A stretch of 64,000 nucleotides of DNA from Sinomonas sp. P10A9 (GTDB taxonomy: Bacteria; Actinomycetota; Actinomycetes; Actinomycetales; Micrococcaceae). The position numbers and the translations under genes were made by a program. A model generated the notes under the pieces. It worked only from the letters and a program-made list of their open reading frames with translations. It ran no database searches and was not told where the DNA came from. The stretch lies in the NCBI RefSeq assembly GCF_041022165.1, contig NZ_CP163302.1, positions 186,001 to 250,000 on the forward strand. Reading direction: 5' to 3'. Positions 1 to 64,000 of the stretch are shown piece after piece; the stretch's first letter is position 1; each line of letters begins with the position of its first letter.

Positions 1-1679
1 GTCAGGCCGTGGTCGCCCGTGACGATGATGAGTCGGATCCCGGCTGCGTGGCAGCGCGCGACGGCGTCCGCCACCTCGGGGCGCGGGGGGTCCAGGAGCG
101 CGATGATTCCCAGCAGCGTGAGCCCTCGCTCGGCGTCGTGCCTGCTGAGGCCCGCCGCGCCGTCGCCCGGGACGGCCTTCTCGGCGACGGCGAGGACGCG
201 CAGCCCCTGTTCAGCCCAGTCGTTGACCGTCTCGACCACGTGCGTGCGGTCCCGCTCCGAGAGGGGTTCGCGGCCGCCGTCGGGCGCGGAGATCCAGTCG
301 CACAGCGGCAGGAGCTCCTCGGGGGCGCCCTTGCAGTGGACCGCCGTTTCTCCTGCCGCGGCGTCGACGGTGGACATACGGCGCAGTACTGGGTCGAAGT
401 GGAACTGGGCGAGCCGCACGACGCCGAGACGGTTGTTGGGCAGGCCGAGCGTGGCGGCCGCGTGGAGGAAAGCGAGCTCCGTCGGGTCGCCCGTCTCGGT
501 CCCGTCCGGGGCAATGTGTGCGTTGTTGCACGCGACTCCGGCCGCCGCGAGCCTGGCGGCGGGCGAGCCTGGCGCGGCAGGCGGCACAGCGCCTTCGAGC
601 GCGAGCGTCCCGTCCGGAGTCCAGAGCGTGACGGCGCGCATCTGGTTCATGGTGAGCGTGCCGGTCTTGTCGGTGCAGATCACGCTCGTCGAGCCGAGGG
701 TCTCAACGGCGGAGATCCGCTTCACGAGCGCGCCCTCGCGGGCCAGCACGCGGACGCCGACGGCGAGCGCGAGCGTGATCGTGGGCAGCAGGCCCTCTGG
801 GACGTTGGCCACGAGAAGGCCGATCGCGAAGTTCAGGGTGTCGCCGAGCGGTAGGCCTGTGAGGAGCGTGCCGACCGGGATGAATGCCGCGCCCATCACG
901 ATCGCCACGATCGCGATGACCCTCGCGACGCGGGTGACCTGCCTCTCGAGCGGGCTGCTCTCGTGGCCTACGCGCTCCGACAGCGCCGCGATGCGGCCCA
1001 GCTCGGTGTGCATGCCGGTCGCGAACACGACGGCGGTCGCCTCGCCGCCCGTGCAGCTCGTCCCGCTGAAGACCATGTCCGAGGCGTCCAGCAGACGCTC
1101 CGCGAACGAGTCTCCTTCGGCGGTCCGCAGCACGGGGAGGGACTCGCCCGTGAGCGTCGAGACGTCCATCTCGACGGAGCCCTCGAGGAGCCGCGCGTCC
1201 GCTGAGACCCGGTCGCCCTCGCGGACAACGATCACGTCGCCGGGAACCAGGAGCCGCGCGTCCACGAGGGTTTCCTGCCCGTCGCGGATGGCGCGGGCCG
1301 AGGGAGGGAGATAGGCCGCGAGCGCCTCGACCGCGTGCTCGGCGTGGCGCTCCTGGAGGAAGGCGAACGCCGCGTTGATCAGGATGACCGCAACGATCGC
1401 GGCGGCCAGGGCCCCGGACCCGGTGATAAAGCTCAGGACGGCTGCGAGCCAGAGCAGCAGGGCGAGCGGCTGCGTGAGCTGGCCCAGAATCTGACGGGGC
1501 CATCTCCGGCCGCCTTTGCGGGTGAGCATGTTCGGCCCGTAGACGACCTGGCGCCTCGCGGATTCGCGTCCCGTGAGGCCGCGGCGGCTTGATCGCAGGT
1601 CGCGGAGGAGTCTGTCTACCGAAGAGCGGGGATCGACGTGCTGCGCGGCCTCGGGCTCGGTCGTGGCGCGATGGTTCAT
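1..1679 (-). CDS. Cation-transporting P-type ATPase, C-terminal part outside window
   Basis: The frame reads as a P-type ATPase that couples ATP hydrolysis to cation transport across the membrane. It begins [20 protein letters not shown] and continues through an N-terminal cation-ATPase domain and the first membrane segments (about residues 60-95). The phosphorylation motif CTDKTGTLT is encoded at about 651-683, so the catalytic Asp is present. The HAD-type motif IIVTGD lies at the window edge, near residue 550, so the remaining transmembrane half is cut off. The ATG at 1679 was chosen because no in-frame homologous sequence lies upstream. The ion is not determinable; the layout resembles P2-type calcium or SERCA-like pumps. 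The family is certain, the substrate is not. Confidence 0.88.
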
Positions 1680-1770
1680 GAGGGCATTGTGGGCCGGACA
1701 GGTGAACGTGGGGTTAGGGCCGAAGGTCGCAGGGCGCCGTTCTCGTCGGTGATCTTGCCCACGCGCCCTA

Positions 1771-1807
1771 TCCATCCATCCGTCCGTCTATCCGTCCGTC
1801 TGGACGG
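1771..1807. repeat. Tetranucleotide TCCA/TCCG repeat
   Basis: About nine TCCA or TCCG/TCTA units run in tandem between the divergent start of the ATPase gene and the stop of the Nudix gene. The last units form a small hairpin, CCGTCC-GTCT-GGACGG (1792-1807), placed just past the Nudix stop. It may act as a weak terminator for the Nudix gene or simply be a slippage-prone tract. Confidence 0.6.
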
Positions 1808-1824
1808 TCGGTTGGTCGAGGCTC

Positions 1825-2286
1825 TCACGCGAGGCGCTGGACCAGTGCGTCGAGGATCGGGAGCTGGCCCTTGACGAGCTTGGCACGGGCCACGGTCTCG
1901 GTGACCCATTCCGCGCGGTCGATCTCGGGGAACGACTGGATCTTGCCGGAGCCGCGCGGCCATTCGAGCGGGAAGGTGTTGCTGACGATTCGCTCGGGCG
2001 CGAACTCCGCGTCGCCGGCGAACGCCGTGATGACCTTGCCCGACGGCTGGCGGAAGTCGCCGAGGGCCGCGTACTCGGCGTCCGGCGCGGGCGAGCCCAT
2101 CTCCTCCGCGAACTCGCGCCGTGCTGCCTCGAATGGGTCCTCACCCTCGCCGTACTCCCCCTTGGGAATCGACCACGCGCGATCGTCCTTGCGCGCCCAG
2201 AACGGTCCGCCCATGTGGGCGATCCACACCTCCAGGTCCACGCCCGCTTGGCGGTACAGCAGGATCCCCGCGCTCTTCACAGGCAT
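1825..2286 (-). CDS. Nudix hydrolase
   Basis: A 153-residue cytosolic hydrolase of the Nudix superfamily, which cleaves nucleoside diphosphates linked to another group. The Nudix box is visible at about residues 43-65: G-EYGEG-E-DPFEAAR-REFAEEMG, with the REFAEE metal-binding core intact. The N-terminal part (SAGILLYRQ, WSIPKGEY) resembles the small predicted NTP pyrophosphohydrolases of actinobacteria that keep the WSIPKGE sequence. The length is normal for a single-domain member. The ATG at 2286 is the only reasonable start. It is monocistronic, and its substrate cannot be told from sequence. Confidence 0.9.
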   Translation of the reverse strand: MPVKSAGILLYRQAGVDLEVWIAHMGGPFWARKDDRAWSIPKGEYGEGEDPFEAARREFAEEMGSPAPDAEYAALGDFRQPSGKVITAFAGDAEFAPERIVSNTFPLEWPRGSGKIQSFPEIDRAEWVTETVARAKLVKGQLPILDALVQRLA

Positions 2287-2472
2287 GCCGGCTCCATGGC
2301 GCCAGCGTACGCGCGCCCCGGGCCGCCACTAGACATCCCCACCCCGAGGTCACATCCCGCGCATCGATGGGCCCAAGTCCCCTAGTTCGCCGTTGGTCCG
2401 AAACCTAGCGTTCGGGGCAGGAGCCCAGCGATCCCTGCAGGGCCGGAGAGCCTATCGAACGGATGCCCCGCG

Positions 2473-3872
2473 ATGCCTGCTTACCGCAACGTCCACCGGA
2501 GAAGGAGCCGGCGGTGGAGCGCGCCGTCAGCCCTGATCGCGATGGGACTGGTTGGAATCATGGTCCTTTCAGGCTGCGTCGCTGCTGAGCCTGAGCCGAC
2601 CGTCCCCTCGAAGGTGTTCACTGACCAAGAGCTGATGGCGGTCGGATACGCAATGCTCGGGGAGCGCGGCCTGAACCCGAACTTTGTGGATGACAGCCAG
2701 ATAACGCGCACCTCGTTCGATACGCACCCGATCTCCCCGCTCCAGTACACGATGCAGCCGGCCGAATGCTCTGCATTCCATCCGCCCACTTCGGACGAGG
2801 CACTCAAGGATCTGAGCGTCGGCTTCGCGATGGGAGCCGTGCCACTTCTCGACGAGACTGACCCGACGAGCCAGATTCGGTTCACGATTCGCAGCGCCGA
2901 GGCCGGCAGGCTCGCAGTGGCCGACTTTGACTACACAGACGAGATCCTCTCCCGGTGCGCCCAGTTCACGGCGACCGAGGTGGGGACAGACGCAGCCCCC
3001 AGACGCTGATGATGATCACGCCTCCTTCGGCAGGAGACAGGTCCTACGCGCTGATGGGCCGGCCCGACGCACAGAGCGGGGCCACAGGAGTGGGGCTTCG
3101 AGTCCTCGCAGGGACGATCTCGATCAGCATGTTCCGTGCGGTGCCATCCCTGAAGAGCGAGGCCGACGCCAAGCCCACTCTGGACGCGATGGCGGGCGTT
3201 GCAAAGGAGCTTATCCACCAGTCGCTCAAGCATCCGCCGGTCGTCACGCCGCCGCCTGCGAACGCCATGAGCCCCCAGCAGCTGACCGACCTGCTCCAAA
3301 GTGTGTCTGGCCCCGGCGGGAAGAAGGTGGATACCGCCGCGGGAACCGTTGTGGACGGCACATCCGTGGGCCCGATAGAAAAATGCACCTACAGCGACGG
3401 GACCTACTACTCTGCGCTGCGCGGATCCACGTGGGTCGGCGGGGAGTTCCCTGCCTCGATGACAACAATGGGAAGTACCTTGTTCATCGCTGGCCTCACC
3501 GTCAACTTGGTGAGCATGCCCACTGGGGCTGCCCAGCCGTACCCCTTCGACAAGCGCGCCGCAGACCTGCGTGACTGTCCCGTGATCCAGGAGCAGGTCT
3601 TCTCCGACACGGCCAGCAGCAGCACCAGCCAATGGACCTCGATACGTCGTCTGGGCTTGGACGTCGCCGCGGACTCGACCTACGCGATCGCCCATGAGCA
3701 TCCGGACTCGGGGGTCTGGCACCTGTTTGTCGGGGCCAGAAAGGGCACACTGTCCGTGGAACTGGCGACGATCTGGCCGGTCGGGTCCGATCCGCAGCCG
3801 CGTGTTGACGAGATGGCGGCGGTGATCAACGAGGTCTTCGCCAAGGCAGGCCAGCCGGCAGGGGGCACCTAG
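2473..3872 (+). pseudogene. Frameshifted lipoprotein gene, upstream copy of a tandem pair
   Basis: Two reading frames together match the intact paralogue that follows at 4020-5444. The first (2473-3009) has a lipoprotein signal with lipobox LSGC (about residue 35) and ends with DAAPRR-stop. The second (in frame until 3872) resumes with QTLMMITPPSAGDRSYALMG, aligning to PLMLLKSPSVGDRAYAIAG of the paralogue. The break lies at a run of five C at 2996-3000; adding one C restores one continuous frame of about 466 codons. Shared blocks include KVFTDQELMAVGYAML, AECSAFHPPTSDEALKDL, LRVLAGTISISMFR and CTYSDGTYYSALR. No known domain was recognised. Either the gene is truly broken, or the base is missing through an assembly error, or expression relies on slippage. 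Confidence 0.8.
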
Positions 3873-3890
3873 AGAACGAGCGCTCGTGCC

Positions 3891-3924
3891 ACCGGGTTCG
3901 GGGTCCCGAAGCGGTATCGGTGAC
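3891..3924 (-). pseudogene. Remnant of the putA 3' end between the lipoprotein copies
   Basis: On the minus strand this short stretch reads RFGTPNPVA, the same residues that end the intact putA-type protein (RFGTPNPVALGIRI). The DNA at 3891-3915 matches 5564-5588 at 24 of 25 bases. It follows the stop of the first lipoprotein gene exactly as the real putA end follows the second. It is therefore best read as the boundary left by a tandem duplication of lipoprotein gene plus putA tail. Confidence 0.7.
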
Positions 3925-4019
3925 ACCCATCAATGAGCTCACTCGCCACAGGCCCGAGCGGATTGTCAGCTACATGTTCAGGACCAAGGCCCTGGGGAGC
4001 CCGAGCAGGGAGGGCGACG

Positions 4020-5444
4020 ATGATGTCTCGCCGGTATGCAGGACGTGCAGTGTTTCCGCAACTGCGGGGCGTGTCCCGTGCGGCCATGGCGGCCATCGTC
4101 GGACTCCTAGTCCTGACCGGCTGCACCCCGGCTCCCGCCCCGAGCCCGTCCACGCCCAGCCCGTCCACGCCAAGCCCATCCACGCCCAGCGCTCCCTCGA
4201 AGGTCTTCAGCGACCAGGAGCTGATGACCGTCGGCTACATGATGCTCCAGGAATGCAGACTGAACTTGAACAACATGGACGACAGCACAGTGACCAGGAC
4301 GGCGTTCGACACGCGCCCGTTCCCACTGACGCACCTCACCATTCGGCCCGATGAATGCTCGGCATTTCATCCGCCGACCGCAGACGATGCGCTGAAGGAT
4401 CTGACTCTGAGCTTCGCAGTCGGCGTTGTGCCCCTCTCCGACGAGACGGTACCGAGCAGCACGATACGGTTCACGATGACCAGCGCCGAGTCTGACAGGC
4501 TGGCCAAGGCCGACTTTGACTACACCGACGAGCTTGCCGCCCGCTGCGCCCATTTCGATGCGTCCGCGGAGGGCGCGGACAGCGTCCCGCAACCATTGAT
4601 GCTGCTGAAGTCTCCTTCGGTAGGAGATAGGGCCTATGCGATAGCCGGCCGGCCCGACCAGACGGACGGCACCAAACGCATAGGCCTCCGCGTCCTTGCA
4701 GGAACGATCTCGATCAGCATGTTCCGCAGCGTGCCGTCCCTCAAGTCCGTGAAGGATGCACAGCCCACTCTGGACATGATGGCCGGCGTCGCCAAGGACC
4801 TGATCCACCAGGCGGCTCAACACCCGCCAGCCGTTCCTCCCCCACCCGCGAATGCACAGTCCCCTCAGCAGCTGACCGATCTTCTGCAGGAGATCACTGG
4901 ACCGGACGGTCGAAGGGTGACCTATGCGTCGGGAACCGTTATCCACGGGTCGTCCCTCGGTAACATGACGCCTTGTACCTACAGCGACGGAACCTACTAT
5001 TCAGCGCTTCGCAAGTCCACTGTGGTGCACGGCGAGTTCCCGCCGTCGGCGGCGTCATCCGGTGACGCCGCAGTCTTCTCCGAGATGACTGTCCGGCTGA
5101 TCAGCATGCCCATCGGAGCTTCTGGGCCGTACCCCTTTGACCAGCGCGCTGCCGATCTCGGGAACTGCGCGACTATCCAGGAGCAGGTCTTCACCGATTC
5201 GACCAGCAGCATGATCCAGTGGAGCTCGATACACCGGTTCATCTTGAACGTAGCGGCGGATTCGGCCTTCGCGGTCGCCCATGACCAGCCCGATATGGGG
5301 GCATGGCATTTGCTGGCGGGAGCCCGAAGGGGCACCTTGACGGTGGAACTGGGGACCTACTGGACTCCGCAACTCGATCCGCAGGAGCGTCTCGACCAGA
5401 TGGCCGCGGTGATCAACCAGATCTTTGCCAAGGCCGGCGTATAG
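4020..5444 (+). CDS. Putative lipoprotein of unknown function, intact downstream copy
   Basis: A secreted lipoprotein of about 474 residues. The signal peptide is MMSRRYAGRAVFPQLRGVSR followed by a hydrophobic stretch and lipobox LTGC, so the mature N-terminus is a lipidated Cys on the outer face of the membrane. A Pro/Ser/Thr linker with PSTPS repeats (encoded by a 12-bp tandem repeat at about 4141-4190) separates the anchor from the main domain. The body contains a repeated theme of DQ-L...VG and two Cys-bearing blocks (ECSAFHPP, CTYSDGTYYSALR). No family was recognised. The start was placed at ATG 4020 (or 4023) behind GGGAGGG at 4008-4014 rather than at an upstream ATG without a binding site. 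It is the paralogue of the broken gene at 2473. Confidence 0.82.
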   Translation: MMSRRYAGRAVFPQLRGVSRAAMAAIVGLLVLTGCTPAPAPSPSTPSPSTPSPSTPSAPSKVFSDQELMTVGYMMLQECRLNLNNMDDSTVTRTAFDTRPFPLTHLTIRPDECSAFHPPTADDALKDLTLSFAVGVVPLSDETVPSSTIRFTMTSAESDRLAKADFDYTDELAARCAHFDASAEGADSVPQPLMLLKSPSVGDRAYAIAGRPDQTDGTKRIGLRVLAGTISISMFRSVPSLKSVKDAQPTLDMMAGVAKDLIHQAAQHPPAVPPPPANAQSPQQLTDLLQEITGPDGRRVTYASGTVIHGSSLGNMTPCTYSDGTYYSALRKSTVVHGEFPPSAASSGDAAVFSEMTVRLISMPIGASGPYPFDQRAADLGNCATIQEQVFTDSTSSMIQWSSIHRFILNVAADSAFAVAHDQPDMGAWHLLAGARRGTLTVELGTYWTPQLDPQERLDQMAAVINQIFAKAGV

Positions 5445-5474
5445 CAGAAGTATCTGCCCGCGTATGGATCCGCG

Positions 5475-5505
5475 TTCTGGGGGTCACTTGAGGTGACCCC
5501 CAGAA
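5475..5505. terminator. Bidirectional terminator hairpin
   Basis: TTCTGGGGGTCAC (5475-5487) and its exact complement (5493-5505) form a 13-bp stem with a five-base loop. It lies between the convergent stops at 5444 (+) and 5542 (-). The right arm is the first unit of the 14-bp repeat array. Confidence 0.7.
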
Positions 5506-5546
5506 GGTGACTCCTAGAGGGTGACTGCTAGACCGTGAGCGCTAGA
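5491..5546. repeat. 14-bp tandem repeat array, four units
   Basis: Four consecutive 14-base units: AGGTGACCCCCAGA, AGGTGACTCCTAGA, GGGTGACTGCTAGA, CCGTGAGCGCTAGA. The core is GTGACTCCTAGA. The array ends inside the putA stop codon. A related array with the same period is present at 51040-51110. Confidence 0.75.
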
Positions 5547-8500
5547 TCCTGATTCCCAACGCTACCGGGTTCGGGGTGCCGAAGCGGTGCGCGGTGACCG
5601 ACACGGCCTGCTCATGCACGAACGGCAGGATCTCCACGCGTCCGGCCGAGACGACCGGGTGGGCATACGCGGCCACATCCGGCGTGCCGCCGACCGCGTC
5701 CGCGAGGCTGCTCACCGCTGCGCGCGCCGCGTCGCCCGTACCGGCAATGAGCCGCACACGGCCCGAGCCGAGCAACGCGGCCCGCCGAAGCCACGCGGCA
5801 GAATCCTCAACCGTGACGGGCACCCCGTGCTGGTTCAGCACGTCCGCGGTCGAGCCGGGAAGCATGACGTCGCTGCTCACCGTCACGGGCGATGCCGCCA
5901 GAATCCCCGCTGCCGCGACCCGCAGGAGCTCGGCGACGCCGTGGCCGGAGGTGCCGGCCTCAAACCGCACCGTCACCGGCAGCGGCCGGTAGCGGAACAC
6001 ATTGCGCTCGCAGGCGAGCCCAGATACGTCCTTGGAGACACCGAACTCCGAGGCCCACGCCGCGGCGTCGGAGCCGAGCGCGGCAGCCAGCCACACGGCG
6101 TCGTCCGCGGGGAGTGCGGCAGAGGCTGCGTCGAGGAGCGCGCTCACGGCCTGGTTGCGGATCGGCGCAAGCGACGTGGCCGCCGCGTCTGCCCATGAGC
6201 CCAGGCCCACGAGGTAGTTCGGACCGCCGGCCTTGGTCCCGGCGCCCACTGCGGACTTCTTCCAGCCGCCGAACGGCTGACGCCGCACGATCGCGCCCGT
6301 GATCCCGCGGTTGATGTAGAGGTTGCCGGCCTGGATGTGCTCGAGCCAGTAGTCCAGCTCGGCGGGATCGAGGGAGTGCAGGCCGGAGGTGAGGCCGTAG
6401 TCGATCTGGTTGACGAGTGCCACGGCCTCCTCGAGGGTCTCGGCGGTCATGACGCCGAGGATCGGGCCGAAGTACTCGGTGAGGTGGTACTCCGAGCCTG
6501 GCTTCACGTCAGAGCGCACGCCTGGGCTCCACAGCTTCCCGGAGTCATCGAGCTGGCGCGGGGTGAGGACCCAGTTCTCGCCTTCGCCGAGTGTGGTCAG
6601 CCCGCGGAGCAGCTTCTCGCCCGGGGCCTCGATGACCGGACCCATCTGAGTCCGCGCGTCCCACGGGTAGCCCACGTGGAGCGACTGCACGGCGTCGACG
6701 AGCTGGTTCCGGAACCGCTTCGACGTGGCGGCGGAGCCCACGAGCACCACGAGCGAGGCCGCCGAGCACTTCTGCCCAGCGTGCCCGAACGCCGAGTAGG
6801 CGACGTCCTTCGCCGCGAGGTCGAGGTCCGCGCTCGGCGTGACGATGATCGCGTTCTTCCCGGAGGTCTCCGCGAGCAGCGGCAGGTCGTGCCGGAACGA
6901 GCGGAAGAGCTGCGCGGTCTCGTACCCGCCGGTGAGGATCACTCGGTCTACGTCCGGGTGGGCGATGAGCTTCTGGCCGAGGGACCTCCCTGGCTGTCCC
7001 TCCGGGAGCTGCACGAGCTGGAGCACTTCGCGGCCCACGCCGGTCTGCGCCGCCGTCTCGTCGAAGGCCTCCCAGAGGGCCTCGACCATGACGGATCCCG
7101 AGCGGCGCGCCTGCTTCGCCGGCTTGATCACCACGCCGGAGCCGGCGGCGAGCGCCGCGAGGGTGGATCCGGCGGGGATCGCCACTGGGAAGTTCCACGG
7201 CGGGGTCACGACCGTGAGCCGGCTCGGGGAGTACGCGGCGCCGTCCACGGTGTCGAGGCCGCGCGCGAGTTCCGCGTAGTAGTGCGCGAAGTCGATCGCC
7301 TCGGAGACCTCAGGGTCGCCCTGGTCGATCGTCTTGCCGGCCTCCGAGGCCATCACCTCGAGCAGATCGCCGCGGCGACGCTCGAGCGCCCGGCCCGCTG
7401 CATCGAGCACGACGGCGCGCTGGGCGCCGCTGAGGGCACCCCACCGCTCGCCGGCGCTCACCGCGGCCCGCACGACGGCGTTGAGCTCGCCCTCCGTGGG
7501 CAGGGTCGCCGCATCCGCGGTGTCGATGCCGATCCGGCTGTCTTCCGAACGGGCAATGATCGCCCGGCCCCAGAGCCGGTTCGCGGGAAGGTCCGGATCG
7601 GTGTCCGGGGTGTTCGCGAACCCCCCAGACGAGAGGGGAGTGCCGGCGTCGTGCGCGGAGCCCTCAGCGGTGCGCCGATCCTGCGTGCGGTTCGGCCCGG
7701 GGACCGTGCGGCGCCCCGCGGGGTCCGCGAACGGCGCGGTCCCGAGGGCCGCGAGCGAGGCGAGGAAGCGCTTCTTCTCGCGTTCGAAGAGCACGTCACT
7801 GGAATCCAGCTCGAACACGGCGGACATGAAGTTGTCCTGGCTCGCGCCCTCTTCGAGGCGCCGGATCAGGTAGGCGATCGCTACGTCGAACTCGCCCGGG
7901 TGCACCACGGGCGTGTAGAGGAGGAGGTGGCCGACGTCGGAGAGCACGGCCTGCGCCTGGGCCGAGGCCATGCCGAGGAGCATCTCGAACTCGAGGACAC
8001 CCTTGCCGCCCGAGACCCCCGTGTCCACGCCGCGTGCCTTCGCGAGCAGCCACGCGAGCGCGACGTCGAACAGGTTGTGCCCCGCGACTCCAACGCGCAC
8101 GTTGGCGAGGTGCTCCGGGGTGAGGGCATAGTCGAGCACCGCCTTGTAGGAGGTGTCCGATTCCTGCTTCGAGCCCCACGTGGCTGCGGGCCAGCCGTGG
8201 ACTTCTGCGTCAACGTGCTCCATGGGGAGGTTGGCGCCCTTGACCACGCGCACCTTGATGGGAGCGCCGCCGGCCGCCACACGCCGCGAGGCCCACTCCT
8301 GCAGGTGGATCATCGCGCCAAGTGCGTCCGGCAGGTAGGCCTGCAGCACGATCCCGGCCTCGAGCCCACGGAACTCCTCGCGGTCGAGGAGGCGCGTGAA
8401 GACGGCGATCGTGAGATCGAGATCCTTGTACTCCTCCATGTCCAGGTTGATGAACTTGGGGGCGGTGCTTGAGGCGGCGAGACGGTAGAGCGGCGCGAGG

Positions 8501-9168
8501 GACTCGATGATGTGCTCGACCGCCTCCTCGAACGCCCAGTGGTTGTGCGGGGCGACGGTCGAGGAGACCTTGATGGAGACGTAGTCGACGTCGTCCCGCG
8601 CGAGCAGGCTGCGCGTGCCCTCGAGGCGCCGCGCGGCCTCGCCCTGGCCGAGGATCGCCTCGCCGAGGAGGTTCACGTTGAGGCGGATGCCGGGGGTGCG
8701 GATCTTGGAGATGGCCGGACCGAGCTTGGAATCCGAGGCGTCCACGATGAGGTGGCCCACCATCTCGCGGAGCACGCGCCGCGCGATGGGCACGACGACG
8801 CCGGGCATCGCGGGGGCGAGCGCGCCTCCCAGTGCGACGGCCTTGCGCATGGGCCAGGGCAGGAATGCTGGGACCTTGGGCGCGATCGCCTTGAGGTTGC
8901 GGGCGGCGACGGAAAGGTCCTCGGGGCGGACCACGCCGTCCACGAATCCGACCGTGAACGCGAGCCCGTTCGGGTCCTTGAGCACGCCCGCGAGCTGAGC
9001 GGCGGCGGGGTCAACGGGGAGCTTGGCGGCGGCGTCGAGCCAGCGACGGACCTGCGCGATGGCCTCGTCGGCGAGGTCCTGGGGGCGGACAGGGTTGACG
9101 CGGCCTGCGTCGGAGGTGCTGGTCTGCGTCTCGGGCGTGTGGTCCGGCGCGTGGAGCGGCGTCGTCAT
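5542..9168 (-). CDS. putA: Bifunctional proline dehydrogenase / L-glutamate gamma-semialdehyde dehydrogenase (PutA type)
   Basis: A 1208-residue enzyme that oxidises proline to P5C with FAD and then to glutamate with NAD. The N-terminal half carries the proline dehydrogenase barrel (KVSSTVAPHNHW, FINLDMEEYKDLDLT, VRVVKGANLPMEH). The C-terminal half is an aldehyde dehydrogenase with TPPWNFPVAIPAG, SGKNAIIV near residue 770 and GQKCSAASL, whose Cys (about residue 800) is the catalytic nucleophile. No DNA-binding ribbon-helix-helix domain is present, so autoregulation of the enterobacterial kind is not expected. The start at 9168 (MTTPLHAPDHTPETQ) follows an AAGGA motif; a longer frame upstream runs through the promoter. 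A LysR gene diverges from it and is the likely regulator. Confidence 0.93.
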   Translation of the reverse strand: MTTPLHAPDHTPETQTSTSDAGRVNPVRPQDLADEAIAQVRRWLDAAAKLPVDPAAAQLAGVLKDPNGLAFTVGFVDGVVRPEDLSVAARNLKAIAPKVPAFLPWPMRKAVALGGALAPAMPGVVVPIARRVLREMVGHLIVDASDSKLGPAISKIRTPGIRLNVNLLGEAILGQGEAARRLEGTRSLLARDDVDYVSIKVSSTVAPHNHWAFEEAVEHIIESLAPLYRLAASSTAPKFINLDMEEYKDLDLTIAVFTRLLDREEFRGLEAGIVLQAYLPDALGAMIHLQEWASRRVAAGGAPIKVRVVKGANLPMEHVDAEVHGWPAATWGSKQESDTSYKAVLDYALTPEHLANVRVGVAGHNLFDVALAWLLAKARGVDTGVSGGKGVLEFEMLLGMASAQAQAVLSDVGHLLLYTPVVHPGEFDVAIAYLIRRLEEGASQDNFMSAVFELDSSDVLFEREKKRFLASLAALGTAPFADPAGRRTVPGPNRTQDRRTAEGSAHDAGTPLSSGGFANTPDTDPDLPANRLWGRAIIARSEDSRIGIDTADAATLPTEGELNAVVRAAVSAGERWGALSGAQRAVVLDAAGRALERRRGDLLEVMASEAGKTIDQGDPEVSEAIDFAHYYAELARGLDTVDGAAYSPSRLTVVTPPWNFPVAIPAGSTLAALAAGSGVVIKPAKQARRSGSVMVEALWEAFDETAAQTGVGREVLQLVQLPEGQPGRSLGQKLIAHPDVDRVILTGGYETAQLFRSFRHDLPLLAETSGKNAIIVTPSADLDLAAKDVAYSAFGHAGQKCSAASLVVLVGSAATSKRFRNQLVDAVQSLHVGYPWDARTQMGPVIEAPGEKLLRGLTTLGEGENWVLTPRQLDDSGKLWSPGVRSDVKPGSEYHLTEYFGPILGVMTAETLEEAVALVNQIDYGLTSGLHSLDPAELDYWLEHIQAGNLYINRGITGAIVRRQPFGGWKKSAVGAGTKAGGPNYLVGLGSWADAAATSLAPIRNQAVSALLDAASAALPADDAVWLAAALGSDAAAWASEFGVSKDVSGLACERNVFRYRPLPVTVRFEAGTSGHGVAELLRVAAAGILAASPVTVSSDVMLPGSTADVLNQHGVPVTVEDSAAWLRRAALLGSGRVRLIAGTGDAARAAVSSLADAVGGTPDVAAYAHPVVSAGRVEILPFVHEQAVSVTAHRFGTPNPVALGIRI

Positions 9169-9284
9169 CGTGGTGGTCCTTGGCGATCGGTGGCTGGGTC
9201 TCTGGCGCCAGCCGGGTGGGATCTGGCGCCCGCATATGCGGTCTCCTGCCAGTATGTGATGGACAATACGAAAGGAGAAGCGAT

Positions 9285-9313
9285 GATTTCCGATCAATAT
9301 CCATGAGGAAATC
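9285..9313. promoter_or_regulatory. Inverted repeat in the putA / LysR divergent promoter
   Basis: GATTTCC (9285-9291) and GGAAATC (9307-9313) are exact inverted arms 15 bases apart in the 166-bp divergent region. TCCGATC also occurs twice in direct orientation (9289-9295 and 9312-9318). This is where a LysR protein would be expected to bind both promoters; the assignment is an inference from position and symmetry. Confidence 0.5.
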
Positions 9314-9334
9314 CGATCTATCGAGGAGGGTTCC

Positions 9335-10240
9335 GTGCTTGAGATCCGCCGACTGAGGCTCCTGCGCGAACTGAGCATCCGGGGCACGCTCGCGGGCGTC
9401 GCCGAGGCCCTCGCCTACAGCCCGTCGTCGGTGTCGCAGCAGCTGGCCCTGCTGGAGAAGGAGGCCGGCGTCGAGCTGATGCGGAAGTCGGGCCGCGGCG
9501 TCGTGCTCACCCCGGCCGCCGAGGTGCTCGTGGGCCGCACGGAGGAGCTCCTCGCAGCGCTCGAGCGCACGGAGGCCGAGCTCGCAGCGAGCGAGAGCGA
9601 GGTCCAGGGCACGGTGCGCGTGGCAGTCTTCCAGACGGCAGTGCTCGCCCTCATGCCCACTGCGCTGCGCACCCTGCGCGAGCGGCATCCGCTCCTGCGC
9701 GTGGAGATGGTCCAGCACGAGCCAGAGACCGCGCTGCGCGAGACATGGGCGCGGAGCTTCGACGTCGTCGTCGCCGAGCACTACCCGCACCACGCCGCGC
9801 CGCACTATCCCGGCCTCGACCGCGAGCGGCTCACCGAGGACGCGATCCGGCTCGCCCTCCCGCCAGCGGGTGCGGGCCCCGCGTTCGACGCCGCGCGGAG
9901 GCTTTCCGAGGCAGCCCACCTGCCGTGGGTCATGGAACCGCACGGCGCGGCGTCCCGGCACTGGGCCGAACAGGCGTGCCGCGCCGCGGGCTTCGAGCCG
10001 GACGTGCGCTACGAGACCGCCGACCTCCAGGCGCACGTGCGTCTCGTCGAGTCGGGCAATGCCGTGGCGCTGCTGCCGGACCTCGTCTGGGCAGGCCGCC
10101 TGCCCGCCGCCCGGCTCGTGACGCTCGACGGCGCGCCGCAGCGCGTGGTCTTCACGTCCGTGCGGGCCTCGGGTGCCCGCAGCCCGGTGATGCTCGCCGT
10201 CCGGCAGGCCCTCGAGGAGGCCGCGCGCACGGCGGGATGA
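9335..10240 (+). CDS. LysR-family transcriptional regulator, probable regulator of putA
   Basis: A 301-residue DNA-binding regulator. The N-terminal winged helix-turn-helix is MLEIRRLRLLRELSIRGTLA followed by AEALAYSPSSVSQQLALLEKE; the variant SPSSVSQQ recognition helix is common in actinobacterial LysR proteins. The remainder is a substrate-binding domain. The GTG start at 9335 sits behind GAGGAGGG. It diverges from putA, and LysR-type regulators usually control the adjacent divergent gene and respond to its substrate, so proline or P5C is the obvious candidate effector. Confidence 0.88.
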   Translation: MLEIRRLRLLRELSIRGTLAGVAEALAYSPSSVSQQLALLEKEAGVELMRKSGRGVVLTPAAEVLVGRTEELLAALERTEAELAASESEVQGTVRVAVFQTAVLALMPTALRTLRERHPLLRVEMVQHEPETALRETWARSFDVVVAEHYPHHAAPHYPGLDRERLTEDAIRLALPPAGAGPAFDAARRLSEAAHLPWVMEPHGAASRHWAEQACRAAGFEPDVRYETADLQAHVRLVESGNAVALLPDLVWAGRLPAARLVTLDGAPQRVVFTSVRASGARSPVMLAVRQALEEAARTAG

Positions 10241-10336
10241 GCGCGGGCCGAGCGCTCTGGCGCGCGGTGCTGACTGCCCCGGATACCGGTTCCAACCGCC
10301 AGCCGCTGGCCCACTCGTGGCCGCGTCTCTGCGAGC

Positions 10337-11353
10337 CTACTGTGCTGTGATCGCCGCTGTCTCCGGAGCTGCGGGCGAGACCTCCGGCAGCGGCCGGCGC
10401 GCGAGCCACGCGGCCACGACCGCTCCGGAGAGGTTGTGCCACACCGAGAACACGGCGGAGGGCAGTGCGGCGAGCGGAGTGAAGTGCGCCGCGGCGAGGG
10501 TCGCGGCGAGACCCGAATTCTGCATGCCCACCTCGAACGCGAGGGCGCGCCGCGCCTTGTGGTCGAGGCGGCCGATCTTGCCCGCGAGGTAGCCGAGGCT
10601 CAGCCCGAACCCGTTGTGCAGCACGACGGCGAGCAGCACGATTCCGCCTGCGGCCACGAGCTTGGACGCCGACCCCGCAACGACGATCGCCACGATCGCC
10701 GCGATGACCAGGGCCGAGATCCACGGCAGCGCCGGGAGGAGCTTCGCCACGGCCTTCCTGAGGAAGACGCGAACCGCAAGCCCGAGGATCACGGGCAGCA
10801 GCACGGTCTTCACGATGTCCAGCAGCATCCCGCCGGCGTCGACGTGCAGGAACGAGCCCGCGAGCAGGAGCGTGAGGGCTGGCGTCACGAGCGGTGCCAC
10901 GAGCGTGGAGACGGTCGCGACGGCAACCGACAGGGCGACGTCGCCCTTCGCCAGGTACGCCATGACGTTCGACGCCGTGCCGGAAGGTGCGCAGCCCACG
11001 AGGATCACGCCGACGGCGAGCTCGGGCGGGAGCGCCAGAGCCGTGGCGATGACCCAGCCCGCGCCGGGCATGATCACGTAGTGCGCCACGAGACCAAGCG
11101 CCACGGCCCACGGGCGCTTCGCGACGGATGCGAAGTCGGGGGGCGTGAGGGTGAGGCCCATGCAGAACATGATGACGCCAAGGAGGTACGGCACCGCGGG
11201 CGCGCCGGCCTTGATCGGGCCCGGGAGGAGGAAGCCCGCGAGCCCCGCCATGACTACGAGGATCGGAAAGACGGTGACCGCGAGCCGCGCGTCGCGGTCG
11301 GCCTTGGAGCGTGCCGGGGCTGTGCTGGGCTGGTGGGTGTCGATGGGGCTCAC
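10337..11353 (-). CDS. Bile acid:sodium symporter family (BASS) transporter
   Basis: An integral membrane protein of about 338 residues with nine or ten hydrophobic segments. The family signature GCAPSGTASNVMAYLAKGD and the second conserved block EVGMQNSGLAATLAAAHF are both present; these two discontinuous helices form the sodium and substrate site in the family. Actinobacterial members import organic anions, but the substrate here is unknown. GTG at 11353 was chosen as start since the family similarity begins shortly after; a longer frame to ATG 11488 would cross a perfect hairpin (11411-11435) and has no binding site. Confidence 0.85.
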   Translation of the reverse strand: MSPIDTHQPSTAPARSKADRDARLAVTVFPILVVMAGLAGFLLPGPIKAGAPAVPYLLGVIMFCMGLTLTPPDFASVAKRPWAVALGLVAHYVIMPGAGWVIATALALPPELAVGVILVGCAPSGTASNVMAYLAKGDVALSVAVATVSTLVAPLVTPALTLLLAGSFLHVDAGGMLLDIVKTVLLPVILGLAVRVFLRKAVAKLLPALPWISALVIAAIVAIVVAGSASKLVAAGGIVLLAVVLHNGFGLSLGYLAGKIGRLDHKARRALAFEVGMQNSGLAATLAAAHFTPLAALPSAVFSVWHNLSGAVVAAWLARRPLPEVSPAAPETAAITAQ

Positions 11354-11410
11354 CGCCCCATGGTTGCAGAGGGCACCTAAATGCTCCGAATGCTGTTCGA
11401 AATGTGGAAT

Positions 11411-11435
11411 CAACAGTCCGCGATGCGGACTGTTG
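11411..11435. promoter_or_regulatory. Perfect inverted repeat upstream of the BASS gene
   Basis: CAACAGTCCGC, three spacer bases, then its exact complement GCGGACTGTTG. It lies 58 bases before the chosen start of the minus-strand transporter and 142 bases before the S53 protease gene. It could be an operator for a dimeric repressor or a leader hairpin; its symmetric 11-base arms fit an operator well. Confidence 0.5.
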
Positions 11436-11576
11436 GCCTGAGCGGGATGCCAATCATATCCAGTCACAAAAGTCGTTGTGCGCGTCATGCGCGTGACCGT
11501 GGCGTGCAGGCCGGCGCCGTCCTATCGTCAGGAGTGACTTGCGCCCAGCCATTCGCAGCGACGTTCGGAGGATCCT

Positions 11577-13193
11577 ATGACCACCAACCACCCGGGCAGC
11601 ACGCCTGAACCCAGCGTCACCCTCGAGGGCTCCGAAAGGCAGGCCGCCCCCGGCATCGTCTCCGGGGAACCCGCGGATCCGTCGCAGCGGATCGAGGTCA
11701 CCGTTGTACTTCGCCGGAAGGCACCGTTCCCTGAGCACCCCACCGGGCATCTCAGTCGTGAAGCGCTCGCCGAGCACCACGGCGCCGCCGGCGAGGACCT
11801 CGAGCTCGCCACGGACACCTTCACGCGGCTCGGTGCCGAGGTCGTCGAGGCAGACGCGGCGTCCCGCCGCATCCGGCTGGGCGGCACCGTCGCGCAGCTC
11901 AGCGCGATCTTCGGCACGACCCTCGAGAAGGTTACGAGCACCGGGCCCCACGGAGCGGCGGTCGAGCACCGCCACCGCACCGGCAGCCTGAGCGTCCCCG
12001 CCGCGCTCGATGGCATCGTCACCGCGGTGCTCGGCCTCGACGACCGGCCCCAAGCCCGCCCGCAGCTGAGGATGCTCCCCCTCGCGGCCGCGGGCACGAG
12101 CTACAACCCGAACGACCTCGGGCGGATCTACAGCTTCCCTCCCAACACTGACGGGGCCGGCCAGACCATTGCGATCCTCGAGCTCGGCGGCGGATTCGGG
12201 CAAGCCGACCTCGATGCGTACTTCGGCGGCCTCGGCATCACTCCCACGCCCACGGTGACGGCGGTCGGCGTCGACGGCGCCACGAACCAGGCCGGGCAGG
12301 ACCCTCAGGGGGCGGACGGCGAGGTGCTGCTCGACATCGAGGTGATCGGCGCGCTCGCCCCGAAGGCGACCATCCTCGTGTACTTCGCGCCGAACACCGA
12401 CGCCGGGTTCCTCGACGCCCTCGCCACCGCATCCCATGCGACTCCCGCGCCGAGCGCGATCAGCATCAGCTGGGGCCAGAGCGAGGACTCGTGGACGGCT
12501 CAGGCCCGCAACGCGTTCGACCAGGCGCTCGCGGACGCCACCGCCCTCGGCGTCACCGTCACCGCCGCGGCCGGGGACCGCGGCAGCACCGATGGCGTCA
12601 CTGATGGGCACGACCACGCGGACTTCCCCGCCTCGAGCCCCCACGCCCTCGCGTGCGGCGGGACGCGGCTCTCCGCCGACGCCGCCACGGGCGCGATCTC
12701 CTCGGAGACGGTCTGGAACGACTCGCCTACCACCTCCGCGACCGGCGGCGGGTACAGCGACGTCTTCCCGACGCCGGCGTGGCAGAACTCCGTCGCGGGC
12801 CACGCCGCCAACGCGGCGCACCGCAAGCCAAAGCCCAAGCCGCCCACGCCTACGCCCACGCCGACCCCCACCACCCATGGTCGGGGCGTCCCCGACGTCA
12901 GCGGCGTGGCCGACCCGCAGACCGGGTACAACGTGCGCGTCGACGGGCAGGACATGGTGATCGGCGGCACGAGCGCGGTCGCACCCCTGTGGGCGGCCCT
13001 CATCGCGCGGCTCGCCCAAGCCTCCGGGAAGCGCTTCGGCCTCTTCCAGCCGGTGCTCTACGCGCAGCCGGGCAGCTTCCATGACATCACTGTCGGGAAC
13101 AACGGCACCTACCACGCCGGGCCCGGCTGGGATCCGTGCACGGGCCTCGGCTCCCCGAACGGGGCGGCGCTCCTGACCGCGCTGGGCGGCTGA
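11577..13193 (+). CDS. S53-family (sedolisin/kumamolisin-like) serine-carboxyl peptidase
   Basis: A 538-residue acid protease. The N-terminal 170 residues match the pro-kumamolisin activation domain (EVTVVLRRKAPFPEH, ELATDTFTRLGAEV), which is removed on activation. The catalytic domain holds the Glu/Asp pair in DGEVLLDIEVIG (about 246-257), SISWGQSED, the oxyanion Asp in TAAAGDRGS, and the nucleophilic Ser in GGTSAVAP (about 464). A calcium-site Asp is expected near the C-terminus (GWDPCTGLGSPNG). No signal peptide is seen. A Lys-Pro/Thr-Pro stretch (about residues 416-434) is inserted just before GVPDVSGVADP inside the catalytic domain, which is atypical. Confidence 0.92.
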   Translation: MTTNHPGSTPEPSVTLEGSERQAAPGIVSGEPADPSQRIEVTVVLRRKAPFPEHPTGHLSREALAEHHGAAGEDLELATDTFTRLGAEVVEADAASRRIRLGGTVAQLSAIFGTTLEKVTSTGPHGAAVEHRHRTGSLSVPAALDGIVTAVLGLDDRPQARPQLRMLPLAAAGTSYNPNDLGRIYSFPPNTDGAGQTIAILELGGGFGQADLDAYFGGLGITPTPTVTAVGVDGATNQAGQDPQGADGEVLLDIEVIGALAPKATILVYFAPNTDAGFLDALATASHATPAPSAISISWGQSEDSWTAQARNAFDQALADATALGVTVTAAAGDRGSTDGVTDGHDHADFPASSPHALACGGTRLSADAATGAISSETVWNDSPTTSATGGGYSDVFPTPAWQNSVAGHAANAAHRKPKPKPPTPTPTPTPTTHGRGVPDVSGVADPQTGYNVRVDGQDMVIGGTSAVAPLWAALIARLAQASGKRFGLFQPVLYAQPGSFHDITVGNNGTYHAGPGWDPCTGLGSPNGAALLTALGG

Positions 13194-13203
13194 GCTGACC
13201 TAC

Positions 13204-13246
13204 CGACGCCGGCGAGCCTCCCACGCGGGGCGGCTCGCCGGCGTCG
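13204..13246 (+). terminator. Terminator after the S53 peptidase gene
   Basis: CGACGCCGGCGAGCC (13204-13218) pairs exactly with GGCTCGCCGGCGTCG (13232-13246) across a 13-base loop, ten bases after the S53 stop. The stem is 15 bp and GC-rich, followed by TTCGT. Confidence 0.7.
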
Positions 13247-13326
13247 TTCGTATCTGCATGATGCCTCGACCATGGCGTCTGGTTCGGCGGACGCCCTTCG
13301 CCATTCCGCTGGCGCCCTGCTCGGGT

Positions 13327-14427
13327 TCAGGCGAGCCGGTAGCGCTCGATCTGCTTGAGCCTGCGCAGGAGGGAGTCGCGCCGCGGGTGGGACCCCGCGT
13401 CGGCGGGCTCGGCGGTGAGCTCGATGTGCTCGGGGCCGTACTGCCACAGGAGCAGGTCGTCGAGCAGGCGGTCAGGCCCGGGGGAGTAGCGGTGGTCGAG
13501 CGCCTTGCGGACCTCGGTGATGCGCTCGGCGTCGAGCAGCTCGACGAGCTGGCGCGTCTGGGTCAGCCCGTGGGCGGCGGCGAGTTCCGCGGCCCAGGCC
13601 CAGTCGTCGTCGATCTTGCGGTCCACGTGCGGCAGGAGCGTCAGCCACACATCGCGGATGCGATCGGGGGTGAGGGGCCCAGCGCCCTCGCCGGCCTCGT
13701 CCCAGAAGCCGCGCACCTTCTCGTAGCGGTCGTGCAGCTCGGCGAACTCCTTCTCGACAACCTCGAGCATGGCCGCCGTGGCCGTGAACTGGCGGTCGAA
13801 CTGCGGGCTCCAGGCGCGCGGGTCCTGGCCCTTGAAGCGGATGTCGTGCTCGATCTCGCTCCACGCGTGCGCGAACACCGTGCGGATCTGGCACTCGAAG
13901 AAGTACGAGCCGTTGGCCGGGAGCTCAGGGTTGAACTCGGCCTGGTACGCGCGCACGGCGTCGTTCTGGAGGGTCCTCAGGATCAGGTGCCGGCTCGAGT
14001 ACCCGTACGTCCCGGACTCGATCGAGCCGATGGCCTTCTCCCGGTCGCCGCGGCAGTCGAAGATCTGCCGCTGCCGCTTGATGAGGTTGGCCACCGATGC
14101 GTTCTCGGCGGGGAGCTTGGTGATGACCCGGACGCCCACCATGTCGTTGAGGGTCCGGAAGGGGTCGGGGAACTTGAGGGTCGGCTCGCCGCCGGGCACC
14201 GCAGGGGGGTCGAGCCGAGAGATCTTCTCGCGGAACGACTCGACCGTCTTGGTGCGGCCCGTGATGAAGAGAGGATCGACCTCGGCGTCCCTGAACATCG
14301 CGATGAGCGTGCGGAGCACGTCCTGCGTGATGTTCTTCAGCTCGGGCCGCACGCGCTCGTACGTCGCGACGGAGGCGTCCACGATGGCGCGCTGCGCGGC
14401 GTCGAGGCGGTCGTAGTTGGAGACCAT
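13327..14427 (-). CDS. RelA/SpoT-domain protein, probable (p)ppGpp synthetase
   Basis: A 366-residue protein with a RelA/SpoT synthetase domain and no HD hydrolase, TGS or ACT domain, i.e. a single-function alarmone synthetase type. Motifs visible: GRTKTVESFREKI (G-loop region, about 56-68), DMVGVRVI (about 96-103), GYSSRHLIL, and ECQIRTVFAHAWSEIEHDIRFK with the conserved His/Glu. The C-terminal 150 residues are helical and unusual in length compared with the roughly 210-residue short synthetases. ATG 14427 was selected as start; the longer frame upstream shows no homology. It acts in the cytosol and would transfer pyrophosphate from ATP to GTP or GDP. Confidence 0.86.
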   Translation of the reverse strand: MVSNYDRLDAAQRAIVDASVATYERVRPELKNITQDVLRTLIAMFRDAEVDPLFITGRTKTVESFREKISRLDPPAVPGGEPTLKFPDPFRTLNDMVGVRVITKLPAENASVANLIKRQRQIFDCRGDREKAIGSIESGTYGYSSRHLILRTLQNDAVRAYQAEFNPELPANGSYFFECQIRTVFAHAWSEIEHDIRFKGQDPRAWSPQFDRQFTATAAMLEVVEKEFAELHDRYEKVRGFWDEAGEGAGPLTPDRIRDVWLTLLPHVDRKIDDDWAWAAELAAAHGLTQTRQLVELLDAERITEVRKALDHRYSPGPDRLLDDLLLWQYGPEHIELTAEPADAGSHPRRDSLLRRLKQIERYRLA

Positions 14428-14493
14428 GAGCCTCACGGTAGCAACCGTCACCAATACCAGTCCGCCCGCATGACGTGGCGTGATGCGCTGGGC

Positions 14494-14525
14494 GCACGAC
14501 GGCGGGTGCGCACCCGCCGTCGTGC
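14494..14525. repeat. 32-bp perfect palindrome
   Basis: GCACGACGGCGGGTGC followed directly by its reverse complement, in the 181-bp divergent region between the RelA/SpoT and DUF4389 genes. A closely related hairpin (one mismatch in the stem) follows serS at 61650-61675, so this is a dispersed hairpin rather than a gene-specific operator. Confidence 0.7.
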
Positions 14526-14608
14526 CCCGGCCTTTAGCCCCTAGCCGCCAGCGGCTGGGCGCGCCAGAGTGGATGCGGCACAGGACATGCACTACGGGGG
14601 AATCAGTC

Positions 14609-16084
14609 ATGAGCGCCCAGCCATCTCCGACCAATGCCTTCCCGGATTCCGCCGCGCGCGGCGGCGCCATGAAGCCGGGTCATTGGGTCCTACTCGTCCT
14701 CGGAGTGCTGCTGGCGGCCCTCGGGGTTGGGCTCGTCGCCGGCGGCGCGGTTCTGCTGAGCGGTGACGCCGCGCAGCGGGATGGGCAGTACCTGCAGTCC
14801 CAGCGGGAGCGTCTGCGGACCACGGGCTACGCGATGCTCTCCCGCACCGTCGCCATCGATCTCGGGAGCGCCGCGAGCCAAGCCGCCCCCGGGATGCCGC
14901 GCCTCGGGGACCTCGCCAGCGTGCGGATCTCGGCGGCATCTGCCGTGCCGGGCCAGCAGGTGTTCGTCGGTATTGCGGACGCCTCCACGGTCGCTGACTA
15001 CCTCCGCGGCGTCCCGTCTGCCTCGCTGGGCGACGTCGCGTGGTCGCCGGCCGGGGTGCGTCCGCCCGCCGCTTCAGGGCAGGCTGATCGTGGCGAGCTG
15101 GCGGCATCCGCGGGCGACAGAACCCCAGGGGCGCCGAAGGACCAGAACTTCTGGGTGGCATCAGCCTCGGGCCCGGGAACCCAGGCGCTGACCTTCGACC
15201 TGCGGGAGGGCAACTGGGCCCTCGTGGTCATGAACGTGGACGCCACCCGGCCCCTCTGGACTGACCTGCAAGTGGGTGTCCGTTCCCGGCTCGTCGGACC
15301 GATTGGCACCGGCCTCCTGGTCAGCGGCCTGATCGGGATGGTCATCGGGGTTCCGCTCCTCCTGTTCGGGGCCGCCGGTCTCGGACGGGACATCGGGCTG
15401 CCGACCACTCAGGCCCAGGCCCGCGCCGTCTACCCCGTCCGTTTCAGCGGGTTCCTCGATCCGAAGATCTCGCGCGGGCTGTGGATCATCAAATGGCTGC
15501 TGGTCATCCCGCACGGGATCGTTCTGGCCGTCCTGTGGTTCGCGCTCTTCGTGACCACGATCGCGGCGGGCTTCGCCATCGTGGTGACGGGCCGCTACCC
15601 GCGCCCGCTGTTCTCCTTCAGCGTTGGAGTCCTGCGGTGGACGTGGCGCGTTGGCTTCTACGCGTACGCGGCCCTCGGGACGGACCGTTACCCGCCGTTC
15701 TCGCTGGCCTCGGCGGACTATCCCGCGGACCTCGACGTGGACTACCCGGAGCGGCTGTCCCGCGGGCTCGTGCTCGTCAAGTCGTGGCTCCTGGCCCTCC
15801 CACAGCTGATGATCGTGGCTGTCCTGACGGGTGGTGTGGGTACTCAGACCGCCAGCGGGGGCGCCGGTCCGTCCCTCTTGGGGCTCCTCGTGTTCTTCGC
15901 GGCGGTGATCGTCCTCTTCACCGGCCGGTACGCCCCGCAGCTGTTCGGCCTCGTGGTGGGCATCGATCGCTGGCTCTTCCGGGTCTGGGCCTATGTGCTC
16001 CTCATGAGGGACGAGTACCCACCGCTCCGTCTCGACCAGGGCCCACTCGATCCTGGCCTCGGTGACCGGCCCCTGGTCGAGTAG
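14609..16084 (+). CDS. DUF4389 domain-containing membrane protein
   Basis: A 491-residue membrane protein. After a Ser/Pro-rich start there is one transmembrane helix (about 24-48), an extracytoplasmic stretch of about 180 residues, another helix pair (about 225-250), and then two copies of a DUF4389-like unit, each with hydrophobic helices followed by a GRYPRPLFSFSVGVLRW or GRYAPQLFGLVVGIDRW block and a RYPPF/EYPPL tail. The duplicated C-terminal unit is the family hallmark. The function of DUF4389 is not known. The start at 14609 follows GGGGGAA; the upstream extension covers the palindrome and is rejected. Confidence 0.85.
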   Translation: MSAQPSPTNAFPDSAARGGAMKPGHWVLLVLGVLLAALGVGLVAGGAVLLSGDAAQRDGQYLQSQRERLRTTGYAMLSRTVAIDLGSAASQAAPGMPRLGDLASVRISAASAVPGQQVFVGIADASTVADYLRGVPSASLGDVAWSPAGVRPPAASGQADRGELAASAGDRTPGAPKDQNFWVASASGPGTQALTFDLREGNWALVVMNVDATRPLWTDLQVGVRSRLVGPIGTGLLVSGLIGMVIGVPLLLFGAAGLGRDIGLPTTQAQARAVYPVRFSGFLDPKISRGLWIIKWLLVIPHGIVLAVLWFALFVTTIAAGFAIVVTGRYPRPLFSFSVGVLRWTWRVGFYAYAALGTDRYPPFSLASADYPADLDVDYPERLSRGLVLVKSWLLALPQLMIVAVLTGGVGTQTASGGAGPSLLGLLVFFAAVIVLFTGRYAPQLFGLVVGIDRWLFRVWAYVLLMRDEYPPLRLDQGPLDPGLGDRPLVE

Positions 16085-16146
16085 GCCCACCGCACCAGCG
16101 CCGGAGTCCCAGGGCACTCACGCCGATCAGCGCCAGACCGGCGATC

Positions 16147-16173
16147 ACCGGCGTGCCGCGCGGGCACGCCGGT
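16147..16173. terminator. Bidirectional terminator between convergent genes
   Basis: ACCGGCGTGCC (16147-16157) pairs exactly with GGCACGCCGGT (16163-16173) across a five-base loop, between the stops at 16084 (+) and 16213 (-). Confidence 0.65.
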
Positions 16174-16212
16174 CAGTCTGAGCGGGATCGGACCCGAGGC
16201 CCGGCCGGACGC

Positions 16213-17661
16213 CTACTTCCTGTGCACGAGGTAGATCGCGCCGGTGGTGACGTCCTCCTCGAGGGCCTCGAGGGTCCGTCCGCGGCTCTCCGGCACCTGG
16301 GTGATGACGAAGACCAGCGCGAGGGCGCCGACCACGGCGAAGAGGAAGAACGTCCCGGTGATTCCCATGGCCGCGACCATCGAGGGGAAGTAGAGCGAGA
16401 GGAATCCGTTGACCACCCACAGGGCGAACACAGCGACACCGATGCCGAATCCTCGCATATGCAGGGGGAAGATCTCCGAGAGGTAGACCCAGACGGCGAC
16501 GTTGAGGAAGGTCTGCATCGAGCCGACGAAGGCCACCACGAGGAAGAGGATCACGAAGGGGCGGGCCGGGTTGCCGACAGGGAGGGCCATCGAGGCGATG
16601 CCGATGAGCACATGGCAGGCCGTGGTCAGCGAGAGGCCGATGATGAAGGTCTTGCGGCGGTCGAGGCGGTCCATCATCTTCAGCGCGATGATGCCGCCGA
16701 CGACGGCGATCACACCGGGAGCGATGTTGGCGATGAGCGCACCGTCCTTGCTGAAGCCCGACTCCGTCAGGACGGTCTGGCCGTAGTACATGATCGAGTT
16801 GATGCCGGTCAGCTGCTGCGCCACGCCGAGGCCGATGGCGACGAGGACGATGCGGAAGAGGTTCTTGTTCGAGAAGATGGCGCGCCAGCCGATCTGGTGG
16901 CTCTGCCGCTCTTCCTTGGCGACCAGCTCGACGTCGGCGAGCTCCGCTGCCGCCCGGTCGCCGGTCCGGACGGTCCGCAGCACCGCAAGGGCTTCGTCAT
17001 GGCGGCCCTTCTCCACGAGCCAGCGGGGAGACTCGGGCATCCGCAGCATGCCGAAGAACAGCGCCAGGGCGGGAAGTGCGCAGATCGCGAACATGATGCG
17101 CCAGACGCCGCCGACGCCTCCGAACACGTTGCCGATCACGGCGTTGATAACGAAGGCGGCCAGCTGGCCGATGACGATCGCGAGCTCGTTGCGGCCTGCG
17201 AGCGAACCGCGGATCTCGAAGGGCGCGAGCTCTGCGAGGAAGACCGGCACCACGGTCGAGGCGCCGCCCACGGCGAGGCCGAGGAGGATGCGGCCCAGGA
17301 CGAGGACCTCGAAGTTCGGGGTGAACACGACCGCGACCGTGCCGGCGAAGAACAGCACGGCGAGCATGATGATCGTCCTGCGGCGCCCCAACGTGTCGGA
17401 GAGGCGCCCGCCGAAGATCGCACCGAGCGCGGCCGCGAAGACGAGCGACGAGGTGACGATGCCTTCCGTGATCGGGGTCAGTCCGAGCTCTATGGACATG
17501 GGGTTCAGCGCGCCGTTGATCACGCCCGTGTCGTAGCCGAACAGCAGGCCGCCGAACGTTGCGACGAGGGCGACGAGGCCGAGTCGCTTCGAGTGGGGGC
17601 CGGAGGTCAGCGGCGGGAGCGCGCGCTGGGCGGAACTATGGGATGTCTGAGTGGCGGACAT
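16213..17661 (-). CDS. Sugar porter (MFS) transporter
   Basis: A 482-residue 12-helix transporter of the major facilitator sugar-porter family, moving a sugar or polyol by proton symport. Signatures present: [16 protein letters not shown] (helix 1), [29 protein letters not shown], the loop motif [20 protein letters not shown] (helix 7, sugar-binding QQ), and PESRGRTLE at the C-terminus. The start at 17661 ([10 protein letters not shown]) has AAAGGAG eight bases upstream. It diverges from a LacI regulator gene and sits beside a PfkB sugar kinase, suggesting one carbohydrate uptake unit. The sugar is not determinable. Confidence 0.92.
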
Positions 17662-17783
17662 CGGGGACTCCTTTGTCGGGGGATCTGCGGACCGTGATCC
17701 GCGTCTCACTCAAGCCTAACGCGCGAAAGGCACATATGTAAGGTCATATGGACAACTTCCCAAAATTGCTCCATTTCGGGGCC

Positions 17784-17816
17784 GTGGCAGGATTGACGGC
17801 GGTGGCAGGATTGACG
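17784..17816 (+). promoter_or_regulatory. 15-bp direct repeat in the LacI gene leader
   Basis: GTGGCAGGATTGACG occurs at 17784-17798 and again at 17802-17816, an 18-base period, ending three bases before the GTG start of the LacI gene. The second copy supplies the AGGA binding site. A duplicated leader could create two ribosome landing sites or an operator. Nearby ACATATGT (17732-17739) and CATATG (17745-17750) lie in the shared promoter region. Confidence 0.45.
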
Positions 17817-17818
17817 CT

Positions 17819-18835
17819 GTGCCACCGCTGCCGCCGTCCGGATCGCCGCGCCCCGCCACCCAGGCCGACGTCGCGCGGGAGGTCGGCGTGTCCCGGACCC
17901 TCGTCTCGTTCGCGTTCCGCAACGCCCCCGGCGTGAGCGAGGTGACCCGGCAGGCCATCTTCGAGGCCGCGAGGCGCCTCGGCTACCGACCCAACTCCGT
18001 CGCTGCGGACCTCGCGCGCAAGCGCGCCTCCGCCATCGGCCTGTACCTGCTCGACCTCCACAACGAGGTCTACGCGGACATCTTCACGGGGGTCCGCGAG
18101 GCGCTCGCCGGGTCGGGCTCGCGCGTGATCCTCGCCGCCGGACGGGCGGGCAGCGAGCCCGACGAGGAGGTGGGCCCGCTCGTCGAGGCGAGGGCCGGCG
18201 TCGTGATCGCGGCGACCCTCACGAGCCCGGACGCGCACGTGCTCGAGTTGGCGGGCATGGTCCCGATCGTCAGCGTCGCGCGCCGGATCGAGGGCGTGGA
18301 CAGCGTCTACTCTGACGACGCCGCGGGTGCCCGAGCTGCAGTGGAGCACCTGCTCGGCCTCGGGCACACTCGGATCGTGCATCTCGCCGGACCCGGCGTG
18401 GACGGCAATCTCGAGCGCCTGATCGCCTATGAATCGGCGATGCACGACGCCGGGCTCTCGCCCCGCGTGGTCGTGGCGCCGTCGCATTCGTTCGAGTCGG
18501 GGGAGGCCACGGCGGCCGGCTTCCTCGCGGCCTCGGACGGCCCTACGGCCGTGTTCGCGCACAACGACCAGCTCGCCCTCGGGGTGCGCGAGGCGGCCCT
18601 TGCCCTCGGGCTCACGATTCCCGGCGACCTCTCGGTGGTGGGCTACGACGACTCCCGGGGGGCACGGCTCCGCGGGATCGACCTCACCTCCGTGGACCTG
18701 CACGCCCACCAACTCGGCGCGGCCGCCGGCGCCGCGGCCCTGGCGCGGCTCCGGTTCCCGAGCGAGCCCGCTGTGGACGAGTGCAGCGCGCCGCGGCTGG
18801 TGGTGCGCGCATCGACCGCGCCGCCCCATGACTAG
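17819..18835 (+). CDS. LacI-family transcriptional regulator
   Basis: A 338-residue regulator with N-terminal LacI helix-turn-helix (TQADVAREVGVSRTLVSFAF, hinge YRPNSVAADLARKRA) and a periplasmic-binding-protein-like effector domain (AIGLYLLDLHNEVYADIF, FAHNDQLALGVREAAL, GDLSVVGYDDS). The hinge helix is intact. The GTG start at 17819 has AGGA eight bases upstream. It diverges from the sugar porter gene and precedes a sugar kinase, so it most likely represses both in the absence of the sugar. Confidence 0.92.
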   Translation: MPPLPPSGSPRPATQADVAREVGVSRTLVSFAFRNAPGVSEVTRQAIFEAARRLGYRPNSVAADLARKRASAIGLYLLDLHNEVYADIFTGVREALAGSGSRVILAAGRAGSEPDEEVGPLVEARAGVVIAATLTSPDAHVLELAGMVPIVSVARRIEGVDSVYSDDAAGARAAVEHLLGLGHTRIVHLAGPGVDGNLERLIAYESAMHDAGLSPRVVVAPSHSFESGEATAAGFLAASDGPTAVFAHNDQLALGVREAALALGLTIPGDLSVVGYDDSRGARLRGIDLTSVDLHAHQLGAAAGAAALARLRFPSEPAVDECSAPRLVVRASTAPPHD

Positions 18836-18874
18836 GGTCGAGGGGCGTATGACGGCGCATCCCTGACTGCTACC

Positions 18875-19852
18875 GTGAGTGGCATGCTGACAGTCATCGG
18901 CGAGGCGCTCATCGACGTGGTACGCCGCCCCACGGGCACTGAGTCACACCCCGGCGGGAGCCCGCTCAACGTGGCCGTCGGCCTGGCCCGGCTTGACCAT
19001 CCCGTGCAGTTCATCGGCCGCTACGGCGACGACGCTTACGGGCGCCTGCTCACGGACCACCTCCACGGCTCCAACGTGCTCGTCCCGCTCCCGCCCGACG
19101 AGGCCCCGACCTCGGTGGCGAGCGCTGAGCTGGACCACCACGGTGCCGCGACCTACCATTTCGACCTCGACTGGCACCTGCCAGACCTCCGAGGTCGGCT
19201 CGAGACGCTCCTCAGCGCGACGACCCTCGTCCACACGGGCTCGATCGCAGCGGTCCTCGAGCCGGGCGCGGACCAGGTCCTGCACGCCATCGAACACGCG
19301 CGTCCGCGCGCAACCATCGGCTTCGACCCGAACTGCCGGCCCACGATCACGACCGATCCTGAGGTGGTCCGCATCAGGGTGGAGCGCTTTGTGGCGCTCT
19401 CCGACGTGGTGAAGGCATCGGACGAGGACCTCGCGTGGCTTTACCCCGGGATCGACCCGCTCGAGTCGGCGCGCCGCTGGCTCACCCTGGGCGGCTCGGA
19501 CGGGCCGGCGTTCGTCGTCGTGACCCGCGGGGCCGAGGGCCCGTGGGGCGTGTGCCGCGACGGCGAGGTGGCCATCCCGGCGCCGTCGGTGAAGGTCGCA
19601 GACACCGTGGGTGCCGGGGACTCGTTCATGGCCGCGCTGCTCTCCGCGGTCGTGGACCGGGAGCTCGACGGCGCCCAGCGGCGTCCGGAGCTGCGGCGAC
19701 TCGACGTCCGCGAACTCGCCCGCATCCTCGACTTCGCCGCCCGTGCGGCAGCGGTGACCGTTTCGCGCCCGGGCGCGAATCCGCCGTCGCGCGCCGAGAT
19801 CCGCACGAGAGGTGCACAGAGCGAAGGTGCACAGGACGGAGGCACACCGTGA
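18875..19852 (+). CDS. PfkB-family carbohydrate kinase
   Basis: A sugar kinase of about 325 residues in the ribokinase/fructokinase group. The N-terminal GEALIDVV and GGSPLNVAVGLARL sequences bind the sugar, and DTVGAGDSFMAALL carries the catalytic Asp in the anion-hole motif near residue 250. The closest visible type is fructokinase-like. Start is GTG 18875 or ATG 18884 (MLTVIGEALIDVV), the latter fitting the family better. It overlaps the next gene by four bases (GTGA). The C-terminal tail (RTRGAQSEGAQDGGTP) is low complexity. Confidence 0.88.
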   Translation: MSGMLTVIGEALIDVVRRPTGTESHPGGSPLNVAVGLARLDHPVQFIGRYGDDAYGRLLTDHLHGSNVLVPLPPDEAPTSVASAELDHHGAATYHFDLDWHLPDLRGRLETLLSATTLVHTGSIAAVLEPGADQVLHAIEHARPRATIGFDPNCRPTITTDPEVVRIRVERFVALSDVVKASDEDLAWLYPGIDPLESARRWLTLGGSDGPAFVVVTRGAEGPWGVCRDGEVAIPAPSVKVADTVGAGDSFMAALLSAVVDRELDGAQRRPELRRLDVRELARILDFAARAAAVTVSRPGANPPSRAEIRTRGAQSEGAQDGGTP

Positions 19853-20376
19853 CCAGCGCCGGCTTCAAGCTGACCAGCCAGGACCTCGTGGAAGGCGGCG
19901 TGCTGCCCCAGCCGCAGGTGAGCGCCTACTTCGGGCTCGACGGGCAGGACCTCTCGCCGCAGCTCTCCTGGAGCGGCGCGCCCGAGGGGACGCACAGCTT
20001 CGCCGTGACTGTCATGGACCCCGACGCGCCGCGCGCCGGCGGCTTCTGCCACTGGGCCGTGGTCAACATCCCCTCCGCCGTGGACGAGTTGCCCGAAGGC
20101 GCCGGCGGGGCGCCGGACGGCATGGGCCCCTCGGACTCGGAGGCCGGCCTGCCGAGCGGCTCCCTCGAGCTGGTGAACGACGCCGGCTACAACGGATTCG
20201 TGGGCGCCGCACCCCCGCGCGGGTCGGGACCGCATCGGTACGTCGTTACGGTGCATGCGCTCTCCGCTGACGTCATCCCCGGAACCCCGCGCACCAAGGG
20301 CTCGCGCGCACTGAGGGACATCGCCGCCCACGAGTTGGCGACGGCGAGCCTCACCTGCACGTTCGAGGTCCGCTGA
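19849..20376 (+). CDS. YbhB/YbcL family (PEBP-like) protein
   Basis: A 175-residue phosphatidylethanolamine-binding-protein-like protein, often named Raf kinase inhibitor-like in bacteria. Conserved ligand-pocket motifs are DPDAPRAGGFCHWAVVNIP (about 57-75) and the GYNG...PPRGSGPHRYVVTVHAL block. The GTG start overlaps the kinase stop and follows GGACGGAGG. No signal peptide, so cytosolic. The bacterial role is poorly defined. It lies in the tight kinase-PEBP-HAD string and is probably co-translated with it. Confidence 0.88.
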   Translation: MTSAGFKLTSQDLVEGGVLPQPQVSAYFGLDGQDLSPQLSWSGAPEGTHSFAVTVMDPDAPRAGGFCHWAVVNIPSAVDELPEGAGGAPDGMGPSDSEAGLPSGSLELVNDAGYNGFVGAAPPRGSGPHRYVVTVHALSADVIPGTPRTKGSRALRDIAAHELATASLTCTFEVR

Positions 20377-21270
20377 ATGGCGCATCCGGGCGCTGCGGGG
20401 GCGTTGGATGCCCAGGGGCCCATGCGCCTCGTGGCCAGTGACATCGACGGCACCATCCTCGGCCGCGACGGGCGGATCACGCCGCGCACGGTGCGGGCGC
20501 TGCACGCGTGCGAGGAGGCCGGCGTCGAGCTCGTGTTCGTCACGGGGAGGCCGGCGCGGTGGCTCACGCCCCTCAGCGAGCAGCTGGGCCATGCCGGGAC
20601 GGTGATCTGCTCGAACGGCGCGCTCGTGTACAGCCTCGAGACGATGTCCGTGGTCTCCTCCGAGGCGATCCGCCGGGACACGATGCTCGAGGTCCGCGAG
20701 ATCGTCCGCGGGCTCTTCCCGGAGACGGTGTTCGCGGTGGAGACCCCCGTCGAGTTCGTCATGGAGACCGCGTTCGCCGAGCCCCGGCACCAGCGTCTGC
20801 TCGAGGAGGTGCGGCACGGCGACCTCGCCGAGCTCGTTCAGGGGGACGAGGTCGTGAAGTTCATGGCGAAGATCGAGGGGATCACGGCCGAGGACTACCT
20901 CCGCGTCGTGGCGCCGCACGTTTCCCACCTGGTCTCCGTGACCCATTCGGCGATCGACATGACCATGCTCGAGATGGCCCCGATCGGCGTCAACAAGGCT
21001 GTCACGCTTGCCGAGTACGCCCACGCTCTGGGGATCGCCCCGGCGGACGTGGTTGCGTTCGGGGACATGCCCAATGACGTCGAGATGCTCGCCTGGGCGG
21101 GCGAGGGCTACGCGATGCAGTCGGGCCACCCCGACGCGCTCGCGGCGACGGAGCTCCACGCCCCGGGCATCGAGGACGACGGCGTGGCGCAGGTCCTCGA
21201 GCGCAAGCTCGCGGGGATTGGACGCACGGCAGTCGGCTCTGGCCCCGCGCGACGTGCGCGTGGATCATGA
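20377..21270 (+). CDS. Cof-type HAD-IIB hydrolase
   Basis: A 297-residue phosphatase of the haloacid dehalogenase superfamily, type IIB. The nucleophile motif is ASDIDGTIL (DxD), motif II is VFVTGR, motif III includes VNKAV, and motif IV is GDMPNDVEML. These proteins dephosphorylate sugar phosphates or flavin/pyridoxal phosphates. The ATG follows directly on the PEBP stop (TGAATG), with GAGGTC upstream, so it is translationally linked. A shorter start at ATG 20422 is possible. Confidence 0.9.
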   Translation: MAHPGAAGALDAQGPMRLVASDIDGTILGRDGRITPRTVRALHACEEAGVELVFVTGRPARWLTPLSEQLGHAGTVICSNGALVYSLETMSVVSSEAIRRDTMLEVREIVRGLFPETVFAVETPVEFVMETAFAEPRHQRLLEEVRHGDLAELVQGDEVVKFMAKIEGITAEDYLRVVAPHVSHLVSVTHSAIDMTMLEMAPIGVNKAVTLAEYAHALGIAPADVVAFGDMPNDVEMLAWAGEGYAMQSGHPDALAATELHAPGIEDDGVAQVLERKLAGIGRTAVGSGPARRARGS

Positions 21271-21274
21271 ACGC

Positions 21275-21784
21275 ATGATCACCACGCGTGATGAGCTCAG
21301 GGCCGCGCAGGCACCGCTCAAGCAGCAGTACCGGGATGACCCGGCTTCGGCGCTGACCCCGATATCGGCGGACGCGCGCTACACCGAGTCGGGTATCACC
21401 GCGACGGTGGAGACGTGGTCGGCTCCTGTGCGCGCGGGTCTGCACCGTGCCGTCGGGGGCGACGGCTCGGACGCATGCTCGGCGGACATGCTCATGGAGG
21501 CGGTCGTGGCGTGCGCGAGCGTGACGCTCCGCAGCGTCGCGACGGCGATGGGGCTGACGATCCGTTCGGGGGAGATCCGTGGGGAGGGCGTCTTCGATGC
21601 GCGCGGCACCCTCGGCGTCGACCGGACGGTGGAGGTGGGCGTCCAGGATGTCCGGCTGGTCGCGACCTTCGACACAGACGCGACCGACGCGGAGCTTGAG
21701 AAGCTCGCGTCGGTCGCGGACAGGTACTGTGTCGTCGCCCAGTCGCTCAGGCGGCCGCCTCACATCGAGGTCAGGCGCGCCTGA
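21275..21784 (+). CDS. OsmC family protein
   Basis: A 169-residue peroxiredoxin-like protein of the OsmC/Ohr family, which reduces organic hydroperoxides. Both family cysteines are seen, in VVACASVTLRSVATAMGL and DRYCVVAQSL. It starts five bases after the HAD stop, so it closes the LacI-PfkB-PEBP-HAD-OsmC string. ATG 21275 was chosen; an in-frame GTG at 21260 is an alternative. Confidence 0.85.
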   Translation: MITTRDELRAAQAPLKQQYRDDPASALTPISADARYTESGITATVETWSAPVRAGLHRAVGGDGSDACSADMLMEAVVACASVTLRSVATAMGLTIRSGEIRGEGVFDARGTLGVDRTVEVGVQDVRLVATFDTDATDAELEKLASVADRYCVVAQSLRRPPHIEVRRA

Positions 21785-21798
21785 GCGTCAACCGGACG

Positions 21799-21832
21799 GT
21801 CATGGCGTCTATACGGTTTATACGGCCATGAC
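21799..21832. terminator. Weak inverted repeat between convergent genes
   Basis: GTCATGGC (21799-21806) and GCCATGAC (21825-21832) form an 8-bp stem between the OsmC stop and the stop of the small minus-strand gene. TATACGG occurs three times in and after the loop (21809, 21819, 21836). Confidence 0.45.
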
Positions 21833-21834
21833 GG

Positions 21835-21984
21835 TTATACGGCGCGGCGGCCGCGCACGAAGTGGACGATGAGTGCGATCACCGCCAGCACGATGAGGAT
21901 GTGCACAATCCCGCCCAGGCTGGGGAGCGCGATGAAGCCCAGCAGCCAGAGCACGAACAGAATGAGGGCAATCCAGAGAAGCAC
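21835..21984 (-). CDS. Small lmo0937-type membrane peptide
   Basis: A 49-residue, two-helix hydrophobic protein ending in HFVRGRRAV. The pattern LLWIALILFVLWLLGF, a short turn with GGIVHILIVLAVIALIVH, and a basic tail matches the lmo0937 family of tiny membrane proteins. The GTG start at 21984 is set by AAGGAG six bases upstream; a longer frame to 22047 has no binding site. The function of the family is unknown; members are often stress-linked. Confidence 0.75.
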   Translation of the reverse strand: MLLWIALILFVLWLLGFIALPSLGGIVHILIVLAVIALIVHFVRGRRAV

Positions 21985-22067
21985 GATGAACTCCTTAGTT
22001 TGGGGATGGATCGTGACTTGTGAATACCCGCCTGCGAGCCAAGCCAAACAGACTTTTTTCCGACCGC

Positions 22068-23351
22068 CTACTGTCCGGCCGTCGCGGCCGCCACGATGAG
22101 CGCGGCCACCTCAGGGTGCTCGATGTCCGAGTGCGCCCCGGCAAACGCGGACTGCGACGTGTCCTTGATGACGCCGTTCGCGTCTGCACGGTAGAAGGTC
22201 GACGCCGCGAGCGCGGTTCCCGTGGGAAGCGGCAGCGCGACGTTGGCGCTCGGCTCAACGCTCTGGTACCCGTCCGAGCCCATTCCGCCCCAGCGGTCCG
22301 GGGCCGCGACGTCCTGATTGTCCTGCTGCGCGAGGAAGGACGCCTTCGGGTACCAGCGGCCCACGGCCCAGTCCGCCGCGGTGAAGGTGGAGACGAGCGG
22401 CCCGGACACGCGGTCCGTGACGGAGAACAGCGCCCCGGCCTCGGCGAACGGGCTGTCGGCGGCCTGGGTGAAGGACCAGTGGGAGAAGGCGCCCTGGACG
22501 AGCGTCAGCGATGCGACGGGGCTTTCCTGCGGAGAGGGGATTCCGCTGAGCGCGAAGGAGACGAGCCGCGCCCCGAAGCTGTGTCCGATCAGATGCACGC
22601 GCAGCGCTGGTACGGCCGTGTGCAGCTGGACGAGGAACGGGCCGAGGCCTTTGGCCCCGACGGTCCCGGCGCGGGCCTTCATCTGGTAGAACGAGGCCAC
22701 TCGAAGGGCGTCCTTCGCTCCATTCCAGATGGGGCCGAAGATGTCGGCGAGACCCTCGGCGTCGCCCGCGGCGGGGGCACTGCCCATTTCGACGGCGAGG
22801 GCGGCGTAGTCGCGCTGAGGGTTGTCGCTCGCGATGAGGGCGCTCTCGCCGGCGTCTTCAGTGGTCGCGGTGGTGCCGCCGAAGACGTTCTGCAGGAGGC
22901 CGTGGAACTGCTCGACGGCGGCGCCCTGCTGTGCAGGAGTGGCCGTCCCGGCGTCGACGTGCCCGAGGCCGGAGTCGATGAGGGCGCCCATCGTGGCCAG
23001 AGGTGCCGACGCGGCGGGGACGCTGCGCGCGAGCGTGGCGCTGATCTGCGCACCCGAGAGCGCGGCGTCGGAGGACCCGGCTGGCGGGTCCGGGAACCAG
23101 ATCGATGGCCAGAAGACCCCGAGATAGCCCGCGTGCGCCGGGACCCCCGGAGCGTTCGCGATGAGCGGGAACATCGCCGAGTAGAGCCGCTCGGCGTCGC
23201 CCTCGGAGTTGTTCCAGCCGTGGCTCATGACGAAGAGGTCGGTTGTCCCGGAAGCGGAAACGGCCGAGATGAGTGCGCCGGGATCCTGGCCCGTGGCGTT
23301 GCCGTTTTCGTCGAAGTTCAGCTGCCAGTAGCTCGTTGCGGTTCCGTCCAC
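22068..23351 (-). CDS. Alpha/beta-hydrolase-like protein paired with a subtilase
   Basis: A 427-residue protein with LIGHSFGARLVSFAL, a G-x-S-x-G nucleophile elbow (about residue 255), and an N-terminal LFVMSHGWNNSEGDAE block resembling the oxyanion strand-loop of alpha/beta hydrolases. No signal peptide or membrane segment is seen. The GTG start at 23351 has GAAGGAG eight bases upstream. It follows the S8 peptidase gene by 26 bases on the same strand, forming a two-gene unit. The region after the elbow (ALFSVTDRVSGPLVSTFTAA) could carry the acid and His. The substrate is unknown; a lipase, esterase or peptidase is possible. Confidence 0.75.
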   Translation of the reverse strand: MDGTATSYWQLNFDENGNATGQDPGALISAVSASGTTDLFVMSHGWNNSEGDAERLYSAMFPLIANAPGVPAHAGYLGVFWPSIWFPDPPAGSSDAALSGAQISATLARSVPAASAPLATMGALIDSGLGHVDAGTATPAQQGAAVEQFHGLLQNVFGGTTATTEDAGESALIASDNPQRDYAALAVEMGSAPAAGDAEGLADIFGPIWNGAKDALRVASFYQMKARAGTVGAKGLGPFLVQLHTAVPALRVHLIGHSFGARLVSFALSGIPSPQESPVASLTLVQGAFSHWSFTQAADSPFAEAGALFSVTDRVSGPLVSTFTAADWAVGRWYPKASFLAQQDNQDVAAPDRWGGMGSDGYQSVEPSANVALPLPTGTALAASTFYRADANGVIKDTSQSAFAGAHSDIEHPEVAALIVAAATAGQ

Positions 23352-23377
23352 GGTGGGGCTCCTTCGGGCTGGGCGGG

Positions 23378-24907
23378 TCAGTAGTTCGTGAGCATGGCCA
23401 TGGCGTCGGCGAGCCCGGCGCCCTGCCCGTAGCGGTCGCGGCCGAGGTCCAGTGCGCTGCGCAGGAGCAGGGCTTTGACCTCTGCGGCGCGCCCGATGTA
23501 CTCGGGCCGTCCGGACAGGAAGGCGGCGATGACGCCGGAGACGTGCGGCGCGGCCATGCTCGTGCCGGAGAGTTCCGCGTAGGTGAGGGACGCGTCGTCG
23601 CCCGTCAGCCCGTCCAGACCGGCGCGGGTGCGGACCGTGCCGGTCGCGGCCGAGCAGATCCACTCGCCCGGCGCCACGACGTCGGGCTTGGCCCGCCCGT
23701 CGAGCGTGGGCCCTTTCGACGACGTCCACGACACGCCGAACACGTGGGGTGCATCGCGGTGCGTCGATCCGACGGTGATGCAGGCCTCGGTGTGTCCGGG
23801 CTCGGTGATGGACGCGAGCACGCCCGTGGACTGGTTGGCGGACTGGGCCGCGGCGGCACTGCCGTTGTTGCCCGCCGAGACCACCACGTTGACGCCCGTC
23901 GCGACGAGCTCGGTGAGCAGCTGGTCCAGTGGAGACTGGCCCGCGGCGTAGTGGCTCGGGTCCCAGTCGCACCCGAGGCTCAGATTGACGCCGTGCACCC
24001 GCAGGGGGTTCCGGCTCACGTTGACCTCGGTGAGCACGTACTCGATGGCGGCGATGACGGCCGACGACGAGGTCACGGCCACGCCGGCCACACGCCGGAA
24101 CACCTTGAGGCTCACGAGCTGGCAGAGGGGCGCCATCCCGCTCAGTGCCCCCGCGTGGGCCCTCGGCACGAATCCGCCGTCCACGGCCTCGTCCGAGGAG
24201 GCGACGTGGGCGGTGCGCCCCTCCGGGCACCCGCCTGCGATGATTCCGGCCACGTGCGTCCCATGCCCCTCCTCGTCCGCGAGGGGGTCCGCGGGTGCCG
24301 TCGGGGTTCCGAGGCTCGGGCGCACGAGGCCCGAGAAGTCCCGGTGGAGGCCGCCCGTCTTCGGCGTTGGTGCGGCGTCGGGCGTCCCCTCGCGTGCGAG
24401 TTCGAGCGCGGAGAAATGCGGATGCTTCTGGTCGATGCCCGTGTCGATGACGGCCCAGACGATTCCTTCCCCGAGTGCACTGAACGAGCGCCGCGCGGCG
24501 TCGACCTTCACCGTCGCCGCCGATCTGTCGATGTGCGCATACAGCTCGTAGTCCGGCCAGGCGCGGAAGATGATGCGGGCTCCGGTGGGGCCGGGCTCGT
24601 CCATCTCCATGAGGACTGCGAGCGAGGACCGGGTCAGGATGCATTGGTAGAGCTTGCGGGCGATCCGCGTCTTCTGGAAGAGGACCTTCGGCGCGCCGCC
24701 TGCCGGGGCCACGCGTTCCACGAACCGGTGCCAGAGGTCGGCGAAGGCGTCGTGGGCCGCGCTCGCCGGGCCCGGGTAGGTCGCGTTGAGCTCGATCACG
24801 ACGTCGACCGGCTCGTCGGGGCCCGGAACGTCGCCGCCGCTTTCGCCCTCCGGGGGCGTCCGCAGGTCGCCGATGATCCGCGACTTGCCCTTCTGCTCGG
24901 GCGCCAT
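23378..24907 (-). CDS. S8 family (subtilisin-like) serine peptidase, no signal peptide
   Basis: A 509-residue subtilase with the full catalytic triad: Asp in VWAVIDTGID, His in GHGTHVAGIIAGG and Ser in LSGTSMAAPHVSG. The oxyanion Asn is in VVVSAGNNGSA. An N-terminal region of about 140 residues (ELNATYPGPASAAHD, FQKTRIARKLYQCILTR) precedes the catalytic domain in place of a standard inhibitor I9 propeptide and has no signal sequence, suggesting a cytosolic or non-classically released enzyme. Start ATG 24907 follows AGGAGG. A partner gene with an alpha/beta-hydrolase fold lies immediately downstream. Confidence 0.9.
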   Translation of the reverse strand: MAPEQKGKSRIIGDLRTPPEGESGGDVPGPDEPVDVVIELNATYPGPASAAHDAFADLWHRFVERVAPAGGAPKVLFQKTRIARKLYQCILTRSSLAVLMEMDEPGPTGARIIFRAWPDYELYAHIDRSAATVKVDAARRSFSALGEGIVWAVIDTGIDQKHPHFSALELAREGTPDAAPTPKTGGLHRDFSGLVRPSLGTPTAPADPLADEEGHGTHVAGIIAGGCPEGRTAHVASSDEAVDGGFVPRAHAGALSGMAPLCQLVSLKVFRRVAGVAVTSSSAVIAAIEYVLTEVNVSRNPLRVHGVNLSLGCDWDPSHYAAGQSPLDQLLTELVATGVNVVVSAGNNGSAAAAQSANQSTGVLASITEPGHTEACITVGSTHRDAPHVFGVSWTSSKGPTLDGRAKPDVVAPGEWICSAATGTVRTRAGLDGLTGDDASLTYAELSGTSMAAPHVSGVIAAFLSGRPEYIGRAAEVKALLLRSALDLGRDRYGQGAGLADAMAMLTNY

Positions 24908-25129
24908 GGCGTCTATGCCTCCTGGGCATTGGTCACTCGTGAACTGGATCTACTGCCGCACATGATCGCCAGACCGAACGCCGGATTCAAGAGTCTGATC
25001 CGACTTCACGGGAACTGTAGAGCAACCCGTGGCCGCCTCTCCGATACGCACCCGCTGCGGTCCCCCGTCCTAAGTCCTCCGGCAATGGACCTTCCGCGTC
25101 CGTACCCCCCCGAACGGAGCCGAATAACA

Positions 25130-25139
25130 CTTGTACAAG
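25130..25139. promoter_or_regulatory. Perfect palindrome CTTGTACAAG in a divergent promoter
   Basis: A 10-base perfect palindrome lies in the 286-bp region between the start of the S8 peptidase gene (-) and the gene at 25194 (+), 55 bases from the latter. The rest of the region shows no open frame of interest. Its composition is less GC-rich than the surroundings. It may be the operator of the adjacent TetR-like protein. Confidence 0.4.
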
Positions 25140-25193
25140 GGCGGGGGCCGCCTGCGACGGCGGTGGAAATCATGGCAGTACGAGGGGGCGGAC

Positions 25194-26048
25194 ATGGCGT
25201 TCGTGCAGGGTGAACCGTGGGGGGAAGCGTCCGGTCTGGCGGAGGTGGATCTGACCGAGACGGTCACGAATCTCAGCCGAGTCCGAGCCAAGAACAGGGC
25301 GCGGCTGGCCAACTCCGACCTCACGCGGGCGTTCCTCAATGCCGCTCTGAGGCTGACCGACCAGGCTTTCACCTCCGGCGACGAGGAGCTCGTGGAGGGC
25401 ACGCGTCAGACACTCTCGTACCTTTCCCGTCCCAGAGTCGTGAGCCGGGCGCAGCACGACTACCCGGATCTCGTCCCCACTGAGGCCAAGTTCCGGGACC
25501 GCTGGGCCGGCCAGCAGGATTTCATCGACGACTTCATCTCCTACGCCCTCGTGGTCCGGCAGGTGAGCCTCAAGACGGCCCTCGGGCGCGTCCTTGAGGC
25601 CGGAGGCGCTGAGAACGGGGATACCTCTGAGATTCTGCATCGCATTGCCTACGAGGGTGCCGTTCTCGTTCTCGAGCTCCCGGCGTTCCGCCTGCAGCTC
25701 CTCACCATCGCCTCGGCCTCGGCCCATCCGATGGTCTCGCGCGGTGTTAAGGGCATGTACGCGTCCCTCACGGCGGCGTGGTTCGGGCTGTACGAGCGCG
25801 TCCTCGCCGCGGCGGGCCTCGAGCTGCGCCCGGGCGTCACGGCAGAGGAGTTCGCGATCGTCCTCGAAGCCATGGGCGAAGGACTTGGGCTGCGTCTCCT
25901 CGCCGAACTCGATGAACCGCTCGTGGACCACGCAGCCCAGCGTTCGCTGCTCGGCAAGGCTGCCCTCGGACTCATGCTCGGCTTCGTGGACAACGGGGAT
26001 GGGATGACGCTCGACGCCGCCGTCAACTCCCGTTTCCCGCGTGCCTGA
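25194..26048 (+). CDS. Uncharacterised protein, possibly a divergent TetR-type regulator
   Basis: A 284-residue helical protein without signal peptide or membrane segment. It was not recognised with certainty. The stretch SDLTRAFLNAALRLTDQAF and, further on, VPTEAKFRDRWAGQQDFIDDFISYAL recall the first and last helices of a TetR DNA-binding domain (…RWPGKEDF…), with about 50 unusual residues between. The C-terminal half (LEAMGEGLGLRLLAELD…GLMLGFVDNGDG) resembles TetR ligand domains. Start ATG 25194 has GAGGGGG upstream. It diverges from the subtilase/hydrolase pair and could regulate it. A novel helical family is the alternative. Confidence 0.6.
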   Translation: MAFVQGEPWGEASGLAEVDLTETVTNLSRVRAKNRARLANSDLTRAFLNAALRLTDQAFTSGDEELVEGTRQTLSYLSRPRVVSRAQHDYPDLVPTEAKFRDRWAGQQDFIDDFISYALVVRQVSLKTALGRVLEAGGAENGDTSEILHRIAYEGAVLVLELPAFRLQLLTIASASAHPMVSRGVKGMYASLTAAWFGLYERVLAAAGLELRPGVTAEEFAIVLEAMGEGLGLRLLAELDEPLVDHAAQRSLLGKAALGLMLGFVDNGDGMTLDAAVNSRFPRA

Positions 26049-26165
26049 TCCGGGACGAAAGCTTTTACCTCCATCACCGGACCACTTTCAAAGACGACTT
26101 CGCGAGTGGTCGGGCTCTGGAGCTAGAGCACCGTTTTTCCCAATGCTCCACTGATGTGACAGCGG

Positions 26166-26972
26166 ATGTCCTGGGGGAGTCTGATGGGCGATTTGCCCGG
26201 TTCCTTCGGGGCGGGTGGGATTCGACAGGGCGGGATATTCGTGACGCGAAACGGAAGTGGGAGTCGAAAGGCCTGGCGATGGGCCAGTGCGATTTCGCTG
26301 GCCTTCGCCGTCCTCCTCGCTGTGGCCGCTATTGCCTACAAATTCTCGTACGACGCCGATCAGCAGCGCCGCGCGGACGCGGCGCATCAGCTCACGGTCG
26401 CTTCGGCGACGCCGAATCCCGCGGGCACATCGTCGCAGCCCGCGACCCCTGCGACAACGGCGGCAGCGAGCCCCGCGCCGTCGTCCACAGCCCCGCCCAA
26501 GCGCACGTCTGTGGCGCTTCCGCCCGCGAGCTTCGACTGGCCCGCGGCCGGGTTCGCCGTCAACATCGTGCCGATGGACTGGGACCCGTCCGTCCCGGTC
26601 AACCCGGCCCTGGACGCGAACGGGTTCGATCCGGTGGGCCATTGGCTCAAGGGGTCCGGGCAGTCGGACGCGGTGCTTCCCGTGGTGCTGTCAGGCCACA
26701 CGTGCCATGCCGGCGTGTACCTGTGCAACGACCAGACATTCCCCTTCAACCGGCTCAGCTTCGACGGCTGGGCCATCGGCCAGCCCGCGACAATCACGGA
26801 TGCCAACGGAAGCGTGATCCCCTGCACCCTCCAGGAAAGGAGTCTCGTCGACAAATCCAAGCAGTTCTCCTTCAAGAATGACCCATGCCTTGTGGTGCTG
26901 TTCACCTGCAATTTCGAGCGGCCTGACGATGCGGTCACACTCGTGACCTTCAGGTGCGGACAATGCGCGTGA
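26166..26972 (+). CDS. Sortase-like protein (class E/F type)
   Basis: A 268-residue membrane-anchored protein: N-terminal transmembrane helix at about 39-58, a Thr/Pro/Ala-rich linker (about 80-115), and an extracytoplasmic sortase-like domain. The pattern VNPALDANGFDPVGHWLKGS, then VVLSGHTC (His178), FNRLSFDGWAIGQPATITD, VVLFTCNF (Cys248) and TFRC (Arg263) fits the sortase His-Cys-Arg arrangement, where the Cys sits in a TLxTC-like motif. Six Cys in the domain are more than usual. Sortases join surface proteins to the cell wall; the next gene encodes a likely surface protein. Start 26166 is uncertain (ATG 26184 or a GTG near 26241 are alternatives). Confidence 0.68.
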   Translation: MSWGSLMGDLPGSFGAGGIRQGGIFVTRNGSGSRKAWRWASAISLAFAVLLAVAAIAYKFSYDADQQRRADAAHQLTVASATPNPAGTSSQPATPATTAAASPAPSSTAPPKRTSVALPPASFDWPAAGFAVNIVPMDWDPSVPVNPALDANGFDPVGHWLKGSGQSDAVLPVVLSGHTCHAGVYLCNDQTFPFNRLSFDGWAIGQPATITDANGSVIPCTLQERSLVDKSKQFSFKNDPCLVVLFTCNFERPDDAVTLVTFRCGQCA

Positions 26973-27041
26973 ACTATCGGGGCGGGTCATGTATGCGCGT
27001 TCAGCGCCCACATTCCCAAACTTGGAAAGGAGGTGGGTAGC

Positions 27042-27812
27042 GTGCCGCTACTCACCACGCTTAGAAAGAAGAGGTCTGGGCTGCTGGCCCTCGCCGCCGG
27101 TGCCATGCTCGCCGGGGGCTTCCTCACCATGCCGTCTGCCTTCGCGGCCCCGAACACCAACAACAGTGTTGGCCGGGCCGACTCTCCCGTGACAATCTGC
27201 CATCACACCGGCGACACCAAGAATCCCTACCGGGTCATCACCCCTGATGCGGCTGGCGTGTATGACGGCCATCTGGATCACCAGTACCAGGACGACATCG
27301 TCCCGCCGTTCAGCTACATGAACGGTTCGAAGGAGGTCGATTTTGGTGGACAGAATTGGACCCCCGAGAATCAGGCTATTTGGGCCAACGGCTGCAAGCC
27401 CCTCAGTGTAACCACGCCGCCGACATGTGAATGCACGACCCCGCCTGTGACCACACCGCCTGCGACGACCCCCCCGGCGACGACCCCGCCCGCGACCACG
27501 CCGCCGGTGACAACTCCGCCTGCGACAACCCCGCCGGCCACCACGCCGCCAGCCACGACCCAGCCTCCGGCGTCGACGACCTCTCCAGCCGTCGTCCCAG
27601 AGGGCACGACGTCGGCGCCACCGGCGCAGGGTCAGGGCGGGGCCCAGAACCCGGCTCCGGCAGAGTCCGTGGCGATCTCGGCCCAGACGTCCGCTAGCCC
27701 GACCGCAGCCGACTACACGGTTCCGGGCCTGCTGTTCGGCTCGGGCAGTCTGCTCGGCGCGTGGCTCGCGCTCACCCTGTGGATGAAGCGCCGCCGCGGC
27801 GAGCACGTCTAG
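27042..27812 (+). CDS. Secreted surface protein with Thr/Pro pentapeptide repeats
   Basis: A 256-residue exported protein. Signal peptide about 1-35 ending PSAFA-AP. A domain at about 45-100 with ICHHTGDTKNPYRVITP and GHLDHQYQDDIVPPF matches the small His-rich VCHATG...ITVD...GH domain common in actinobacterial wall proteins. Then comes a repeat region of about ten TTPPA/TTPPV units (27430-27560), a linker, and a C-terminal hydrophobic helix with basic tail KRRRGEHV. The layout is that of a sortase substrate, but no LPXTG/LAXTG motif is present before the helix. GTG 27042 was chosen because AAAGGAGG lies eight bases upstream. Confidence 0.82.
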   Translation: MPLLTTLRKKRSGLLALAAGAMLAGGFLTMPSAFAAPNTNNSVGRADSPVTICHHTGDTKNPYRVITPDAAGVYDGHLDHQYQDDIVPPFSYMNGSKEVDFGGQNWTPENQAIWANGCKPLSVTTPPTCECTTPPVTTPPATTPPATTPPATTPPVTTPPATTPPATTPPATTQPPASTTSPAVVPEGTTSAPPAQGQGGAQNPAPAESVAISAQTSASPTAADYTVPGLLFGSGSLLGAWLALTLWMKRRRGEHV

Positions 27813-27832
27813 CCTGACCGGCGTAGCCCACG

Positions 27833-27868
27833 GAAAGGGGCACGGACCCGATGGTCCGTGCCCCTTTC
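27833..27868 (+). terminator. Strong terminator after the surface protein gene
   Basis: GAAAGGGGCACGGACC (27833-27848) pairs perfectly with GGTCCGTGCCCCTTTC (27853-27868) around the loop CGAT, giving a 16-bp stem. It lies between convergent stops at 27812 (+) and 27902 (-), so it can serve both. Confidence 0.8.
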
Positions 27869-27901
27869 GCTGGTTTCGTGGCGTCAGACGCTGCGGCCCG
27901 C

Positions 27902-28051
27902 TCAGCCCGCCGGCCGGGCGAGCTTCATCCCGCCGACGGCAATGAGGACGATCGCCGCCCACAGGAACATGTAGATGCCATCGCCGATATTGACCAGCAT
28001 GCCGAGGATGAAAATCGCCAGCATCACGAGACCCCACCCGAACAGCTTCAT
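27902..28051 (-). CDS. Small two-helix membrane peptide
   Basis: A 49-residue hydrophobic protein, MKLFGWGLVMLAIFILGMLV then a short turn and FLWAAIVLIAVGGMKLARPAG. Two predicted transmembrane helices. The start is fixed by AAGAAGGAG eight bases before ATG 28051. No family was recognised; it resembles the small stress-type membrane peptide at 21835 in size and design but not in sequence. Confidence 0.65.
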   Translation of the reverse strand: MKLFGWGLVMLAIFILGMLVNIGDGIYMFLWAAIVLIAVGGMKLARPAG

Positions 28052-28181
28052 CGCGGACTCCTTCTTGAGTGACCAGTGAACACATTGTGCGCAGGAGAGG
28101 AACGTCCTGGCTATAAGCCGTCGATCGTTCGCCTGACGCGATATCCGGCATCGTCGCGACGGCCCCAACGTTGTGCATGGC

Positions 28182-29126
28182 ATGACTCAGGATCGTGATC
28201 CGGATCACGGCACCGACGATCAGGCGCTGGACGCCTACTCGCGTACCGTCTCCGGCGTGGCCAGGCATCTGACGCCGCGCGTCGCGTCGGTGCGGACCGA
28301 GCGCGGGGCGGGCAGCGCCGTCGTGCTTACCGCGGAAGGGCACCTCGTGACGAACGCGCACGTGGTAGGCCGTGCGGACCGGGGCGAGGTCGCGTTTGCC
28401 GACGGCGCGGCGGGGCCGTTCGCGGTGATCGGGCGCGACCCGCTCTCGGACCTCGCGGTGCTGCGCTGCGGGATCCACGTGCCCGAGCCGCCCGAGTTCG
28501 GCGACGCCGACACCCTGCTGGTGGGCTCGCTCGTGGTCGCCGTCGGGAGCCCATTGGGGCTTGAGGGCAGTGTCACCGCCGGGGTGGTGAGCGCGCTCGG
28601 CCGGTCGATTCCGGCGCGGGGGCGCACGGCGTCACGCCTCATCGAGGACGTGATCCAGACCGACGCCGCGCTCAACCCGGGCAACTCTGGCGGCGCGCTC
28701 GCGGATTCGCGTGGCCGCGTCGTAGGGATCAACACGGCGGTGGCCGGCTTCGGACTCGGGCTCGCCGTGCCCGTCAACGCCACGACCCGCCGCATCCTCG
28801 AGGCCCTCCGCGAAGACGGCCGCGTGCGCCGCGCCTACCTCGGGCTCGTGAGCGTGCCGACGCCGCTCGACCCGCGCTGGGCCGAGCGCACTGGGACGCG
28901 CCGGGCGCTCCGCGTCGCCGAGGTGGTGGGCGGAAGCCCTGCGGAGTCGAGCGGCATCCGGCCGGGGGATCTGCTGATTGCCATCAATGGGGCCCCGCTC
29001 AAGGACGCCCAGTCGCTCCAGCGGCACATGTTCGCCGAGGCGATCGGCCGCCGCACCGAGATCACCGTGCTGCGGGGAGAGGCGATGGTGGACGTCGTGA
29101 CGGAACCCGCGGAGCTGCCGGACTAG
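28182..29126 (+). CDS. Trypsin-like (S1C) serine protease with PDZ domain, HtrA-like
   Basis: A roughly 314-residue protease. The catalytic triad is seen in LVTNAHVV (His), DPLSDLAVL (Asp) and TDAALNPGNSGGALAD (Ser). A PDZ domain follows (YLGLVSV...VVGGSPAESSGIRPGDLLIAING). Unlike typical actinobacterial HtrA proteins it has no N-terminal transmembrane helix or signal peptide, so it would act in the cytosol unless released otherwise. Start is ATG 28182 or GTG 28173; neither has a clear binding site, and the gene may be read from a leaderless transcript. Confidence 0.87.
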   Translation: MTQDRDPDHGTDDQALDAYSRTVSGVARHLTPRVASVRTERGAGSAVVLTAEGHLVTNAHVVGRADRGEVAFADGAAGPFAVIGRDPLSDLAVLRCGIHVPEPPEFGDADTLLVGSLVVAVGSPLGLEGSVTAGVVSALGRSIPARGRTASRLIEDVIQTDAALNPGNSGGALADSRGRVVGINTAVAGFGLGLAVPVNATTRRILEALREDGRVRRAYLGLVSVPTPLDPRWAERTGTRRALRVAEVVGGSPAESSGIRPGDLLIAINGAPLKDAQSLQRHMFAEAIGRRTEITVLRGEAMVDVVTEPAELPD

Positions 29127-29142
29127 CGCGGTCTCGCGCGGA

Positions 29143-29550
29143 CTATCTCCACAGCGTGACGATCGCGCCCATGATCGCGAACTCGGCTGGCTGCTGGGCG
29201 GCGCCGAGCAAGAACCGCCGCCAGCGGTCGTCTTCTTCCATGAACGCGTGCTGGCCGATGATGAGCGGCATGATGATCGCCGCGTAGAGGGCGATCCCGA
29301 ACAGGGCCGCCGGCCACGGGTTCGAGACGCCGGCATAGCCGAGGAGCCATCCGATCCCCACCGCCTGGACCACCCGCGTGAGGAACCCGATGGCAAGCGC
29401 CGACCGGGGCCACGACTCCGGCCCCGCGGGGACCCGCAGCGACCGGGCGAGCGGCGGTGCGAGCCTCGCCCAGTAAAGCCCCCCGAAACCGAAGGAGACC
29501 GCTGTAGCGAGCAGTACGGCCCAGATGCTGACGGGAGGCAAGGACAACAC
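29143..29550 (-). CDS. DUF1761-type four-helix membrane protein
   Basis: A protein of about 135 residues with four hydrophobic segments. The N-terminal VSIWAVLLATAVSFGFGGLYWARL matches the DUF1761 pattern of a helix ending in a Gly-rich turn and Tyr-Trp. Function unknown. GTG 29550 was preferred to ATG 29592 because AGGG lies eight bases upstream and because the longer version would cover the operator at 29577-29586. It diverges from a TetR gene, which is its likely regulator. Confidence 0.7.
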   Translation of the reverse strand: MLSLPPVSIWAVLLATAVSFGFGGLYWARLAPPLARSLRVPAGPESWPRSALAIGFLTRVVQAVGIGWLLGYAGVSNPWPAALFGIALYAAIIMPLIIGQHAFMEEDDRWRRFLLGAAQQPAEFAIMGAIVTLWR

Positions 29551-29576
29551 GGCGAACCCTACGATTCTATAAGTGA

Positions 29577-29586
29577 TCTCTAGAGA
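29577..29586. promoter_or_regulatory. Palindrome TCTCTAGAGA between DUF1761 and TetR genes
   Basis: A 10-base perfect palindrome, flanked by TGA on the left and CG-TCA on the right, sits 24 bases before the TetR start and 27 bases before the DUF1761 start. The position is typical of a TetR operator that controls both divergent genes. Confidence 0.5.
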
Positions 29587-29609
29587 CGTCATCTAGTATC
29601 GTTGGGGGA

Positions 29610-30254
29610 ATGAGACGGGTCAAGGGCTCAACGGAAGCCGCAACGGAGAGCCGCCGCGCCCAGGGTGAGGAGACCCGGCGGCGCATCCTGCAGGCCGCCG
29701 GGGACGAGTTCGCAGACCGCGGCTACCAGGCGGCCACCATGGCGCGCATCGCCGAACGCGCAGGGGTGGCCGTCCAGACCGTGTACTTCAGCTTCCACAA
29801 CAAACCGGCACTGTTGAGCGCGCTCATCGAGTCGCAGGTGGTGGGTCCGGAGGATCCAACCCGACCGGAGGACACAGACTGGTTCGCCGAGATGCTCGCG
29901 CGCACTGATGGGGCTGGGGCACTGCGGCTGTTCGCCGAGGGCGGCCTCGGCGTCTTCGAGCGCGCCTCCGTTGCCGTGGAGACGGCCCGCCTTGCCGCCC
30001 CTGCGGAACCGGCCATTGCTAGCGTCCTCGAGTACTTCGACGGCCTCAGGCGGGTCCAGTTCTCACGAGCGGTCGAGGCCCTCCGTCATCACGGCGCCCT
30101 CAGGGCAGACCTCAGCCCAGAACGGGCCACCGACGTCCTCATGGTGGTCGCGAGCCCGCAAACGTACTTGGCGTTCACTCGGGGTCAAGGCTGGGAGCCG
30201 CGCGAGTGGGCGCAGTGGCTCGGCGACGCGCTCGCCCGTCTCCTGCTCGACTAG
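29610..30254 (+). CDS. TetR/AcrR-family transcriptional regulator
   Basis: A 214-residue regulator with a standard TetR N-terminus: EETRRRILQAAGDEFADRGY, then helix-turn-helix AATMARIAERAGVAVQTVYF and SFHNKPALLSALIE. The ligand domain is unassigned. GGGGGA lies directly before ATG 29610, so the transcript may be leaderless or nearly so. The adjacent DUF1761 gene is its likely target. Confidence 0.88.
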   Translation: MRRVKGSTEAATESRRAQGEETRRRILQAAGDEFADRGYQAATMARIAERAGVAVQTVYFSFHNKPALLSALIESQVVGPEDPTRPEDTDWFAEMLARTDGAGALRLFAEGGLGVFERASVAVETARLAAPAEPAIASVLEYFDGLRRVQFSRAVEALRHHGALRADLSPERATDVLMVVASPQTYLAFTRGQGWEPREWAQWLGDALARLLLD

Positions 30255-30268
30255 CTACTGCCTCAGGA

Positions 30269-30751
30269 TCACAGGACCTCGACCCCGTCCTCGAGCTCAA
30301 GCGTGCGCTTCTCGTTGAGGCCCGTGAGCGCGGCTTGGATGTGCAGGGCGCCGTGGTCACCGAAGTACTCCTCGTACTCGTCGGTCCCCACGAACGTCCA
30401 CTCGGTGAGCTCCTCCTCCTGGAGGGTGACGTGCGCGCCCTCGGGGAGCATGCCGCCGTCGTACAGGAAGCTCAGCCCGTCCCCGACCGGGTCCGGGAAC
30501 GCCGAATGGGCAATGAGCAGGAGCGCGCCGGGCTCGATGTCCAGCCCGAGCTCCTCGCGGCCCTCGCGGCGGGCGGCCTTGCGCGGCGCCTCGCCGGGAT
30601 CCACGGTGCCGCCCGGGAGGAGCCAGCCCTCCTTGTAGTTGGGCTTGACGGCGAGGACACGGCCGTCGACGTCGCGGATTACTAGTCCCGCGGCGACGCG
30701 CCGTCGCGGAAGCGTGCGGAAGTACTCGCGGCTCACGGCGCTCAGCTCCAT
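30269..30751 (-). CDS. Nudix hydrolase
   Basis: A 160-residue Nudix protein with box G-TVDPG-E-APRKAAR-REGREELGL at about residues 48-70, metal-binding REGREE intact. The N-terminus RRRVAAGLVIRDVDGRVLAV and the KEGWLLPGGTV strand are typical. Substrate unknown. It converges with the TetR gene and diverges from the GDPD gene, only 22 bases from the latter's start. Confidence 0.9.
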   Translation of the reverse strand: MELSAVSREYFRTLPRRRVAAGLVIRDVDGRVLAVKPNYKEGWLLPGGTVDPGEAPRKAARREGREELGLDIEPGALLLIAHSAFPDPVGDGLSFLYDGGMLPEGAHVTLQEEELTEWTFVGTDEYEEYFGDHGALHIQAALTGLNEKRTLELEDGVEVL

Positions 30752-30773
30752 ACGCCGAGCCTACCCGCGTACC

Positions 30774-31559
30774 GTGAGATGCGTGGCGTTCCTGCACCCT
30801 GCCCCGATGGCCTTCGCGCACCGCGGCTTCTCCCTCAACGGCCTCGAGAACACCCTCACGGCCTTCCGCGCGGCGTGGGATCTCGGGATCACGCACCTCG
30901 AGACGGACGTCCGTGCGACGCACGACGGCGCGCTGGTCGCCTTCCACGACGACCGCCTTGACCGCGTCACGGACCGCTCGGGCCTCTTGGCCGAGCTGGC
31001 CTGGGCCGAGGTCGCGGCGGCCCGCATAGCTGGGTCCGCGGGCGCGTCCGAGCGCATCCCGCTCTTTGCCGACCTCGCCGAGGACCTGCCCGACGCCCGC
31101 TTCAACGTCGACGTGAAGTCCGCGGACGCCGTCGTGCCGTTCGCCGAGACCATCGAGCGGATGCGCCTCCACGACCGCGTCCTGGTCACGTCTTTCTCCG
31201 ACGCACGACGCCGCGCAGTCCTCGCGCGCCTGTCGCGGCCGGTCGCGTCGTCGGCGGGAATGCGGACGGCGGCGGCGTTCCGTCTGCTCGGGGGGTCGAT
31301 CCCGGCCGCGGCGGGGCGCCGGCTGCTGAGGGACGTCGATGCGCTTCAGGTCCCCGAGCGGTACGGGGCGGTCCGTGTGGTGACGGCGCGGTTCGTGGAA
31401 CGGGCGCACGCCGCGGGTCTGCAGGTGCACGTGTGGACCGTCAACGCCGCCGAGGACATGAACCGCCTGCTGGACCTGGGCGTGGACGGTCTCGTGTCCG
31501 ACCGCACGGACGTGCTGCGAGCCGTGCTCGAGGCCCGAGGAGCCTGGCCGATGGCATAG
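30774..31559 (+). CDS. Glycerophosphodiester phosphodiesterase
   Basis: A roughly 261-residue GDPD that hydrolyses glycerophosphodiesters to glycerol-3-phosphate and an alcohol. Conserved residues: FAHRG (catalytic His), LENTLTAF, LETDVRATHDGALVAFHDD (metal-binding Glu/Asp and second His), FNVDVKS, and LQVHVWTVN at the C-terminal end of the barrel. No signal peptide, so it is cytosolic. GTG 30774 is one of two plausible starts (also GTG 30783). Confidence 0.9.
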   Translation: MRCVAFLHPAPMAFAHRGFSLNGLENTLTAFRAAWDLGITHLETDVRATHDGALVAFHDDRLDRVTDRSGLLAELAWAEVAAARIAGSAGASERIPLFADLAEDLPDARFNVDVKSADAVVPFAETIERMRLHDRVLVTSFSDARRRAVLARLSRPVASSAGMRTAAAFRLLGGSIPAAAGRRLLRDVDALQVPERYGAVRVVTARFVERAHAAGLQVHVWTVNAAEDMNRLLDLGVDGLVSDRTDVLRAVLEARGAWPMA

Positions 31560-31864
31560 CCCTGCCTGAGTGCCCCCGCCCCGTCTTGCCCTTGTAGGGT
31601 CTCTGGCCGGCCGTTGTGGGGTCTCTGGCACGCGGTTGCGGGGTCCCTTGCGTTCCGCCGGGGCCACTTCGCCAAAAGGAGAGAATCCGGCGAATATGCC
31701 GTGAATTCGCTGGGAAATCAGCAAATCAGGAGCGAACTCTGACCGAAGATTCGACGCAAGGCCTCCCGCGCCGTCCTGCGCTCCACGATGCTTTGGAAGC
31801 ATCGACTGGGGGCCGCGCAGCGGTCCGGACGCTCGCGCGCCCGCACGCCGAAACGAGGAGCGAT
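31560..31864. other. 305-bp intergenic region
   Basis: Its first half holds three 22-bp tandem units (31591-31656). The rest (31657-31864) is the leader and promoter area of the phosphatase gene, lower in GC, with AAAAGGAG at about 31674 and a CGGCGAATATGCCG inverted motif near 31688. No supportable small gene was found. Confidence 0.5.
31591..31656. repeat. 22-bp tandem repeat array, three units
   Basis: Units begin CTTGTAGGGTCTCTGGC (31591), GTTGTGGGGTCTCTGGC (31613) and GTTGCGGGGTCCCTTGC (31635), each 22 bases long. The core GTTGCGGGGTC is shared with arrays at 33528-33603, 35373-35435 and 48836-49017. Confidence 0.75.
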
Positions 31865-33514
31865 ATGAAGATCACGACGAAACGCGCTGCCGCCGCAGTG
31901 CTTGGTGCGGCGCTCGCCGCGGGAGGCGCTGCCACGACCGCGTTCGCCGCCGGGACACCGCAGAAGGCCAACTCTGACAAGCACGTCCTGCTGCTCTCGG
32001 TGGACGGTCTGCACCAGTCAGACCTCGACTGGTACGTCAAGAACAACCCCGGCTCTGCAATCGCCAACCTCGTGGGCCACGGCACGAGCTACACGGACGC
32101 CCAGACGCCGGTGCCGTCCGACTCATTCCCCGGGATGGTCGGCCAGATCACGGGCGGCAACCCCGGCACCACGGGCGTCTACTACGACGACACATGGAAC
32201 CGCAAGCTCCTCCCCGCGGGCACCACAGACTGCGCCCACACGGCACCCGGTGCCGAGGTCTCCTACACCGAGGCCGCGGACAAGAACCCGAACGCGCTCG
32301 ACGCCGGCCAGGGCCTGGCGGGCCTCCCCGGCAGCATCCTGCAGATGACCGGCAACGCGGCGTCGCTCCTCGACCCGGCCCAGCTCCCTGTCGATCCGGC
32401 TACGTGCAAGCCCGTCTACCCGCACCAATACCTCAAGGTGAACACGGTCTTCGAGGTGGCAAAGCAGGCTGGCCTCCACACGGCGTGGTCCGACAAGCAC
32501 GTTGCGTACGAGATCCTCAACGGACCGTCCGGCGCCGGCGTCGACGACCTCTTCGCGCCCGAGATCAACTCGGACGCCTCGATCGCCGGCTTCAAGGGTG
32601 ACTGGACCAAGGACAACCTTGCCACACAGCAGTACGACGGCTACAAGGTCCAGGCTGTGCTCAACGAGATCAACGGCAAGGACCACTCCGGCGCCGCCGC
32701 CGCCGGCGAGCCGGCTGTGTTCGGCATGAACTTCCAGACCATCTCGACGGCGCAGAAGCTCCCGATGTCGGACGGCCTCAAGGGCGGCTACCTCGCCGAT
32801 GGTGTGACCCCCGGCCCGCTCCTTTCCAAGGCGCTCGACTACATCGACGCGAAGGTCGGGGCGATGACCGCCGCGATCGCGCAGACGCCGGACGCGAAGA
32901 AGACCACGGTGATCCTCTCGGCGAAGCACGGCCAGTCGCCGATGGAACCCGCCGCGCTCAAGCGTGTCGACGACGGCCCCATCATCGATGGCCTCAACGC
33001 CGCCTGGCGCGCGGCGGGCCACTCGGGCGACGTCGTGGCGTTCTCCACGGATGACGACGTCATGCAGCTCTGGCTGACCGAGCACACCCAGATGGCTGCG
33101 GACTTCGCGAAGCAGTACCTGCTCTCTCACAGCGCGGCGGGCAACGACATCAACAAGGCGCCCCTCACGGTCCAGGCCTCGGGCCTGACCACGGTCTACG
33201 CGGGCCAGCAGGTGGCGGACTTCTTCCACACCTCGGCCACGGACGAGCGCATTCCGGACATCTTCGGGGTCGTCCAGCACGGCGTCGTGTACACGGGCGG
33301 ACATGGCAAGATCGCGGAGCACGGCGGCGCCGACCCGCAGGACCGCCACGTCCCGATCGTCGTCTCGCAGGGCACCGACTCGGGCGCCTCGATCGTGACG
33401 AGCTCCGTTGAGACCACGCAGATCGCCCCGACGATCCTGCGTCAGCTCGGCCTCAACGTCCACGACCTCCAGGCCGTGCAGATCGAGGGGACCCAGGTCC
33501 TCCCGCAGCACTGA
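31865..33514 (+). CDS. Secreted alkaline-phosphatase-superfamily phosphodiesterase/pyrophosphatase
   Basis: A 549-residue exported protein. Signal peptide MKITTKRAAAAVLGAALAAG with cleavage near AFA-AGTP. The domain is of the type I phosphodiesterase/nucleotide pyrophosphatase class: LLLSVDGLHQSDL (metal Asp), VPSDSFPGMVGQITGG (Ser/Thr nucleophile region), YDDTWN, ILSAKHGQSPMEP (metal His) and GGHGKIAEHGGADPQDRHVPIVV (metal Asp/His). It probably releases phosphate or cleaves phosphodiesters outside the cell. Start ATG 31865 has GAGGAG six bases upstream. Repeat arrays with core GTTGCGGGGTC lie on both sides of the gene, in opposite orientation. Confidence 0.88.
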   Translation: MKITTKRAAAAVLGAALAAGGAATTAFAAGTPQKANSDKHVLLLSVDGLHQSDLDWYVKNNPGSAIANLVGHGTSYTDAQTPVPSDSFPGMVGQITGGNPGTTGVYYDDTWNRKLLPAGTTDCAHTAPGAEVSYTEAADKNPNALDAGQGLAGLPGSILQMTGNAASLLDPAQLPVDPATCKPVYPHQYLKVNTVFEVAKQAGLHTAWSDKHVAYEILNGPSGAGVDDLFAPEINSDASIAGFKGDWTKDNLATQQYDGYKVQAVLNEINGKDHSGAAAAGEPAVFGMNFQTISTAQKLPMSDGLKGGYLADGVTPGPLLSKALDYIDAKVGAMTAAIAQTPDAKKTTVILSAKHGQSPMEPAALKRVDDGPIIDGLNAAWRAAGHSGDVVAFSTDDDVMQLWLTEHTQMAADFAKQYLLSHSAAGNDINKAPLTVQASGLTTVYAGQQVADFFHTSATDERIPDIFGVVQHGVVYTGGHGKIAEHGGADPQDRHVPIVVSQGTDSGASIVTSSVETTQIAPTILRQLGLNVHDLQAVQIEGTQVLPQH

Positions 33515-33527
33515 CGCCTGAGGCCCT

Positions 33528-33603
33528 GGCCCGCCAGGGACCCCACAACGGATCGCCAGAGACCCCGCAACCTCTCTCGAGGTTGCGGGGTCTCCGGCGA
33601 GGC
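33528..33603. repeat. 22-bp repeat units in inverted arrangement
   Basis: Two units on the minus strand (33528-33549 and 33550-33571) face one unit on the plus strand (33582-33603). They are the same family as the array at 31591 and create the terminator hairpin described separately. Confidence 0.7.
33554..33599. terminator. Bidirectional terminator formed from facing repeat units
   Basis: AGACCCCGCAACCTC (33560-33574), loop TCTC, then the exact complement (33579-33593). Outer bases extend the stem to 33554-33599 with one mismatch (about 21 bp). It lies between convergent stops at 33514 (+) and 33603 (-). Confidence 0.75.
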
Positions 33604-34202
33604 TAGGCGTCGTCGCCCGCCGTGCTGTTCCCAGCCACGGCCCGTTCGATCCGCCGGTCCGGCACGATCCAGATCGTGGCCACGACCACGTAAGCGGCCA
33701 CGCCGATCCACACGGAGAGCAGCGTTCCTGCGCACCCGGCCACGTAGATCGCCATGGACCACTTGCCTTTAGCGTCGTTGCTGATCGCGTGGGCCAGCCG
33801 GCTCTCGGAGCCCTGCAGCCGGATGAGCCGCGACTGGAAGATCGTGTAGGAGACCGCCGCGGCCAGGAGGTTGACCCCGTACACGAGCACGGGGAGCGTC
33901 GCGAGTGCGCTCTCATCCATCCAGCGGGTGGTGAAGGGGACGATCGAGAGCCAGAACAGCAGGTTGAGGTTCGCCCACAGAGCGCCGCCGTCCACGCGGC
34001 TGGTCAGGTGCATGAGGTGGTGGTGGTTGGTCCAGTAGATCCCGATGTACACGAAGCTCAGCACGTACGTGAGCAGCGTGGGCACGATCTCTCCGAGCCC
34101 GTGCAGGTCCGGTGTGTCCGGGATCTTGAGCTCCAGGACCATGATCGTGATCGCGATGGCGAGGACGCCGTCGCTGAAGGCCTCGACGCGGTTGGTCTCC
34201 AC
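33603..34202 (-). CDS. TMEM175-family potassium channel-like protein
   Basis: A 199-residue membrane protein with about six hydrophobic segments. The first helix RVEAFSDGVLAIAITIMVLE carries the FSDG signature of the TMEM175 family, whose bacterial members form potassium-permeable tetramers. It lies convergent to the phosphatase gene and diverges from glycerate kinase. The C-terminal region after about residue 185 is hydrophilic. Confidence 0.9.
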   Translation of the reverse strand: METNRVEAFSDGVLAIAITIMVLELKIPDTPDLHGLGEIVPTLLTYVLSFVYIGIYWTNHHHLMHLTSRVDGGALWANLNLLFWLSIVPFTTRWMDESALATLPVLVYGVNLLAAAVSYTIFQSRLIRLQGSESRLAHAISNDAKGKWSMAIYVAGCAGTLLSVWIGVAAYVVVATIWIVPDRRIERAVAGNSTAGDDA

Positions 34203-34240
34203 ACGGACATTCTGTCAGTGGGTGCTGGCAGGATGGGGGA

Positions 34241-35356
34241 ATGCGCATCCTCATCGCCCCGGACAAGTTCAAAGGCTCCCTCACGGCCGCCGAGGCCGCC
34301 GACGCCATGGCCGAGGGCGCCCTGGCCATCTACTCCGAGGCGGAGATCGTCCGCATGCCAGTCGCGGATGGCGGCGAGGGCACCCTCGAGGCGGCCGTCG
34401 CCGCGGGCTTCGAGGAACGGATCCGCGCCGTGACGGGCCCGCTCATCAAGCCGGTGGGCGCCGCGTGGGCGCTCAGGGGCACGACGGCGGTCATCGAGAC
34501 CGCGCAGGCGTCCGGCCTCGCCGCCCTCGGCGCGGATCCTGATGCCGAGACGGCTGGCAGAGCCCATTCCTACGGCGCCGGGCAGCTCATCGCGGCCGCG
34601 CTCGACGCCGGGGCGACCGAGATCATCCTGGGCCTCGGCGGCTCCGCGATGACGGACGGCGGGTGCGGCGCCCTGCGAGCACTCGGCCTGCGTCCGCTCG
34701 ACGCCGCCGGGAACGTTGTGCCGCTCGGCGGGGCCGCCCTCGCCGACGTCGTGTCCGTGGATGCCTCCGCCCTCGACCCTCGGCTTTCTAGCGCGCGTCT
34801 GCGCATCGCCGCCGACGTCCGCAATCCGCTGGTCGGAACCGACGGCGCCGCGCACGTCTTCGGGCCGCAGAAGGGCGCGGATGCCGAGGCCGTGGCGGCG
34901 CTCGACGCCGGTCTGCGCACCTGGGCCCGCGTCCTCGCCGAAGCGACGGGTCGCGACGTCGACGTTCCAGGCGCGGGCGCCGCGGGCGGCTTCCCGGCGG
35001 CGTTCCTCGCGTTCACGGACGCGCGGCTCGAGAGCGGCTTCGATCTCGTCGCGGAACTCGTGGGGCTCGATGCGCAGCTGGCCTCGGCCGACCTCGTCAT
35101 CACGGGCGAGGGGTCGCTCGATGGGCAGTCGCTCACGGGCAAGGCGCCGATTGCGCTCGCGGACCGCGCGCGGGACCGCGGCATTCCCGTCATCGCCGTT
35201 GCCGGACGAATCGAGGCGACACCTGAGCAGCTCGCCGAGCACGGGATCGAGGCTGCGGGCGCGCTCGTCGACCTCGCGCCGACTCCCGCTGACGCCATCG
35301 CCAACGGCGCCGATTACGTCCGCCGCGCTGTCGCGGAGCTCCTCGCCGGCGCCTGA
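34241..35356 (+). CDS. glxK: Glycerate kinase
   Basis: A 371-residue glycerate 2-kinase of the GlxK type, phosphorylating glycerate with ATP in glyoxylate/serine-derived carbon use. Family motifs: APDKFKGSLTAAEAADAM at the N-terminus, VADGGEGTLEA, IILGLGGSAMTDGG, VFGPQKGA and ITGEGSLDGQSLTGKAP. Length is as expected. Starts at ATG 34241, 38 bases from the divergent TMEM175 gene. Confidence 0.93.
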   Translation: MRILIAPDKFKGSLTAAEAADAMAEGALAIYSEAEIVRMPVADGGEGTLEAAVAAGFEERIRAVTGPLIKPVGAAWALRGTTAVIETAQASGLAALGADPDAETAGRAHSYGAGQLIAAALDAGATEIILGLGGSAMTDGGCGALRALGLRPLDAAGNVVPLGGAALADVVSVDASALDPRLSSARLRIAADVRNPLVGTDGAAHVFGPQKGADAEAVAALDAGLRTWARVLAEATGRDVDVPGAGAAGGFPAAFLAFTDARLESGFDLVAELVGLDAQLASADLVITGEGSLDGQSLTGKAPIALADRARDRGIPVIAVAGRIEATPEQLAEHGIEAAGALVDLAPTPADAIANGADYVRRAVAELLAGA

Positions 35357-35372
35357 TCCGCCGTCCATCTGG

Positions 35373-35435
35373 CGGGCGGGGTCACTTTTCAGGGTTGCGG
35401 GGTCAGGTCACAAGGTTGCGGGGTCACGTCTCGCG
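35373..35435. repeat. 21-bp tandem repeat array, three units
   Basis: Units start at 35373 (CGGGCGGGGTCACTTTTC), 35394 (GTTGCGGGGTCAGGTCAC) and 35415 (GTTGCGGGGTCACGTCTC), exact 21-base period. The array fills the gap between the convergent glycerate kinase and IPP isomerase genes. Confidence 0.75.
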
Positions 35436-35462
35436 GTTGAGCGGTGCCCCCGCCCGGGGTGG

Positions 35463-35987
35463 CTAGCGGCCCTGAGCTGCCAGGGCGTCGAGCTGCATGA
35501 CGAGCCACGGACTGAACGCGTAGGGCGCCGCGGCGACGGCGGCGTGGAATTCGGCGACGTCGGACCAGGCCCACTCGGAGACCTCGTCCGGGTTCGGCGC
35601 CGGATCACCGGCGGCGACGGCGCGGAATACCGGGCAGATCTCGTACTCGACGATTCCCGAGACGTCCACGGCGCGGTACCGGAAGTCCGGCAGCACGGGT
35701 TCAATGGAGCCGACCTCGAGCCCGAGCTCCTGCTGGGCGCGGCGCCGGATCGCGTCGTCGAACGGCTCTCCCGGCGCGGGATGCCCGCAGAACGCGTTGG
35801 TCCATACCCCTGGCCACGTCTTCTTCGAGAGCGCCCGGCGCGTCACGAGCACGCGCCCGTCGGGCCCGAACACGTGGCAGGAGAACGCGAGGTGCAGCGG
35901 CGTATGGTCCGTGTGGACGGTGGCCTTGGGCGCGGTGCCGAGGAGTGCGCCGTCGTCGTCCACGAGCTGGACGAGTTCTTCGGTCAT
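35463..35987 (-). CDS. idi: Isopentenyl-diphosphate delta-isomerase, type I
   Basis: A 174-residue Nudix-fold enzyme interconverting IPP and DMAPP in isoprenoid synthesis. Type I motifs: HLAFSCHVFGPDGRVLVTRR, WTNAFCGHPAPGE with the catalytic Cys in TNAFCGHP, and the EYEICPVF block with the catalytic Glu. Start at ATG 35987 (MTEELVQLVDDDG). It is four bases behind the stop of the permease gene and so is the second gene of that unit. Confidence 0.93.
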   Translation of the reverse strand: MTEELVQLVDDDGALLGTAPKATVHTDHTPLHLAFSCHVFGPDGRVLVTRRALSKKTWPGVWTNAFCGHPAPGEPFDDAIRRRAQQELGLEVGSIEPVLPDFRYRAVDVSGIVEYEICPVFRAVAAGDPAPNPDEVSEWAWSDVAEFHAAVAAAPYAFSPWLVMQLDALAAQGR

Positions 35988-35991
35988 GTCC

Positions 35992-37299
35992 CTATTCTCC
36001 GATGCCCGACGCCGCGGGTTCCACAGCATCCTCGGTGGCGGTCCCGCGCCAGCGCGCGAGCGCCGTCATCCCGTGGAACACGATGAGCGCGGCGGCGGAG
36101 CCGAGCGCGATGCCCGCAAACGCGAGGCCGCCGAGTTTCCACGTGTAGTCGGCGATGCCGACGATGAGCGCCACGGCGGCGGTCGTGAGGTTGATCGGGT
36201 TGGAGAAGTTGACCCGGTTCTGCACCCAGATCTTCACGCCGAGCACACCGATCATGCCGTACAGCATCGTGGCCGCGCCCCCGAGCACGCCTGCCGGGAC
36301 GGTCGCGATGAGCTCACCGAACTTGGGTGAGAAGCTCAGCAGCAGTGCCGCGAGCCCGGCCACCCAGTAGGCGGCGGTCGAGTAGACCTTCGTTGCGGCC
36401 ATGACGCCGATGTTCTCCGCGTACGTTGTGGTGCCGGAGCCGCCGCCGAGGCCGGCGAGGACGGTCGCGGCGCCGTCGGCCATGAGGGCGCGGCCTGCCA
36501 TGTCGTCCAGGTTCTGCCCCGTCATCGCGGCGACGCTCTTGACGTGTCCCACGTTCTCGGCGACGAGGACGAGCACCACGGGCACGAACAACCCGAGCAC
36601 GCCCACGTTGAACGAGGGCGTCTGGAAGTGCGGCAGCCCGATCCACGCCGCCGCGTCGATGCGCGAGAAGTCGACCTCGCCACGCCATACGGCCACGAGG
36701 TATCCGACCACCACACCGACGAGGATGCTGAGCCGCCCCAGGATTCCGCGGAACAGCACGGAGACGAGGATGATCGCGAGCAGCGTGATCAGCGCGGTGA
36801 CCGGAGCGGCGTCGAAGTTCATCTTCGCGGCGGGCGCGAGGTTGAGCCCGATGAGCGCCACGATCGTGCCGGTCACAACGGGTGGCATGACGATGTTGAT
36901 CCAGTGCGCGCCGAACTTCTGGACCACCGCTCCGACCGCCGCGAGCACGACGCCGGCCACGACCACGCCGCCGAGCGCGCCGGCCACACCGAACTGCTGC
37001 TGGGAGGCGAGGATCGGGGCGATGAACGCGAAGGACGACCCGAGGTAGCTCGGCACCCGGCCCCGCGTGATCACGAGGAACAGGAGCGTGCCCACGCCCG
37101 AGAAGAACAGGGTCGTGGCGGGCGGCATGTGCGTGAGGATCGGCACGAGGAACGTCGCGCCGAACATCGCGACGACGTGCTGGAGGCCAACGCCGATCGT
37201 GATCGGCCACGCGAGCCGCTCCTGCGGGGCCACCACCTCGCCCGGCCTGATGGAGCGGCCGTCCCCGTGGAGCTTCCAGTTGGTTCCGAGCAGGCTCAT
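35992..37299 (-). CDS. NCS2 family uracil/xanthine permease
   Basis: A 435-residue, about 14-helix nucleobase:cation symporter. Family signatures: WPITIGVGLQHVVAMFGATF, VPSYLGSSFAFIAP, VLVLVAENVGHVKSVAAMTG (the Glu of helix 8) and GGGSGTTTYAENIGVMAATK (helix 10). This composition is closest to uracil permease (UraA type), but xanthine uptake is not excluded. It precedes idi in one transcription unit. Confidence 0.9.
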   Translation of the reverse strand: MSLLGTNWKLHGDGRSIRPGEVVAPQERLAWPITIGVGLQHVVAMFGATFLVPILTHMPPATTLFFSGVGTLLFLVITRGRVPSYLGSSFAFIAPILASQQQFGVAGALGGVVVAGVVLAAVGAVVQKFGAHWINIVMPPVVTGTIVALIGLNLAPAAKMNFDAAPVTALITLLAIILVSVLFRGILGRLSILVGVVVGYLVAVWRGEVDFSRIDAAAWIGLPHFQTPSFNVGVLGLFVPVVLVLVAENVGHVKSVAAMTGQNLDDMAGRALMADGAATVLAGLGGGSGTTTYAENIGVMAATKVYSTAAYWVAGLAALLLSFSPKFGELIATVPAGVLGGAATMLYGMIGVLGVKIWVQNRVNFSNPINLTTAAVALIVGIADYTWKLGGLAFAGIALGSAAALIVFHGMTALARWRGTATEDAVEPAASGIGE

Positions 37300-37375
37300 C
37301 GAGCGCCTTCCGATGCGAGGGGGTGAGGTGGCCGGTGGATATCTTATCCCCGTGCGTCACCGCCTCGCGGCCCGG

Positions 37376-37801
37376 TCAGGAGTGCACCCACTTCACCACG
37401 TGACGGGCGACCGCGACCGCCTCTCCTTCCACGCGCGCCTCGACGGCCGCCGTGGCTCGCAGGGCGGCGGGGTCATACTCCTCCCACTCGTGGCGGAGCG
37501 CGAGAGTCTGCCCGGGGAATACCGGTTGGATGAACCGGATGCGGTCGTATCCAAGGGAAACCGGCGTGAACCCCTTCGGGCGCGCGTCCTCGAGGGCCCG
37601 CGCGGCGACCGCGGACATGAATCCGACGATGAGCGCCCCGTGGATCTGCCGCGTTCCGAATGGGGTGCCGCGCATGTACTCCTCGTCGGTGTGGTTGCTC
37701 GCGAAGTCGCCGGTGATCCCCGCGAAGAGCACGAGGTCCGTCTCGGTGACCGTCTTGCGGAAGACGGTCACGTGGCCGGGATCGAAGGGCGCGCTGTCCA
37801 T
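37376..37801 (-). CDS. MaoC-family (R)-hydratase/dehydratase
   Basis: A 141-residue hot-dog-fold hydratase. The catalytic Asp/His motif is seen as FAGITGDFASNHTDEEYM, followed by FGTRQIHGALIVG. Such enzymes hydrate enoyl-CoA esters. It is the last gene of the eleven-gene CoA-ester operon, 45 bases behind the SDR gene, and could supply a second hydration step for straight-chain products of ring opening. Confidence 0.88.
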   Translation of the reverse strand: MDSAPFDPGHVTVFRKTVTETDLVLFAGITGDFASNHTDEEYMRGTPFGTRQIHGALIVGFMSAVAARALEDARPKGFTPVSLGYDRIRFIQPVFPGQTLALRHEWEEYDPAALRATAAVEARVEGEAVAVARHVVKWVHS

Positions 37802-37846
37802 GTGGCTCCTGACGTGGTCGAGTTGGGTGGTCCGTGGAACGGGCAG

Positions 37847-38617
37847 CTACATCGTGAGCCCGCCGGAGACGGACAGCACCTGGCCGGTGGTGAATCCGGC
37901 CTCCGCCGAGGCGAGGTGCGCTATCGCCGCCGCCACCTCCTCGGGCCGTGCCGCCCGGCCCTTGGGCACGGCCCTGAGGGTCCCCGCCATGACCTTCCCC
38001 GTGAGGCCGTCGGCGGCGAGCATGCCCGCGAGGAGCCCGGTGTCGGTGGGGCCGGGGGAGACGACGTTGATCGTCACATCTGTGCGGGCGGTCTCGCGGG
38101 CCACGGCTCGCGCGAGCCCGTGCAGTCCCGCCCGCGCGGACGACGACGCGGCGTCGCCGAGGGTGCCCGCCTTGCCGCTGTCTGACCCGACGAGCACGAT
38201 CCGGCCGAATCCGGCCTCGACCATCTCGGGGAGGACGGCGCGGACGAGGAGCATCGGCCCGACGAGCTCGGTCCGGACGATGTCCTGGATGACGGCCGGA
38301 TCGGTCTTCGCGAGGATCTCCAAAGGGTGCCGGTGCCCGGTGGTCACGACGAGGGTGTCGATTCCCCCGAGCGCTGCGCCCGCGCTCCCGCCCGGCCCCG
38401 CGACGTCGTCCACCGATGCCGGATCCGCGGCATCCAGTCTCGCGGACCCGGCCCACGAGCCAGCCGGGAGCCGTGCGCCGAGGGCCGCCGCGCCGTCGTG
38501 ATCGGAGCGGTAGGTGCCGAACACGCGGGATCCCTCCGCGGCGAGCCGCAGCGCCACGGCGGCCCCGATCCCTCCCGTCCCCACGAGGAGGACCCGCCTT
38601 CCGCTGAAGGTCCCCAT
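37847..38617 (-). CDS. SDR-fold protein lacking the catalytic Tyr/Lys pair
   Basis: A 256-residue short-chain dehydrogenase-like protein. The cofactor motif VLLVGTGGIGAAVALRLA is present, and it ends with TGQVLSVSGGLTM, very like the BadH-type SDR of the same operon. However, where active SDRs have YxxxK (YSAAK in the BadH-like protein at 44471) this one reads SSSAR in DAASSSARAGLHGLARAV: Tyr is Ser and Lys is Arg. Catalysis by the normal route is unlikely. A structural or partner role with the other SDR is possible. Start ATG overlaps the preceding stop by one base (TGATG). Confidence 0.84.
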   Translation of the reverse strand: MGTFSGRRVLLVGTGGIGAAVALRLAAEGSRVFGTYRSDHDGAAALGARLPAGSWAGSARLDAADPASVDDVAGPGGSAGAALGGIDTLVVTTGHRHPLEILAKTDPAVIQDIVRTELVGPMLLVRAVLPEMVEAGFGRIVLVGSDSGKAGTLGDAASSSARAGLHGLARAVARETARTDVTINVVSPGPTDTGLLAGMLAADGLTGKVMAGTLRAVPKGRAARPEEVAAAIAHLASAEAGFTTGQVLSVSGGLTM

Positions 38618-39912
38618 CAGAACGCGGACCGCCCCGTCACCTTGCGCCCGATCAGGAGCGACTGGATGAACTCGGTGCCCTCGTAGGTGTGCACCACTTC
38701 CATGTCGGTGAGGTGCCTTGCCACGTGGAAGTCGAGCAGGAGGCCGTTGCCGCCGAGGAGGTCGCGGGCCTGCTGGGCGATCGTGCGCGCCTTGTTGGAG
38801 GTGTGCATCTTCGCGAGCGAGGCCATGGTCCCGCTCCACTTTCCGGCCTCCTGCAGCTCGGCCATGCGGAAGCAGATGAGCTGCATGGCCGTGAGCTCGG
38901 CGAGCATGGAGGCGAGCGTGGCCTGAACGAGCTGATAGGTCGCGATCGGTTGGCCGAACTGCTCGCGGACCTCCGTGTAGGCGACGGCGGCCTCGAAGCA
39001 CGCGATGCCGTGGCCGAGGGCCTCCCAGCTGGCGCCACCGCGCGTCGTCGCGAGCACGCGGGACGTGTCCTTGAAGCTGTTCGCTTCGGGGAGCCGATTG
39101 GCCTCGGGGATCCGCAGGCTGTCGAAGCCGAGGTCGGCCTGGAGGATGGCGCGCTTGCCGATCTTCCCGTCGATGGTTCGGGCCGAGAAGCCCTCCGGCA
39201 CGCTCTCGGGGTTGCGGGGGTCCTCGCGCTCCATGACGAAGGCCTTGACCTCGCCGTCGGCCTCGTCGCGGGCCCAGATGACCACGAGGTGCGCCATCGA
39301 GCCGTTGCCGATCCAGCGCTTGGCCCCGTTGATGACCCACGAGTCGCCATCGCGGCGGGCCGTCGTCTCGAGCTGCGCCGAGTCCGATCCGTGGCGCGGC
39401 TCGGTGAGGGCGAACGCGCCGATCTTCTCGAGCCGAACCATGCCGGGGAGCCAGCGTCCCTTCTGTTCCTCGGAGCCGAGCAGGTTGATGGTGCCCATGG
39501 TCAGGTTCGCCTGGACGCCGAGGAACGTGTTGACCGACCCGTCGCCGCGCGCGAGCTCCACTGTGGCGAGGCCCGCGGCCAGCCGCGAGAGCCCGGCCGC
39601 ACCGTGCCCGCGGATCACGCCGCCCACGAGGCCAGTCGCAGCGAGGTCCGGCAGGAGCTCCCACGGGAACTCGGCGCGCTCCCAGTACCCGTTGATCACC
39701 GGGAGCACCCGGGTGTCGACGAACGCGCGCATGCGTGCCCGGGCGTCCGCGGCGTCAGCCGGGAGGCCCCCGGCGAGGAGCAGGTAGTCGGTGTCCCGCG
39801 GGACCGTGAGGCGCTCGCGGAGCGCCGCGAGGTACTCGTCGGTCTCGGAGAATCCGGGTCCGGACCCCGGCCCGGACCCGGACTCGGCCACGCTGCTTGC
39901 CAGCTCACTCAT
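38617..39912 (-). CDS. Acyl-CoA dehydrogenase (glutaryl-CoA-dehydrogenase-like subgroup)
   Basis: A 431-residue FAD enzyme that introduces an alpha-beta double bond in an acyl-CoA. Signatures: FALTEPRHGSDSAQLETTA, WVINGAKRWIGNGSMAHLVV, DLLGGNGLLLDFHVARHLTD and VVHTYEGTEFIQSLLIGRKV, where the Glu of TYEGTE is the catalytic base position in this subgroup. The N-terminal 20 residues are Gly/Ser/Pro-rich. It starts inside the end of the 3-hydroxyacyl-CoA dehydrogenase gene (eight-base overlap, ATGAGTGA). It may act on pimeloyl-CoA or a shorter dicarboxylyl-CoA; this is inferred from the operon. Confidence 0.86.
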   Translation of the reverse strand: MSELASSVAESGSGPGSGPGFSETDEYLAALRERLTVPRDTDYLLLAGGLPADAADARARMRAFVDTRVLPVINGYWERAEFPWELLPDLAATGLVGGVIRGHGAAGLSRLAAGLATVELARGDGSVNTFLGVQANLTMGTINLLGSEEQKGRWLPGMVRLEKIGAFALTEPRHGSDSAQLETTARRDGDSWVINGAKRWIGNGSMAHLVVIWARDEADGEVKAFVMEREDPRNPESVPEGFSARTIDGKIGKRAILQADLGFDSLRIPEANRLPEANSFKDTSRVLATTRGGASWEALGHGIACFEAAVAYTEVREQFGQPIATYQLVQATLASMLAELTAMQLICFRMAELQEAGKWSGTMASLAKMHTSNKARTIAQQARDLLGGNGLLLDFHVARHLTDMEVVHTYEGTEFIQSLLIGRKVTGRSAF

Positions 39913-40762
39913 ACGTGTACCAACCCTTCCCGGTCTTGCGGCCGAACTCGCCGGCCTCGTATTTGGCCGTGACGAGCGGGTGGGGGAGGTCCTTCTCGTC
40001 CCCGGTCTGCCCATAGGCGGCCTGGCGGATGAGGTACGTGACGTCGAGGCCCACGAGGTCCATGAGCTCGAAGGGCCCCATCGGATAGCCCAGGGCATCC
40101 TTGGCCGCGGTGTCGATGTCCTCGAGGGACGCGACGCCGCCGGCATACAAGGCCAGCGCCTCGTCCCGCACCGCGCCCATGAGCCGGTTGGCGACGAAGC
40201 CGGGGATCTCCTTGTTCAGGAGCACCGGCGACTTGCCCATCGCCCGGGCCACCTCGACCACCGTCGCGACGGTCTCGTCCGAGGTCTGCGGGTTCCGCAC
40301 GATCTCCACGGCCCTCATCACCAGCGCCGGGTTGAAGAAGTGCATGTTGCAGACCTTCTCCGGGCGCCCGGTCGCGTCGGCGACCGTCGAGGAGGCCAGT
40401 GTGGAGGAGTTCGTCGCGAGGATCGCTTGGGCTGGCGCGAATGCGTCGAGCTCGGCGAAGATGGCCCGCTTGACCTCGAGCTTCTCCGTCGCGGCCTCGA
40501 TCACAAGGTCCGCGTCCGCGGCGGCCGCCGCGAGGTCGGTCGTGAACGCGATGCGCTCCCACGCGTCGGCGGCCTGGGCCTCGCCGAGCCGGCCCTTCGC
40601 GACCCGCCCGTCGAGCCAGCGGTGCATGTCCGCCTCCGCGGCGGAGACGGCCTCAGCGCTCACGTCTCGCACCGCCGTCGTGAATCCCGCGACGGCCGCC
40701 GCCATGCCGATCTGGCGGCCCATCGCTCCGGAGCCGACCACGAGGACTGTCCGCACGTCCAT
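39905..40762 (-). CDS. 3-hydroxyacyl-CoA dehydrogenase
   Basis: A 285-residue NAD-dependent enzyme oxidising 3-hydroxyacyl-CoA to 3-ketoacyl-CoA. It has the Rossmann motif VLVVGSGAMGRQIGMAAAVAG, IEAATEKLEVK, the catalytic-site signature NMHFFNPALVMRAVE (His/Asn), PGFVANRL and DLVGLDVTY. The length matches single-function PaaH/Hbd-type enzymes. Start at ATG 40762, or GTG 40771 overlapping the crotonase stop. In the operon it serves the beta-oxidation of the opened ring. Confidence 0.92.
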   Translation of the reverse strand: MDVRTVLVVGSGAMGRQIGMAAAVAGFTTAVRDVSAEAVSAAEADMHRWLDGRVAKGRLGEAQAADAWERIAFTTDLAAAAADADLVIEAATEKLEVKRAIFAELDAFAPAQAILATNSSTLASSTVADATGRPEKVCNMHFFNPALVMRAVEIVRNPQTSDETVATVVEVARAMGKSPVLLNKEIPGFVANRLMGAVRDEALALYAGGVASLEDIDTAAKDALGYPMGPFELMDLVGLDVTYLIRQAAYGQTGDEKDLPHPLVTAKYEAGEFGRKTGKGWYTYE

Positions 40763-40767
40763 GCCGC

Positions 40768-41538
40768 TCACCGTCCCGCGAATTCCGCGGGACGCTTGGC
40801 AAGGAACGCCGCGGCGCCCTCGGCCTTGTCCTCGGTCGTGTAGAGGAGGGTCTGCGCGAGCCTCTCGAGCAGGAGACCCGTCTTCTGGTCGGCATCGGCG
40901 CCCTGGCGGATCACCAGCTTGCCGAGCCGCACCGCGAGCGGGCCTTTGGAAAGGATGGTCGCGGCGGTCGCGGCGGCGGTCGCCCCGAGGTCCTCGCGAG
41001 GCACGACGGCGGTCACGAGCCCGTAGCGCTCGGCCTCGCCCGCCGTCAGCACCCGGCTCGTGAGGATCATCTCGACGGCGCGGCCGGTGCCGACAAGCCG
41101 CGTGAGCCGCTGGGTCCCGCCCGCGCCCGGGAGGACGCCGAGGGTCGCCTCGGGCAGGCCCATCTTCGTGCCGACGGCCGCGACGCGGATGTCGCAGCTC
41201 ATGGCGAGCTCGAGTCCCCCGCCCATCGCGACGCCGTTGAGCGCCGCGATCGTGGGCTTGGGGTAGTCCTCGATCCGGTCGTACAGCTTCTGCATGTGCG
41301 CGGCGAGCCCGTACGCGAGGTCGTAGCCCGCGAGCTGGGTGATGTCCGCGCCCGCCACGAAGGCCTTCTCGCCAGCGCCCGTGAAAACGACGGCTCCCAC
41401 GGACGCGTCGTCCTCCCACGCGTCCAGGACGGCGCCGATCTCGCCGAGCACGGTCTTCGAGAGGGCGTTGCGGACCTCGGGGCGGTTGACGGTGATGGTT
41501 CCGACGGCGCCGTCGAGGGACGTGGTAATGGTCTCCAT
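40768..41538 (-). CDS. Enoyl-CoA hydratase (BadK-like position in pathway)
   Basis: A 256-residue crotonase. Oxyanion-hole region FVAGADITQLAG, first Glu in NGVAMGGGLELAMSCDIR, second Glu in GLPEATLGVLPGAGGTQRL. Both catalytic glutamates are therefore present and hydratase activity is expected. In the known cyclohexanecarboxylate route this step hydrates cyclohex-1-ene-carboxyl-CoA (BadK); whether this enzyme does that or hydrates linear enoyl-CoA cannot be settled from sequence. It starts four bases after the dehydrogenase stop. Confidence 0.88.
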   Translation of the reverse strand: METITTSLDGAVGTITVNRPEVRNALSKTVLGEIGAVLDAWEDDASVGAVVFTGAGEKAFVAGADITQLAGYDLAYGLAAHMQKLYDRIEDYPKPTIAALNGVAMGGGLELAMSCDIRVAAVGTKMGLPEATLGVLPGAGGTQRLTRLVGTGRAVEMILTSRVLTAGEAERYGLVTAVVPREDLGATAAATAATILSKGPLAVRLGKLVIRQGADADQKTGLLLERLAQTLLYTTEDKAEGAAAFLAKRPAEFAGR

Positions 41539-41542
41539 GCCC

Positions 41543-42763
41543 CTACCGCCCCGCCGCCGCGAAGGCCCCGACGCCCGTGAGCGCGCGGCCGAGGATGAGC
41601 GCGTGCACCTCGTCAGTGCCCTCGTACGTCCGCACGGACTCGAGGTTGTTCGCGTGGCGCAGCGGGGAGTGGTCCAGCGTGATCCCGTTGCCGCCGAGCA
41701 TCTCGCGGGCGTCCCGCGCGATGCGGATGGCCTCGCGGCAGTTGTTCAGCTTGCCCACCGAGATCATGGTCGGGTTGAGGGTCCCGGCGTCCTTGGCGCG
41801 GCCGATCTGGAGCGCGAGGAGGTAGCCCTTGTTGATCTCGAGCGCCATGTCCGCGAGTTTGGCCTGGGTCAGCTGGAACGCGGAGAGCGGCATCCCGAAC
41901 TGGGTCCGCTCGGAGCTGTAGCGCAGCACTTCCTCGAAGCTGTCCCGCGCGGCGCCCATGGCGCCCCAGATGATCCCGTAGCGGGCCTCGTTGAGGCAGG
42001 CGAAGGGGCCCTTGAGGCCGATCGCGCTCTCGCCCGGGAGGATCGCGTCGGCGGGGAGCCGGACGTCTTCGAGCGTGATGTCGCATTGGACCGAAGCGCG
42101 CATCGACAGTTTGGGCTCGATCGCCACGGCGTGGAAGCCGGGCGTGTCGGTGGGGACTACGAACCCGCGCACGCCGCGGGCATCGCCGTGCTCGCCCGTC
42201 TGGGCCCAGATGATCGCGACGTCGGCGAGCGTCGCGAGGCCGATCCACCGCTTGGCGCCGTTGAGCACCCAGTCGCCGCCCGGCTCCTGCACCGCGGTGG
42301 TGCGCATCGAGGCCGGGTCCGAGCCCGCCGTCGGCTCCGTCAGCCCGAAGCAGCCGACGGCGCGTCCCGCCGCCATCTCGGGCAGCCAGTGCTGCTTCTG
42401 CTCCTCGGAGCCGTGCTTGTGGATCGCGGACATCGCGAGCGAGCCCTGGACCGAGACGAAGGTGCGCAGGCCGGAGTCGCCGGCCTCGAGCTCCGAGGCC
42501 GCGAGACCGTACATGACGGCGGAGCGCCCCGCGCAGCCGTAGCCCGTCAGGTGCATGCCGAGGAGGCCGAGCTTCGCGAGCTCGGGGATGATCTCGCGGG
42601 GGAAGACGGCCTGCTCGTACCAGCCGGCGATGTTCGGGCGGATGTGCGTGTCGACGAGGTCGCGGACCGCGCGGGCCAGGTCCTTCTCCTCGGCGGTGAG
42701 CTGGGCGTCGAGGCCCGTGAGGTCGGCTGGCCCGAAGACCGAGCCGCTGCTGTGCGTGGTCAC
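41543..42763 (-). CDS. Glutaryl-CoA dehydrogenase-like acyl-CoA dehydrogenase
   Basis: A 406-residue FAD enzyme. The sequences LTEPTAGSDPASMRTTA, GAKRWIGLATLADVAIIWAQ, KLNNCREAIRIARDAREMLG and LRHANNLESVRTYEGTDEVH are those of the glutaryl-CoA dehydrogenase family, which oxidises and decarboxylates glutaryl-CoA to crotonyl-CoA. That is the expected lower step after pimeloyl-CoA is shortened by one beta-oxidation turn. The GTG start overlaps the CoA ligase stop by four bases (GTGA). Confidence 0.87.
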   Translation of the reverse strand: MTTHSSGSVFGPADLTGLDAQLTAEEKDLARAVRDLVDTHIRPNIAGWYEQAVFPREIIPELAKLGLLGMHLTGYGCAGRSAVMYGLAASELEAGDSGLRTFVSVQGSLAMSAIHKHGSEEQKQHWLPEMAAGRAVGCFGLTEPTAGSDPASMRTTAVQEPGGDWVLNGAKRWIGLATLADVAIIWAQTGEHGDARGVRGFVVPTDTPGFHAVAIEPKLSMRASVQCDITLEDVRLPADAILPGESAIGLKGPFACLNEARYGIIWGAMGAARDSFEEVLRYSSERTQFGMPLSAFQLTQAKLADMALEINKGYLLALQIGRAKDAGTLNPTMISVGKLNNCREAIRIARDAREMLGGNGITLDHSPLRHANNLESVRTYEGTDEVHALILGRALTGVGAFAAAGR

Positions 42764-44430
42764 GCCTTTGCCTCCTGGCTGAATTCCTCCGACAGCTCCT
42801 GCCGGATCTTGAACTTCTGGATCTTGCCGCTCGGGGTCCGCGGGAAGTCGGCGACGACCTTGAGGATCTCCGGCCAGTACGGCTTGGCGAGGCCCTTCGT
42901 TTCGAGGAATGCCCTGAGGTCCTCGAGCGTGAATGGGTCGGCGTCCTTGAGCTGGACCACGGCGCCGCCGATCTCCTGGAGACGGGGGTGCGGGACTGCG
43001 ACGAGCGCGACGGCGGCGATCCGCGGGTGCTCGTAGAGGACGTTCTCCACGTAGGCCACGGGGACGTTCTCGCCGCCGCGCACGATGATGTCCTTGGTGC
43101 GGCCTGCGAGCCGCACGTACGAGTCATCGTCCTGCGTGCCGAGGTCGCCGGTGTCGAACCAGTCGCCGTCGAACTCGTTCCGCGTCACGTCGAGCTGCTC
43201 GAGGTAGCCGCGGAAGAGGAACGGGCCGCGCACCTGGATCCGGCCCTCGGTTCCCGCCGGCACGGCGCGGCCCTGGTCGTCGACGATCCGCAGCTTCATG
43301 CCGGGAAGCACGCGGCCGTCGGAGTCGAGGACCTTTTCGACGGGGTCCTGCGGGCTGCCCATCGTCACGAGGCAACATTCGGTCTGGCCCCACCCGCCGA
43401 ACACGTTCAGGGCTGGGAGCTTGTCCTTCGCGGCGTGCACGACGGCGCGGGGGATCGGCGCCCCCATGCAACAGAAGCGCACGAGGCTCGAGAGGTTGTG
43501 GTCCGCGAGGTTCTGCGCGGTCAGGATGTCCTGGAGGAACGGCGTGGCGCCTGAGGTGTGCTGTATGCCGTGCCTCTCCACAAGCTCCACGAATTCGGCG
43601 GCCTGCCAGACCTCCTGAAAGACCCCCGTGGCGCCGAGCATGATGGGGAGCGCGACGCCGAAGAGGTAGCCCGTGAGGTGGCCGAACGTCGAGGCCATGT
43701 GGATCACCGAGGAGTCGTCCATCCCGAGCCGGTCCGGCCACGGGAGCGCACCCGAGAGGACGGTGTTGTGGCTGTGCATGGCACCCTTGGGGCGTCCCGT
43801 CGTGCCCGAGGTGAACATGATGAGCGCGAGCGAGTCCGGGTCGGGGCGCCGCGCGGCGGCCTCCTGGGCGGAGAGCCCGCGGGCCCGGCCGCGCCCGGCG
43901 AGGTCCGACCACGAGAGGAAACCCTCGGGTGCTCGAGCCGGTGCGGGACCCGTTCCGAGCACGACGGCGTGCTGCAGGTCCGTGAGTCCGCCGCGGAGCC
44001 GCTCGATCATCGCAGGATAGTCGAAGCCCCGGAACGTCTCAGGGATGAAGATGACCTTGGCGCGGGCCTTCTTGGCCATGTACTCGATCTCGCGATCGCG
44101 GTAGATAGGGATGAGCGCGTTGGTCACCGCGCCGACGCGCTCGGTGGCGAGGTGGGCGACGATCCACTCGTGCCGGTTCGGCAGCTGGATCGAGACGGTG
44201 TCCCCGGCATCGACGCCGAGGGAGACGAGTCCAGCCGCGATGGCCTCGACCTCGTCCGCCATCTCGCGGTAGGTCTTGGCGCCGGAGGCGTCGATCGAGG
44301 CAACCTTGTCGGGGTGCGCCGCAACGGCGTCGTCAAAGTAGTCGATGAGGAGACGGTCCTTCCAGTACCCGGTGGTCCTGAAGTCCGCCGCGTTCTCCGG
44401 CAGCGGAAGCATCTCGAAGGGCGAGCTCAT
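42760..44430 (-). CDS. aliA: AMP-forming acyl-CoA ligase, AliA-like (cyclohexanecarboxylate-CoA ligase)
   Basis: A 556-residue adenylate-forming enzyme that activates a carboxylic acid to its CoA ester. Core motifs: MFTSGTTGRPKGAMHSH (A3), FGGWGQTECCLVT (A5), GDWFDTGDLGTQDDDSYVRL (A7/A8) and PRTPSGKIQKFKIR with the C-terminal catalytic Lys (A10). The N-terminus FRTTGYWKDRLLIDYFDD is similar to cyclohexanecarboxylate-CoA ligases. The flanking BadH-, AliB- and BadI-like genes support that substrate. A branched or aromatic acid substrate remains possible. Confidence 0.85.
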   Translation of the reverse strand: MSSPFEMLPLPENAADFRTTGYWKDRLLIDYFDDAVAAHPDKVASIDASGAKTYREMADEVEAIAAGLVSLGVDAGDTVSIQLPNRHEWIVAHLATERVGAVTNALIPIYRDREIEYMAKKARAKVIFIPETFRGFDYPAMIERLRGGLTDLQHAVVLGTGPAPARAPEGFLSWSDLAGRGRARGLSAQEAAARRPDPDSLALIMFTSGTTGRPKGAMHSHNTVLSGALPWPDRLGMDDSSVIHMASTFGHLTGYLFGVALPIMLGATGVFQEVWQAAEFVELVERHGIQHTSGATPFLQDILTAQNLADHNLSSLVRFCCMGAPIPRAVVHAAKDKLPALNVFGGWGQTECCLVTMGSPQDPVEKVLDSDGRVLPGMKLRIVDDQGRAVPAGTEGRIQVRGPFLFRGYLEQLDVTRNEFDGDWFDTGDLGTQDDDSYVRLAGRTKDIIVRGGENVPVAYVENVLYEHPRIAAVALVAVPHPRLQEIGGAVVQLKDADPFTLEDLRAFLETKGLAKPYWPEILKVVADFPRTPSGKIQKFKIRQELSEEFSQEAKA

Positions 44431-44470
44431 GGTGATGTCCGTTCGGCTAGTGAGGCAGGGGAGGGCGTGC

Positions 44471-45217
44471 TCACGCCATCGTGAGTCCGCCGGAGACCGA
44501 GAGGGTCTGGCCGGTGATGAACGCAGCCTCGTCCGAGGCCAGGAAGGCCACGGCGTTGGCGAGGTCCTCGGGCTGGGCCAGGCGGCGCAGCGGGATGGAC
44601 TTCTCGAGCGCGGCGCGCAGCTTCGGGTTCTCGGCGCTGATCCCTGCGAAGAGCGGGGTATCGGCGGGCCCGGGGCACACGCAGTTCACGGTGAAGCCCT
44701 GGCGGGCGGTCTCGCGGGCGAGGGTCTTGCTGAAGGAGATGATGCCGCCCTTCGCCGCGGAGTAGACGGCCTCGCCCGAGGAGCCGACCCGGCCGGCGTC
44801 GGACGCGATGTTCACGACCGTGGCCCGCTCCTGGCCCGCCACCGCGCGCAGGAACGCCTGGCTGCAGTGCAGCGTGCCGTACAGGTTGATCGCGACGACG
44901 CGGTCCCAGTCGGCGACGTCGCTGTCCACGAACGGGCCGACCTTGTCCCAGCCGGCGTTGTTCACGAGCACGTCGATCCGCCCGAACTCGGCCTGCACGG
45001 CGCGGACCATCTCGTCCACCGACTCGCGCGACGTGACGTCGGTCCGCACGCCAATGGACCTGTTGCCCAGCGCCGCGGCGGTCTCCTTCGCGGCGGGCTC
45101 GTTGAGGTCGCTCACGACGACGGTCGCGCCCTCGGCGGCGAGCTTGGTGGCGATGCCCTTGCCGATGCCGGAGGCACCGCCGGTGACGATCGCGATCTTG
45201 TTCTCGAGCTTTCCCAT
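44471..45217 (-). CDS. badH: 2-hydroxycyclohexanecarboxyl-CoA dehydrogenase-like SDR (BadH type)
   Basis: A 248-residue SDR with complete active site: TGGASGIGKGIA (cofactor), NNAGWD, NIASDAGRVGSSGEAVYSAA (Ser and Tyr) and the following Lys. The NNAGWD...GSSGEAVY...VCPGPADTPL and TGQTLSVSGGLTM sequences agree closely with what is known of BadH, the enzyme oxidising 2-hydroxy- to 2-ketocyclohexanecarboxyl-CoA. Start at ATG 45217 (MGKLENKIAIVTGG). It lies between the ligase and the AliB-like dehydrogenase. Confidence 0.88.
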   Translation of the reverse strand: MGKLENKIAIVTGGASGIGKGIATKLAAEGATVVVSDLNEPAAKETAAALGNRSIGVRTDVTSRESVDEMVRAVQAEFGRIDVLVNNAGWDKVGPFVDSDVADWDRVVAINLYGTLHCSQAFLRAVAGQERATVVNIASDAGRVGSSGEAVYSAAKGGIISFSKTLARETARQGFTVNCVCPGPADTPLFAGISAENPKLRAALEKSIPLRRLAQPEDLANAVAFLASDEAAFITGQTLSVSGGLTMA

Positions 45218-45246
45218 GATTCTCCTTGGCGTGGTGAGTGCGGGGC

Positions 45247-46392
45247 TCACGGCGCGTAGGCGCGGCCCGCGATGTTCCTGGCGATGATCATCTTCATGAT
45301 CTGGGCGGTTCCGTCGCCGATCTGCAGGCCCAGGACGTCCCGGAGGCGCTGCTCGATCGGCTTGTCCGTGCGGTAGCCGAACTGGCCGTGCAGGAGGAGG
45401 CAGGAGTTGATGACGTCATAGGAGGTCTTCGGTGCCCACCACTTGCACATCGCGGCCTGGGCCGTGTGGGGGAGGCCGTTGTCCTTGAGCCACAGGGTCT
45501 GGTGGCATAGGAGCCGGGCCGCGCTCAGGAGCGTCTCGCTCTCGGCGAGCGGGAACGCGACGCCCTGGAACCTGCTCAGCGGCTGGTCGAAGGCGACACG
45601 CCCCTTGACGTACTCCCACGTCTCCTCGACCGTGGCCGCCGCGGTGCCGATGCACTGCAGGCCGATGAGGGCCCGCGAGAAGTCGAACCCCTGCATGACC
45701 TGGGTGAACCCCTGGTCCTCGGCGCCGAGGAGGTGATCGTCAGGGATCCAGGCGTTCGAGTAGTGGGCGAAGCCGCGGGTCACGGCCTTCGTGCCCATGT
45801 CGTCCACGGCCTCGAGCTCGATGCCGTCGGCGTGCAGGTCCGTGATGAACGCGCTGATTCCGCGGCCGCGGCCCTGGCCGTGGTCAGTCTTCGCGAAGAC
45901 GACAGCGGCGTCCGCCTGGAGGGCGAAGGACATCGACTTGGTCCCGTTCAGGACCCAGCCGCCGCGCTCGCGGCGGGCCGTGAGGGAGGGACTGCCGGCG
46001 TCGGAGCCGGCGGTCGGCTCAGACAGGCCAATCGCCACGATCCCCTCGCCGCTCGTGATGCGCGGGACCCAGCGGGCGGCGACCTCCGGGGTCGCGTTGC
46101 TCGCGAGGATCTGCCCCACGAGGGAGCCGACCACCTGGACGTACGCGACATTGAAGTCGCCGCGGGCGATCTCCTCCGTGATGAGGCCGGACGTGAGGCG
46201 CTGCTCGCTCCGGCCGCCGAACTCGACGGGGAGCTCGGGGGCGATGAGGCCGCGCCCGCCCATCTCGCGGCGCAGCTCGGGTTCGATGCGCCGGTCCGTC
46301 TCGCGCTGCTTGTAGCCGGGGGCGATCTGGTCCGCGACCTCGCGGGCTTCCTTAATGAACTGCTGCTGGGATTCTGTGAACGTGAAGTCCAT
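45247..46392 (-). CDS. aliB: Cyclohexanecarboxyl-CoA dehydrogenase-like acyl-CoA dehydrogenase (AliB type)
   Basis: A 381-residue FAD enzyme. Motifs: IGLSEPTAGSDAGSPSLTA, GGWVLNGTKSMSFALQADAA, LLHGQFGYRTDKPIEQRLRD and GDGTAQIMKMIIARNIAGR. The usual Glu catalytic base of TYEGT is absent in the C-terminal IGDGTAQI, where Asp takes its place, which is a known feature of cyclohexanecarboxyl-CoA-type dehydrogenases. It would form cyclohex-1-ene-carboxyl-CoA. Starts at ATG 46392, 49 bases after the BadI-like gene. Confidence 0.85.
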   Translation of the reverse strand: MDFTFTESQQQFIKEAREVADQIAPGYKQRETDRRIEPELRREMGGRGLIAPELPVEFGGRSEQRLTSGLITEEIARGDFNVAYVQVVGSLVGQILASNATPEVAARWVPRITSGEGIVAIGLSEPTAGSDAGSPSLTARRERGGWVLNGTKSMSFALQADAAVVFAKTDHGQGRGRGISAFITDLHADGIELEAVDDMGTKAVTRGFAHYSNAWIPDDHLLGAEDQGFTQVMQGFDFSRALIGLQCIGTAAATVEETWEYVKGRVAFDQPLSRFQGVAFPLAESETLLSAARLLCHQTLWLKDNGLPHTAQAAMCKWWAPKTSYDVINSCLLLHGQFGYRTDKPIEQRLRDVLGLQIGDGTAQIMKMIIARNIAGRAYAP

Positions 46393-46441
46393 GGCGTTCG
46401 CTGCTCTTTTCTCGACGCTGAGGTGGGGGCGGGGTGGGGTC

Positions 46442-47299
46442 CTAGTGGTACTGGACCTTGCTGGCGAAGTCCGGAGTGCGCTTCTCGGCGAACGCCGCGG
46501 CGCCCTCGGCGCCCTCGGGCGAGGCGACGAAGAGGTCGAGGGCGGACATCGCGAGGTTGCTCAGGCCCGCCTGGTGGTCGGTGTCCGCGTTGAAGGACTG
46601 CTTGAGGAAGCGGATCGCCGTCGGGCTCTTCTCGGCGATCTCGTCGGCCCAGTCCATCGCCTCGTCCATGAGGCGCTCGGGCTCGACCACCGTGTTGGCG
46701 AGGCCCCAGCGCTCGGCGGTCGCGGCGTCGTACAGGCGGCACAGGTACCAGATCTCGCGGGCGCGCTTCTCGCCCACCACGCGGGCGAGGTAGGCCGAGC
46801 CGAACCCGGCGTCGAACGATCCGACGCGCGGGCCGGCCTGCCCGAAGCGGGCGGTGGAGGACGCGATCGTGAGGTCGCACAGGACGTGCAGCACGTGGCC
46901 GCCGCCCACCGCGACGCCGTTGACGGCCGCAATGACGGGCTTCGGGATGTCCCGGATTAACTTGTGGAGGTTGCCGATCTCGAACATGCCGGACTCGGTG
47001 GACCCGTAGTCGCCCGTCTCGGCGCGCTGCTTCACGTCGCCGCCCGTGCAGAAGGCCTTCTCGCCGGCACCCGTGAGGATCACGGCCTGCACGCCGTGGT
47101 CCGCCCACGCGAGCCGGAACGCCTTGATGAGCTCTTCGACGGTCTTGCCGCGGAACGCGTTGTAGCGCTCGGGGCGATTGATGGTGATGATCGCGGCGGC
47201 GTTGCGGCGCTCGTAGACGACATCCTCGAACGCGGGAACGGCGGGCGCGGCCGTGGCCCTCGAGCTCGAGGTGGTGGCGGTGGTGGTCTGGTCTGTCAT
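46442..47299 (-). CDS. badI: 2-ketocyclohexanecarboxyl-CoA hydrolase-like crotonase (BadI type)
   Basis: A 285-residue crotonase-fold enzyme. Its sequence FEDVVYERRNAAAIITINRP, AFCTGGDVKQRAETGDYG, VNGVAVGGGHVLHVLCDLTI, FGQAGPRVGSFDAGFGSAYL and WYLCRLYDAATAERWGLANT match the BadI/MenB branch (the GSFDAG loop and the GGGHVLHVLCDL region). BadI hydrolytically opens the ring of 2-ketocyclohexanecarboxyl-CoA to pimeloyl-CoA. The about 22 N-terminal residues are Thr/Ser/Ala-rich. It is the first enzyme gene after the regulator. Confidence 0.87.
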   Translation of the reverse strand: MTDQTTTATTSSSRATAAPAVPAFEDVVYERRNAAAIITINRPERYNAFRGKTVEELIKAFRLAWADHGVQAVILTGAGEKAFCTGGDVKQRAETGDYGSTESGMFEIGNLHKLIRDIPKPVIAAVNGVAVGGGHVLHVLCDLTIASSTARFGQAGPRVGSFDAGFGSAYLARVVGEKRAREIWYLCRLYDAATAERWGLANTVVEPERLMDEAMDWADEIAEKSPTAIRFLKQSFNADTDHQAGLSNLAMSALDLFVASPEGAEGAAAFAEKRTPDFASKVQYH

Positions 47300-47309
47300 G
47301 GCTGTCCTT

Positions 47310-47978
47310 TCAGGCGAGGTTGCCGAGGAGGTCTGCGTACGCGGCCCGGTGCTCGGGCGGGATCACGGAGGAGAGGGCGAGCGCGGTGTGCTCGGCCACG
47401 TACTGCTCGTGGGTCATGAAGCGGCCGAAGTACCAGTGCTTGAGGGCCCACAGGTGGGCCGTGGTCAGGAGGCCGTAGGCGAAGACCTGCAGGTTGACGT
47501 CCCGGATGAGGCCGGCATCGAACGCGTCGCGGGCCGCCGCGATGAGCGGTCCTGCGCTCTCGACCTCGAGGTTCTTGATGGTCTCGCGTCCCTCGGGCTC
47601 AAGGGTCTTGGACTCCTGGTAGGCCAGGACGGCTGCCTCGCGGAGCTCCTGCACCACGGCGCAGTACCCCGCGAACGCCGCAGCGATGCGGCGCACTGGA
47701 TCGGCCTGGTCCGCGATTGCCGAGGCCACGCGCACGCTGAACTCGTGCAGCACGTCCTCGATCACGGCCTGCACGAGTTCCTGCTTGTTGCCGAAGTAGC
47801 GGTAGATGAGCCCAACGCTCACGCCGGCCTCGTCTGCCACATTCTGCATCGAGACGGACTGCGATCCCGCCCCGCCGAGGAGGTGGGCTGCGGCATTGAG
47901 CAGCTGCCTCCTGCGGGAGTCGACGAGCGCGGAACGTGCTGCCTCCGCGGCGTCGTTGCGGGCTTCGCTGGTCTGCAT
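47310..47978 (-). CDS. TetR-family regulator of the CoA-ester operon
   Basis: A 222-residue regulator. DNA-binding domain: RRRQLLNAAAHLLGGAGSQS, then VSMQNVADEAGVSVGLIYRY and FGNKQELVQAVIED. The ligand domain resembles those of fatty-acid and CoA-ester-responsive TetR proteins. GGAGG precedes ATG 47978. It is the first gene of the operon, ten bases before the BadI-like gene, so it controls its own expression and that of all ten enzymes through the palindromes at 48005-48041. Confidence 0.92.
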   Translation of the reverse strand: MQTSEARNDAAEAARSALVDSRRRQLLNAAAHLLGGAGSQSVSMQNVADEAGVSVGLIYRYFGNKQELVQAVIEDVLHEFSVRVASAIADQADPVRRIAAAFAGYCAVVQELREAAVLAYQESKTLEPEGRETIKNLEVESAGPLIAAARDAFDAGLIRDVNLQVFAYGLLTTAHLWALKHWYFGRFMTHEQYVAEHTALALSSVIPPEHRAAYADLLGNLA

Positions 47979-48004
47979 GGGGCCTCCGGGCGAACTGGTG
48001 TGAA

Positions 48005-48041
48005 TTGAATTTGTATTCAATGTGAATGAAGCTTCATTCAC
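48005..48041. promoter_or_regulatory. Two adjacent palindromes in front of the tetR-badI operon
   Basis: TTGAAT-TTGT-ATTCAA (48005-48020) and the perfect 20-base palindrome GTGAATGAAGCTTCATTCAC (48022-48041) lie side by side, 27 bases before the tetR start. The block is AT-rich in a GC-rich genome. Size and symmetry fit TetR operators. The region is shared with the divergent nitroreductase gene, which may be under the same control. Confidence 0.72.
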
Positions 48042-48197
48042 TCGCTTCAGACTAGTGAGGCCCGTCACGCCGGTCAAGGGTCTCTTGGCGCGAATGTGGG
48101 GGATGTCACCGCTCGAAGCGGGAAGCGAAACGAATGACGGCGGGTTGTCGACTGATGGAGAACGGTCGCCCGGGCCGTCGCAAGGAGTTGACCCCGC

Positions 48198-48800
48198 ATG
48201 AGCATCGCGCACCAGGAGGCTGTCCTCGACGCCGCCGCAGTCGACGCACTCTTCACCGAGGCCCGCACGGCGAACACGTTCACCGGCGAGGTGACCGAGG
48301 AGCAGGCGCAGGCCATCTACGAGCTCGCCAAGTTCGGCCCGACAGCGTTCAACAACCAGCCGCTGCGCGTCACGTTCGTCCGCTCGGCCGAGGCCCGCGG
48401 GCGCCTCGTGCAGCACATGAGCCGCGGCAACCAGGCCAAGACACTCGCCGCCCCCCTCGTCGCGGTGCTCGCGTTCGATACCGAGTGGCACGAGCACTTC
48501 GAGACGTTCCTCCCGCAGGCAGCCGGGCTGAAGGCGATGTTCGACGACGACGTGGTCCGCTACGGCACCGGCCGCGACAACGCCCACCTCCAGGCCGGGT
48601 ACTTCATCCTCGCCGTTCGCTCCCTCGGTCTCGCCGCTGGCCCCATGACTGGCGCGGACTTCTCCGCGATCGACGCCGACTTCTTCCCCGGGGGCGGCCG
48701 CAAGAGCTTCCTCGTGGTCAACATCGGCCGCCCCGGCGAGGACGCATGGGGCCCCGCGAAGACCAAGTTCGCGTACGAGGACGTCGTCGAGACCGTCTGA
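48198..48800 (+). CDS. Nitroreductase family protein, malonic-semialdehyde-reductase (RutE) type
   Basis: A 200-residue FMN-dependent reductase. Motifs: KFGPTAFNNQPLRVTFVRSA (FMN and substrate site), AVLAFDTEWHEHFETFLPQA and LGLAAGPMTGADFSAIDADF. The pattern GPTAFNNQP and the GPMTGFD-like block are characteristic of the RutE/HadB group, which reduces malonic semialdehyde to 3-hydroxypropionate. It diverges from the cyclohexanecarboxylate-type operon by 219 bases; a link is possible but not shown. Confidence 0.87.
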   Translation: MSIAHQEAVLDAAAVDALFTEARTANTFTGEVTEEQAQAIYELAKFGPTAFNNQPLRVTFVRSAEARGRLVQHMSRGNQAKTLAAPLVAVLAFDTEWHEHFETFLPQAAGLKAMFDDDVVRYGTGRDNAHLQAGYFILAVRSLGLAAGPMTGADFSAIDADFFPGGGRKSFLVVNIGRPGEDAWGPAKTKFAYEDVVETV

Positions 48801-48835
48801 GAAGAAGGCCCTCCAGCCGCGCACGACCTCCGCGC

Positions 48836-49017
48836 AAGACCTGACCCCGCACCCACAAGACGTGACCGCGCACCCACGGGAGCTGACCCCCCCACCCGCA
48901 AGACCCCCCACCCACAGGAGCTGACCCCGCACCTTTGCTGGGTCACCTCTCAACGTTGTGGGGTCAAGTCCCTAGGTTGCGGGGTCACCTCTCACGGAAG
49001 CGGGGTCACGTCTCGAC
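48836..49017. repeat. 21-bp repeat arrays in opposite orientation between convergent genes
   Basis: Right array: four exact 21-base units from 48934 (TTTGCTGGGTCACCTCTCAA), 48955, 48976 and 48997 (GAAGCGGGGTCACGTCTCGA). Left array (48836-48933): about five units in the opposite orientation, such as AAGACCTGACCCCGCACCCA, some shortened. The right array runs into the 3' end of the MFS gene and encodes its last residues RRDVTPLP. Confidence 0.78.
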
Positions 49018-50530
49018 GTCGGGCGACGGCGCCGCGGAATGCCGCTGAGCGCGGGGCCCCTGTAGGCAGAGAGCCGGTCGCCGGTGCCCCGGCAAACCGC
49101 TGCGGACCCGCGGCGGTATCCGATTCGGTGGTCCCCGAGACCTTGCGTCCGGGGACCGAAGGCCCGATGGCCGCTGACGATGCGACGAGAGGTGAGCGGT
49201 CGGCGTCGTGTGGGGCAGATGACCGGTCGGCGCTCGGCGCAGGGGCGAGGACCGGGAGCGTGCCCGTGGCGGCCTGCTCAGCACGACGAGCCGCCCACGC
49301 GGCGCGCAGCTGGTCGCGGAAGGTCCCTTCACCCCAGCGCATGAGGGCCCAGATGCCGATCGCGCCAGCCACGAGCGCCGCGACCCCGCCCGCGAGGACG
49401 GACCAGCGGGTCCCGGCGACGTTCGCAAGCCACCCCACGAGGGGCGAGCCGATCGGCGTCCCGCCCTGGATCACGGCCATGTACAGCGCAAGCACGCGTC
49501 CGCGGTATTGCGGCTCGGTGGTGAGCTGGACGATCGTGTTGGCACTGTTGAGGAACGTGAGCGCAGAGACGCCCACGAACACGAGCACCACCGCGTAGGC
49601 GACGTACGTCGGCATCGCCGCCGCGACCATCGAGGCCACGCCGAGGCCCACTGCGGATGCCACGAGCAGGCTGAGCCGAGGCTGCCTGCGCCGCGCCGCG
49701 AGGAGCGCGCCCGCAAGCGTGCCGATCGCCTGGATCGAGCCGAGCAGGCCGTACGCGTCGGCGCCGGTGTGGAAGACGTCGGCGGCCATGAGCGCGTTGG
49801 TGATCTGGAAGTTGAGCGTGAATGTCCCGACCAGGGCTGCCATGACCATGATCAGCATGATCCGGGGCTGCGTGCGGACGTACTTGATGCCCGCGACGAT
49901 CTGGCCCTTGCCCCGCGGCAGGGGCGGGGTGCGGTGCAGTGCGCCGACGTCGAGGCGCGTGAGCGAGATGAGGACTCCGAGGAATGTCGCGGCGTTGAGC
50001 ATGAACACCCAGCCCGTGCCGATGAGGCCGATGAGCAGCCCGGCGACGCCCGGGCCGGCGAGACGGGCAAGGTTGAACGAGGCGGAGTTCAGGGCGACGG
50101 CGTTGGGTACGTCCGTCCGGCCAACGAGCTCCGAGACGAAAGCCTGCCGTGGAGGCGCGTCGAAGGCGCTCGCAACGCCGAGGGCGAGGGCGATCGCGTA
50201 GACGTGCCACAGCTGGACCGTTCCCGTGAGCACGAGGACTCCCTGCAGGAGTGCGAGCAGGCCCATCGCGCTCTGGGTGCCCAGGAGCAGCTTGCGCTTG
50301 TCGAGCCGGTCGCCGAGCACGCCGGCGTACGGCCCGAGGATGAGGATCGGCAGGAACTGGAGGCCGGTCGTGATGCCGACCGCCGCGCCGTCGTGCGCGG
50401 TGAGCTGGGTCAGGACGAGCCAGTCCTGCGCGACGCGCTGCATCCAGGTGCCCACGTTGGAGACGAGGGCGCCGGCGGCCCAGAGTCGGTAGTTGGGGTG
50501 CTGGAGGGCGCGGAACATGCGGCTGCTCAT
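48992..50530 (-). CDS. MFS transporter (drug-efflux type)
   Basis: A 512-residue transporter with about 11-12 helices in the MFS_3 (enterobactin/drug efflux) style: FRALQHPNYRLWAAGALVSN, WMQRVAQDWLVL, YAGVLGDRLDKRKLLLGTQS and ASAFDAPPRQAFVSELVG. A hydrophilic C-terminal tail of about 95 residues (Pro/Ala/Ser-rich) ends within the 21-bp repeat array. Start ATG 50530 overlaps the MarR stop by four bases (ATGA), so the two are co-translated. The substrate is unknown. Confidence 0.9.
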   Translation of the reverse strand: MSSRMFRALQHPNYRLWAAGALVSNVGTWMQRVAQDWLVLTQLTAHDGAAVGITTGLQFLPILILGPYAGVLGDRLDKRKLLLGTQSAMGLLALLQGVLVLTGTVQLWHVYAIALALGVASAFDAPPRQAFVSELVGRTDVPNAVALNSASFNLARLAGPGVAGLLIGLIGTGWVFMLNAATFLGVLISLTRLDVGALHRTPPLPRGKGQIVAGIKYVRTQPRIMLIMVMAALVGTFTLNFQITNALMAADVFHTGADAYGLLGSIQAIGTLAGALLAARRRQPRLSLLVASAVGLGVASMVAAAMPTYVAYAVVLVFVGVSALTFLNSANTIVQLTTEPQYRGRVLALYMAVIQGGTPIGSPLVGWLANVAGTRWSVLAGGVAALVAGAIGIWALMRWGEGTFRDQLRAAWAARRAEQAATGTLPVLAPAPSADRSSAPHDADRSPLVASSAAIGPSVPGRKVSGTTESDTAAGPQRFAGAPATGSLPTGAPRSAAFRGAVARRRDVTPLP

Positions 50531-50976
50531 CGGGCGCTCATCTCCATGAGCAGCTCGGCGGCACGGCGGATCGCGGCTCGGTCGGCGGGCGAGAGCGCGT
50601 CGAGGTGACTCGCGAGCCACGCCGAGCGCAGCGTGCGCGATTCCTCGAGGACGGCCCTCCCCGCGTCCGTGAGGTCGACGACGACGAGCCGCCCGTCGGT
50701 CGGGTGCTCGGTCCGTGCGACGAGCCCGCTCTCGCACAAGTGGTTCACGGTGCGGGTCATGCTCGGCGCCTGGACGTGCTCGATGTCCGCGAGCTGGCGC
50801 ATCGTCAGGGCCCCTCGCTTGTTCAGGACCGAGAGCACCGAGTTCTGTCCGGGGCTCACGACGTCGCTCGTGGCCTGCGTGCGCAGGACCCGGGAGGTGC
50901 GCATGACGGCGACGCGCAGTTCCGCGGCGAGCTCGAGGGTTTCAGGGGTGCTGGTGTCGTTCGCGGGGGGAATCAT
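50527..50976 (-). CDS. MarR-family transcriptional regulator
   Basis: A 149-residue winged-helix regulator. The DNA-binding region is RGALTMRQLADIEHVQAPSM with TRTVNHLCESGLVARTEHPT and wing DGRLVVVDLTDAG. It precedes the MFS gene with a four-base overlap and is probably its repressor, acting at the inverted repeat 50982-51009 in front of the gene. Confidence 0.92.
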   Translation of the reverse strand: MIPPANDTSTPETLELAAELRVAVMRTSRVLRTQATSDVVSPGQNSVLSVLNKRGALTMRQLADIEHVQAPSMTRTVNHLCESGLVARTEHPTDGRLVVVDLTDAGRAVLEESRTLRSAWLASHLDALSPADRAAIRRAAELLMEMSAR

Positions 50977-50981
50977 CGATA

Positions 50982-51009
50982 CTTAGCATAGCTCATTACC
51001 TTCGCTAAG
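50982..51009. promoter_or_regulatory. Inverted repeat before the marR-MFS unit
   Basis: CTTAGC (50982-50987) and GCTAAG (51004-51009), 16 bases apart, lie 6-33 bases before the MarR start. The position suits a self-regulating MarR operator overlapping the promoter. Confidence 0.5.
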
Positions 51010-51039
51010 AATATGATCGCGGTCACCCGCCCAAACACA

Positions 51040-51110
51040 TCTGGAGGTCATGTTCTAGAGGTCACGTGGCGTGACTCCCAGAACATGACCTCCAGAACAT
51101 GACCTCCAGA
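51040..51110. repeat. 14-bp repeat units forming a long hairpin
   Basis: TCTGGAGGTCATGTTCT (51040-51056) is an exact inverted match to AGAACATGACCTCCAGA at 51080-51096, and that motif repeats 14 bases on at 51094-51110. Between the arms a smaller hairpin GTCACG-TGG-CGTGAC forms. The unit is the same family as the array at 5491-5546. It lies after the pgm stop (minus strand) and can act as its terminator. Confidence 0.72.
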
Positions 51111-51125
51111 AGGTGTTTCAGATGG

Positions 51126-52778
51126 CTAGGCGATGACCGAGTCGACGAGCGCCTTCGCCTCGGCCTGGACCTGCTTGAGGTGGTCCGCGCCCTTGAAGGA
51201 CTCGGCGTAGATCTTGTACACGTCCTCGGTGCCGGACGGGCGCGCTGCGAACCAGGCGTGCTCGGTCGTGACCTTGAGCCCGCCGATCTTCGCGCCGTTG
51301 CCGGGCGCCTCGGTCAGCTTGGCCGTGATGGGCTCGCCCGCGAGCTCGGTGGCCGTGACGTCGCTCGCGGCGAGCTTGCCGAGCTTCGCCTTCTGCTCGC
51401 GGGTCGCCGCGGCGTCGATGCGGGCGTACGACGGCGCGCCGTACTTCGCGGTCAGCTCGCCGTAGAGCTCGCTGGGCGACTTGCCCGTGACGGCCTTGAT
51501 CTCCGAGGCGAGGAGGTTCAGGAGGATGCCGTCCTTGTCGGTGGTCCACACCCCGCCGTCGCGCTTGACGAAGCTCGCGCCCGCGGACTCTTCGCCGCCG
51601 AACGCGCCCTGGCCGGAGAGGAGGCCCGGGACGAACCACTTGAACCCGACCGGCACCTCGATGAGCGGCTTGCCCAGACCCTCGGCGACGCGGTCGATCA
51701 TTGACGAGCTCACGAGCGTCTTGCCGACCACCGTGTCCGGACGCCAGCCCGTGCGGTGGCGGTAGAGGTAGTCGATCGCCACAGACAGGTAGTGGTTCGG
51801 GTTCATGAGGCCGCCGTCGGGCGTCACGATGCCGTGGCGGTCGGCGTCGGCGTCGTTGCCCGTCGCGATGTCGTAGTTCGCGCCCTGCGAGACCTTCTGG
51901 ATGAGGGAGGCCATCGCGAAGGGGGAGGAGCAGTCCATGCGGATCTTCTCGTCCCAGTCAAGGGTCATGAACGCCCACTGCGGGTCCACCGTCGGGTTGA
52001 CCACGGTGAGGTCAAGGTGGTGGCGCTCGCCGATCTCGCCCCAGTAGTCCACAGACGCGCCGCCCATGGGGTCCGCGCCGATGCGCACGCGGGCGTTGCG
52101 GATGGCGTCGATGTCGATGGCCTGCGCGAGGTCGTCCACGTAGGAGGACAGGAAGTCGAACTGGCCCGTCGAGTCGGCTGCGAGGGCATCGGCGAGCGGC
52201 ACCCGCCTGACACCCGAGAGTCCCGCTTCGAGCAGTTCGTTGGCGCGATTCGCGATCCAGCCGGTCGCGTCGGTGTCAGCGGGTCCGCCGTGCGGCGGGT
52301 TGTACTTGAAGCCGCCGTCCTGCGGCGGGTTGTGGCTCGGGGTCACGACGATCCCGTCCGCGCGGCCCGGATCGTTCTCGCCCCGGCCGTGGTTGTACTT
52401 GAGGATGGCATGGCTCGCCGAGGGGGTCGGCGTGTAGCCGTGCCGAGCGTCGATGAGGACCTGCACGCCGTTCGCGGCGAGGACCTCGAGCGCCGTGTTC
52501 GTTGCGGGCTCGGAAAGCGCGTGCGTGTCCTTGGCGAGGAATAGTGGGCCTGCGATGCCCTGGCCGGCGCGGTACTCGACGATCGCCTGCGTGATCGCCG
52601 CGATGTGCTTCTCGTTGAACGAGGCCTTGAGGCTTGAGCCCCGATGCCCTGACGTGCCGAAGGCGACGCGCTGGCCCGGGTCGCTCAGATCGGGGGAGAC
52701 GTCGTAGTACGCGTCCAGGAGCGCGGTGATGTCCGTGAGATCGCTGGGAAGGGCAACGGTGCCTGCTCGGTTCGACAT
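51126..52778 (-). CDS. pgm: Phosphoglucomutase (alpha-D-glucose phosphate-specific)
   Basis: A 550-residue enzyme interconverting glucose-1-phosphate and glucose-6-phosphate. Domains in order: N-terminal [10 protein letters not shown]; phosphoserine loop [20 protein letters not shown]; metal-binding [10 protein letters not shown]; sugar-binding [11 protein letters not shown]; and C-terminal phosphate site [15 protein letters not shown]. Full length for the family. No operon partner is evident. ATG 52778 is the start. Confidence 0.95.
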
Positions 52779-52841
52779 GTGCCTAGCTTTGCAGAGAAGC
52801 CCAACACGAGGTGACTGTTCGGTAAAGATTTCTCCTGCCGG

Positions 52842-53174
52842 TCACGTGCCCTCGGCCAGTACCTTCTCGGCGAGCTCGCGCAGCGCACCCTGGAGCGTTC
52901 CGTCCGGGACGTCGAACCGCTCGCGCCCGAACCTCAGAGTCCAGTGGAATGCATCTCTGACGTGCGACGGCGCGGCGGCGGCTTCGTGGCGCTCCTCGCC
53001 TGCCGTGCTCGCGGCGCTCCCAGCCGGTGCGAACAGCTGGGCCCGCTCCTGCCGCGCCGCACGGTACAGCGACGCCCACTCGGGGTCATAGGCGTCACCG
53101 CGCAAGCCGAACTCGACGGCGCCGCTCCGGGGGATCCCTGCTACCCCGCCCGACCGGATGACCTCGATCTTCAT
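52842..53174 (-). CDS. Emfourin-like protealysin inhibitor
   Basis: A 110-residue protein beginning MKIEVIRSGGVAGIPRSGAV, with a C-terminal FHWTLRFGRERFDVPDGTLQ block. This is the pattern of emfourin, a small inhibitor of M4 protealysin-like proteases encoded in the same operon. Here it starts 13 bases after the M4 protease stop, with AGGAG upstream, which supports the assignment. A run of Ala/Glu-rich residues (about 50-70) lies in the middle. It probably holds the protease inactive inside the producing cell. Confidence 0.85.
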   Translation of the reverse strand: MKIEVIRSGGVAGIPRSGAVEFGLRGDAYDPEWASLYRAARQERAQLFAPAGSAASTAGEERHEAAAAPSHVRDAFHWTLRFGRERFDVPDGTLQGALRELAEKVLAEGT

Positions 53175-53187
53175 CGCACTGCGTCTC

Positions 53188-54384
53188 CTAGCGCTTTGTA
53201 TGCGGCCCCTTCCCGCCAGACCCATTCGCCGGCGTGCCCTTGCCCGCGTCTGTGAGCCGGACCGTGATCCCGACGCCGCGCCAGCCCGCGCGCACAGCTT
53301 TCTCCTCGGCGGACTCGCGGCCGTACAGGGAACGGGCCACACGCACAGTCTCCCGCGCGAAGCCGCGGAAGTCGACGTCGAGGGCGAGCTTCTGCAGGGC
53401 GACGGTCTCGAACCAGACGCGTCCGGCCCGCTCCCATGCATGGCCGCCGAGGGACTCGGCCGCGAGGAAGAAGGCACGGTTGGGGATGCCGGAGTTGAGG
53501 TGCACGCCGCCGTTGTCCTCCCGCGTGCGCACGTAGCCGTCCATGTGGTCGGGCTGGGGATCCTTGCCGAGCACAGGGTCGTCGTATGCAGTGCCCGGTG
53601 CCTTCATCGAACGCACTCCCACGCCCCGGATCCCCGGCAGGAAGATCCCCTCCCCCACGATCCAGCTCGCCGACTCGACCGTGTCCCCGCGCGAGAACTG
53701 CTCGACGAGCACCCCGAACACATCCGCGAACGATTCATTCAGGGCGCCCGTCTGGCCCTCGTACGCCAGATCGGTGGTGTGCTGCAGAAGCCCGTGTCCG
53801 AGCTCGTGGGCGATGATGCTCAGTGAGCTGGTGAACGAGGCGAACACCTTCCCGTCTCCATCGCCGAACACCATCCGGAAGCCATCCCAGAACGCATTGT
53901 CGTACGCGACGCCGAAGTGGACCGTCCCCTCGAGCGCAAGTCCCGCACCGTCGATGCTCGATTGGGCGAAGACTTCCTTCAGGAAGCGGTACGTCTCGCC
54001 GAGTCCGTCATAGGCCCGGTTGGCGTCCGCATCGGCGACGGGATCCTGGCCCTCCTTGCGCAGGGGCTTCCCGGGAAGTCTCTCCGTCCCCTCGGCGTCG
54101 CTGATCTCCCGGTGGAGCGCGCCCGGATCCCTGAGGATGCTGTGTTCCGGCTCGGCCGTGTGCGCTTCGCGCCGGGAACGGAGCCGTTGGTCCGTCAGGA
54201 GGGTGCGACGGGCGACCTCAGCGACGGCTTCAAGGCCCCGAGTGTCCTCTGCCCAGCCGTTGGGGGGACCTTCGCCGCGCAGGGCTCGGGCCCGGCGTTC
54301 ATCGTAGGTTGCGATGCGCTCGAGGAGATACGGCGGGATTGCCCCTCGGTGCCGCTGCACGGTGCCGTGCTCAGAGTTGGACAT
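53188..54384 (-). CDS. M4 family metalloprotease, protealysin-like
   Basis: A 398-residue zinc protease. A short protealysin-type propeptide carries AIPPYLLERI (residues 15-24), the conserved propeptide motif. The zinc site HELGH is at 193-197 and the third ligand Glu is in GALNESFADVFG (Glu217). A catalytic His lies in the DGYVRTREDNGGVHLNSGIPN region. There is no signal peptide, as in protealysins. The first 14 bases overlap the end of the endonuclease gene. The emfourin-like inhibitor gene follows. The C-terminal tail (ANGSGGKGPHTKR) is disordered. Confidence 0.92.
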   Translation of the reverse strand: MSNSEHGTVQRHRGAIPPYLLERIATYDERRARALRGEGPPNGWAEDTRGLEAVAEVARRTLLTDQRLRSRREAHTAEPEHSILRDPGALHREISDAEGTERLPGKPLRKEGQDPVADADANRAYDGLGETYRFLKEVFAQSSIDGAGLALEGTVHFGVAYDNAFWDGFRMVFGDGDGKVFASFTSSLSIIAHELGHGLLQHTTDLAYEGQTGALNESFADVFGVLVEQFSRGDTVESASWIVGEGIFLPGIRGVGVRSMKAPGTAYDDPVLGKDPQPDHMDGYVRTREDNGGVHLNSGIPNRAFFLAAESLGGHAWERAGRVWFETVALQKLALDVDFRGFARETVRVARSLYGRESAEEKAVRAGWRGVGITVRLTDAGKGTPANGSGGKGPHTKR

Positions 54385-55255
54385 CGTTGAACCCTTCGAT
54401 CTCGCGCCAGCGTTCCATCGCGCCGAGCGTGCTGCGCGCGCCGCGGGGCACCGAGTAGCGGTCCGCCGCAGTCAGGGGGCCGAGATCAAGCCCGGTGAGG
54501 TGGGCGATGTCCGCGACCGGCACCTGGAACGTCTTGAAGGGGCCCAGCGGCGCGGCCTCGCGCGCGCCAGGGCGCAGTACGCCATCCAGCCCGTCGCTCT
54601 GATCGAGGACGTAGCCTGTGCACGCGAGGGCCCCACCGCTTTCGGGGCCCGCGTTCCAGGCACCGATCTTGAAGAATCGGCGGGGGATCTGCGCGCCGCG
54701 GTACGCGGGATCCTCGGCGTCGAAGACCGCGCCCGAGAAGACCGAGAGCCGCTGCAGGTGCGCTCCAGCATGCCCGAGGATGTAGTCCTCCAGGCCGAGC
54801 CACAGCTCGCGGCCCTGATTGAAGTAGTCCGCCTGGGGCGCGCACACGGTGTAGTGGAACGTGTCGAGGTTCGCCCGCTCCGCGGTGGCCTGATCTCCCC
54901 AGAGCGGATCCTGGCGGCGCACGAGGTGGCCGCGGTCCAGCCGGTTGCTTGAGTAGAGTTCAGCACCCCACTGCTGGTCCTTCGCGAGGCGCGGATCTAG
55001 CGCCCAGGACTCGCCACCGCGAGCGATGTCCACGAGTGTCGGTCCGTCGATGTTGACGGCGGTCGCGGCAGGCATGCGCCGCGCGGGGTCCTGGCGGACC
55101 GTGAAATGCGTGTACGTGAGCGGGATCAGCCCCGGCTTCGTAGGCATGGGGACGGGCGCCGACGTGCCGAGGAATGCGGCGTCATAGCCCGCGCTGCCCG
55201 GGGTTGGCCGAGGGTCTGGCTTCCGTTGCGGCTGCTCGCCGTGGGTGACGGTCAT
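54371..55255 (-). CDS. DNA/RNA non-specific endonuclease (His-Me finger)
   Basis: A 294-residue nuclease with the DRGH motif (residues 107-110) in NRLDRGHLVRRQD, and YFNQGRELWLGLEDY, which gives the magnesium-binding Asn (146) and the Glu (156) of the Serratia-nuclease family. The upstream Asn usual in the SNxxPQ motif is replaced (TVCAPQ). No signal peptide. The start ATG 55255 follows an A/G-rich site. It is the first gene of the nuclease-protease-inhibitor unit and overlaps the protease gene, so coordinated synthesis is expected. Confidence 0.88.
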   Translation of the reverse strand: MTVTHGEQPQRKPDPRPTPGSAGYDAAFLGTSAPVPMPTKPGLIPLTYTHFTVRQDPARRMPAATAVNIDGPTLVDIARGGESWALDPRLAKDQQWGAELYSSNRLDRGHLVRRQDPLWGDQATAERANLDTFHYTVCAPQADYFNQGRELWLGLEDYILGHAGAHLQRLSVFSGAVFDAEDPAYRGAQIPRRFFKIGAWNAGPESGGALACTGYVLDQSDGLDGVLRPGAREAAPLGPFKTFQVPVADIAHLTGLDLGPLTAADRYSVPRGARSTLGAMERWREIEGFNDVQL

Positions 55256-55424
55256 GGTCCTGCCCCCTTCGCCGTGGATGCGCTGTGTCCTCAGATTCGC
55301 ATCGTCCACCGACATTTCTCGGGCTCCCGTCGCGGGAGGCGTCGAGATCGGCGGCGTGTCGGTGCCTCCGAGTAGGCTGGACGCGGGACCAGATCAGCGG
55401 CGGACCATCAGGGGAGGGCACGCG

Positions 55425-56222
55425 ATGTCGCAGGAGCCAGAAGAGCGCGAGCACAGACCGGACGGCAGCACGCAAGACACGGTGCCGATTTCGAGCAACC
55501 CGACCCAGCCCCTGCCGCCGGGGGATCATGCAATCCCGGGGGCCGCACCGCTCCCTGGGACGGCGCAACAGCCGCAGGCCCCATCCGAGCCGTTCGGCCA
55601 GAGGCCCCCTCAGCAGCCTCCCGTGCAGCAGCCGGGCCAGCAGGGCATCGGCCCCGCGACCACTGGCGTCGAGACTGCTCGCCCCGAAACCCCCGGTCAC
55701 GAGACCCCCGGTCACGAAACCCCCGGCCACGAGACACCCAGTCACGAGGCGCTCCAGGACGACTCGCCAGACCATGAAACGAAGTACCCCAACGCCCAGT
55801 ATCCGACCCCCCAGTACCCGAACTCGGCGTACCCGAACCCGCAGTACCAGGCCCCGGGCTATCAGGGCTACGGCAGCTACCAGGGCTACGGCACCCCCCA
55901 GCAGGGCTACGCGGGCGCAGCCCGAGGCTACCCCGGCGGCCCAGGCTTCTATGGCGCGCCGGCCCCGCGGAGCTTCAGCGTCGCATCGATGGTCTGCGGG
56001 ATCTCCGTGTACCTCGGCTTCGGGGTCTTCATCCTGCCGCAGATCGCCGCGGTGATCCTCGGCCACATCGGCCTCGCCCGCGAGCCCGCGGGCCGCGGTA
56101 TGGCCCTCGCCGGACTCATCATGGGCTACGTGGGGATCGTGCTGACGGTCCTCGTGCTGGCCCTGCTCGCGGTCGCCTTCGCCTCGCTCTCGACCCACAC
56201 GGGGTACACGCGCTCGGTCTAG
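55425..56222 (+). CDS. DUF4190 domain membrane protein with repeat-rich N-terminus
   Basis: A 265-residue protein. The first 170 residues are low complexity: four ETPGH repeats (encoded about 55690-55745), then Tyr/Pro/Gln-rich repeats (YPNPQYQAPGYQ type). The C-terminus is a DUF4190 domain with two membrane helices (SFSVASMVCGISVYLGFGVF and MGYVGIVLTVLVLALLAVAF) and the GHIGLAREPAGRGMALAGL turn between them. Function unknown. ATG 55425 follows GGGGAGGG. Its stop shares CTAG with the stop of the convergent amidase gene. Confidence 0.85.
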   Translation: MSQEPEEREHRPDGSTQDTVPISSNPTQPLPPGDHAIPGAAPLPGTAQQPQAPSEPFGQRPPQQPPVQQPGQQGIGPATTGVETARPETPGHETPGHETPGHETPSHEALQDDSPDHETKYPNAQYPTPQYPNSAYPNPQYQAPGYQGYGSYQGYGTPQQGYAGAARGYPGGPGFYGAPAPRSFSVASMVCGISVYLGFGVFILPQIAAVILGHIGLAREPAGRGMALAGLIMGYVGIVLTVLVLALLAVAFASLSTHTGYTRSV

Positions 56223-57691
56223 ACCCGGTGGAGGAGCCGGGCCACCTGCAGCAGCATGGCCTCGGACCCGGCGTGGCCCACGGCCTGTACGCCCATCGGC
56301 AGCCCAGCCGCGGTCCAGTGCGTTGTTGCCACGACGGCGGGCAGCCCGCAGACGTTCACCCACGATGACCACGGGGCGAACTCGCACTGGCGGCGGTAGT
56401 CGTCGTCCGCCGTCGCACGCCATTCGGCCCCGCCGGAGAACCAGCCGACAGGCCGCGGTGTCTGGGCTAGCGCGGGGGAGAGCAGCAGGTCCCAGTCCGA
56501 GAGCTGGGCGACCGTCTCCCGCTCGAAGTGCCGCAGGAACGCGTGCGCCTCGTCGAGCTTCGCGTGGGAACGCTGCTGCGCCCGCCGACGGAACGAACGC
56601 GTGAGCGGCGTCAGCAGCGGCTCCCTTTCGGCCCGGATCCGCGCGGTCCCGACCCCCGCGGTCCACGCGGCGGTGAACGCGTCCGGGTAGCGGTTGTCGA
56701 ACCGCACGTCCTGCTCGACGACGAGGTGCCCCGCCGCCGCGAGGGACTCTGCCCCGCGGCGCAGCGCTTCGAGCGCGTCCGGCTCGGGCCGCACCTCGTA
56801 CCTCGCGTCCCACGGGCTCGCGAGGCTCACGGCCACCCGGAGGCGGTGTGGTTCGCGCACGACGGCGTCCGTGTAGGTTCCGGCGTGCCGCCCCGCGTGC
56901 GGGTGGTCGCCTCGTGCTGGCCCGGAGACGAGCGCGTCCAGAAGCAGCGCCGCATCCTCGGCGCTCCGGGCGAGCGGCCCGGCGACGACGAGCCGCGCAG
57001 CGTCCCCAGCGCTCTGCCCCTCGGGGATGAGTCCGCGGCCAGGCTTGAGTCCCACGATCCCGCACGCCGCCGCCGGGATGCGAACCGACCCTCCGCCATC
57101 GGATCCGGGGGCGAAGGGCACGAGCCCCGCCGCAACCGCGGCAGCCGAGCCGCCCGAGGAACCGCCGGAGCTCAGCGCCGGCCCGTGCGGGTTGCGGGAC
57201 GGGGGCGCGATGCGATTCTCCGAGTACGCGGTGAGGCCGAATTCGGGCACCTGCGTCTTGCCGAGTGATACGACCCCGGCCGATCGGAGCAGGGCCACGA
57301 TCGGAGCGTCGGCCGGGGCTGGCCGGGCTTCGAGAGCGGCGGACCCGTGGGTCGTCGGTACGCCCGCGACGTCAGTGAGGTCCTTGAACGCGGTCGGCAT
57401 CCCGTGCAGGGCCGGGAGGGCCGGAAGTGGACCGCTGGCGTCCGAGAGCTGGCCCGAGCGCGAGAGGCGCGCATACAGCGTGTCCGCGGCAGCAGCGGCG
57501 TCGTGCGCGCGCTCGGCGGTGACGGTCAGGAACGCCCCGAGCAGCCCATTGCGGGCCTCGATCCGTCCCAGATAGTGGGCCGCGGCCTCCCGCGAGGACA
57601 CGGTGCCTGAGCGGAGTGCGTCGCGCAGGGCCACGGCCGAGTCCCACGGGTCCCCCGCAGACTCCTCGGCCCCCGCGGCGACGTCAGCCAT
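56219..57691 (-). CDS. Amidase (amidase-signature family)
   Basis: A 490-residue amidase. The catalytic Lys is in HGMPTAFKDLTDVAG, and the Ser-cis-Ser pair lies in LSSGGSSGGSAAAVAAGLVP followed by GSDGGGSVRIPAAACGIVGL, the family signature. Substrate is not evident; such enzymes cleave aliphatic, aromatic or peptide amides. No signal peptide. Start ATG 57691 (MADVAAGAEES); the upstream frame is not supported. Confidence 0.92.
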   Translation of the reverse strand: MADVAAGAEESAGDPWDSAVALRDALRSGTVSSREAAAHYLGRIEARNGLLGAFLTVTAERAHDAAAAADTLYARLSRSGQLSDASGPLPALPALHGMPTAFKDLTDVAGVPTTHGSAALEARPAPADAPIVALLRSAGVVSLGKTQVPEFGLTAYSENRIAPPSRNPHGPALSSGGSSGGSAAAVAAGLVPFAPGSDGGGSVRIPAAACGIVGLKPGRGLIPEGQSAGDAARLVVAGPLARSAEDAALLLDALVSGPARGDHPHAGRHAGTYTDAVVREPHRLRVAVSLASPWDARYEVRPEPDALEALRRGAESLAAAGHLVVEQDVRFDNRYPDAFTAAWTAGVGTARIRAEREPLLTPLTRSFRRRAQQRSHAKLDEAHAFLRHFERETVAQLSDWDLLLSPALAQTPRPVGWFSGGAEWRATADDDYRRQCEFAPWSSWVNVCGLPAVVATTHWTAAGLPMGVQAVGHAGSEAMLLQVARLLHRV

Positions 57692-57892
57692 CGCGGTCGC
57701 GCCGGGCGAAGACCAGCGCCACCGATCGCAGCGAGAGGATGCCGATCCCGCTGTTCGCGAGCACGTCCCCCGCCATGGCCCTCCGTAGGTCTTGCCTGGT
57801 CTCGCTTGGTTCCGTCGCTCGTTCCGGCAGGGCGCTGCCCCGCCGTGGGAACCACTATAGGCTGGAATGAGATCCACTTTCGGAGGCGAAGA

Positions 57893-58219
57893 ATGGCTGA
57901 GTTCGAGACCGTCCGCGTCGATTCCCTGCCCGAGGGCGGCAGGCTCCTCGACGTGCGCGAGGACTACGAGTGGGACGCCGGCCATGCCGAGTGCGCCCTG
58001 CACATTCCGCTCGGCGAGCTGCCCGACCGCCTCGAGGAGCTCGACCCGGACGAGGACCTCCTCGTGATCTGCCGGACGGGCGGGCGCTCGGCCCGTGCCG
58101 CCCAGTGGCTCGTCGCGCACGGGTACTCGGCGTTCAACGTGGCCGGGGGCATGGACGCGTGGCTCACGGCCGGCCGGCCCCTCGTCGCCGAGGGCGGCCA
58201 GACGCCGACGGTGCTCTGA
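57893..58219 (+). CDS. Rhodanese-like domain protein
   Basis: A 108-residue single-domain rhodanese. The active-site loop is VICRTGGRSARAA with catalytic Cys, preceded by LLDVREDYEWDAGHA and HIPLGELPDR. It moves sulfur or senses persulfide in the cytosol. ATG 57893 has CGGAGG upstream. It ends five bases before the prephenate dehydratase gene and is likely co-transcribed with it. Confidence 0.93.
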   Translation: MAEFETVRVDSLPEGGRLLDVREDYEWDAGHAECALHIPLGELPDRLEELDPDEDLLVICRTGGRSARAAQWLVAHGYSAFNVAGGMDAWLTAGRPLVAEGGQTPTVL

Positions 58220-58224
58220 ATCCT

Positions 58225-59148
58225 GTGATCTACACGTTCCTCGGCCCGGAGGGCACCTTCACGGAGGCCGCCCTGCTGAAGGTCCCCGGCGCGCGCAGCG
58301 CCGAGCGGATCCCCGCCTCCAACGTCAACGCCGCGCTCGACGCTGTCCGCGACGGCACCGCTGATTCCGCGATGGTGCCCATTGAGAACTCCGTCGAGGG
58401 CGGGGTCACCGCGACCCTCGACGCGATCGCCACGGGCCCTGACCTGCGGATCGTCGGCGAGGAGGTTGTGCCGATCACGTTCCTGCTCGTCGCCCGGCCC
58501 GGCACGCGCATCGAGGACATCCGGCGCATCGCGACCCACGGCCATGCCTGGGCGCAGTGCCGCGGCTGGGCGGCGGAGAACGCGCCCGACGCCGTCCACC
58601 TCGCCGCGAGCTCGACCGCGGCGGGGGCGCTCGCCCTCCTCGAACCCGGCTCGCAGCCTGGCGACGCCGCGATCTGCGCGCCCATCGTTGCCGCGGAGCA
58701 TCCCGAGCTCGAGGTCCTCGCGACGGACATCGGCGACAACCCCGGCGCCGTCACGCGTTTCATCCTCGTGGCCCGGCCCGGCGCGCTGCCCCCGCGGACG
58801 GGGTCCGACAAGACGTCAGTGGCCGTTCCCCTGCCCGAGGACCGTGCGGGTGCCCTCATGGAGATCCTCGAGCAGTTCGCCGCGCGCGGCGTCAACCTCT
58901 CCCGCATCGAGTCGCGTCCCACGGGCCGGTACCTCGGGCACTACTTCTTCTCGATCGACGTGGACGGGCACATCCAGGACGCGCGCATCGCGAGCGCCCT
59001 CCGCGGACTCCACCGCATCAGCCCCGAGACGCGCTTCCTGGGTTCGTACCCGCGCGCGGACGGCGCCCGCCCGCTGGTGAAGGACCACGTGACTGACGCG
59101 GCCTTCGACTCCGCCCGCACCTGGGTCGACGGGATCCTCGGCCACTGA
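58225..59148 (+). CDS. pheA: Prephenate dehydratase
   Basis: A 307-residue enzyme of phenylalanine synthesis, converting prephenate to phenylpyruvate. The catalytic domain has YTFLGPEGTFTEAAL, MVPIENSVEGGVTATLD and NPGAVTRFILV. A C-terminal ACT domain (VAVPLPEDRAGALMEILEQF, ESRPTGRYLGHYFFSIDVDG) gives phenylalanine feedback control. There is no chorismate mutase domain, as usual for actinobacteria. The GTG start at 58225 lies five bases after the rhodanese stop. Confidence 0.95.
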   Translation: MIYTFLGPEGTFTEAALLKVPGARSAERIPASNVNAALDAVRDGTADSAMVPIENSVEGGVTATLDAIATGPDLRIVGEEVVPITFLLVARPGTRIEDIRRIATHGHAWAQCRGWAAENAPDAVHLAASSTAAGALALLEPGSQPGDAAICAPIVAAEHPELEVLATDIGDNPGAVTRFILVARPGALPPRTGSDKTSVAVPLPEDRAGALMEILEQFAARGVNLSRIESRPTGRYLGHYFFSIDVDGHIQDARIASALRGLHRISPETRFLGSYPRADGARPLVKDHVTDAAFDSARTWVDGILGH

Positions 59149-59199
59149 CCCTCGCGCTTGTCCGGAGAGCGCCGCTGCGACTTCCTGCGGCCGCCGGGG

Positions 59200-60246
59200 T
59201 CAGCTGACCCGCACGAGCAGGCTCGCAGGGCGCACTTCGACGTCCACCTGGGTCGCGGGGCCCACGACGTCGCCGTCGGCCTGCGCCTGGATCGGTTCGG
59301 GGACGCGGATGGAGACCTTGCGGGCCTTGTAGAACTGCATGACCGGCAGCTGGCGCTTGTGCTGGACCATGATCTTCACGTACATCGCGATCCAGCCGAT
59401 GAGGCTGCGGGGGCTCATGATCGCGATGTCGAGGGCGCCGTCGTCAAGGTACGAGCCGGGGATGAAGTCCACGCCGCCCGGGAGCTTGGAGCAGTTCGCA
59501 AACAGGACGCTGCGGACCCGGCGGGACTGGAAGTCGCCGTCGTCCAGCGAGATCTCCACGCGGCGGCGCCGCTGGCCCGGCATGTGCCGGATCCCCGCCT
59601 CCGTGTACGCCATCCAGCCGACCACGCGCTTGAGGTCCTCGCTCGTGTCGTTGAGGATCTCGGCGTCCATCCCCACGCCGGCGATCACGAGGAACGTGTG
59701 CTCGGAGGTCTGGCCGTCCGGGGCACTGAGCCTCATGGTGCCCGTGTCGATGCGCCGTTGGCGGCCGAAGATCGCCGTGTAGACGCACTGCGAGAGGCGC
59801 GTGACGTCGAGGTCGAGGTTGCGGGCCAGGAGGTTGCCCGTGCCGAGCGGAACGAGCCCGATCGCCGTGTCCGTCCCGGCCAGGACCTCCGCGACCACGC
59901 GGACGGTGCCGTCGCCGCCGCAGGGGATGACGACGTCGGCGCCCGCGTCGACGGCCCGTCGTGCCGCGGTGTGGCCGGGATCTGCCTTCGTGGTGGTGAA
60001 GACGAGCGGCTGGGGCCAGCCCGCGCCGCGGCAGGCCGCCTCGATGAGCATCCGCGCCTCGTGAGCACGCTCTTTGACCGGATTGAGCACAACGGCTACC
60101 TGCTGGGGCCCGGGTGGGGGAGCGATGGCGGGCTCCGCCACCGCCGAGCGGGCGTGCTGCTCTTGGAGCCGACGCACACCCCACCAGCTGGCGACGGCAA
60201 CGCCCCCAGCTGCGGCAACGGTACCCGCAAAGATCCAACCGCGCAT
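59200..60246 (-). CDS. Diacylglycerol kinase family lipid kinase
   Basis: A 348-residue lipid kinase (DAGK_cat domain). An N-terminal hydrophobic segment (residues 1-25) may anchor it in the membrane. The nucleotide site is VIPCGGDGTVRVVAEVLAGT and LVPLGTGNLLARNLDLD; the C-terminal part has SYLDDGALDIAIMSPRSLIG and a substrate region. It would phosphorylate diacylglycerol or a related lipid. It diverges from serS. Confidence 0.92.
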   Translation of the reverse strand: MRGWIFAGTVAAAGGVAVASWWGVRRLQEQHARSAVAEPAIAPPPGPQQVAVVLNPVKERAHEARMLIEAACRGAGWPQPLVFTTTKADPGHTAARRAVDAGADVVIPCGGDGTVRVVAEVLAGTDTAIGLVPLGTGNLLARNLDLDVTRLSQCVYTAIFGRQRRIDTGTMRLSAPDGQTSEHTFLVIAGVGMDAEILNDTSEDLKRVVGWMAYTEAGIRHMPGQRRRRVEISLDDGDFQSRRVRSVLFANCSKLPGGVDFIPGSYLDDGALDIAIMSPRSLIGWIAMYVKIMVQHKRQLPVMQFYKARKVSIRVPEPIQAQADGDVVGPATQVDVEVRPASLLVRVS

Positions 60247-60329
60247 GATGGGATTACTCTAGCCCGACGCGAAGCGGCTCCCGTTCGGGGCCGCGCGGGC
60301 TGGCCGCGTGTCCCGTTAGGCTTGGACTC

Positions 60330-61616
60330 GTGATCGACGTCAAGGACCTTACTGAGAACCCCGAGAAGTACCGTGCCAGCCAGCGTGCCCGTGGGGCGGA
60401 CGAGGCGCTCGTCGACTCGATCATCTCGGCCGACGTGCGGCGTCGTGCATCCTTGACCGAGTACGAGACGCTCCGCGCCGGGCAGAACGCCTTCGGCAAG
60501 AAGGTCGCGGCCGCGAAGGGCGAGGAGAAGCAGGCCCTTCTGGCCGAGGTCAAGGACCTCGCCCAGAAGGTCAAGGCATCCCAGGCATCCGCTGACGAGG
60601 CGCAGGCCGAGATGGACGAGCTCATGCGCATCGTGCCGAATCTCGTCATCGACGGCATTCCGGCAGGTGGCGAGGACGACTACGCCGTGGTCAAGACCGT
60701 CGGCACCCCGCGCGATTTCGCCGCCGAGGGCTTCGAGCCGCGCGACCATCTCGAGATCGGCGAGCTGCTCGGCGCGATCGACATGGAGCGCGGCGCCAAG
60801 GTCTCCGGTTCCCGGTTCTACTTCCTGCGCGGCGTCGGAGCGCGACTCGAGCTCGCGCTGCTGCAGATGGCCATGGACCAGGCCATCCAGAACGGCTTCG
60901 TCCCCATGATCACCCCGACCCTCGTGCGCCCGGAGACGATGCAGGGCACGGGCTTCGACGTCAAGCACGACGCCGAGATCTACCGCCTCGCCGAGGACGA
61001 CCTCTACCTCACGGGCACCTCCGAAGTGGCCCTCGCGGGGTACCACTCGGACGAGATCCTCGACCTTGCGGGCGGTCCCGTGCGGTATGCCGGCTGGTCC
61101 TCGTGCTACCGCCGCGAGGCCGGGTCGCATGGCAAGGACACCCGCGGGATCATCCGCGTGCATCAGTTCAACAAGGTTGAGATGTTCGTCTACTGCTCCC
61201 CGGAGAACGCCGAGGCGGAGCACGCCCGGCTGCTCGCGTGGGAAGAGGAGATGCTCGCCAAGGTCGAGCTGCCCTACCGCGTCATCGACACCGCCGCCGG
61301 CGACCTCGGCATGAGCGCCGCCCGCAAGTTCGACTGCGAGGCCTGGGTCCCGACCCAGGGCCGCTACCGAGAGCTCACCTCGACCTCGAATTGCACGGGC
61401 TTCCAGGCGCGCCGGCTCAACATCCGCGAGCGGGTGCTCGACGGCGATGGGTCGCCCCGTGGGACCCGTGCCGTCGCGACACTCAACGGCACGCTTGCCA
61501 CGACCCGCTGGATCGTGGCCATCCTCGAGCACCATCAGAATGCCGACGGCTCCGTCACTGTCCCGGCGGCCCTGCGCCCGTACCTCGGCGGCCTCGAGGT
61601 CCTTCCGGTCCTGTAG
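60330..61616 (+). CDS. serS: Seryl-tRNA synthetase
   Basis: A 428-residue class II aminoacyl-tRNA synthetase. An N-terminal coiled coil (about 30-105, [20 protein letters not shown] type) binds the tRNA. Motif 2 is [20 protein letters not shown], followed by HQFNKVEMF, and motif 3 lies in [18 protein letters not shown]. Serine-binding TGTSEVAL is present. GTG 60330 start. Complete, typical length. Confidence 0.97.
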
Positions 61617-61646
61617 CAGCTCCCAGTAGCCCGGCGGGCGCCGCAC

Positions 61647-61675
61647 GCACGACGGCGAGTGTCCACCCGCCGTCG
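61647..61675 (+). terminator. Terminator hairpin after serS, related to the 14494 palindrome
   Basis: CGACGGCGAGTG (61650-61661) and CACCCGCCGTCG (61664-61675) pair with one mismatch. The sequence GCACGACGGCG(A/G)GTG is the same as in the 32-bp palindrome at 14494-14525. Confidence 0.65.
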
Positions 61676-61683
61676 CGTCTAAT

Positions 61684-61755
61684 AGTGCCCTGTGTTTCGG
61701 TCATTACCCCGGTCTCTTTCCGGGGGCGATGACCGAAACACAGGGTTCTTCGTCG
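61684..61755. repeat. Hairpin repeat, copy 1 (intact)
   Basis: CCCTGTGTTTCGGTCAT (61688-61704) and its exact complement (61729-61745), with an inner CCCCGG/CCGGGG stem, form a 58-base nested hairpin followed by TTCTTCGTCGCC. A diverged second copy lies at 62914-62984, in direct orientation on the other side of the DUF559-type gene. Confidence 0.8.
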
Positions 61756-61841
61756 CCAGGCGCAGCGCGAGCTTCATTGAAGTTATCCACAGCGACGCCC
61801 GAGCGCGCGCCGCGCTCGGCTAGAGGCGCTTGGCTGGGATC

Positions 61842-62897
61842 ATGAGATTTCCCCACGCGACATTCACCAGCTCGTTCGCGGCCTTGACCGGCCGCACCCC
61901 TCGGCAACTCGCCCGCGCCTACGCGGCGGGCCGGCTCGTGCGCCTGCGCCGAGGCGTGTACATGGACATCGATGAGTGGTTCAGCGGCACGGCGGCCGAC
62001 CGCTACGCGATGACGACGGCGTCGCTCGCCGTGGGCGGGAACGCGCCGATTCTGTGCCGCGAGACGGCGCTGATGGCCTGGGGTCTCGAGCTTCCGACCG
62101 TACCCGGCAGCGTCCGCTATCGAACCGACCGGCCGTCCGCGGTGGGGGCAGTTCCCGCGCGCAGACTCTATGGAGATCCGGACGACGCGCGGCGCCGGTG
62201 GGGGGAACGCCCGGGTGGGCGGCCAGGCCAGATCCCCCAGGGCTTCCCGGACGTCAAGCACCTCGGGATCACTTCGGGTGTGGAACCGCTGTTCCTTCCC
62301 CACCTGAATCTGACACTGCCGCTTGAGCCCTTCGACGCTGCCTTCGTCGACACGGTGCCTCGACTGAGCTTCGCCGAGGGGGTGGTCCTCGCGGATGCCG
62401 TGCTCGCCCGTCGCCCCGATCTGAAGGTCAGCAGGACGCTCGATGACCTCCGGAGGCTGTGCACAGGCATGCTTAACCGCAGCGCACAGACGCGCATGAC
62501 GCACGTTCTGGATTGTGCCTCAGGGGCCTCCGAATCTGTGGGGGAATCGCTGGGTCGCGCGCTCATGTGGGAGCTCGGCTTCGAGATTCCGCAGCTGCAG
62601 TACTGGGTGACGCGTGACGGGCGACGCATCGCGAGAGTCGACTACTTCTGGCCCGGGATCAGGCTGGCCGGCGAGTTCGATGGGCTCCAGAAGTACCTGC
62701 GGTCGCAGGAGCTCAGTGGGAAGACTGCGGCGCAGGTTGTGGTCGACGAGAAGCGTCGCGAGGACGAGATCCGCGCGACTGGGGTGCGGATGGTCCGGTG
62801 GGTGTGGGCGGACATCCTCGAGCCAGCACGGTTGGCAACGATCCTTCACCGGGCCGGGGTTCCTCGCCGTTCGGCCGGTCGGGCCCCGGTGGCGTGA
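61842..62897 (+). CDS. AbiEi-like / DUF559-type protein with PD-(D/E)XK-like C-terminus
   Basis: A 351-residue protein. The N-terminus RQLARAYAAGRLVRLRRGVY resembles the winged-helix start of AbiEi-type antitoxin and related proteins. The C-terminal 120 residues, with YWVTRDGRRIARVDYFWPGI, RLAGEFDGLQKYL and VVVDEKRREDEIRATGVRMV, have the D...E-x-DG...K pattern of the DUF559/Vsr-like nuclease fold. Such proteins are frequent in Micrococcales and of unknown role; a defence or DNA repair function is inference. ATG 61842 was chosen over an upstream TTG. Hairpin repeats flank the gene on both sides. Confidence 0.78.
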   Translation: MRFPHATFTSSFAALTGRTPRQLARAYAAGRLVRLRRGVYMDIDEWFSGTAADRYAMTTASLAVGGNAPILCRETALMAWGLELPTVPGSVRYRTDRPSAVGAVPARRLYGDPDDARRRWGERPGGRPGQIPQGFPDVKHLGITSGVEPLFLPHLNLTLPLEPFDAAFVDTVPRLSFAEGVVLADAVLARRPDLKVSRTLDDLRRLCTGMLNRSAQTRMTHVLDCASGASESVGESLGRALMWELGFEIPQLQYWVTRDGRRIARVDYFWPGIRLAGEFDGLQKYLRSQELSGKTAAQVVVDEKRREDEIRATGVRMVRWVWADILEPARLATILHRAGVPRRSAGRAPVA

Positions 62898-62913
62898 CGG
62901 AATGGGCTCCAGA

Positions 62914-62984
62914 TTGTGCCCTGCGTTTCGGTCATTACCCCGGTCTCTTTCCGGGGGCATCGACCAAAACGGAGGGTACTTCGC
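62914..62984. repeat. Hairpin repeat, copy 2 (degenerate)
   Basis: Begins TTGTGCCCTGCGTTTCGGTC and continues with the same CCCCGGTCTCTTTCCGGGGG centre as copy 1, ending TACTTCGCCGCC. The left outer arm is nearly intact, but the right arm (ATCGACCAAAACGGAGGG) has several changes that break the outer stem. The inner stem is kept. Confidence 0.78.
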
Positions 62985-63029
62985 CGCCGACCGCGGGAGT
63001 CCGGCAAAGACGCCGCGCCGCACCCAAAG

Positions 63030-63088
63030 GTGAACATTCACACTGTGGGGAAGGCTGTGAGTATTTACCTGGGCCTGTGAGTATTCAC
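63030..63088. promoter_or_regulatory. Three operator-like 12-mers before the HAD phosphatase gene
   Basis: GTGAACATTCAC (63030-63041), GTGAGTATTTAC (63057-63068) and GTGAGTATTCAC (63077-63088) share the consensus GTGARYATTYAC, a near-palindrome. A fourth half site (GTGTTCAC) follows. The starts are 27 and 20 bases apart. They stand 69-127 bases before ATG 63157 and suggest control by a dimeric repressor or activator. Confidence 0.55.
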
Positions 63089-63156
63089 TGCGTGTTCACC
63101 CGCTGTGTTGCGGCGGCCCTTCGGCGCACCCGGTCGGGGATGCTTCACTAGTAGAC

Positions 63157-63993
63157 ATGACTACTACGCTCAACGCTGGCATCGATGACCAGCTCAAGAC
63201 CCTGAACCGCAAGCTCGTCTGCCTCGATGTGGACGGCACTCTCGTGGATCACTACGGCCACATGTCCCCCGTCATTCGGGAGGCCGCCGCGGCGGCAGTG
63301 CAGGCCGGACACGAGCTGGTCGTGGCCACCGGCCGCTCCCTCGGTGCAACGCTTCCGATCGTGGAGCTCCTCGGCATCGACCGCGGGTATGCCGTGTGCA
63401 GCAACGGCGGCGTGACCGTCCAGATCCACGCCGGCTCGAACGGCGGCTACACGGTGATCGACCGCCGTTCCTTCGATCCCGCCCCCGCGCTCAGGGCGCT
63501 GCGCGAGCGCCTCCCGAACGCGAAGTACGCCCTCGAGGACATCGAAGGGAACTTCCTCTCCACCGAGCGCTTCCAGGACGCGAGCTTCGGCGTCGAGGCC
63601 GTGGGTGTCTCCTTCGGCGAGCTCCTCGAGGCCGAGGCCGTCCGTCTGGTCGTCTTCTCGACCGACGCGACTGCCGAGGAGTTCGGCGAGGCCGTCGAGT
63701 CGATCGGCCTGCACGGCGTGACCTACTCCGTCGGCTGGACCGCGTGGCTCGACATCGCCGCCCATGGCGTGACCAAGGCCAGCGGCCTCGAGAACATCCG
63801 CGAGATCGTAGGCATCAGCCAGCGGGACTCGGTGGCGATCGGCGACGGCCGCAACGACATCGAGATGCTCCAGTGGGCCGGCCGCGGCGTCGCAATGGGC
63901 CAGGCGCCCGACGAGGTCAAGGCCGCGGCCGATGAGGTCACCGCGACCGTCGAGGAGGACGGCGCCGCCGCGGTCCTCCGCTCGCTGGTCTAG
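63157..63993 (+). CDS. Cof-type HAD-IIB hydrolase
   Basis: A 278-residue phosphatase of the haloacid dehalogenase superfamily IIB. Motif I is CLDVDGTLVD, motif II LVVATGRS, motif III Lys in GVTKASGLENI, motif IV GDGRNDIEML. A distinct gene from the HAD at 20377, with little similarity outside motifs. Substrate likely a sugar phosphate. The gene is preceded by an operator-like array of three 12-mers. Length normal. Confidence 0.92.
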   Translation: MTTTLNAGIDDQLKTLNRKLVCLDVDGTLVDHYGHMSPVIREAAAAAVQAGHELVVATGRSLGATLPIVELLGIDRGYAVCSNGGVTVQIHAGSNGGYTVIDRRSFDPAPALRALRERLPNAKYALEDIEGNFLSTERFQDASFGVEAVGVSFGELLEAEAVRLVVFSTDATAEEFGEAVESIGLHGVTYSVGWTAWLDIAAHGVTKASGLENIREIVGISQRDSVAIGDGRNDIEMLQWAGRGVAMGQAPDEVKAAADEVTATVEEDGAAAVLRSLV

Positions 63994-64000
63994 GAACCGG

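Follow-up and report, generated by a model that had tools for sequence, protein, structure and literature searches.

Ring opening of cyclohexanecarboxylate (CHC), an oil-type pollutant, has been assigned to bad-ali gene clusters, and in Aromatoleum sp. CIB deletion of badHI abolishes growth on CHC both with and without oxygen (PMC9795900). The available part of the same source reports that badK is missing from many of these clusters and that Gram-positive bad-ali clusters include a TetR gene in the same direction, and the legend to its Figure 6 lists Corynebacterium terpenotabidum and C. efficiens with bad-ali clusters. In the parts of the literature that were available, ring opening of naphthenic acids in actinobacteria is so far represented mainly by one Rhodococcus cluster type. 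The chcpca cluster is described from R. aetherivorans BCP1 and other Rhodococcus (PMC5906575, PMC4591350), and in BCP1, compared with succinate, CHCA induces it ~70-290-fold and CPCA 180-800-fold (PMC5906575).

The window, a 64,000-nucleotide stretch of the Sinomonas sp. P10A9 chromosome, was found to contain what is probably an aerobic bad-ali operon under TetR repression, from an actinobacterium of the Micrococcaceae and predicted to open the ring of CHC or a close alicyclic acid. A reading of the locus from the sequence only had placed eleven minus-strand genes, from tetR to maoC, at 37376-47978. All eleven are present there, and the Pfam superfamilies concur with the gene family proposed for each. 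Intergenic gaps are 10, 49, 40, 4, 5 and 45 bases, and overlaps are 4, 4, 8 and 1. A codon-bias gene caller recovered seven of the eleven genes as given but chose longer starts for tetR and for the gene of the second acyl-CoA dehydrogenase (ACAD2), while overlapping frames displaced the genes for 3-hydroxyacyl-CoA dehydrogenase and the second SDR (SDR2); the calls for these four genes therefore rest on Pfam and on orthologues. Of 24 family loci, seven have the full set in identical order (a count that includes the window's own locus and one locus from the same species), indicating that the arrangement is not due to chance. Among the rows left out, L175 and L176 lie on short contigs, and L018 and L019 are duplicates of L172 and L158. 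The promoter scan called no promoter, and the three terminator-like sites found by scan, against 2.4 expected by chance, were all on the plus strand and inside the operon. A gene for an NCS2 permease, on the same strand as the operon, begins 76 bases past maoC.

The aliA-like gene (42760..44430, minus strand) encodes a predicted cyclohexanecarboxylate-CoA ligase and the aliB-like gene (45247..46392, minus strand) a predicted cyclohexanecarboxyl-CoA dehydrogenase. The best NCBIfam model was TIGR03208 for AliA (499.7 bits, next best 404.3) and TIGR03207 for AliB (477.3 bits, next best 230.9). However, the curated cut-offs for these models (792.3 and 575.35 bits, respectively) were not reached, and none of the four upper-pathway proteins (AliA, AliB, BadH and BadI) passed its own, hence the operon is filed as a divergent variant and not as an equivalog. 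The reference locus of Pandoraea (L070), which lies in the AliA and AliB clades, exceeds all four cut-offs. The sequence-only reading had named phylogeny as the test that could overturn it, and both proteins fell inside CHC clades with Gram-negative bad-ali homologues, AliA in a clade of 19 rows and AliB in one of 21 rows, each at SH-aLRT 99 in trees made by a quick method with no bootstrap, in which branches beyond these clades are long. Both trees were built on selected family rows, free of any Rhodopseudomonas or Aromatoleum protein, and MenE-like rows were thinned before the AliA tree was made. The motif IGDGTAQIMK was found in all 12 AliB rows of the window's clade (nine operon-type, including the window, and three from aliB-badH-only loci) and in six of eight Gram-negative AliB rows, L075 differing by one letter and L081 having unread letters. 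Its Asp is not confined to these rows, being present also in L014, L031, L033 and L063, which are more distant. At E <= 1e-110, the AliB clade was detected in one of 396 genomes of the phylum, namely the genome studied here, but this sample is thin, as BadI matches name Microbacterium, Corynebacterium, Gordonia and others.

The badI-like gene (46442..47299, minus strand) encodes the predicted ring-opening enzyme, 2-ketocyclohexanecarboxyl-CoA hydrolase. It scored 324.7 bits with the BadI model TIGR03210 (cut-off 467.6) and 345.6 bits with the MenB model PRK07396 (cut-off 380), and Bacillus MenB reached 344.7 bits on the BadI model. As the MenB model wins and Bacillus MenB scores higher, the HMM scores lend no support to the BadI identity. 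In the tree, made by the same quick method, however, the protein groups with Rhodococcus/Gordonia BadI in a separate actinobacterial clade, split at 99 from rows labelled MenB (labels taken from context; one of the 11, L042, was scanned and passed). This tree leaves out the BadI of L162, whose gene is itself intact. The genome also encodes a separate MenB (C1:3280201-3280977), which passes its cut-off (552.2 bits against 378). The possibility that BadI is a misplaced MenB, slightly favoured by the HMM scores alone, is thus countered by the tree and by the genome's own MenB, and it is the tree, the neighbouring genes and the separate MenB that point to BadI.

The product of the badH-like gene (44471..45250, minus strand) is a predicted 2-hydroxycyclohexanecarboxyl-CoA dehydrogenase with TIGR03206 as its best model (306.8 bits, cut-off 431.2) and an intact N-S-Y-K catalytic tetrad. 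A BadH-like model is likewise the best for SDR2 (37847..38617, minus strand), but in the alignments SDR2 is a conserved, catalytically degenerate BadH paralogue: all 15 locus rows have Glu-Ser-Ser-Arg in place of Asn-Ser-Tyr-Lys, and E-S-S-R is also found in 91 of its 92 nearest database relatives. The dN/dS values of 0.14-0.27 indicate purifying selection. A profile search for relatives gave matches in 125 of the 396 phylum genomes, and none of the 29 loci read outside the family had an SDR2-type row (23 had N-S-Y-K, five were in the wrong frame and one, L207, was the wrong stretch). No inactive BadH paralogue was found in a literature search that covered few subscription papers.

From this pattern, SDR2 is read as a conserved, apparently inactive pseudoenzyme, and it may be a partner of BadH. 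BbsCD of toluene degradation is, reportedly, a heterotetrameric SDR with inactive pseudoenzyme subunits (attributed to von Horsten et al.). Like BbsCD, BadH and SDR2 are two SDRs co-encoded in a CoA-ester degradation pathway, one conserved without the catalytic Tyr and Lys and the other with an intact tetrad, although the substrate is different and the resemblance is one of sequence pattern. It is conceivable, though doubtful, that BadH and SDR2 form a hetero-oligomer in which SDR2 is a dead subunit of 2-hydroxycyclohexanecarboxyl-CoA dehydrogenase, which would be a second case of the BbsCD type. This suggestion draws on the best model, on the purifying selection, on the C-terminal identity and on L171 and L172, which retain SDR2 and the upper pathway and are missing GCDH (glutaryl-CoA dehydrogenase), 3-hydroxyacyl-CoA dehydrogenase and ACAD2. 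SDR2 and BadH are 81% identical over the last 21 aligned residues and 37% identical overall. In classical SDRs this stretch helps to build the oligomer, but it is also generally conserved among SDRs, and the identity is thus weak support for a complex.

The sequence-only reading had taken the extra SDR together with the MaoC-like hydratase (37376..37801, minus strand; PF01575, 61.8 bits) as a sign of a branch, for which SDR2 is weak evidence given that the catalytic Tyr and Lys are lost in every orthologue row. It is decidedly unlikely that SDR2 is an enzyme with altered chemistry, using Glu, Ser and Arg in catalysis and serving with MaoC a side branch or another stereoisomer. The replacements are fixed and not random, the nucleotide-binding loop is retained in an altered form (G-x-G-G-x-G), and AlphaFold2 predicts an SDR fold with high confidence (pLDDT 91.8). 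A fold search with this model brought up classical SDRs, including the FabG type, and no more specific match. However, the alignments contained no replacement Tyr near the lost one, and we know of no SDR with Ser and Arg in place of Tyr and Lys. Nor do SDR2 and MaoC form a fixed branch: five of the 12 AliB loci with SDR2 have no MaoC (L161-L163, L171 and L172), and L159 has MaoC without SDR2. MaoC was found in 8 of 24 family loci and may be accessory. The earlier account of the locus is supported in part: its CHC ring-opening reading largely stands, with the AliA and AliB clades and the placing of BadI apart from MenB in the tree in its favour and the missed cut-offs against it, and the branch idea is weakened.

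The glutaryl-CoA-dehydrogenase-like (GCDH-like) gene (41543..42763, minus strand) had as its best PDB matches chains named glutaryl-CoA dehydrogenase (3swo, 508.4 bits; 3sf6, 501.7 bits). In an alignment to solved GCDH, its product has the Arg equivalent to Arg94 of human GCDH and the catalytic Glu, which we take to be functional residues, and it could use glutaryl-CoA or pimeloyl-CoA. ACAD2 (38617..39912, minus strand; PF00441, PF02771 and PF02770) has Asn at the Arg94-equivalent position and is a candidate pimeloyl-CoA dehydrogenase. The crotonase (40768..41538, minus strand; PF00378, 201.6 bits), whose NCBIfam matches are to generic enoyl-CoA hydratase models only, is predicted to act as BadK and/or as 2,3-dehydropimeloyl-CoA hydratase, and the 3-hydroxyacyl-CoA dehydrogenase gene lies at 39905..40762 (minus strand; PF02737, 195.5 bits; PF00725, 108.4 bits). 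The operon contains no thiolase gene, as had been claimed, but several thiolases are encoded elsewhere in the genome and the absence thus needs no special explanation. A second glutaryl-CoA dehydrogenase gene is also found elsewhere. The gene content agrees with the earlier view that upper and lower steps are joined in one operon, and such joining is not new, as aabA, aabBCD and gcdH accompany proteobacterial bad-ali genes (PMC9795900).

Gene content, orthology and the residue loss in SDR2 are computed, and for the substrate and step order we infer the following. AliA would form the CoA ester of CHC, or of a closely similar alicyclic acid, and AliB would convert this to the 1-ene, which the crotonase would hydrate; BadH would oxidise the 2-hydroxyl and BadI would open the ring to give pimeloyl-CoA. 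ACAD2, the crotonase and the 3-hydroxyacyl-CoA dehydrogenase would then carry out a turn of beta-oxidation, its last step falling to a thiolase from another part of the genome, and glutaryl-CoA (or pimeloyl-CoA) would go to the GCDH-like enzyme. A general operon for beta-oxidation of dicarboxylic or fatty acids, with a recruited MenB-like protein and no specificity for rings, was also considered. In its favour, half of the ten enzymes (the GCDH-like enzyme, the crotonase, the 3-hydroxyacyl-CoA dehydrogenase, ACAD2 and MaoC) have matches to generic or unrelated models only, and BadI fits MenB models no worse than its own. This alternative is highly improbable, since the CHC models are the best for AliA and AliB by the wide margins given above, and since tetR-badI-aliB-badH-aliA is kept without GCDH, 3-hydroxyacyl-CoA dehydrogenase and ACAD2 in L171, L172 and L174.

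The predicted repressor gene of the operon, tetR (47310..47978, minus strand; PF00440, 55.5 bits), leads 18 of the 24 family loci. Upstream of it lie two TGAA-N6-TTCA boxes, TGAATGAAGCTTCA (box 1; 48027..48040, minus strand) and, 21 bp from it, TGAATACAAATTCA (box 2; 48006..48019, minus strand), identified by sequence and conservation as a predicted operator. The pair is present upstream of tetR in all 18 tetR-led loci, with scores of 15-16 out of 16. A putative -35 (TTGACC; 48072..48077, minus strand) and, after a 17-bp spacer, a putative -10 (TAGTCT; 48049..48054, minus strand) with a weak match to consensus were read from the sequence and not called by the scan; in 17 of the 18 tetR-led loci the operator is preceded by TTGAC at a distance of <=45 nt. 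Two TetR dimers would probably bind the paired operator next to each other, covering the promoter, and would be released by a pathway intermediate, most likely an acyl-CoA ester. The conservation of the operator-like pair is computed, and from it we infer repression by TetR and the nature of the inducer. In this genome, exact boxes form a pair at one site, that of the operon, and single exact boxes outside it number seven, against five for a reversed-pattern control. Control of the missing thiolase by the same operator was considered and dropped, as the exact-box search of the genome found no second pair. The literature search, with its limited cover of subscription papers, turned up no description of an operator for Gram-positive bad-ali clusters.

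A chc aromatisation cluster has reportedly been described in Sinomonas cyclohexanicum by Yamamoto et al. in 2021. The genome studied here carries, outside the operon, all four scored chc genes of this aromatising CHC route, and each passed its curated cut-off (ChcB1, 445.5 against 400; ChcB2, 409.9 against 350; ChcC1, 1005.2 against 1000; ChcC2, 1023.8 against 900). They are adjoined by P450, ferredoxin, ferredoxin reductase, MFS and IclR genes. Given this complete-looking set, the natural substrate of the operon may be other than CHC, and the operon could instead serve a substituted or other alicyclic acid (for example cyclopentanecarboxylate, or a cyclohexane carboxylate with an alkyl or alkenyl group) while CHC is degraded via the chc route. 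This is rather unlikely, though ChcB2 is also present in four of the five AliB-bearing members of the genus (one species accounting for two of these four), and all four bad-ali proteins score below their cut-offs. The BCP1 cluster is also responsive to cyclopentanecarboxylate (PMC5906575), and a badKHI set of Aromatoleum has been suggested to serve monoterpenes (PMC9795900). However, AliA and AliB adjoin CHC enzymes in the trees, and ChcB2 is missing from one AliB-bearing member of the genus (G037) and AliB from three that have ChcB2, indicating that the chc and bad-ali sets are not a fixed pair.

The operon provides actinobacterial AliA and AliB of the proteobacterial type, a candidate operator for Gram-positive clusters, the published CAAN4TTG being a Gram-negative operator, and, in SDR2, a clean candidate pseudoenzyme subunit in CoA-ester catabolism. 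As the genome has both aromatising and ring-opening gene sets, the two routes could be compared in one cell.

The chc cluster of S. cyclohexanicum, whose genes are present in this genome, acts on the same substrate class, but through P450 hydroxylation and desaturation to 4-hydroxybenzoate, with no CoA-ester ring opening (PMC9795900). In the available description of the bad-ali (and aab) genes of Aromatoleum sp. CIB and Rhodopseudomonas palustris, relatives of AliA, AliB, BadH and BadI are accompanied by lower beta-oxidation genes that lie next to the cluster or inside it, and in strain CIB the oxygen-independent chemistry also serves aerobic growth (PMC9795900). The window operon differs in having TetR with the TGAA-N6-TTCA pair where those clusters have a MarR-type BadR and CAAN4TTG, a single transcript direction with the lower genes within the operon, an added, apparently inactive BadH paralogue and MaoC, and no thiolase inside (PMC9795900).

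Among chcpca-type relatives, R. phenolicus (L021) and Gordonia paraffinivorans (L022) share with the window BadI (~81% identity), BadH (49-52%) and TetR (~43%), whereas their ligase (27-28%) and acyl-CoA dehydrogenase (~29%) belong to other subfamilies and fall in different clades. AliA and AliB of the window are thus not orthologous to those of Rhodococcus/Gordonia, which weakens transfer of the BCP1 induction results, and no relatives of 3-hydroxyacyl-CoA dehydrogenase, SDR2 or MaoC were detected in L021 and L022 at the thresholds used. The same operator pair lies upstream of badI in R. phenolicus (16/16) and the Gordonia match is barely above background (12/16 against 11), the link to chcpca clusters being drawn from these two. 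BadI of C. terpenotabidum, the one protein compared from that bad-ali cluster, is 83% identical to the window BadI over 93% of its length. As Gram-positive bad-ali clusters have already been published, the operon is a variant of these and not a new system.

Eleven minus-strand genes, tetR, badI, aliB, badH, aliA and those for a glutaryl-CoA dehydrogenase (GCDH)-like protein, a crotonase, a 3-hydroxyacyl-CoA dehydrogenase, a second acyl-CoA dehydrogenase (ACAD2), a second SDR (SDR2) and MaoC, extend from 47978 (tetR) to 37376 (maoC) of the window (C1:186001-250000; genome of 4.29 Mb, one contig, 99.98% complete), neighbouring genes being separated by no more than 49 bases or overlapping by 1-8. 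Each gene was found to belong to the Pfam superfamily assigned to it in the sequence-only reading, bearing out the eleven-gene operon described there. Named relatives of the encoded proteins are from Sinomonas notoginsengisoli (86%, SDR2), Arthrobacter rhombi, Citricoccus and Tersicoccus, which points to an actinobacterium of the Micrococcaceae, probably Sinomonas. A gene for an NCS2-type permease (window 35992-37299, minus strand) starts 76 bases past maoC on the same strand and, as a terminator scan found no terminator-like site between the two, read-through from the operon may occur. An open frame at window 48134-48844 (plus strand), divergent from tetR, has no Pfam match; a similar start was seen upstream of tetR in two other loci (L154 and L155).

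The operon had been proposed to direct ring opening of cyclohexanecarboxylate (CHC). The best NCBIfam equivalog for AliA was the CHC model (499.7 bits, below the 792.3 cut-off), and the best NCBIfam matches for AliB (CHC model, 477.3 bits) and BadH (CHC-pathway model, 306.8 bits) were also below their cut-offs (575.35 and 431.2, respectively). BadI scored 324.7 bits on the BadI model (cut-off 467.6), less than its 345.6 on the MenB model PRK07396 (cut-off 380), and a Bacillus MenB exceeded it on the BadI model with 344.7 bits. In the Pandoraea locus L070, used as a yardstick, all four proteins exceed their cut-offs (BadI 539.3, AliB 707.9, AliA 897.9, BadH 450.3); in a Pseudomonas locus (L048), BadI and AliB pass, and AliA and BadH fail.

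In trees, AliB and its relatives grouped with AliB of Gram-negative bad-ali clusters, the CoA-ester ring-opening type, in a 21-row clade, and AliA fell in a 19-row clade, both with SH-aLRT 99, upholding these two assignments by phylogeny. The AliB motif IGDGTAQIMK, with Asp at the position of the GCDH Glu, was present in 12/12 rows of the window's clade and in six of eight Gram-negative rows (L075 is one letter off and L081 has unread letters); the Rhodococcus and Gordonia counterpart is IYGGTTEIMK, and the Asp was also found in four more distant rows. BadI belongs to a 12-row clade (96) with proteins of Rhodococcus, Gordonia and Mycobacterium dioxanotrophicus, which is split at 99 from rows called MenB by their context, and MenB of this genome is encoded by a separate gene. 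The tree thus supports BadI, though less firmly than AliA and AliB given the higher MenB score, and the CHC ring-opening proposal is right in outline but changed in its details. On the M. dioxanotrophicus plasmid (NZ_CP020811.1; L013, 11992-13534), genes for a BadI 82% identical to that of the window and a BadH-like SDR adjoin groL and genes for an NDMA-dependent alcohol dehydrogenase and an aldehyde dehydrogenase.

A cluster outside the window (L228; C1:1117186-1129179) encodes ChcB1, ChcB2, ChcC1 and ChcC2, which passed curated cut-offs (445.5/400, 409.9/350, 1005.2/1000 and 1023.8/900 bits, respectively), and genes for a P450, ferredoxin, ferredoxin reductase, MFS and IclR proteins surround them (about C1:1.12 Mb). 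Judged from sequence, this is an aromatising CHC route, and its presence in the same genome, more than any other result, casts doubt on CHC as the only or natural substrate of the operon. Among 15 genomes of the genus, AliB was found in five, ChcB2 in seven and both in four (two of one species), with AliB without ChcB2 in one and ChcB2 without AliB in three.

An AliB orthologue (E <= 1e-100) was found in 24 of 395 genomes of the family, own included, and SDR2 (E <= 1e-45) in 13, 12 of them within the AliB-bearing set. The 23 other AliB loci were compared with the eleven operon proteins by tblastn, and all eleven genes were present in the same order at 7 of the 24 loci, one from the same species. 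Only SDR2 is missing from L159, only MaoC from L161-L163 and both from L167, L169 and L170; L171 and L172 carry tetR-badI-aliB-badH-aliA-crotonase-SDR2, L174 has the first five genes alone, and L175 and L176 are cut by contig ends. By gene content across these 24 loci, the conserved core is tetR-badI-aliB-badH-aliA, and the genes for GCDH, 3-hydroxyacyl-CoA dehydrogenase and ACAD2 are jointly present or jointly absent in uncut core-bearing loci. At five loci, all of genus code g20 (L164, L165, L166, L168 and L173), the upper set is reduced to aliB and badH, and in four of them a GCDH-type gene lies some kilobases further along; badI, aliA, tetR and the paired operator were not found near these pairs, in which the two enzymes would serve a reduced or different purpose.

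The operator consists of two TGAA-N6-TTCA boxes, 21 bp apart, upstream of tetR. A putative -10 element, TAGTCT, lies eight bases before the boxes with TTGACC 17 bp ahead of it, a putative promoter that was not called by the promoter scan. Scored over 16 fixed positions, the pair reached 15 or 16 in all 18 tetR-led family loci (perfect in 16), and the downstream remainder of each locus, read on one strand, scored 12 at most; TTGAC was found ahead of the boxes at 17 of these 18 loci. Scores were 8-9 in the five aliB-badH-only loci, and 9 and 10 in two loci whose contigs start near badI. Ahead of badI, R. phenolicus shows the pair without a mismatch; Gordonia has one perfect box with a decayed second (12/16 against its own background of 11), and its tetR is preceded by a further lone box. 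Elsewhere in the own genome, the exact pattern recurs as a single box seven times (five for the reversed-pattern control), and an exact-pattern search found no second pair. As the spacing equals two helical turns, binding of two TetR dimers side by side is suggested, and TetR would repress the operon via the paired boxes until released by an inducer.

The best NCBIfam model for SDR2 is BadH TIGR03206 (164.2 bits). Glu-Ser-Ser-Arg stands in place of the catalytic Asn-Ser-Tyr-Lys in 15/15 SDR2 rows (13 distinct loci). Tyr and Lys are kept in 29/29 BadH rows, 24 N-S-Y-K and five S-S-Y-K, the latter being the aliB-badH-only loci, where Ser replaces the tetrad Asn. Tetrads were also read in the best 120 of 553 database relatives of SDR2; the nearest 92 comprised 91 E-S-S-R and one Q-S-S-R, and the other 28 of these 120 comprised 25 N-S-Y-K, one D-S-Y-K and two E-S-S-R. 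Two more distant relatives at 41% identity (P0223 and P0234), also E-S-S-R, may constitute another lineage of inactive BadH-like SDRs. The dN/dS of SDR2 against seven relatives (0.14-0.27) is within the range of neighbour genes, and its AlphaFold2 model is a confident SDR fold (pLDDT 91.8). The final 21 aligned residues are 81% identical to BadH (37% overall), and the C-terminal stretch of classical SDRs helps to form the oligomer. In BbsCD, an SDR is reportedly paired with a non-catalytic partner subunit, and the simplest reading is that SDR2 would likewise be a conserved non-catalytic partner of BadH. However, L159, L167, L169, L170 and L174 do without SDR2, and one genome (G266) carries SDR2 without AliB.

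For the lower steps, the best matches of the GCDH-like protein were chains named glutaryl-CoA dehydrogenase (508.4 bits), and it retains an Arg in alignment with Arg94 of the human enzyme, a position occupied by Asn in ACAD2. The best match of ACAD2 was peroxisomal acyl-CoA oxidase 4 (311.7 bits), followed by a putative GCDH (301.8). A second GCDH, 75% identical to the operon copy, is encoded at C1:3744434-3745645. As the thiolase N-terminal family is matched 12 times in the genome, eight times at 160 bits or more, a thiolase is readily available outside the operon. For Aromatoleum, a passage of PMC9795900 suggests that lost aab functions were replaced by a paralogous cluster. In Sinirhodobacter hankyongi (L075, 12094-15825), a bad-ali cluster is followed by a long frame with matches to both crotonase and 3-hydroxyacyl-CoA dehydrogenase, an order shared with the two separate genes of the window.

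Neither an operator nor an inactive BadH paralogue for Gram-positive bad-ali clusters was found in the passages of PMC9795900 and PMC5906575 or in literature searches. Both the paired operator and the conserved inactive SDR are tangible features open to testing. The Gram-positive bad-ali operon and the joining of upper and lower steps are already in print. In PMC9795900, growth of Aromatoleum sp. CIB on CHC needs badHI with and without oxygen, and bad-ali clusters are listed for Rhodococcus and Corynebacterium, the Gram-positive clusters usually with a TetR gene in the same direction; in PMC5906575, the chcpca cluster of R. aetherivorans BCP1 is induced on CHC and cyclopentanecarboxylate. The aab and gcdH genes adjoin bad-ali in proteobacteria (PMC9795900), and upper and lower steps are likewise together here. 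In the Rhodococcus and Gordonia clusters, BadI groups with that of the window, whereas the ligase and dehydrogenase fall outside the window AliA and AliB clades.
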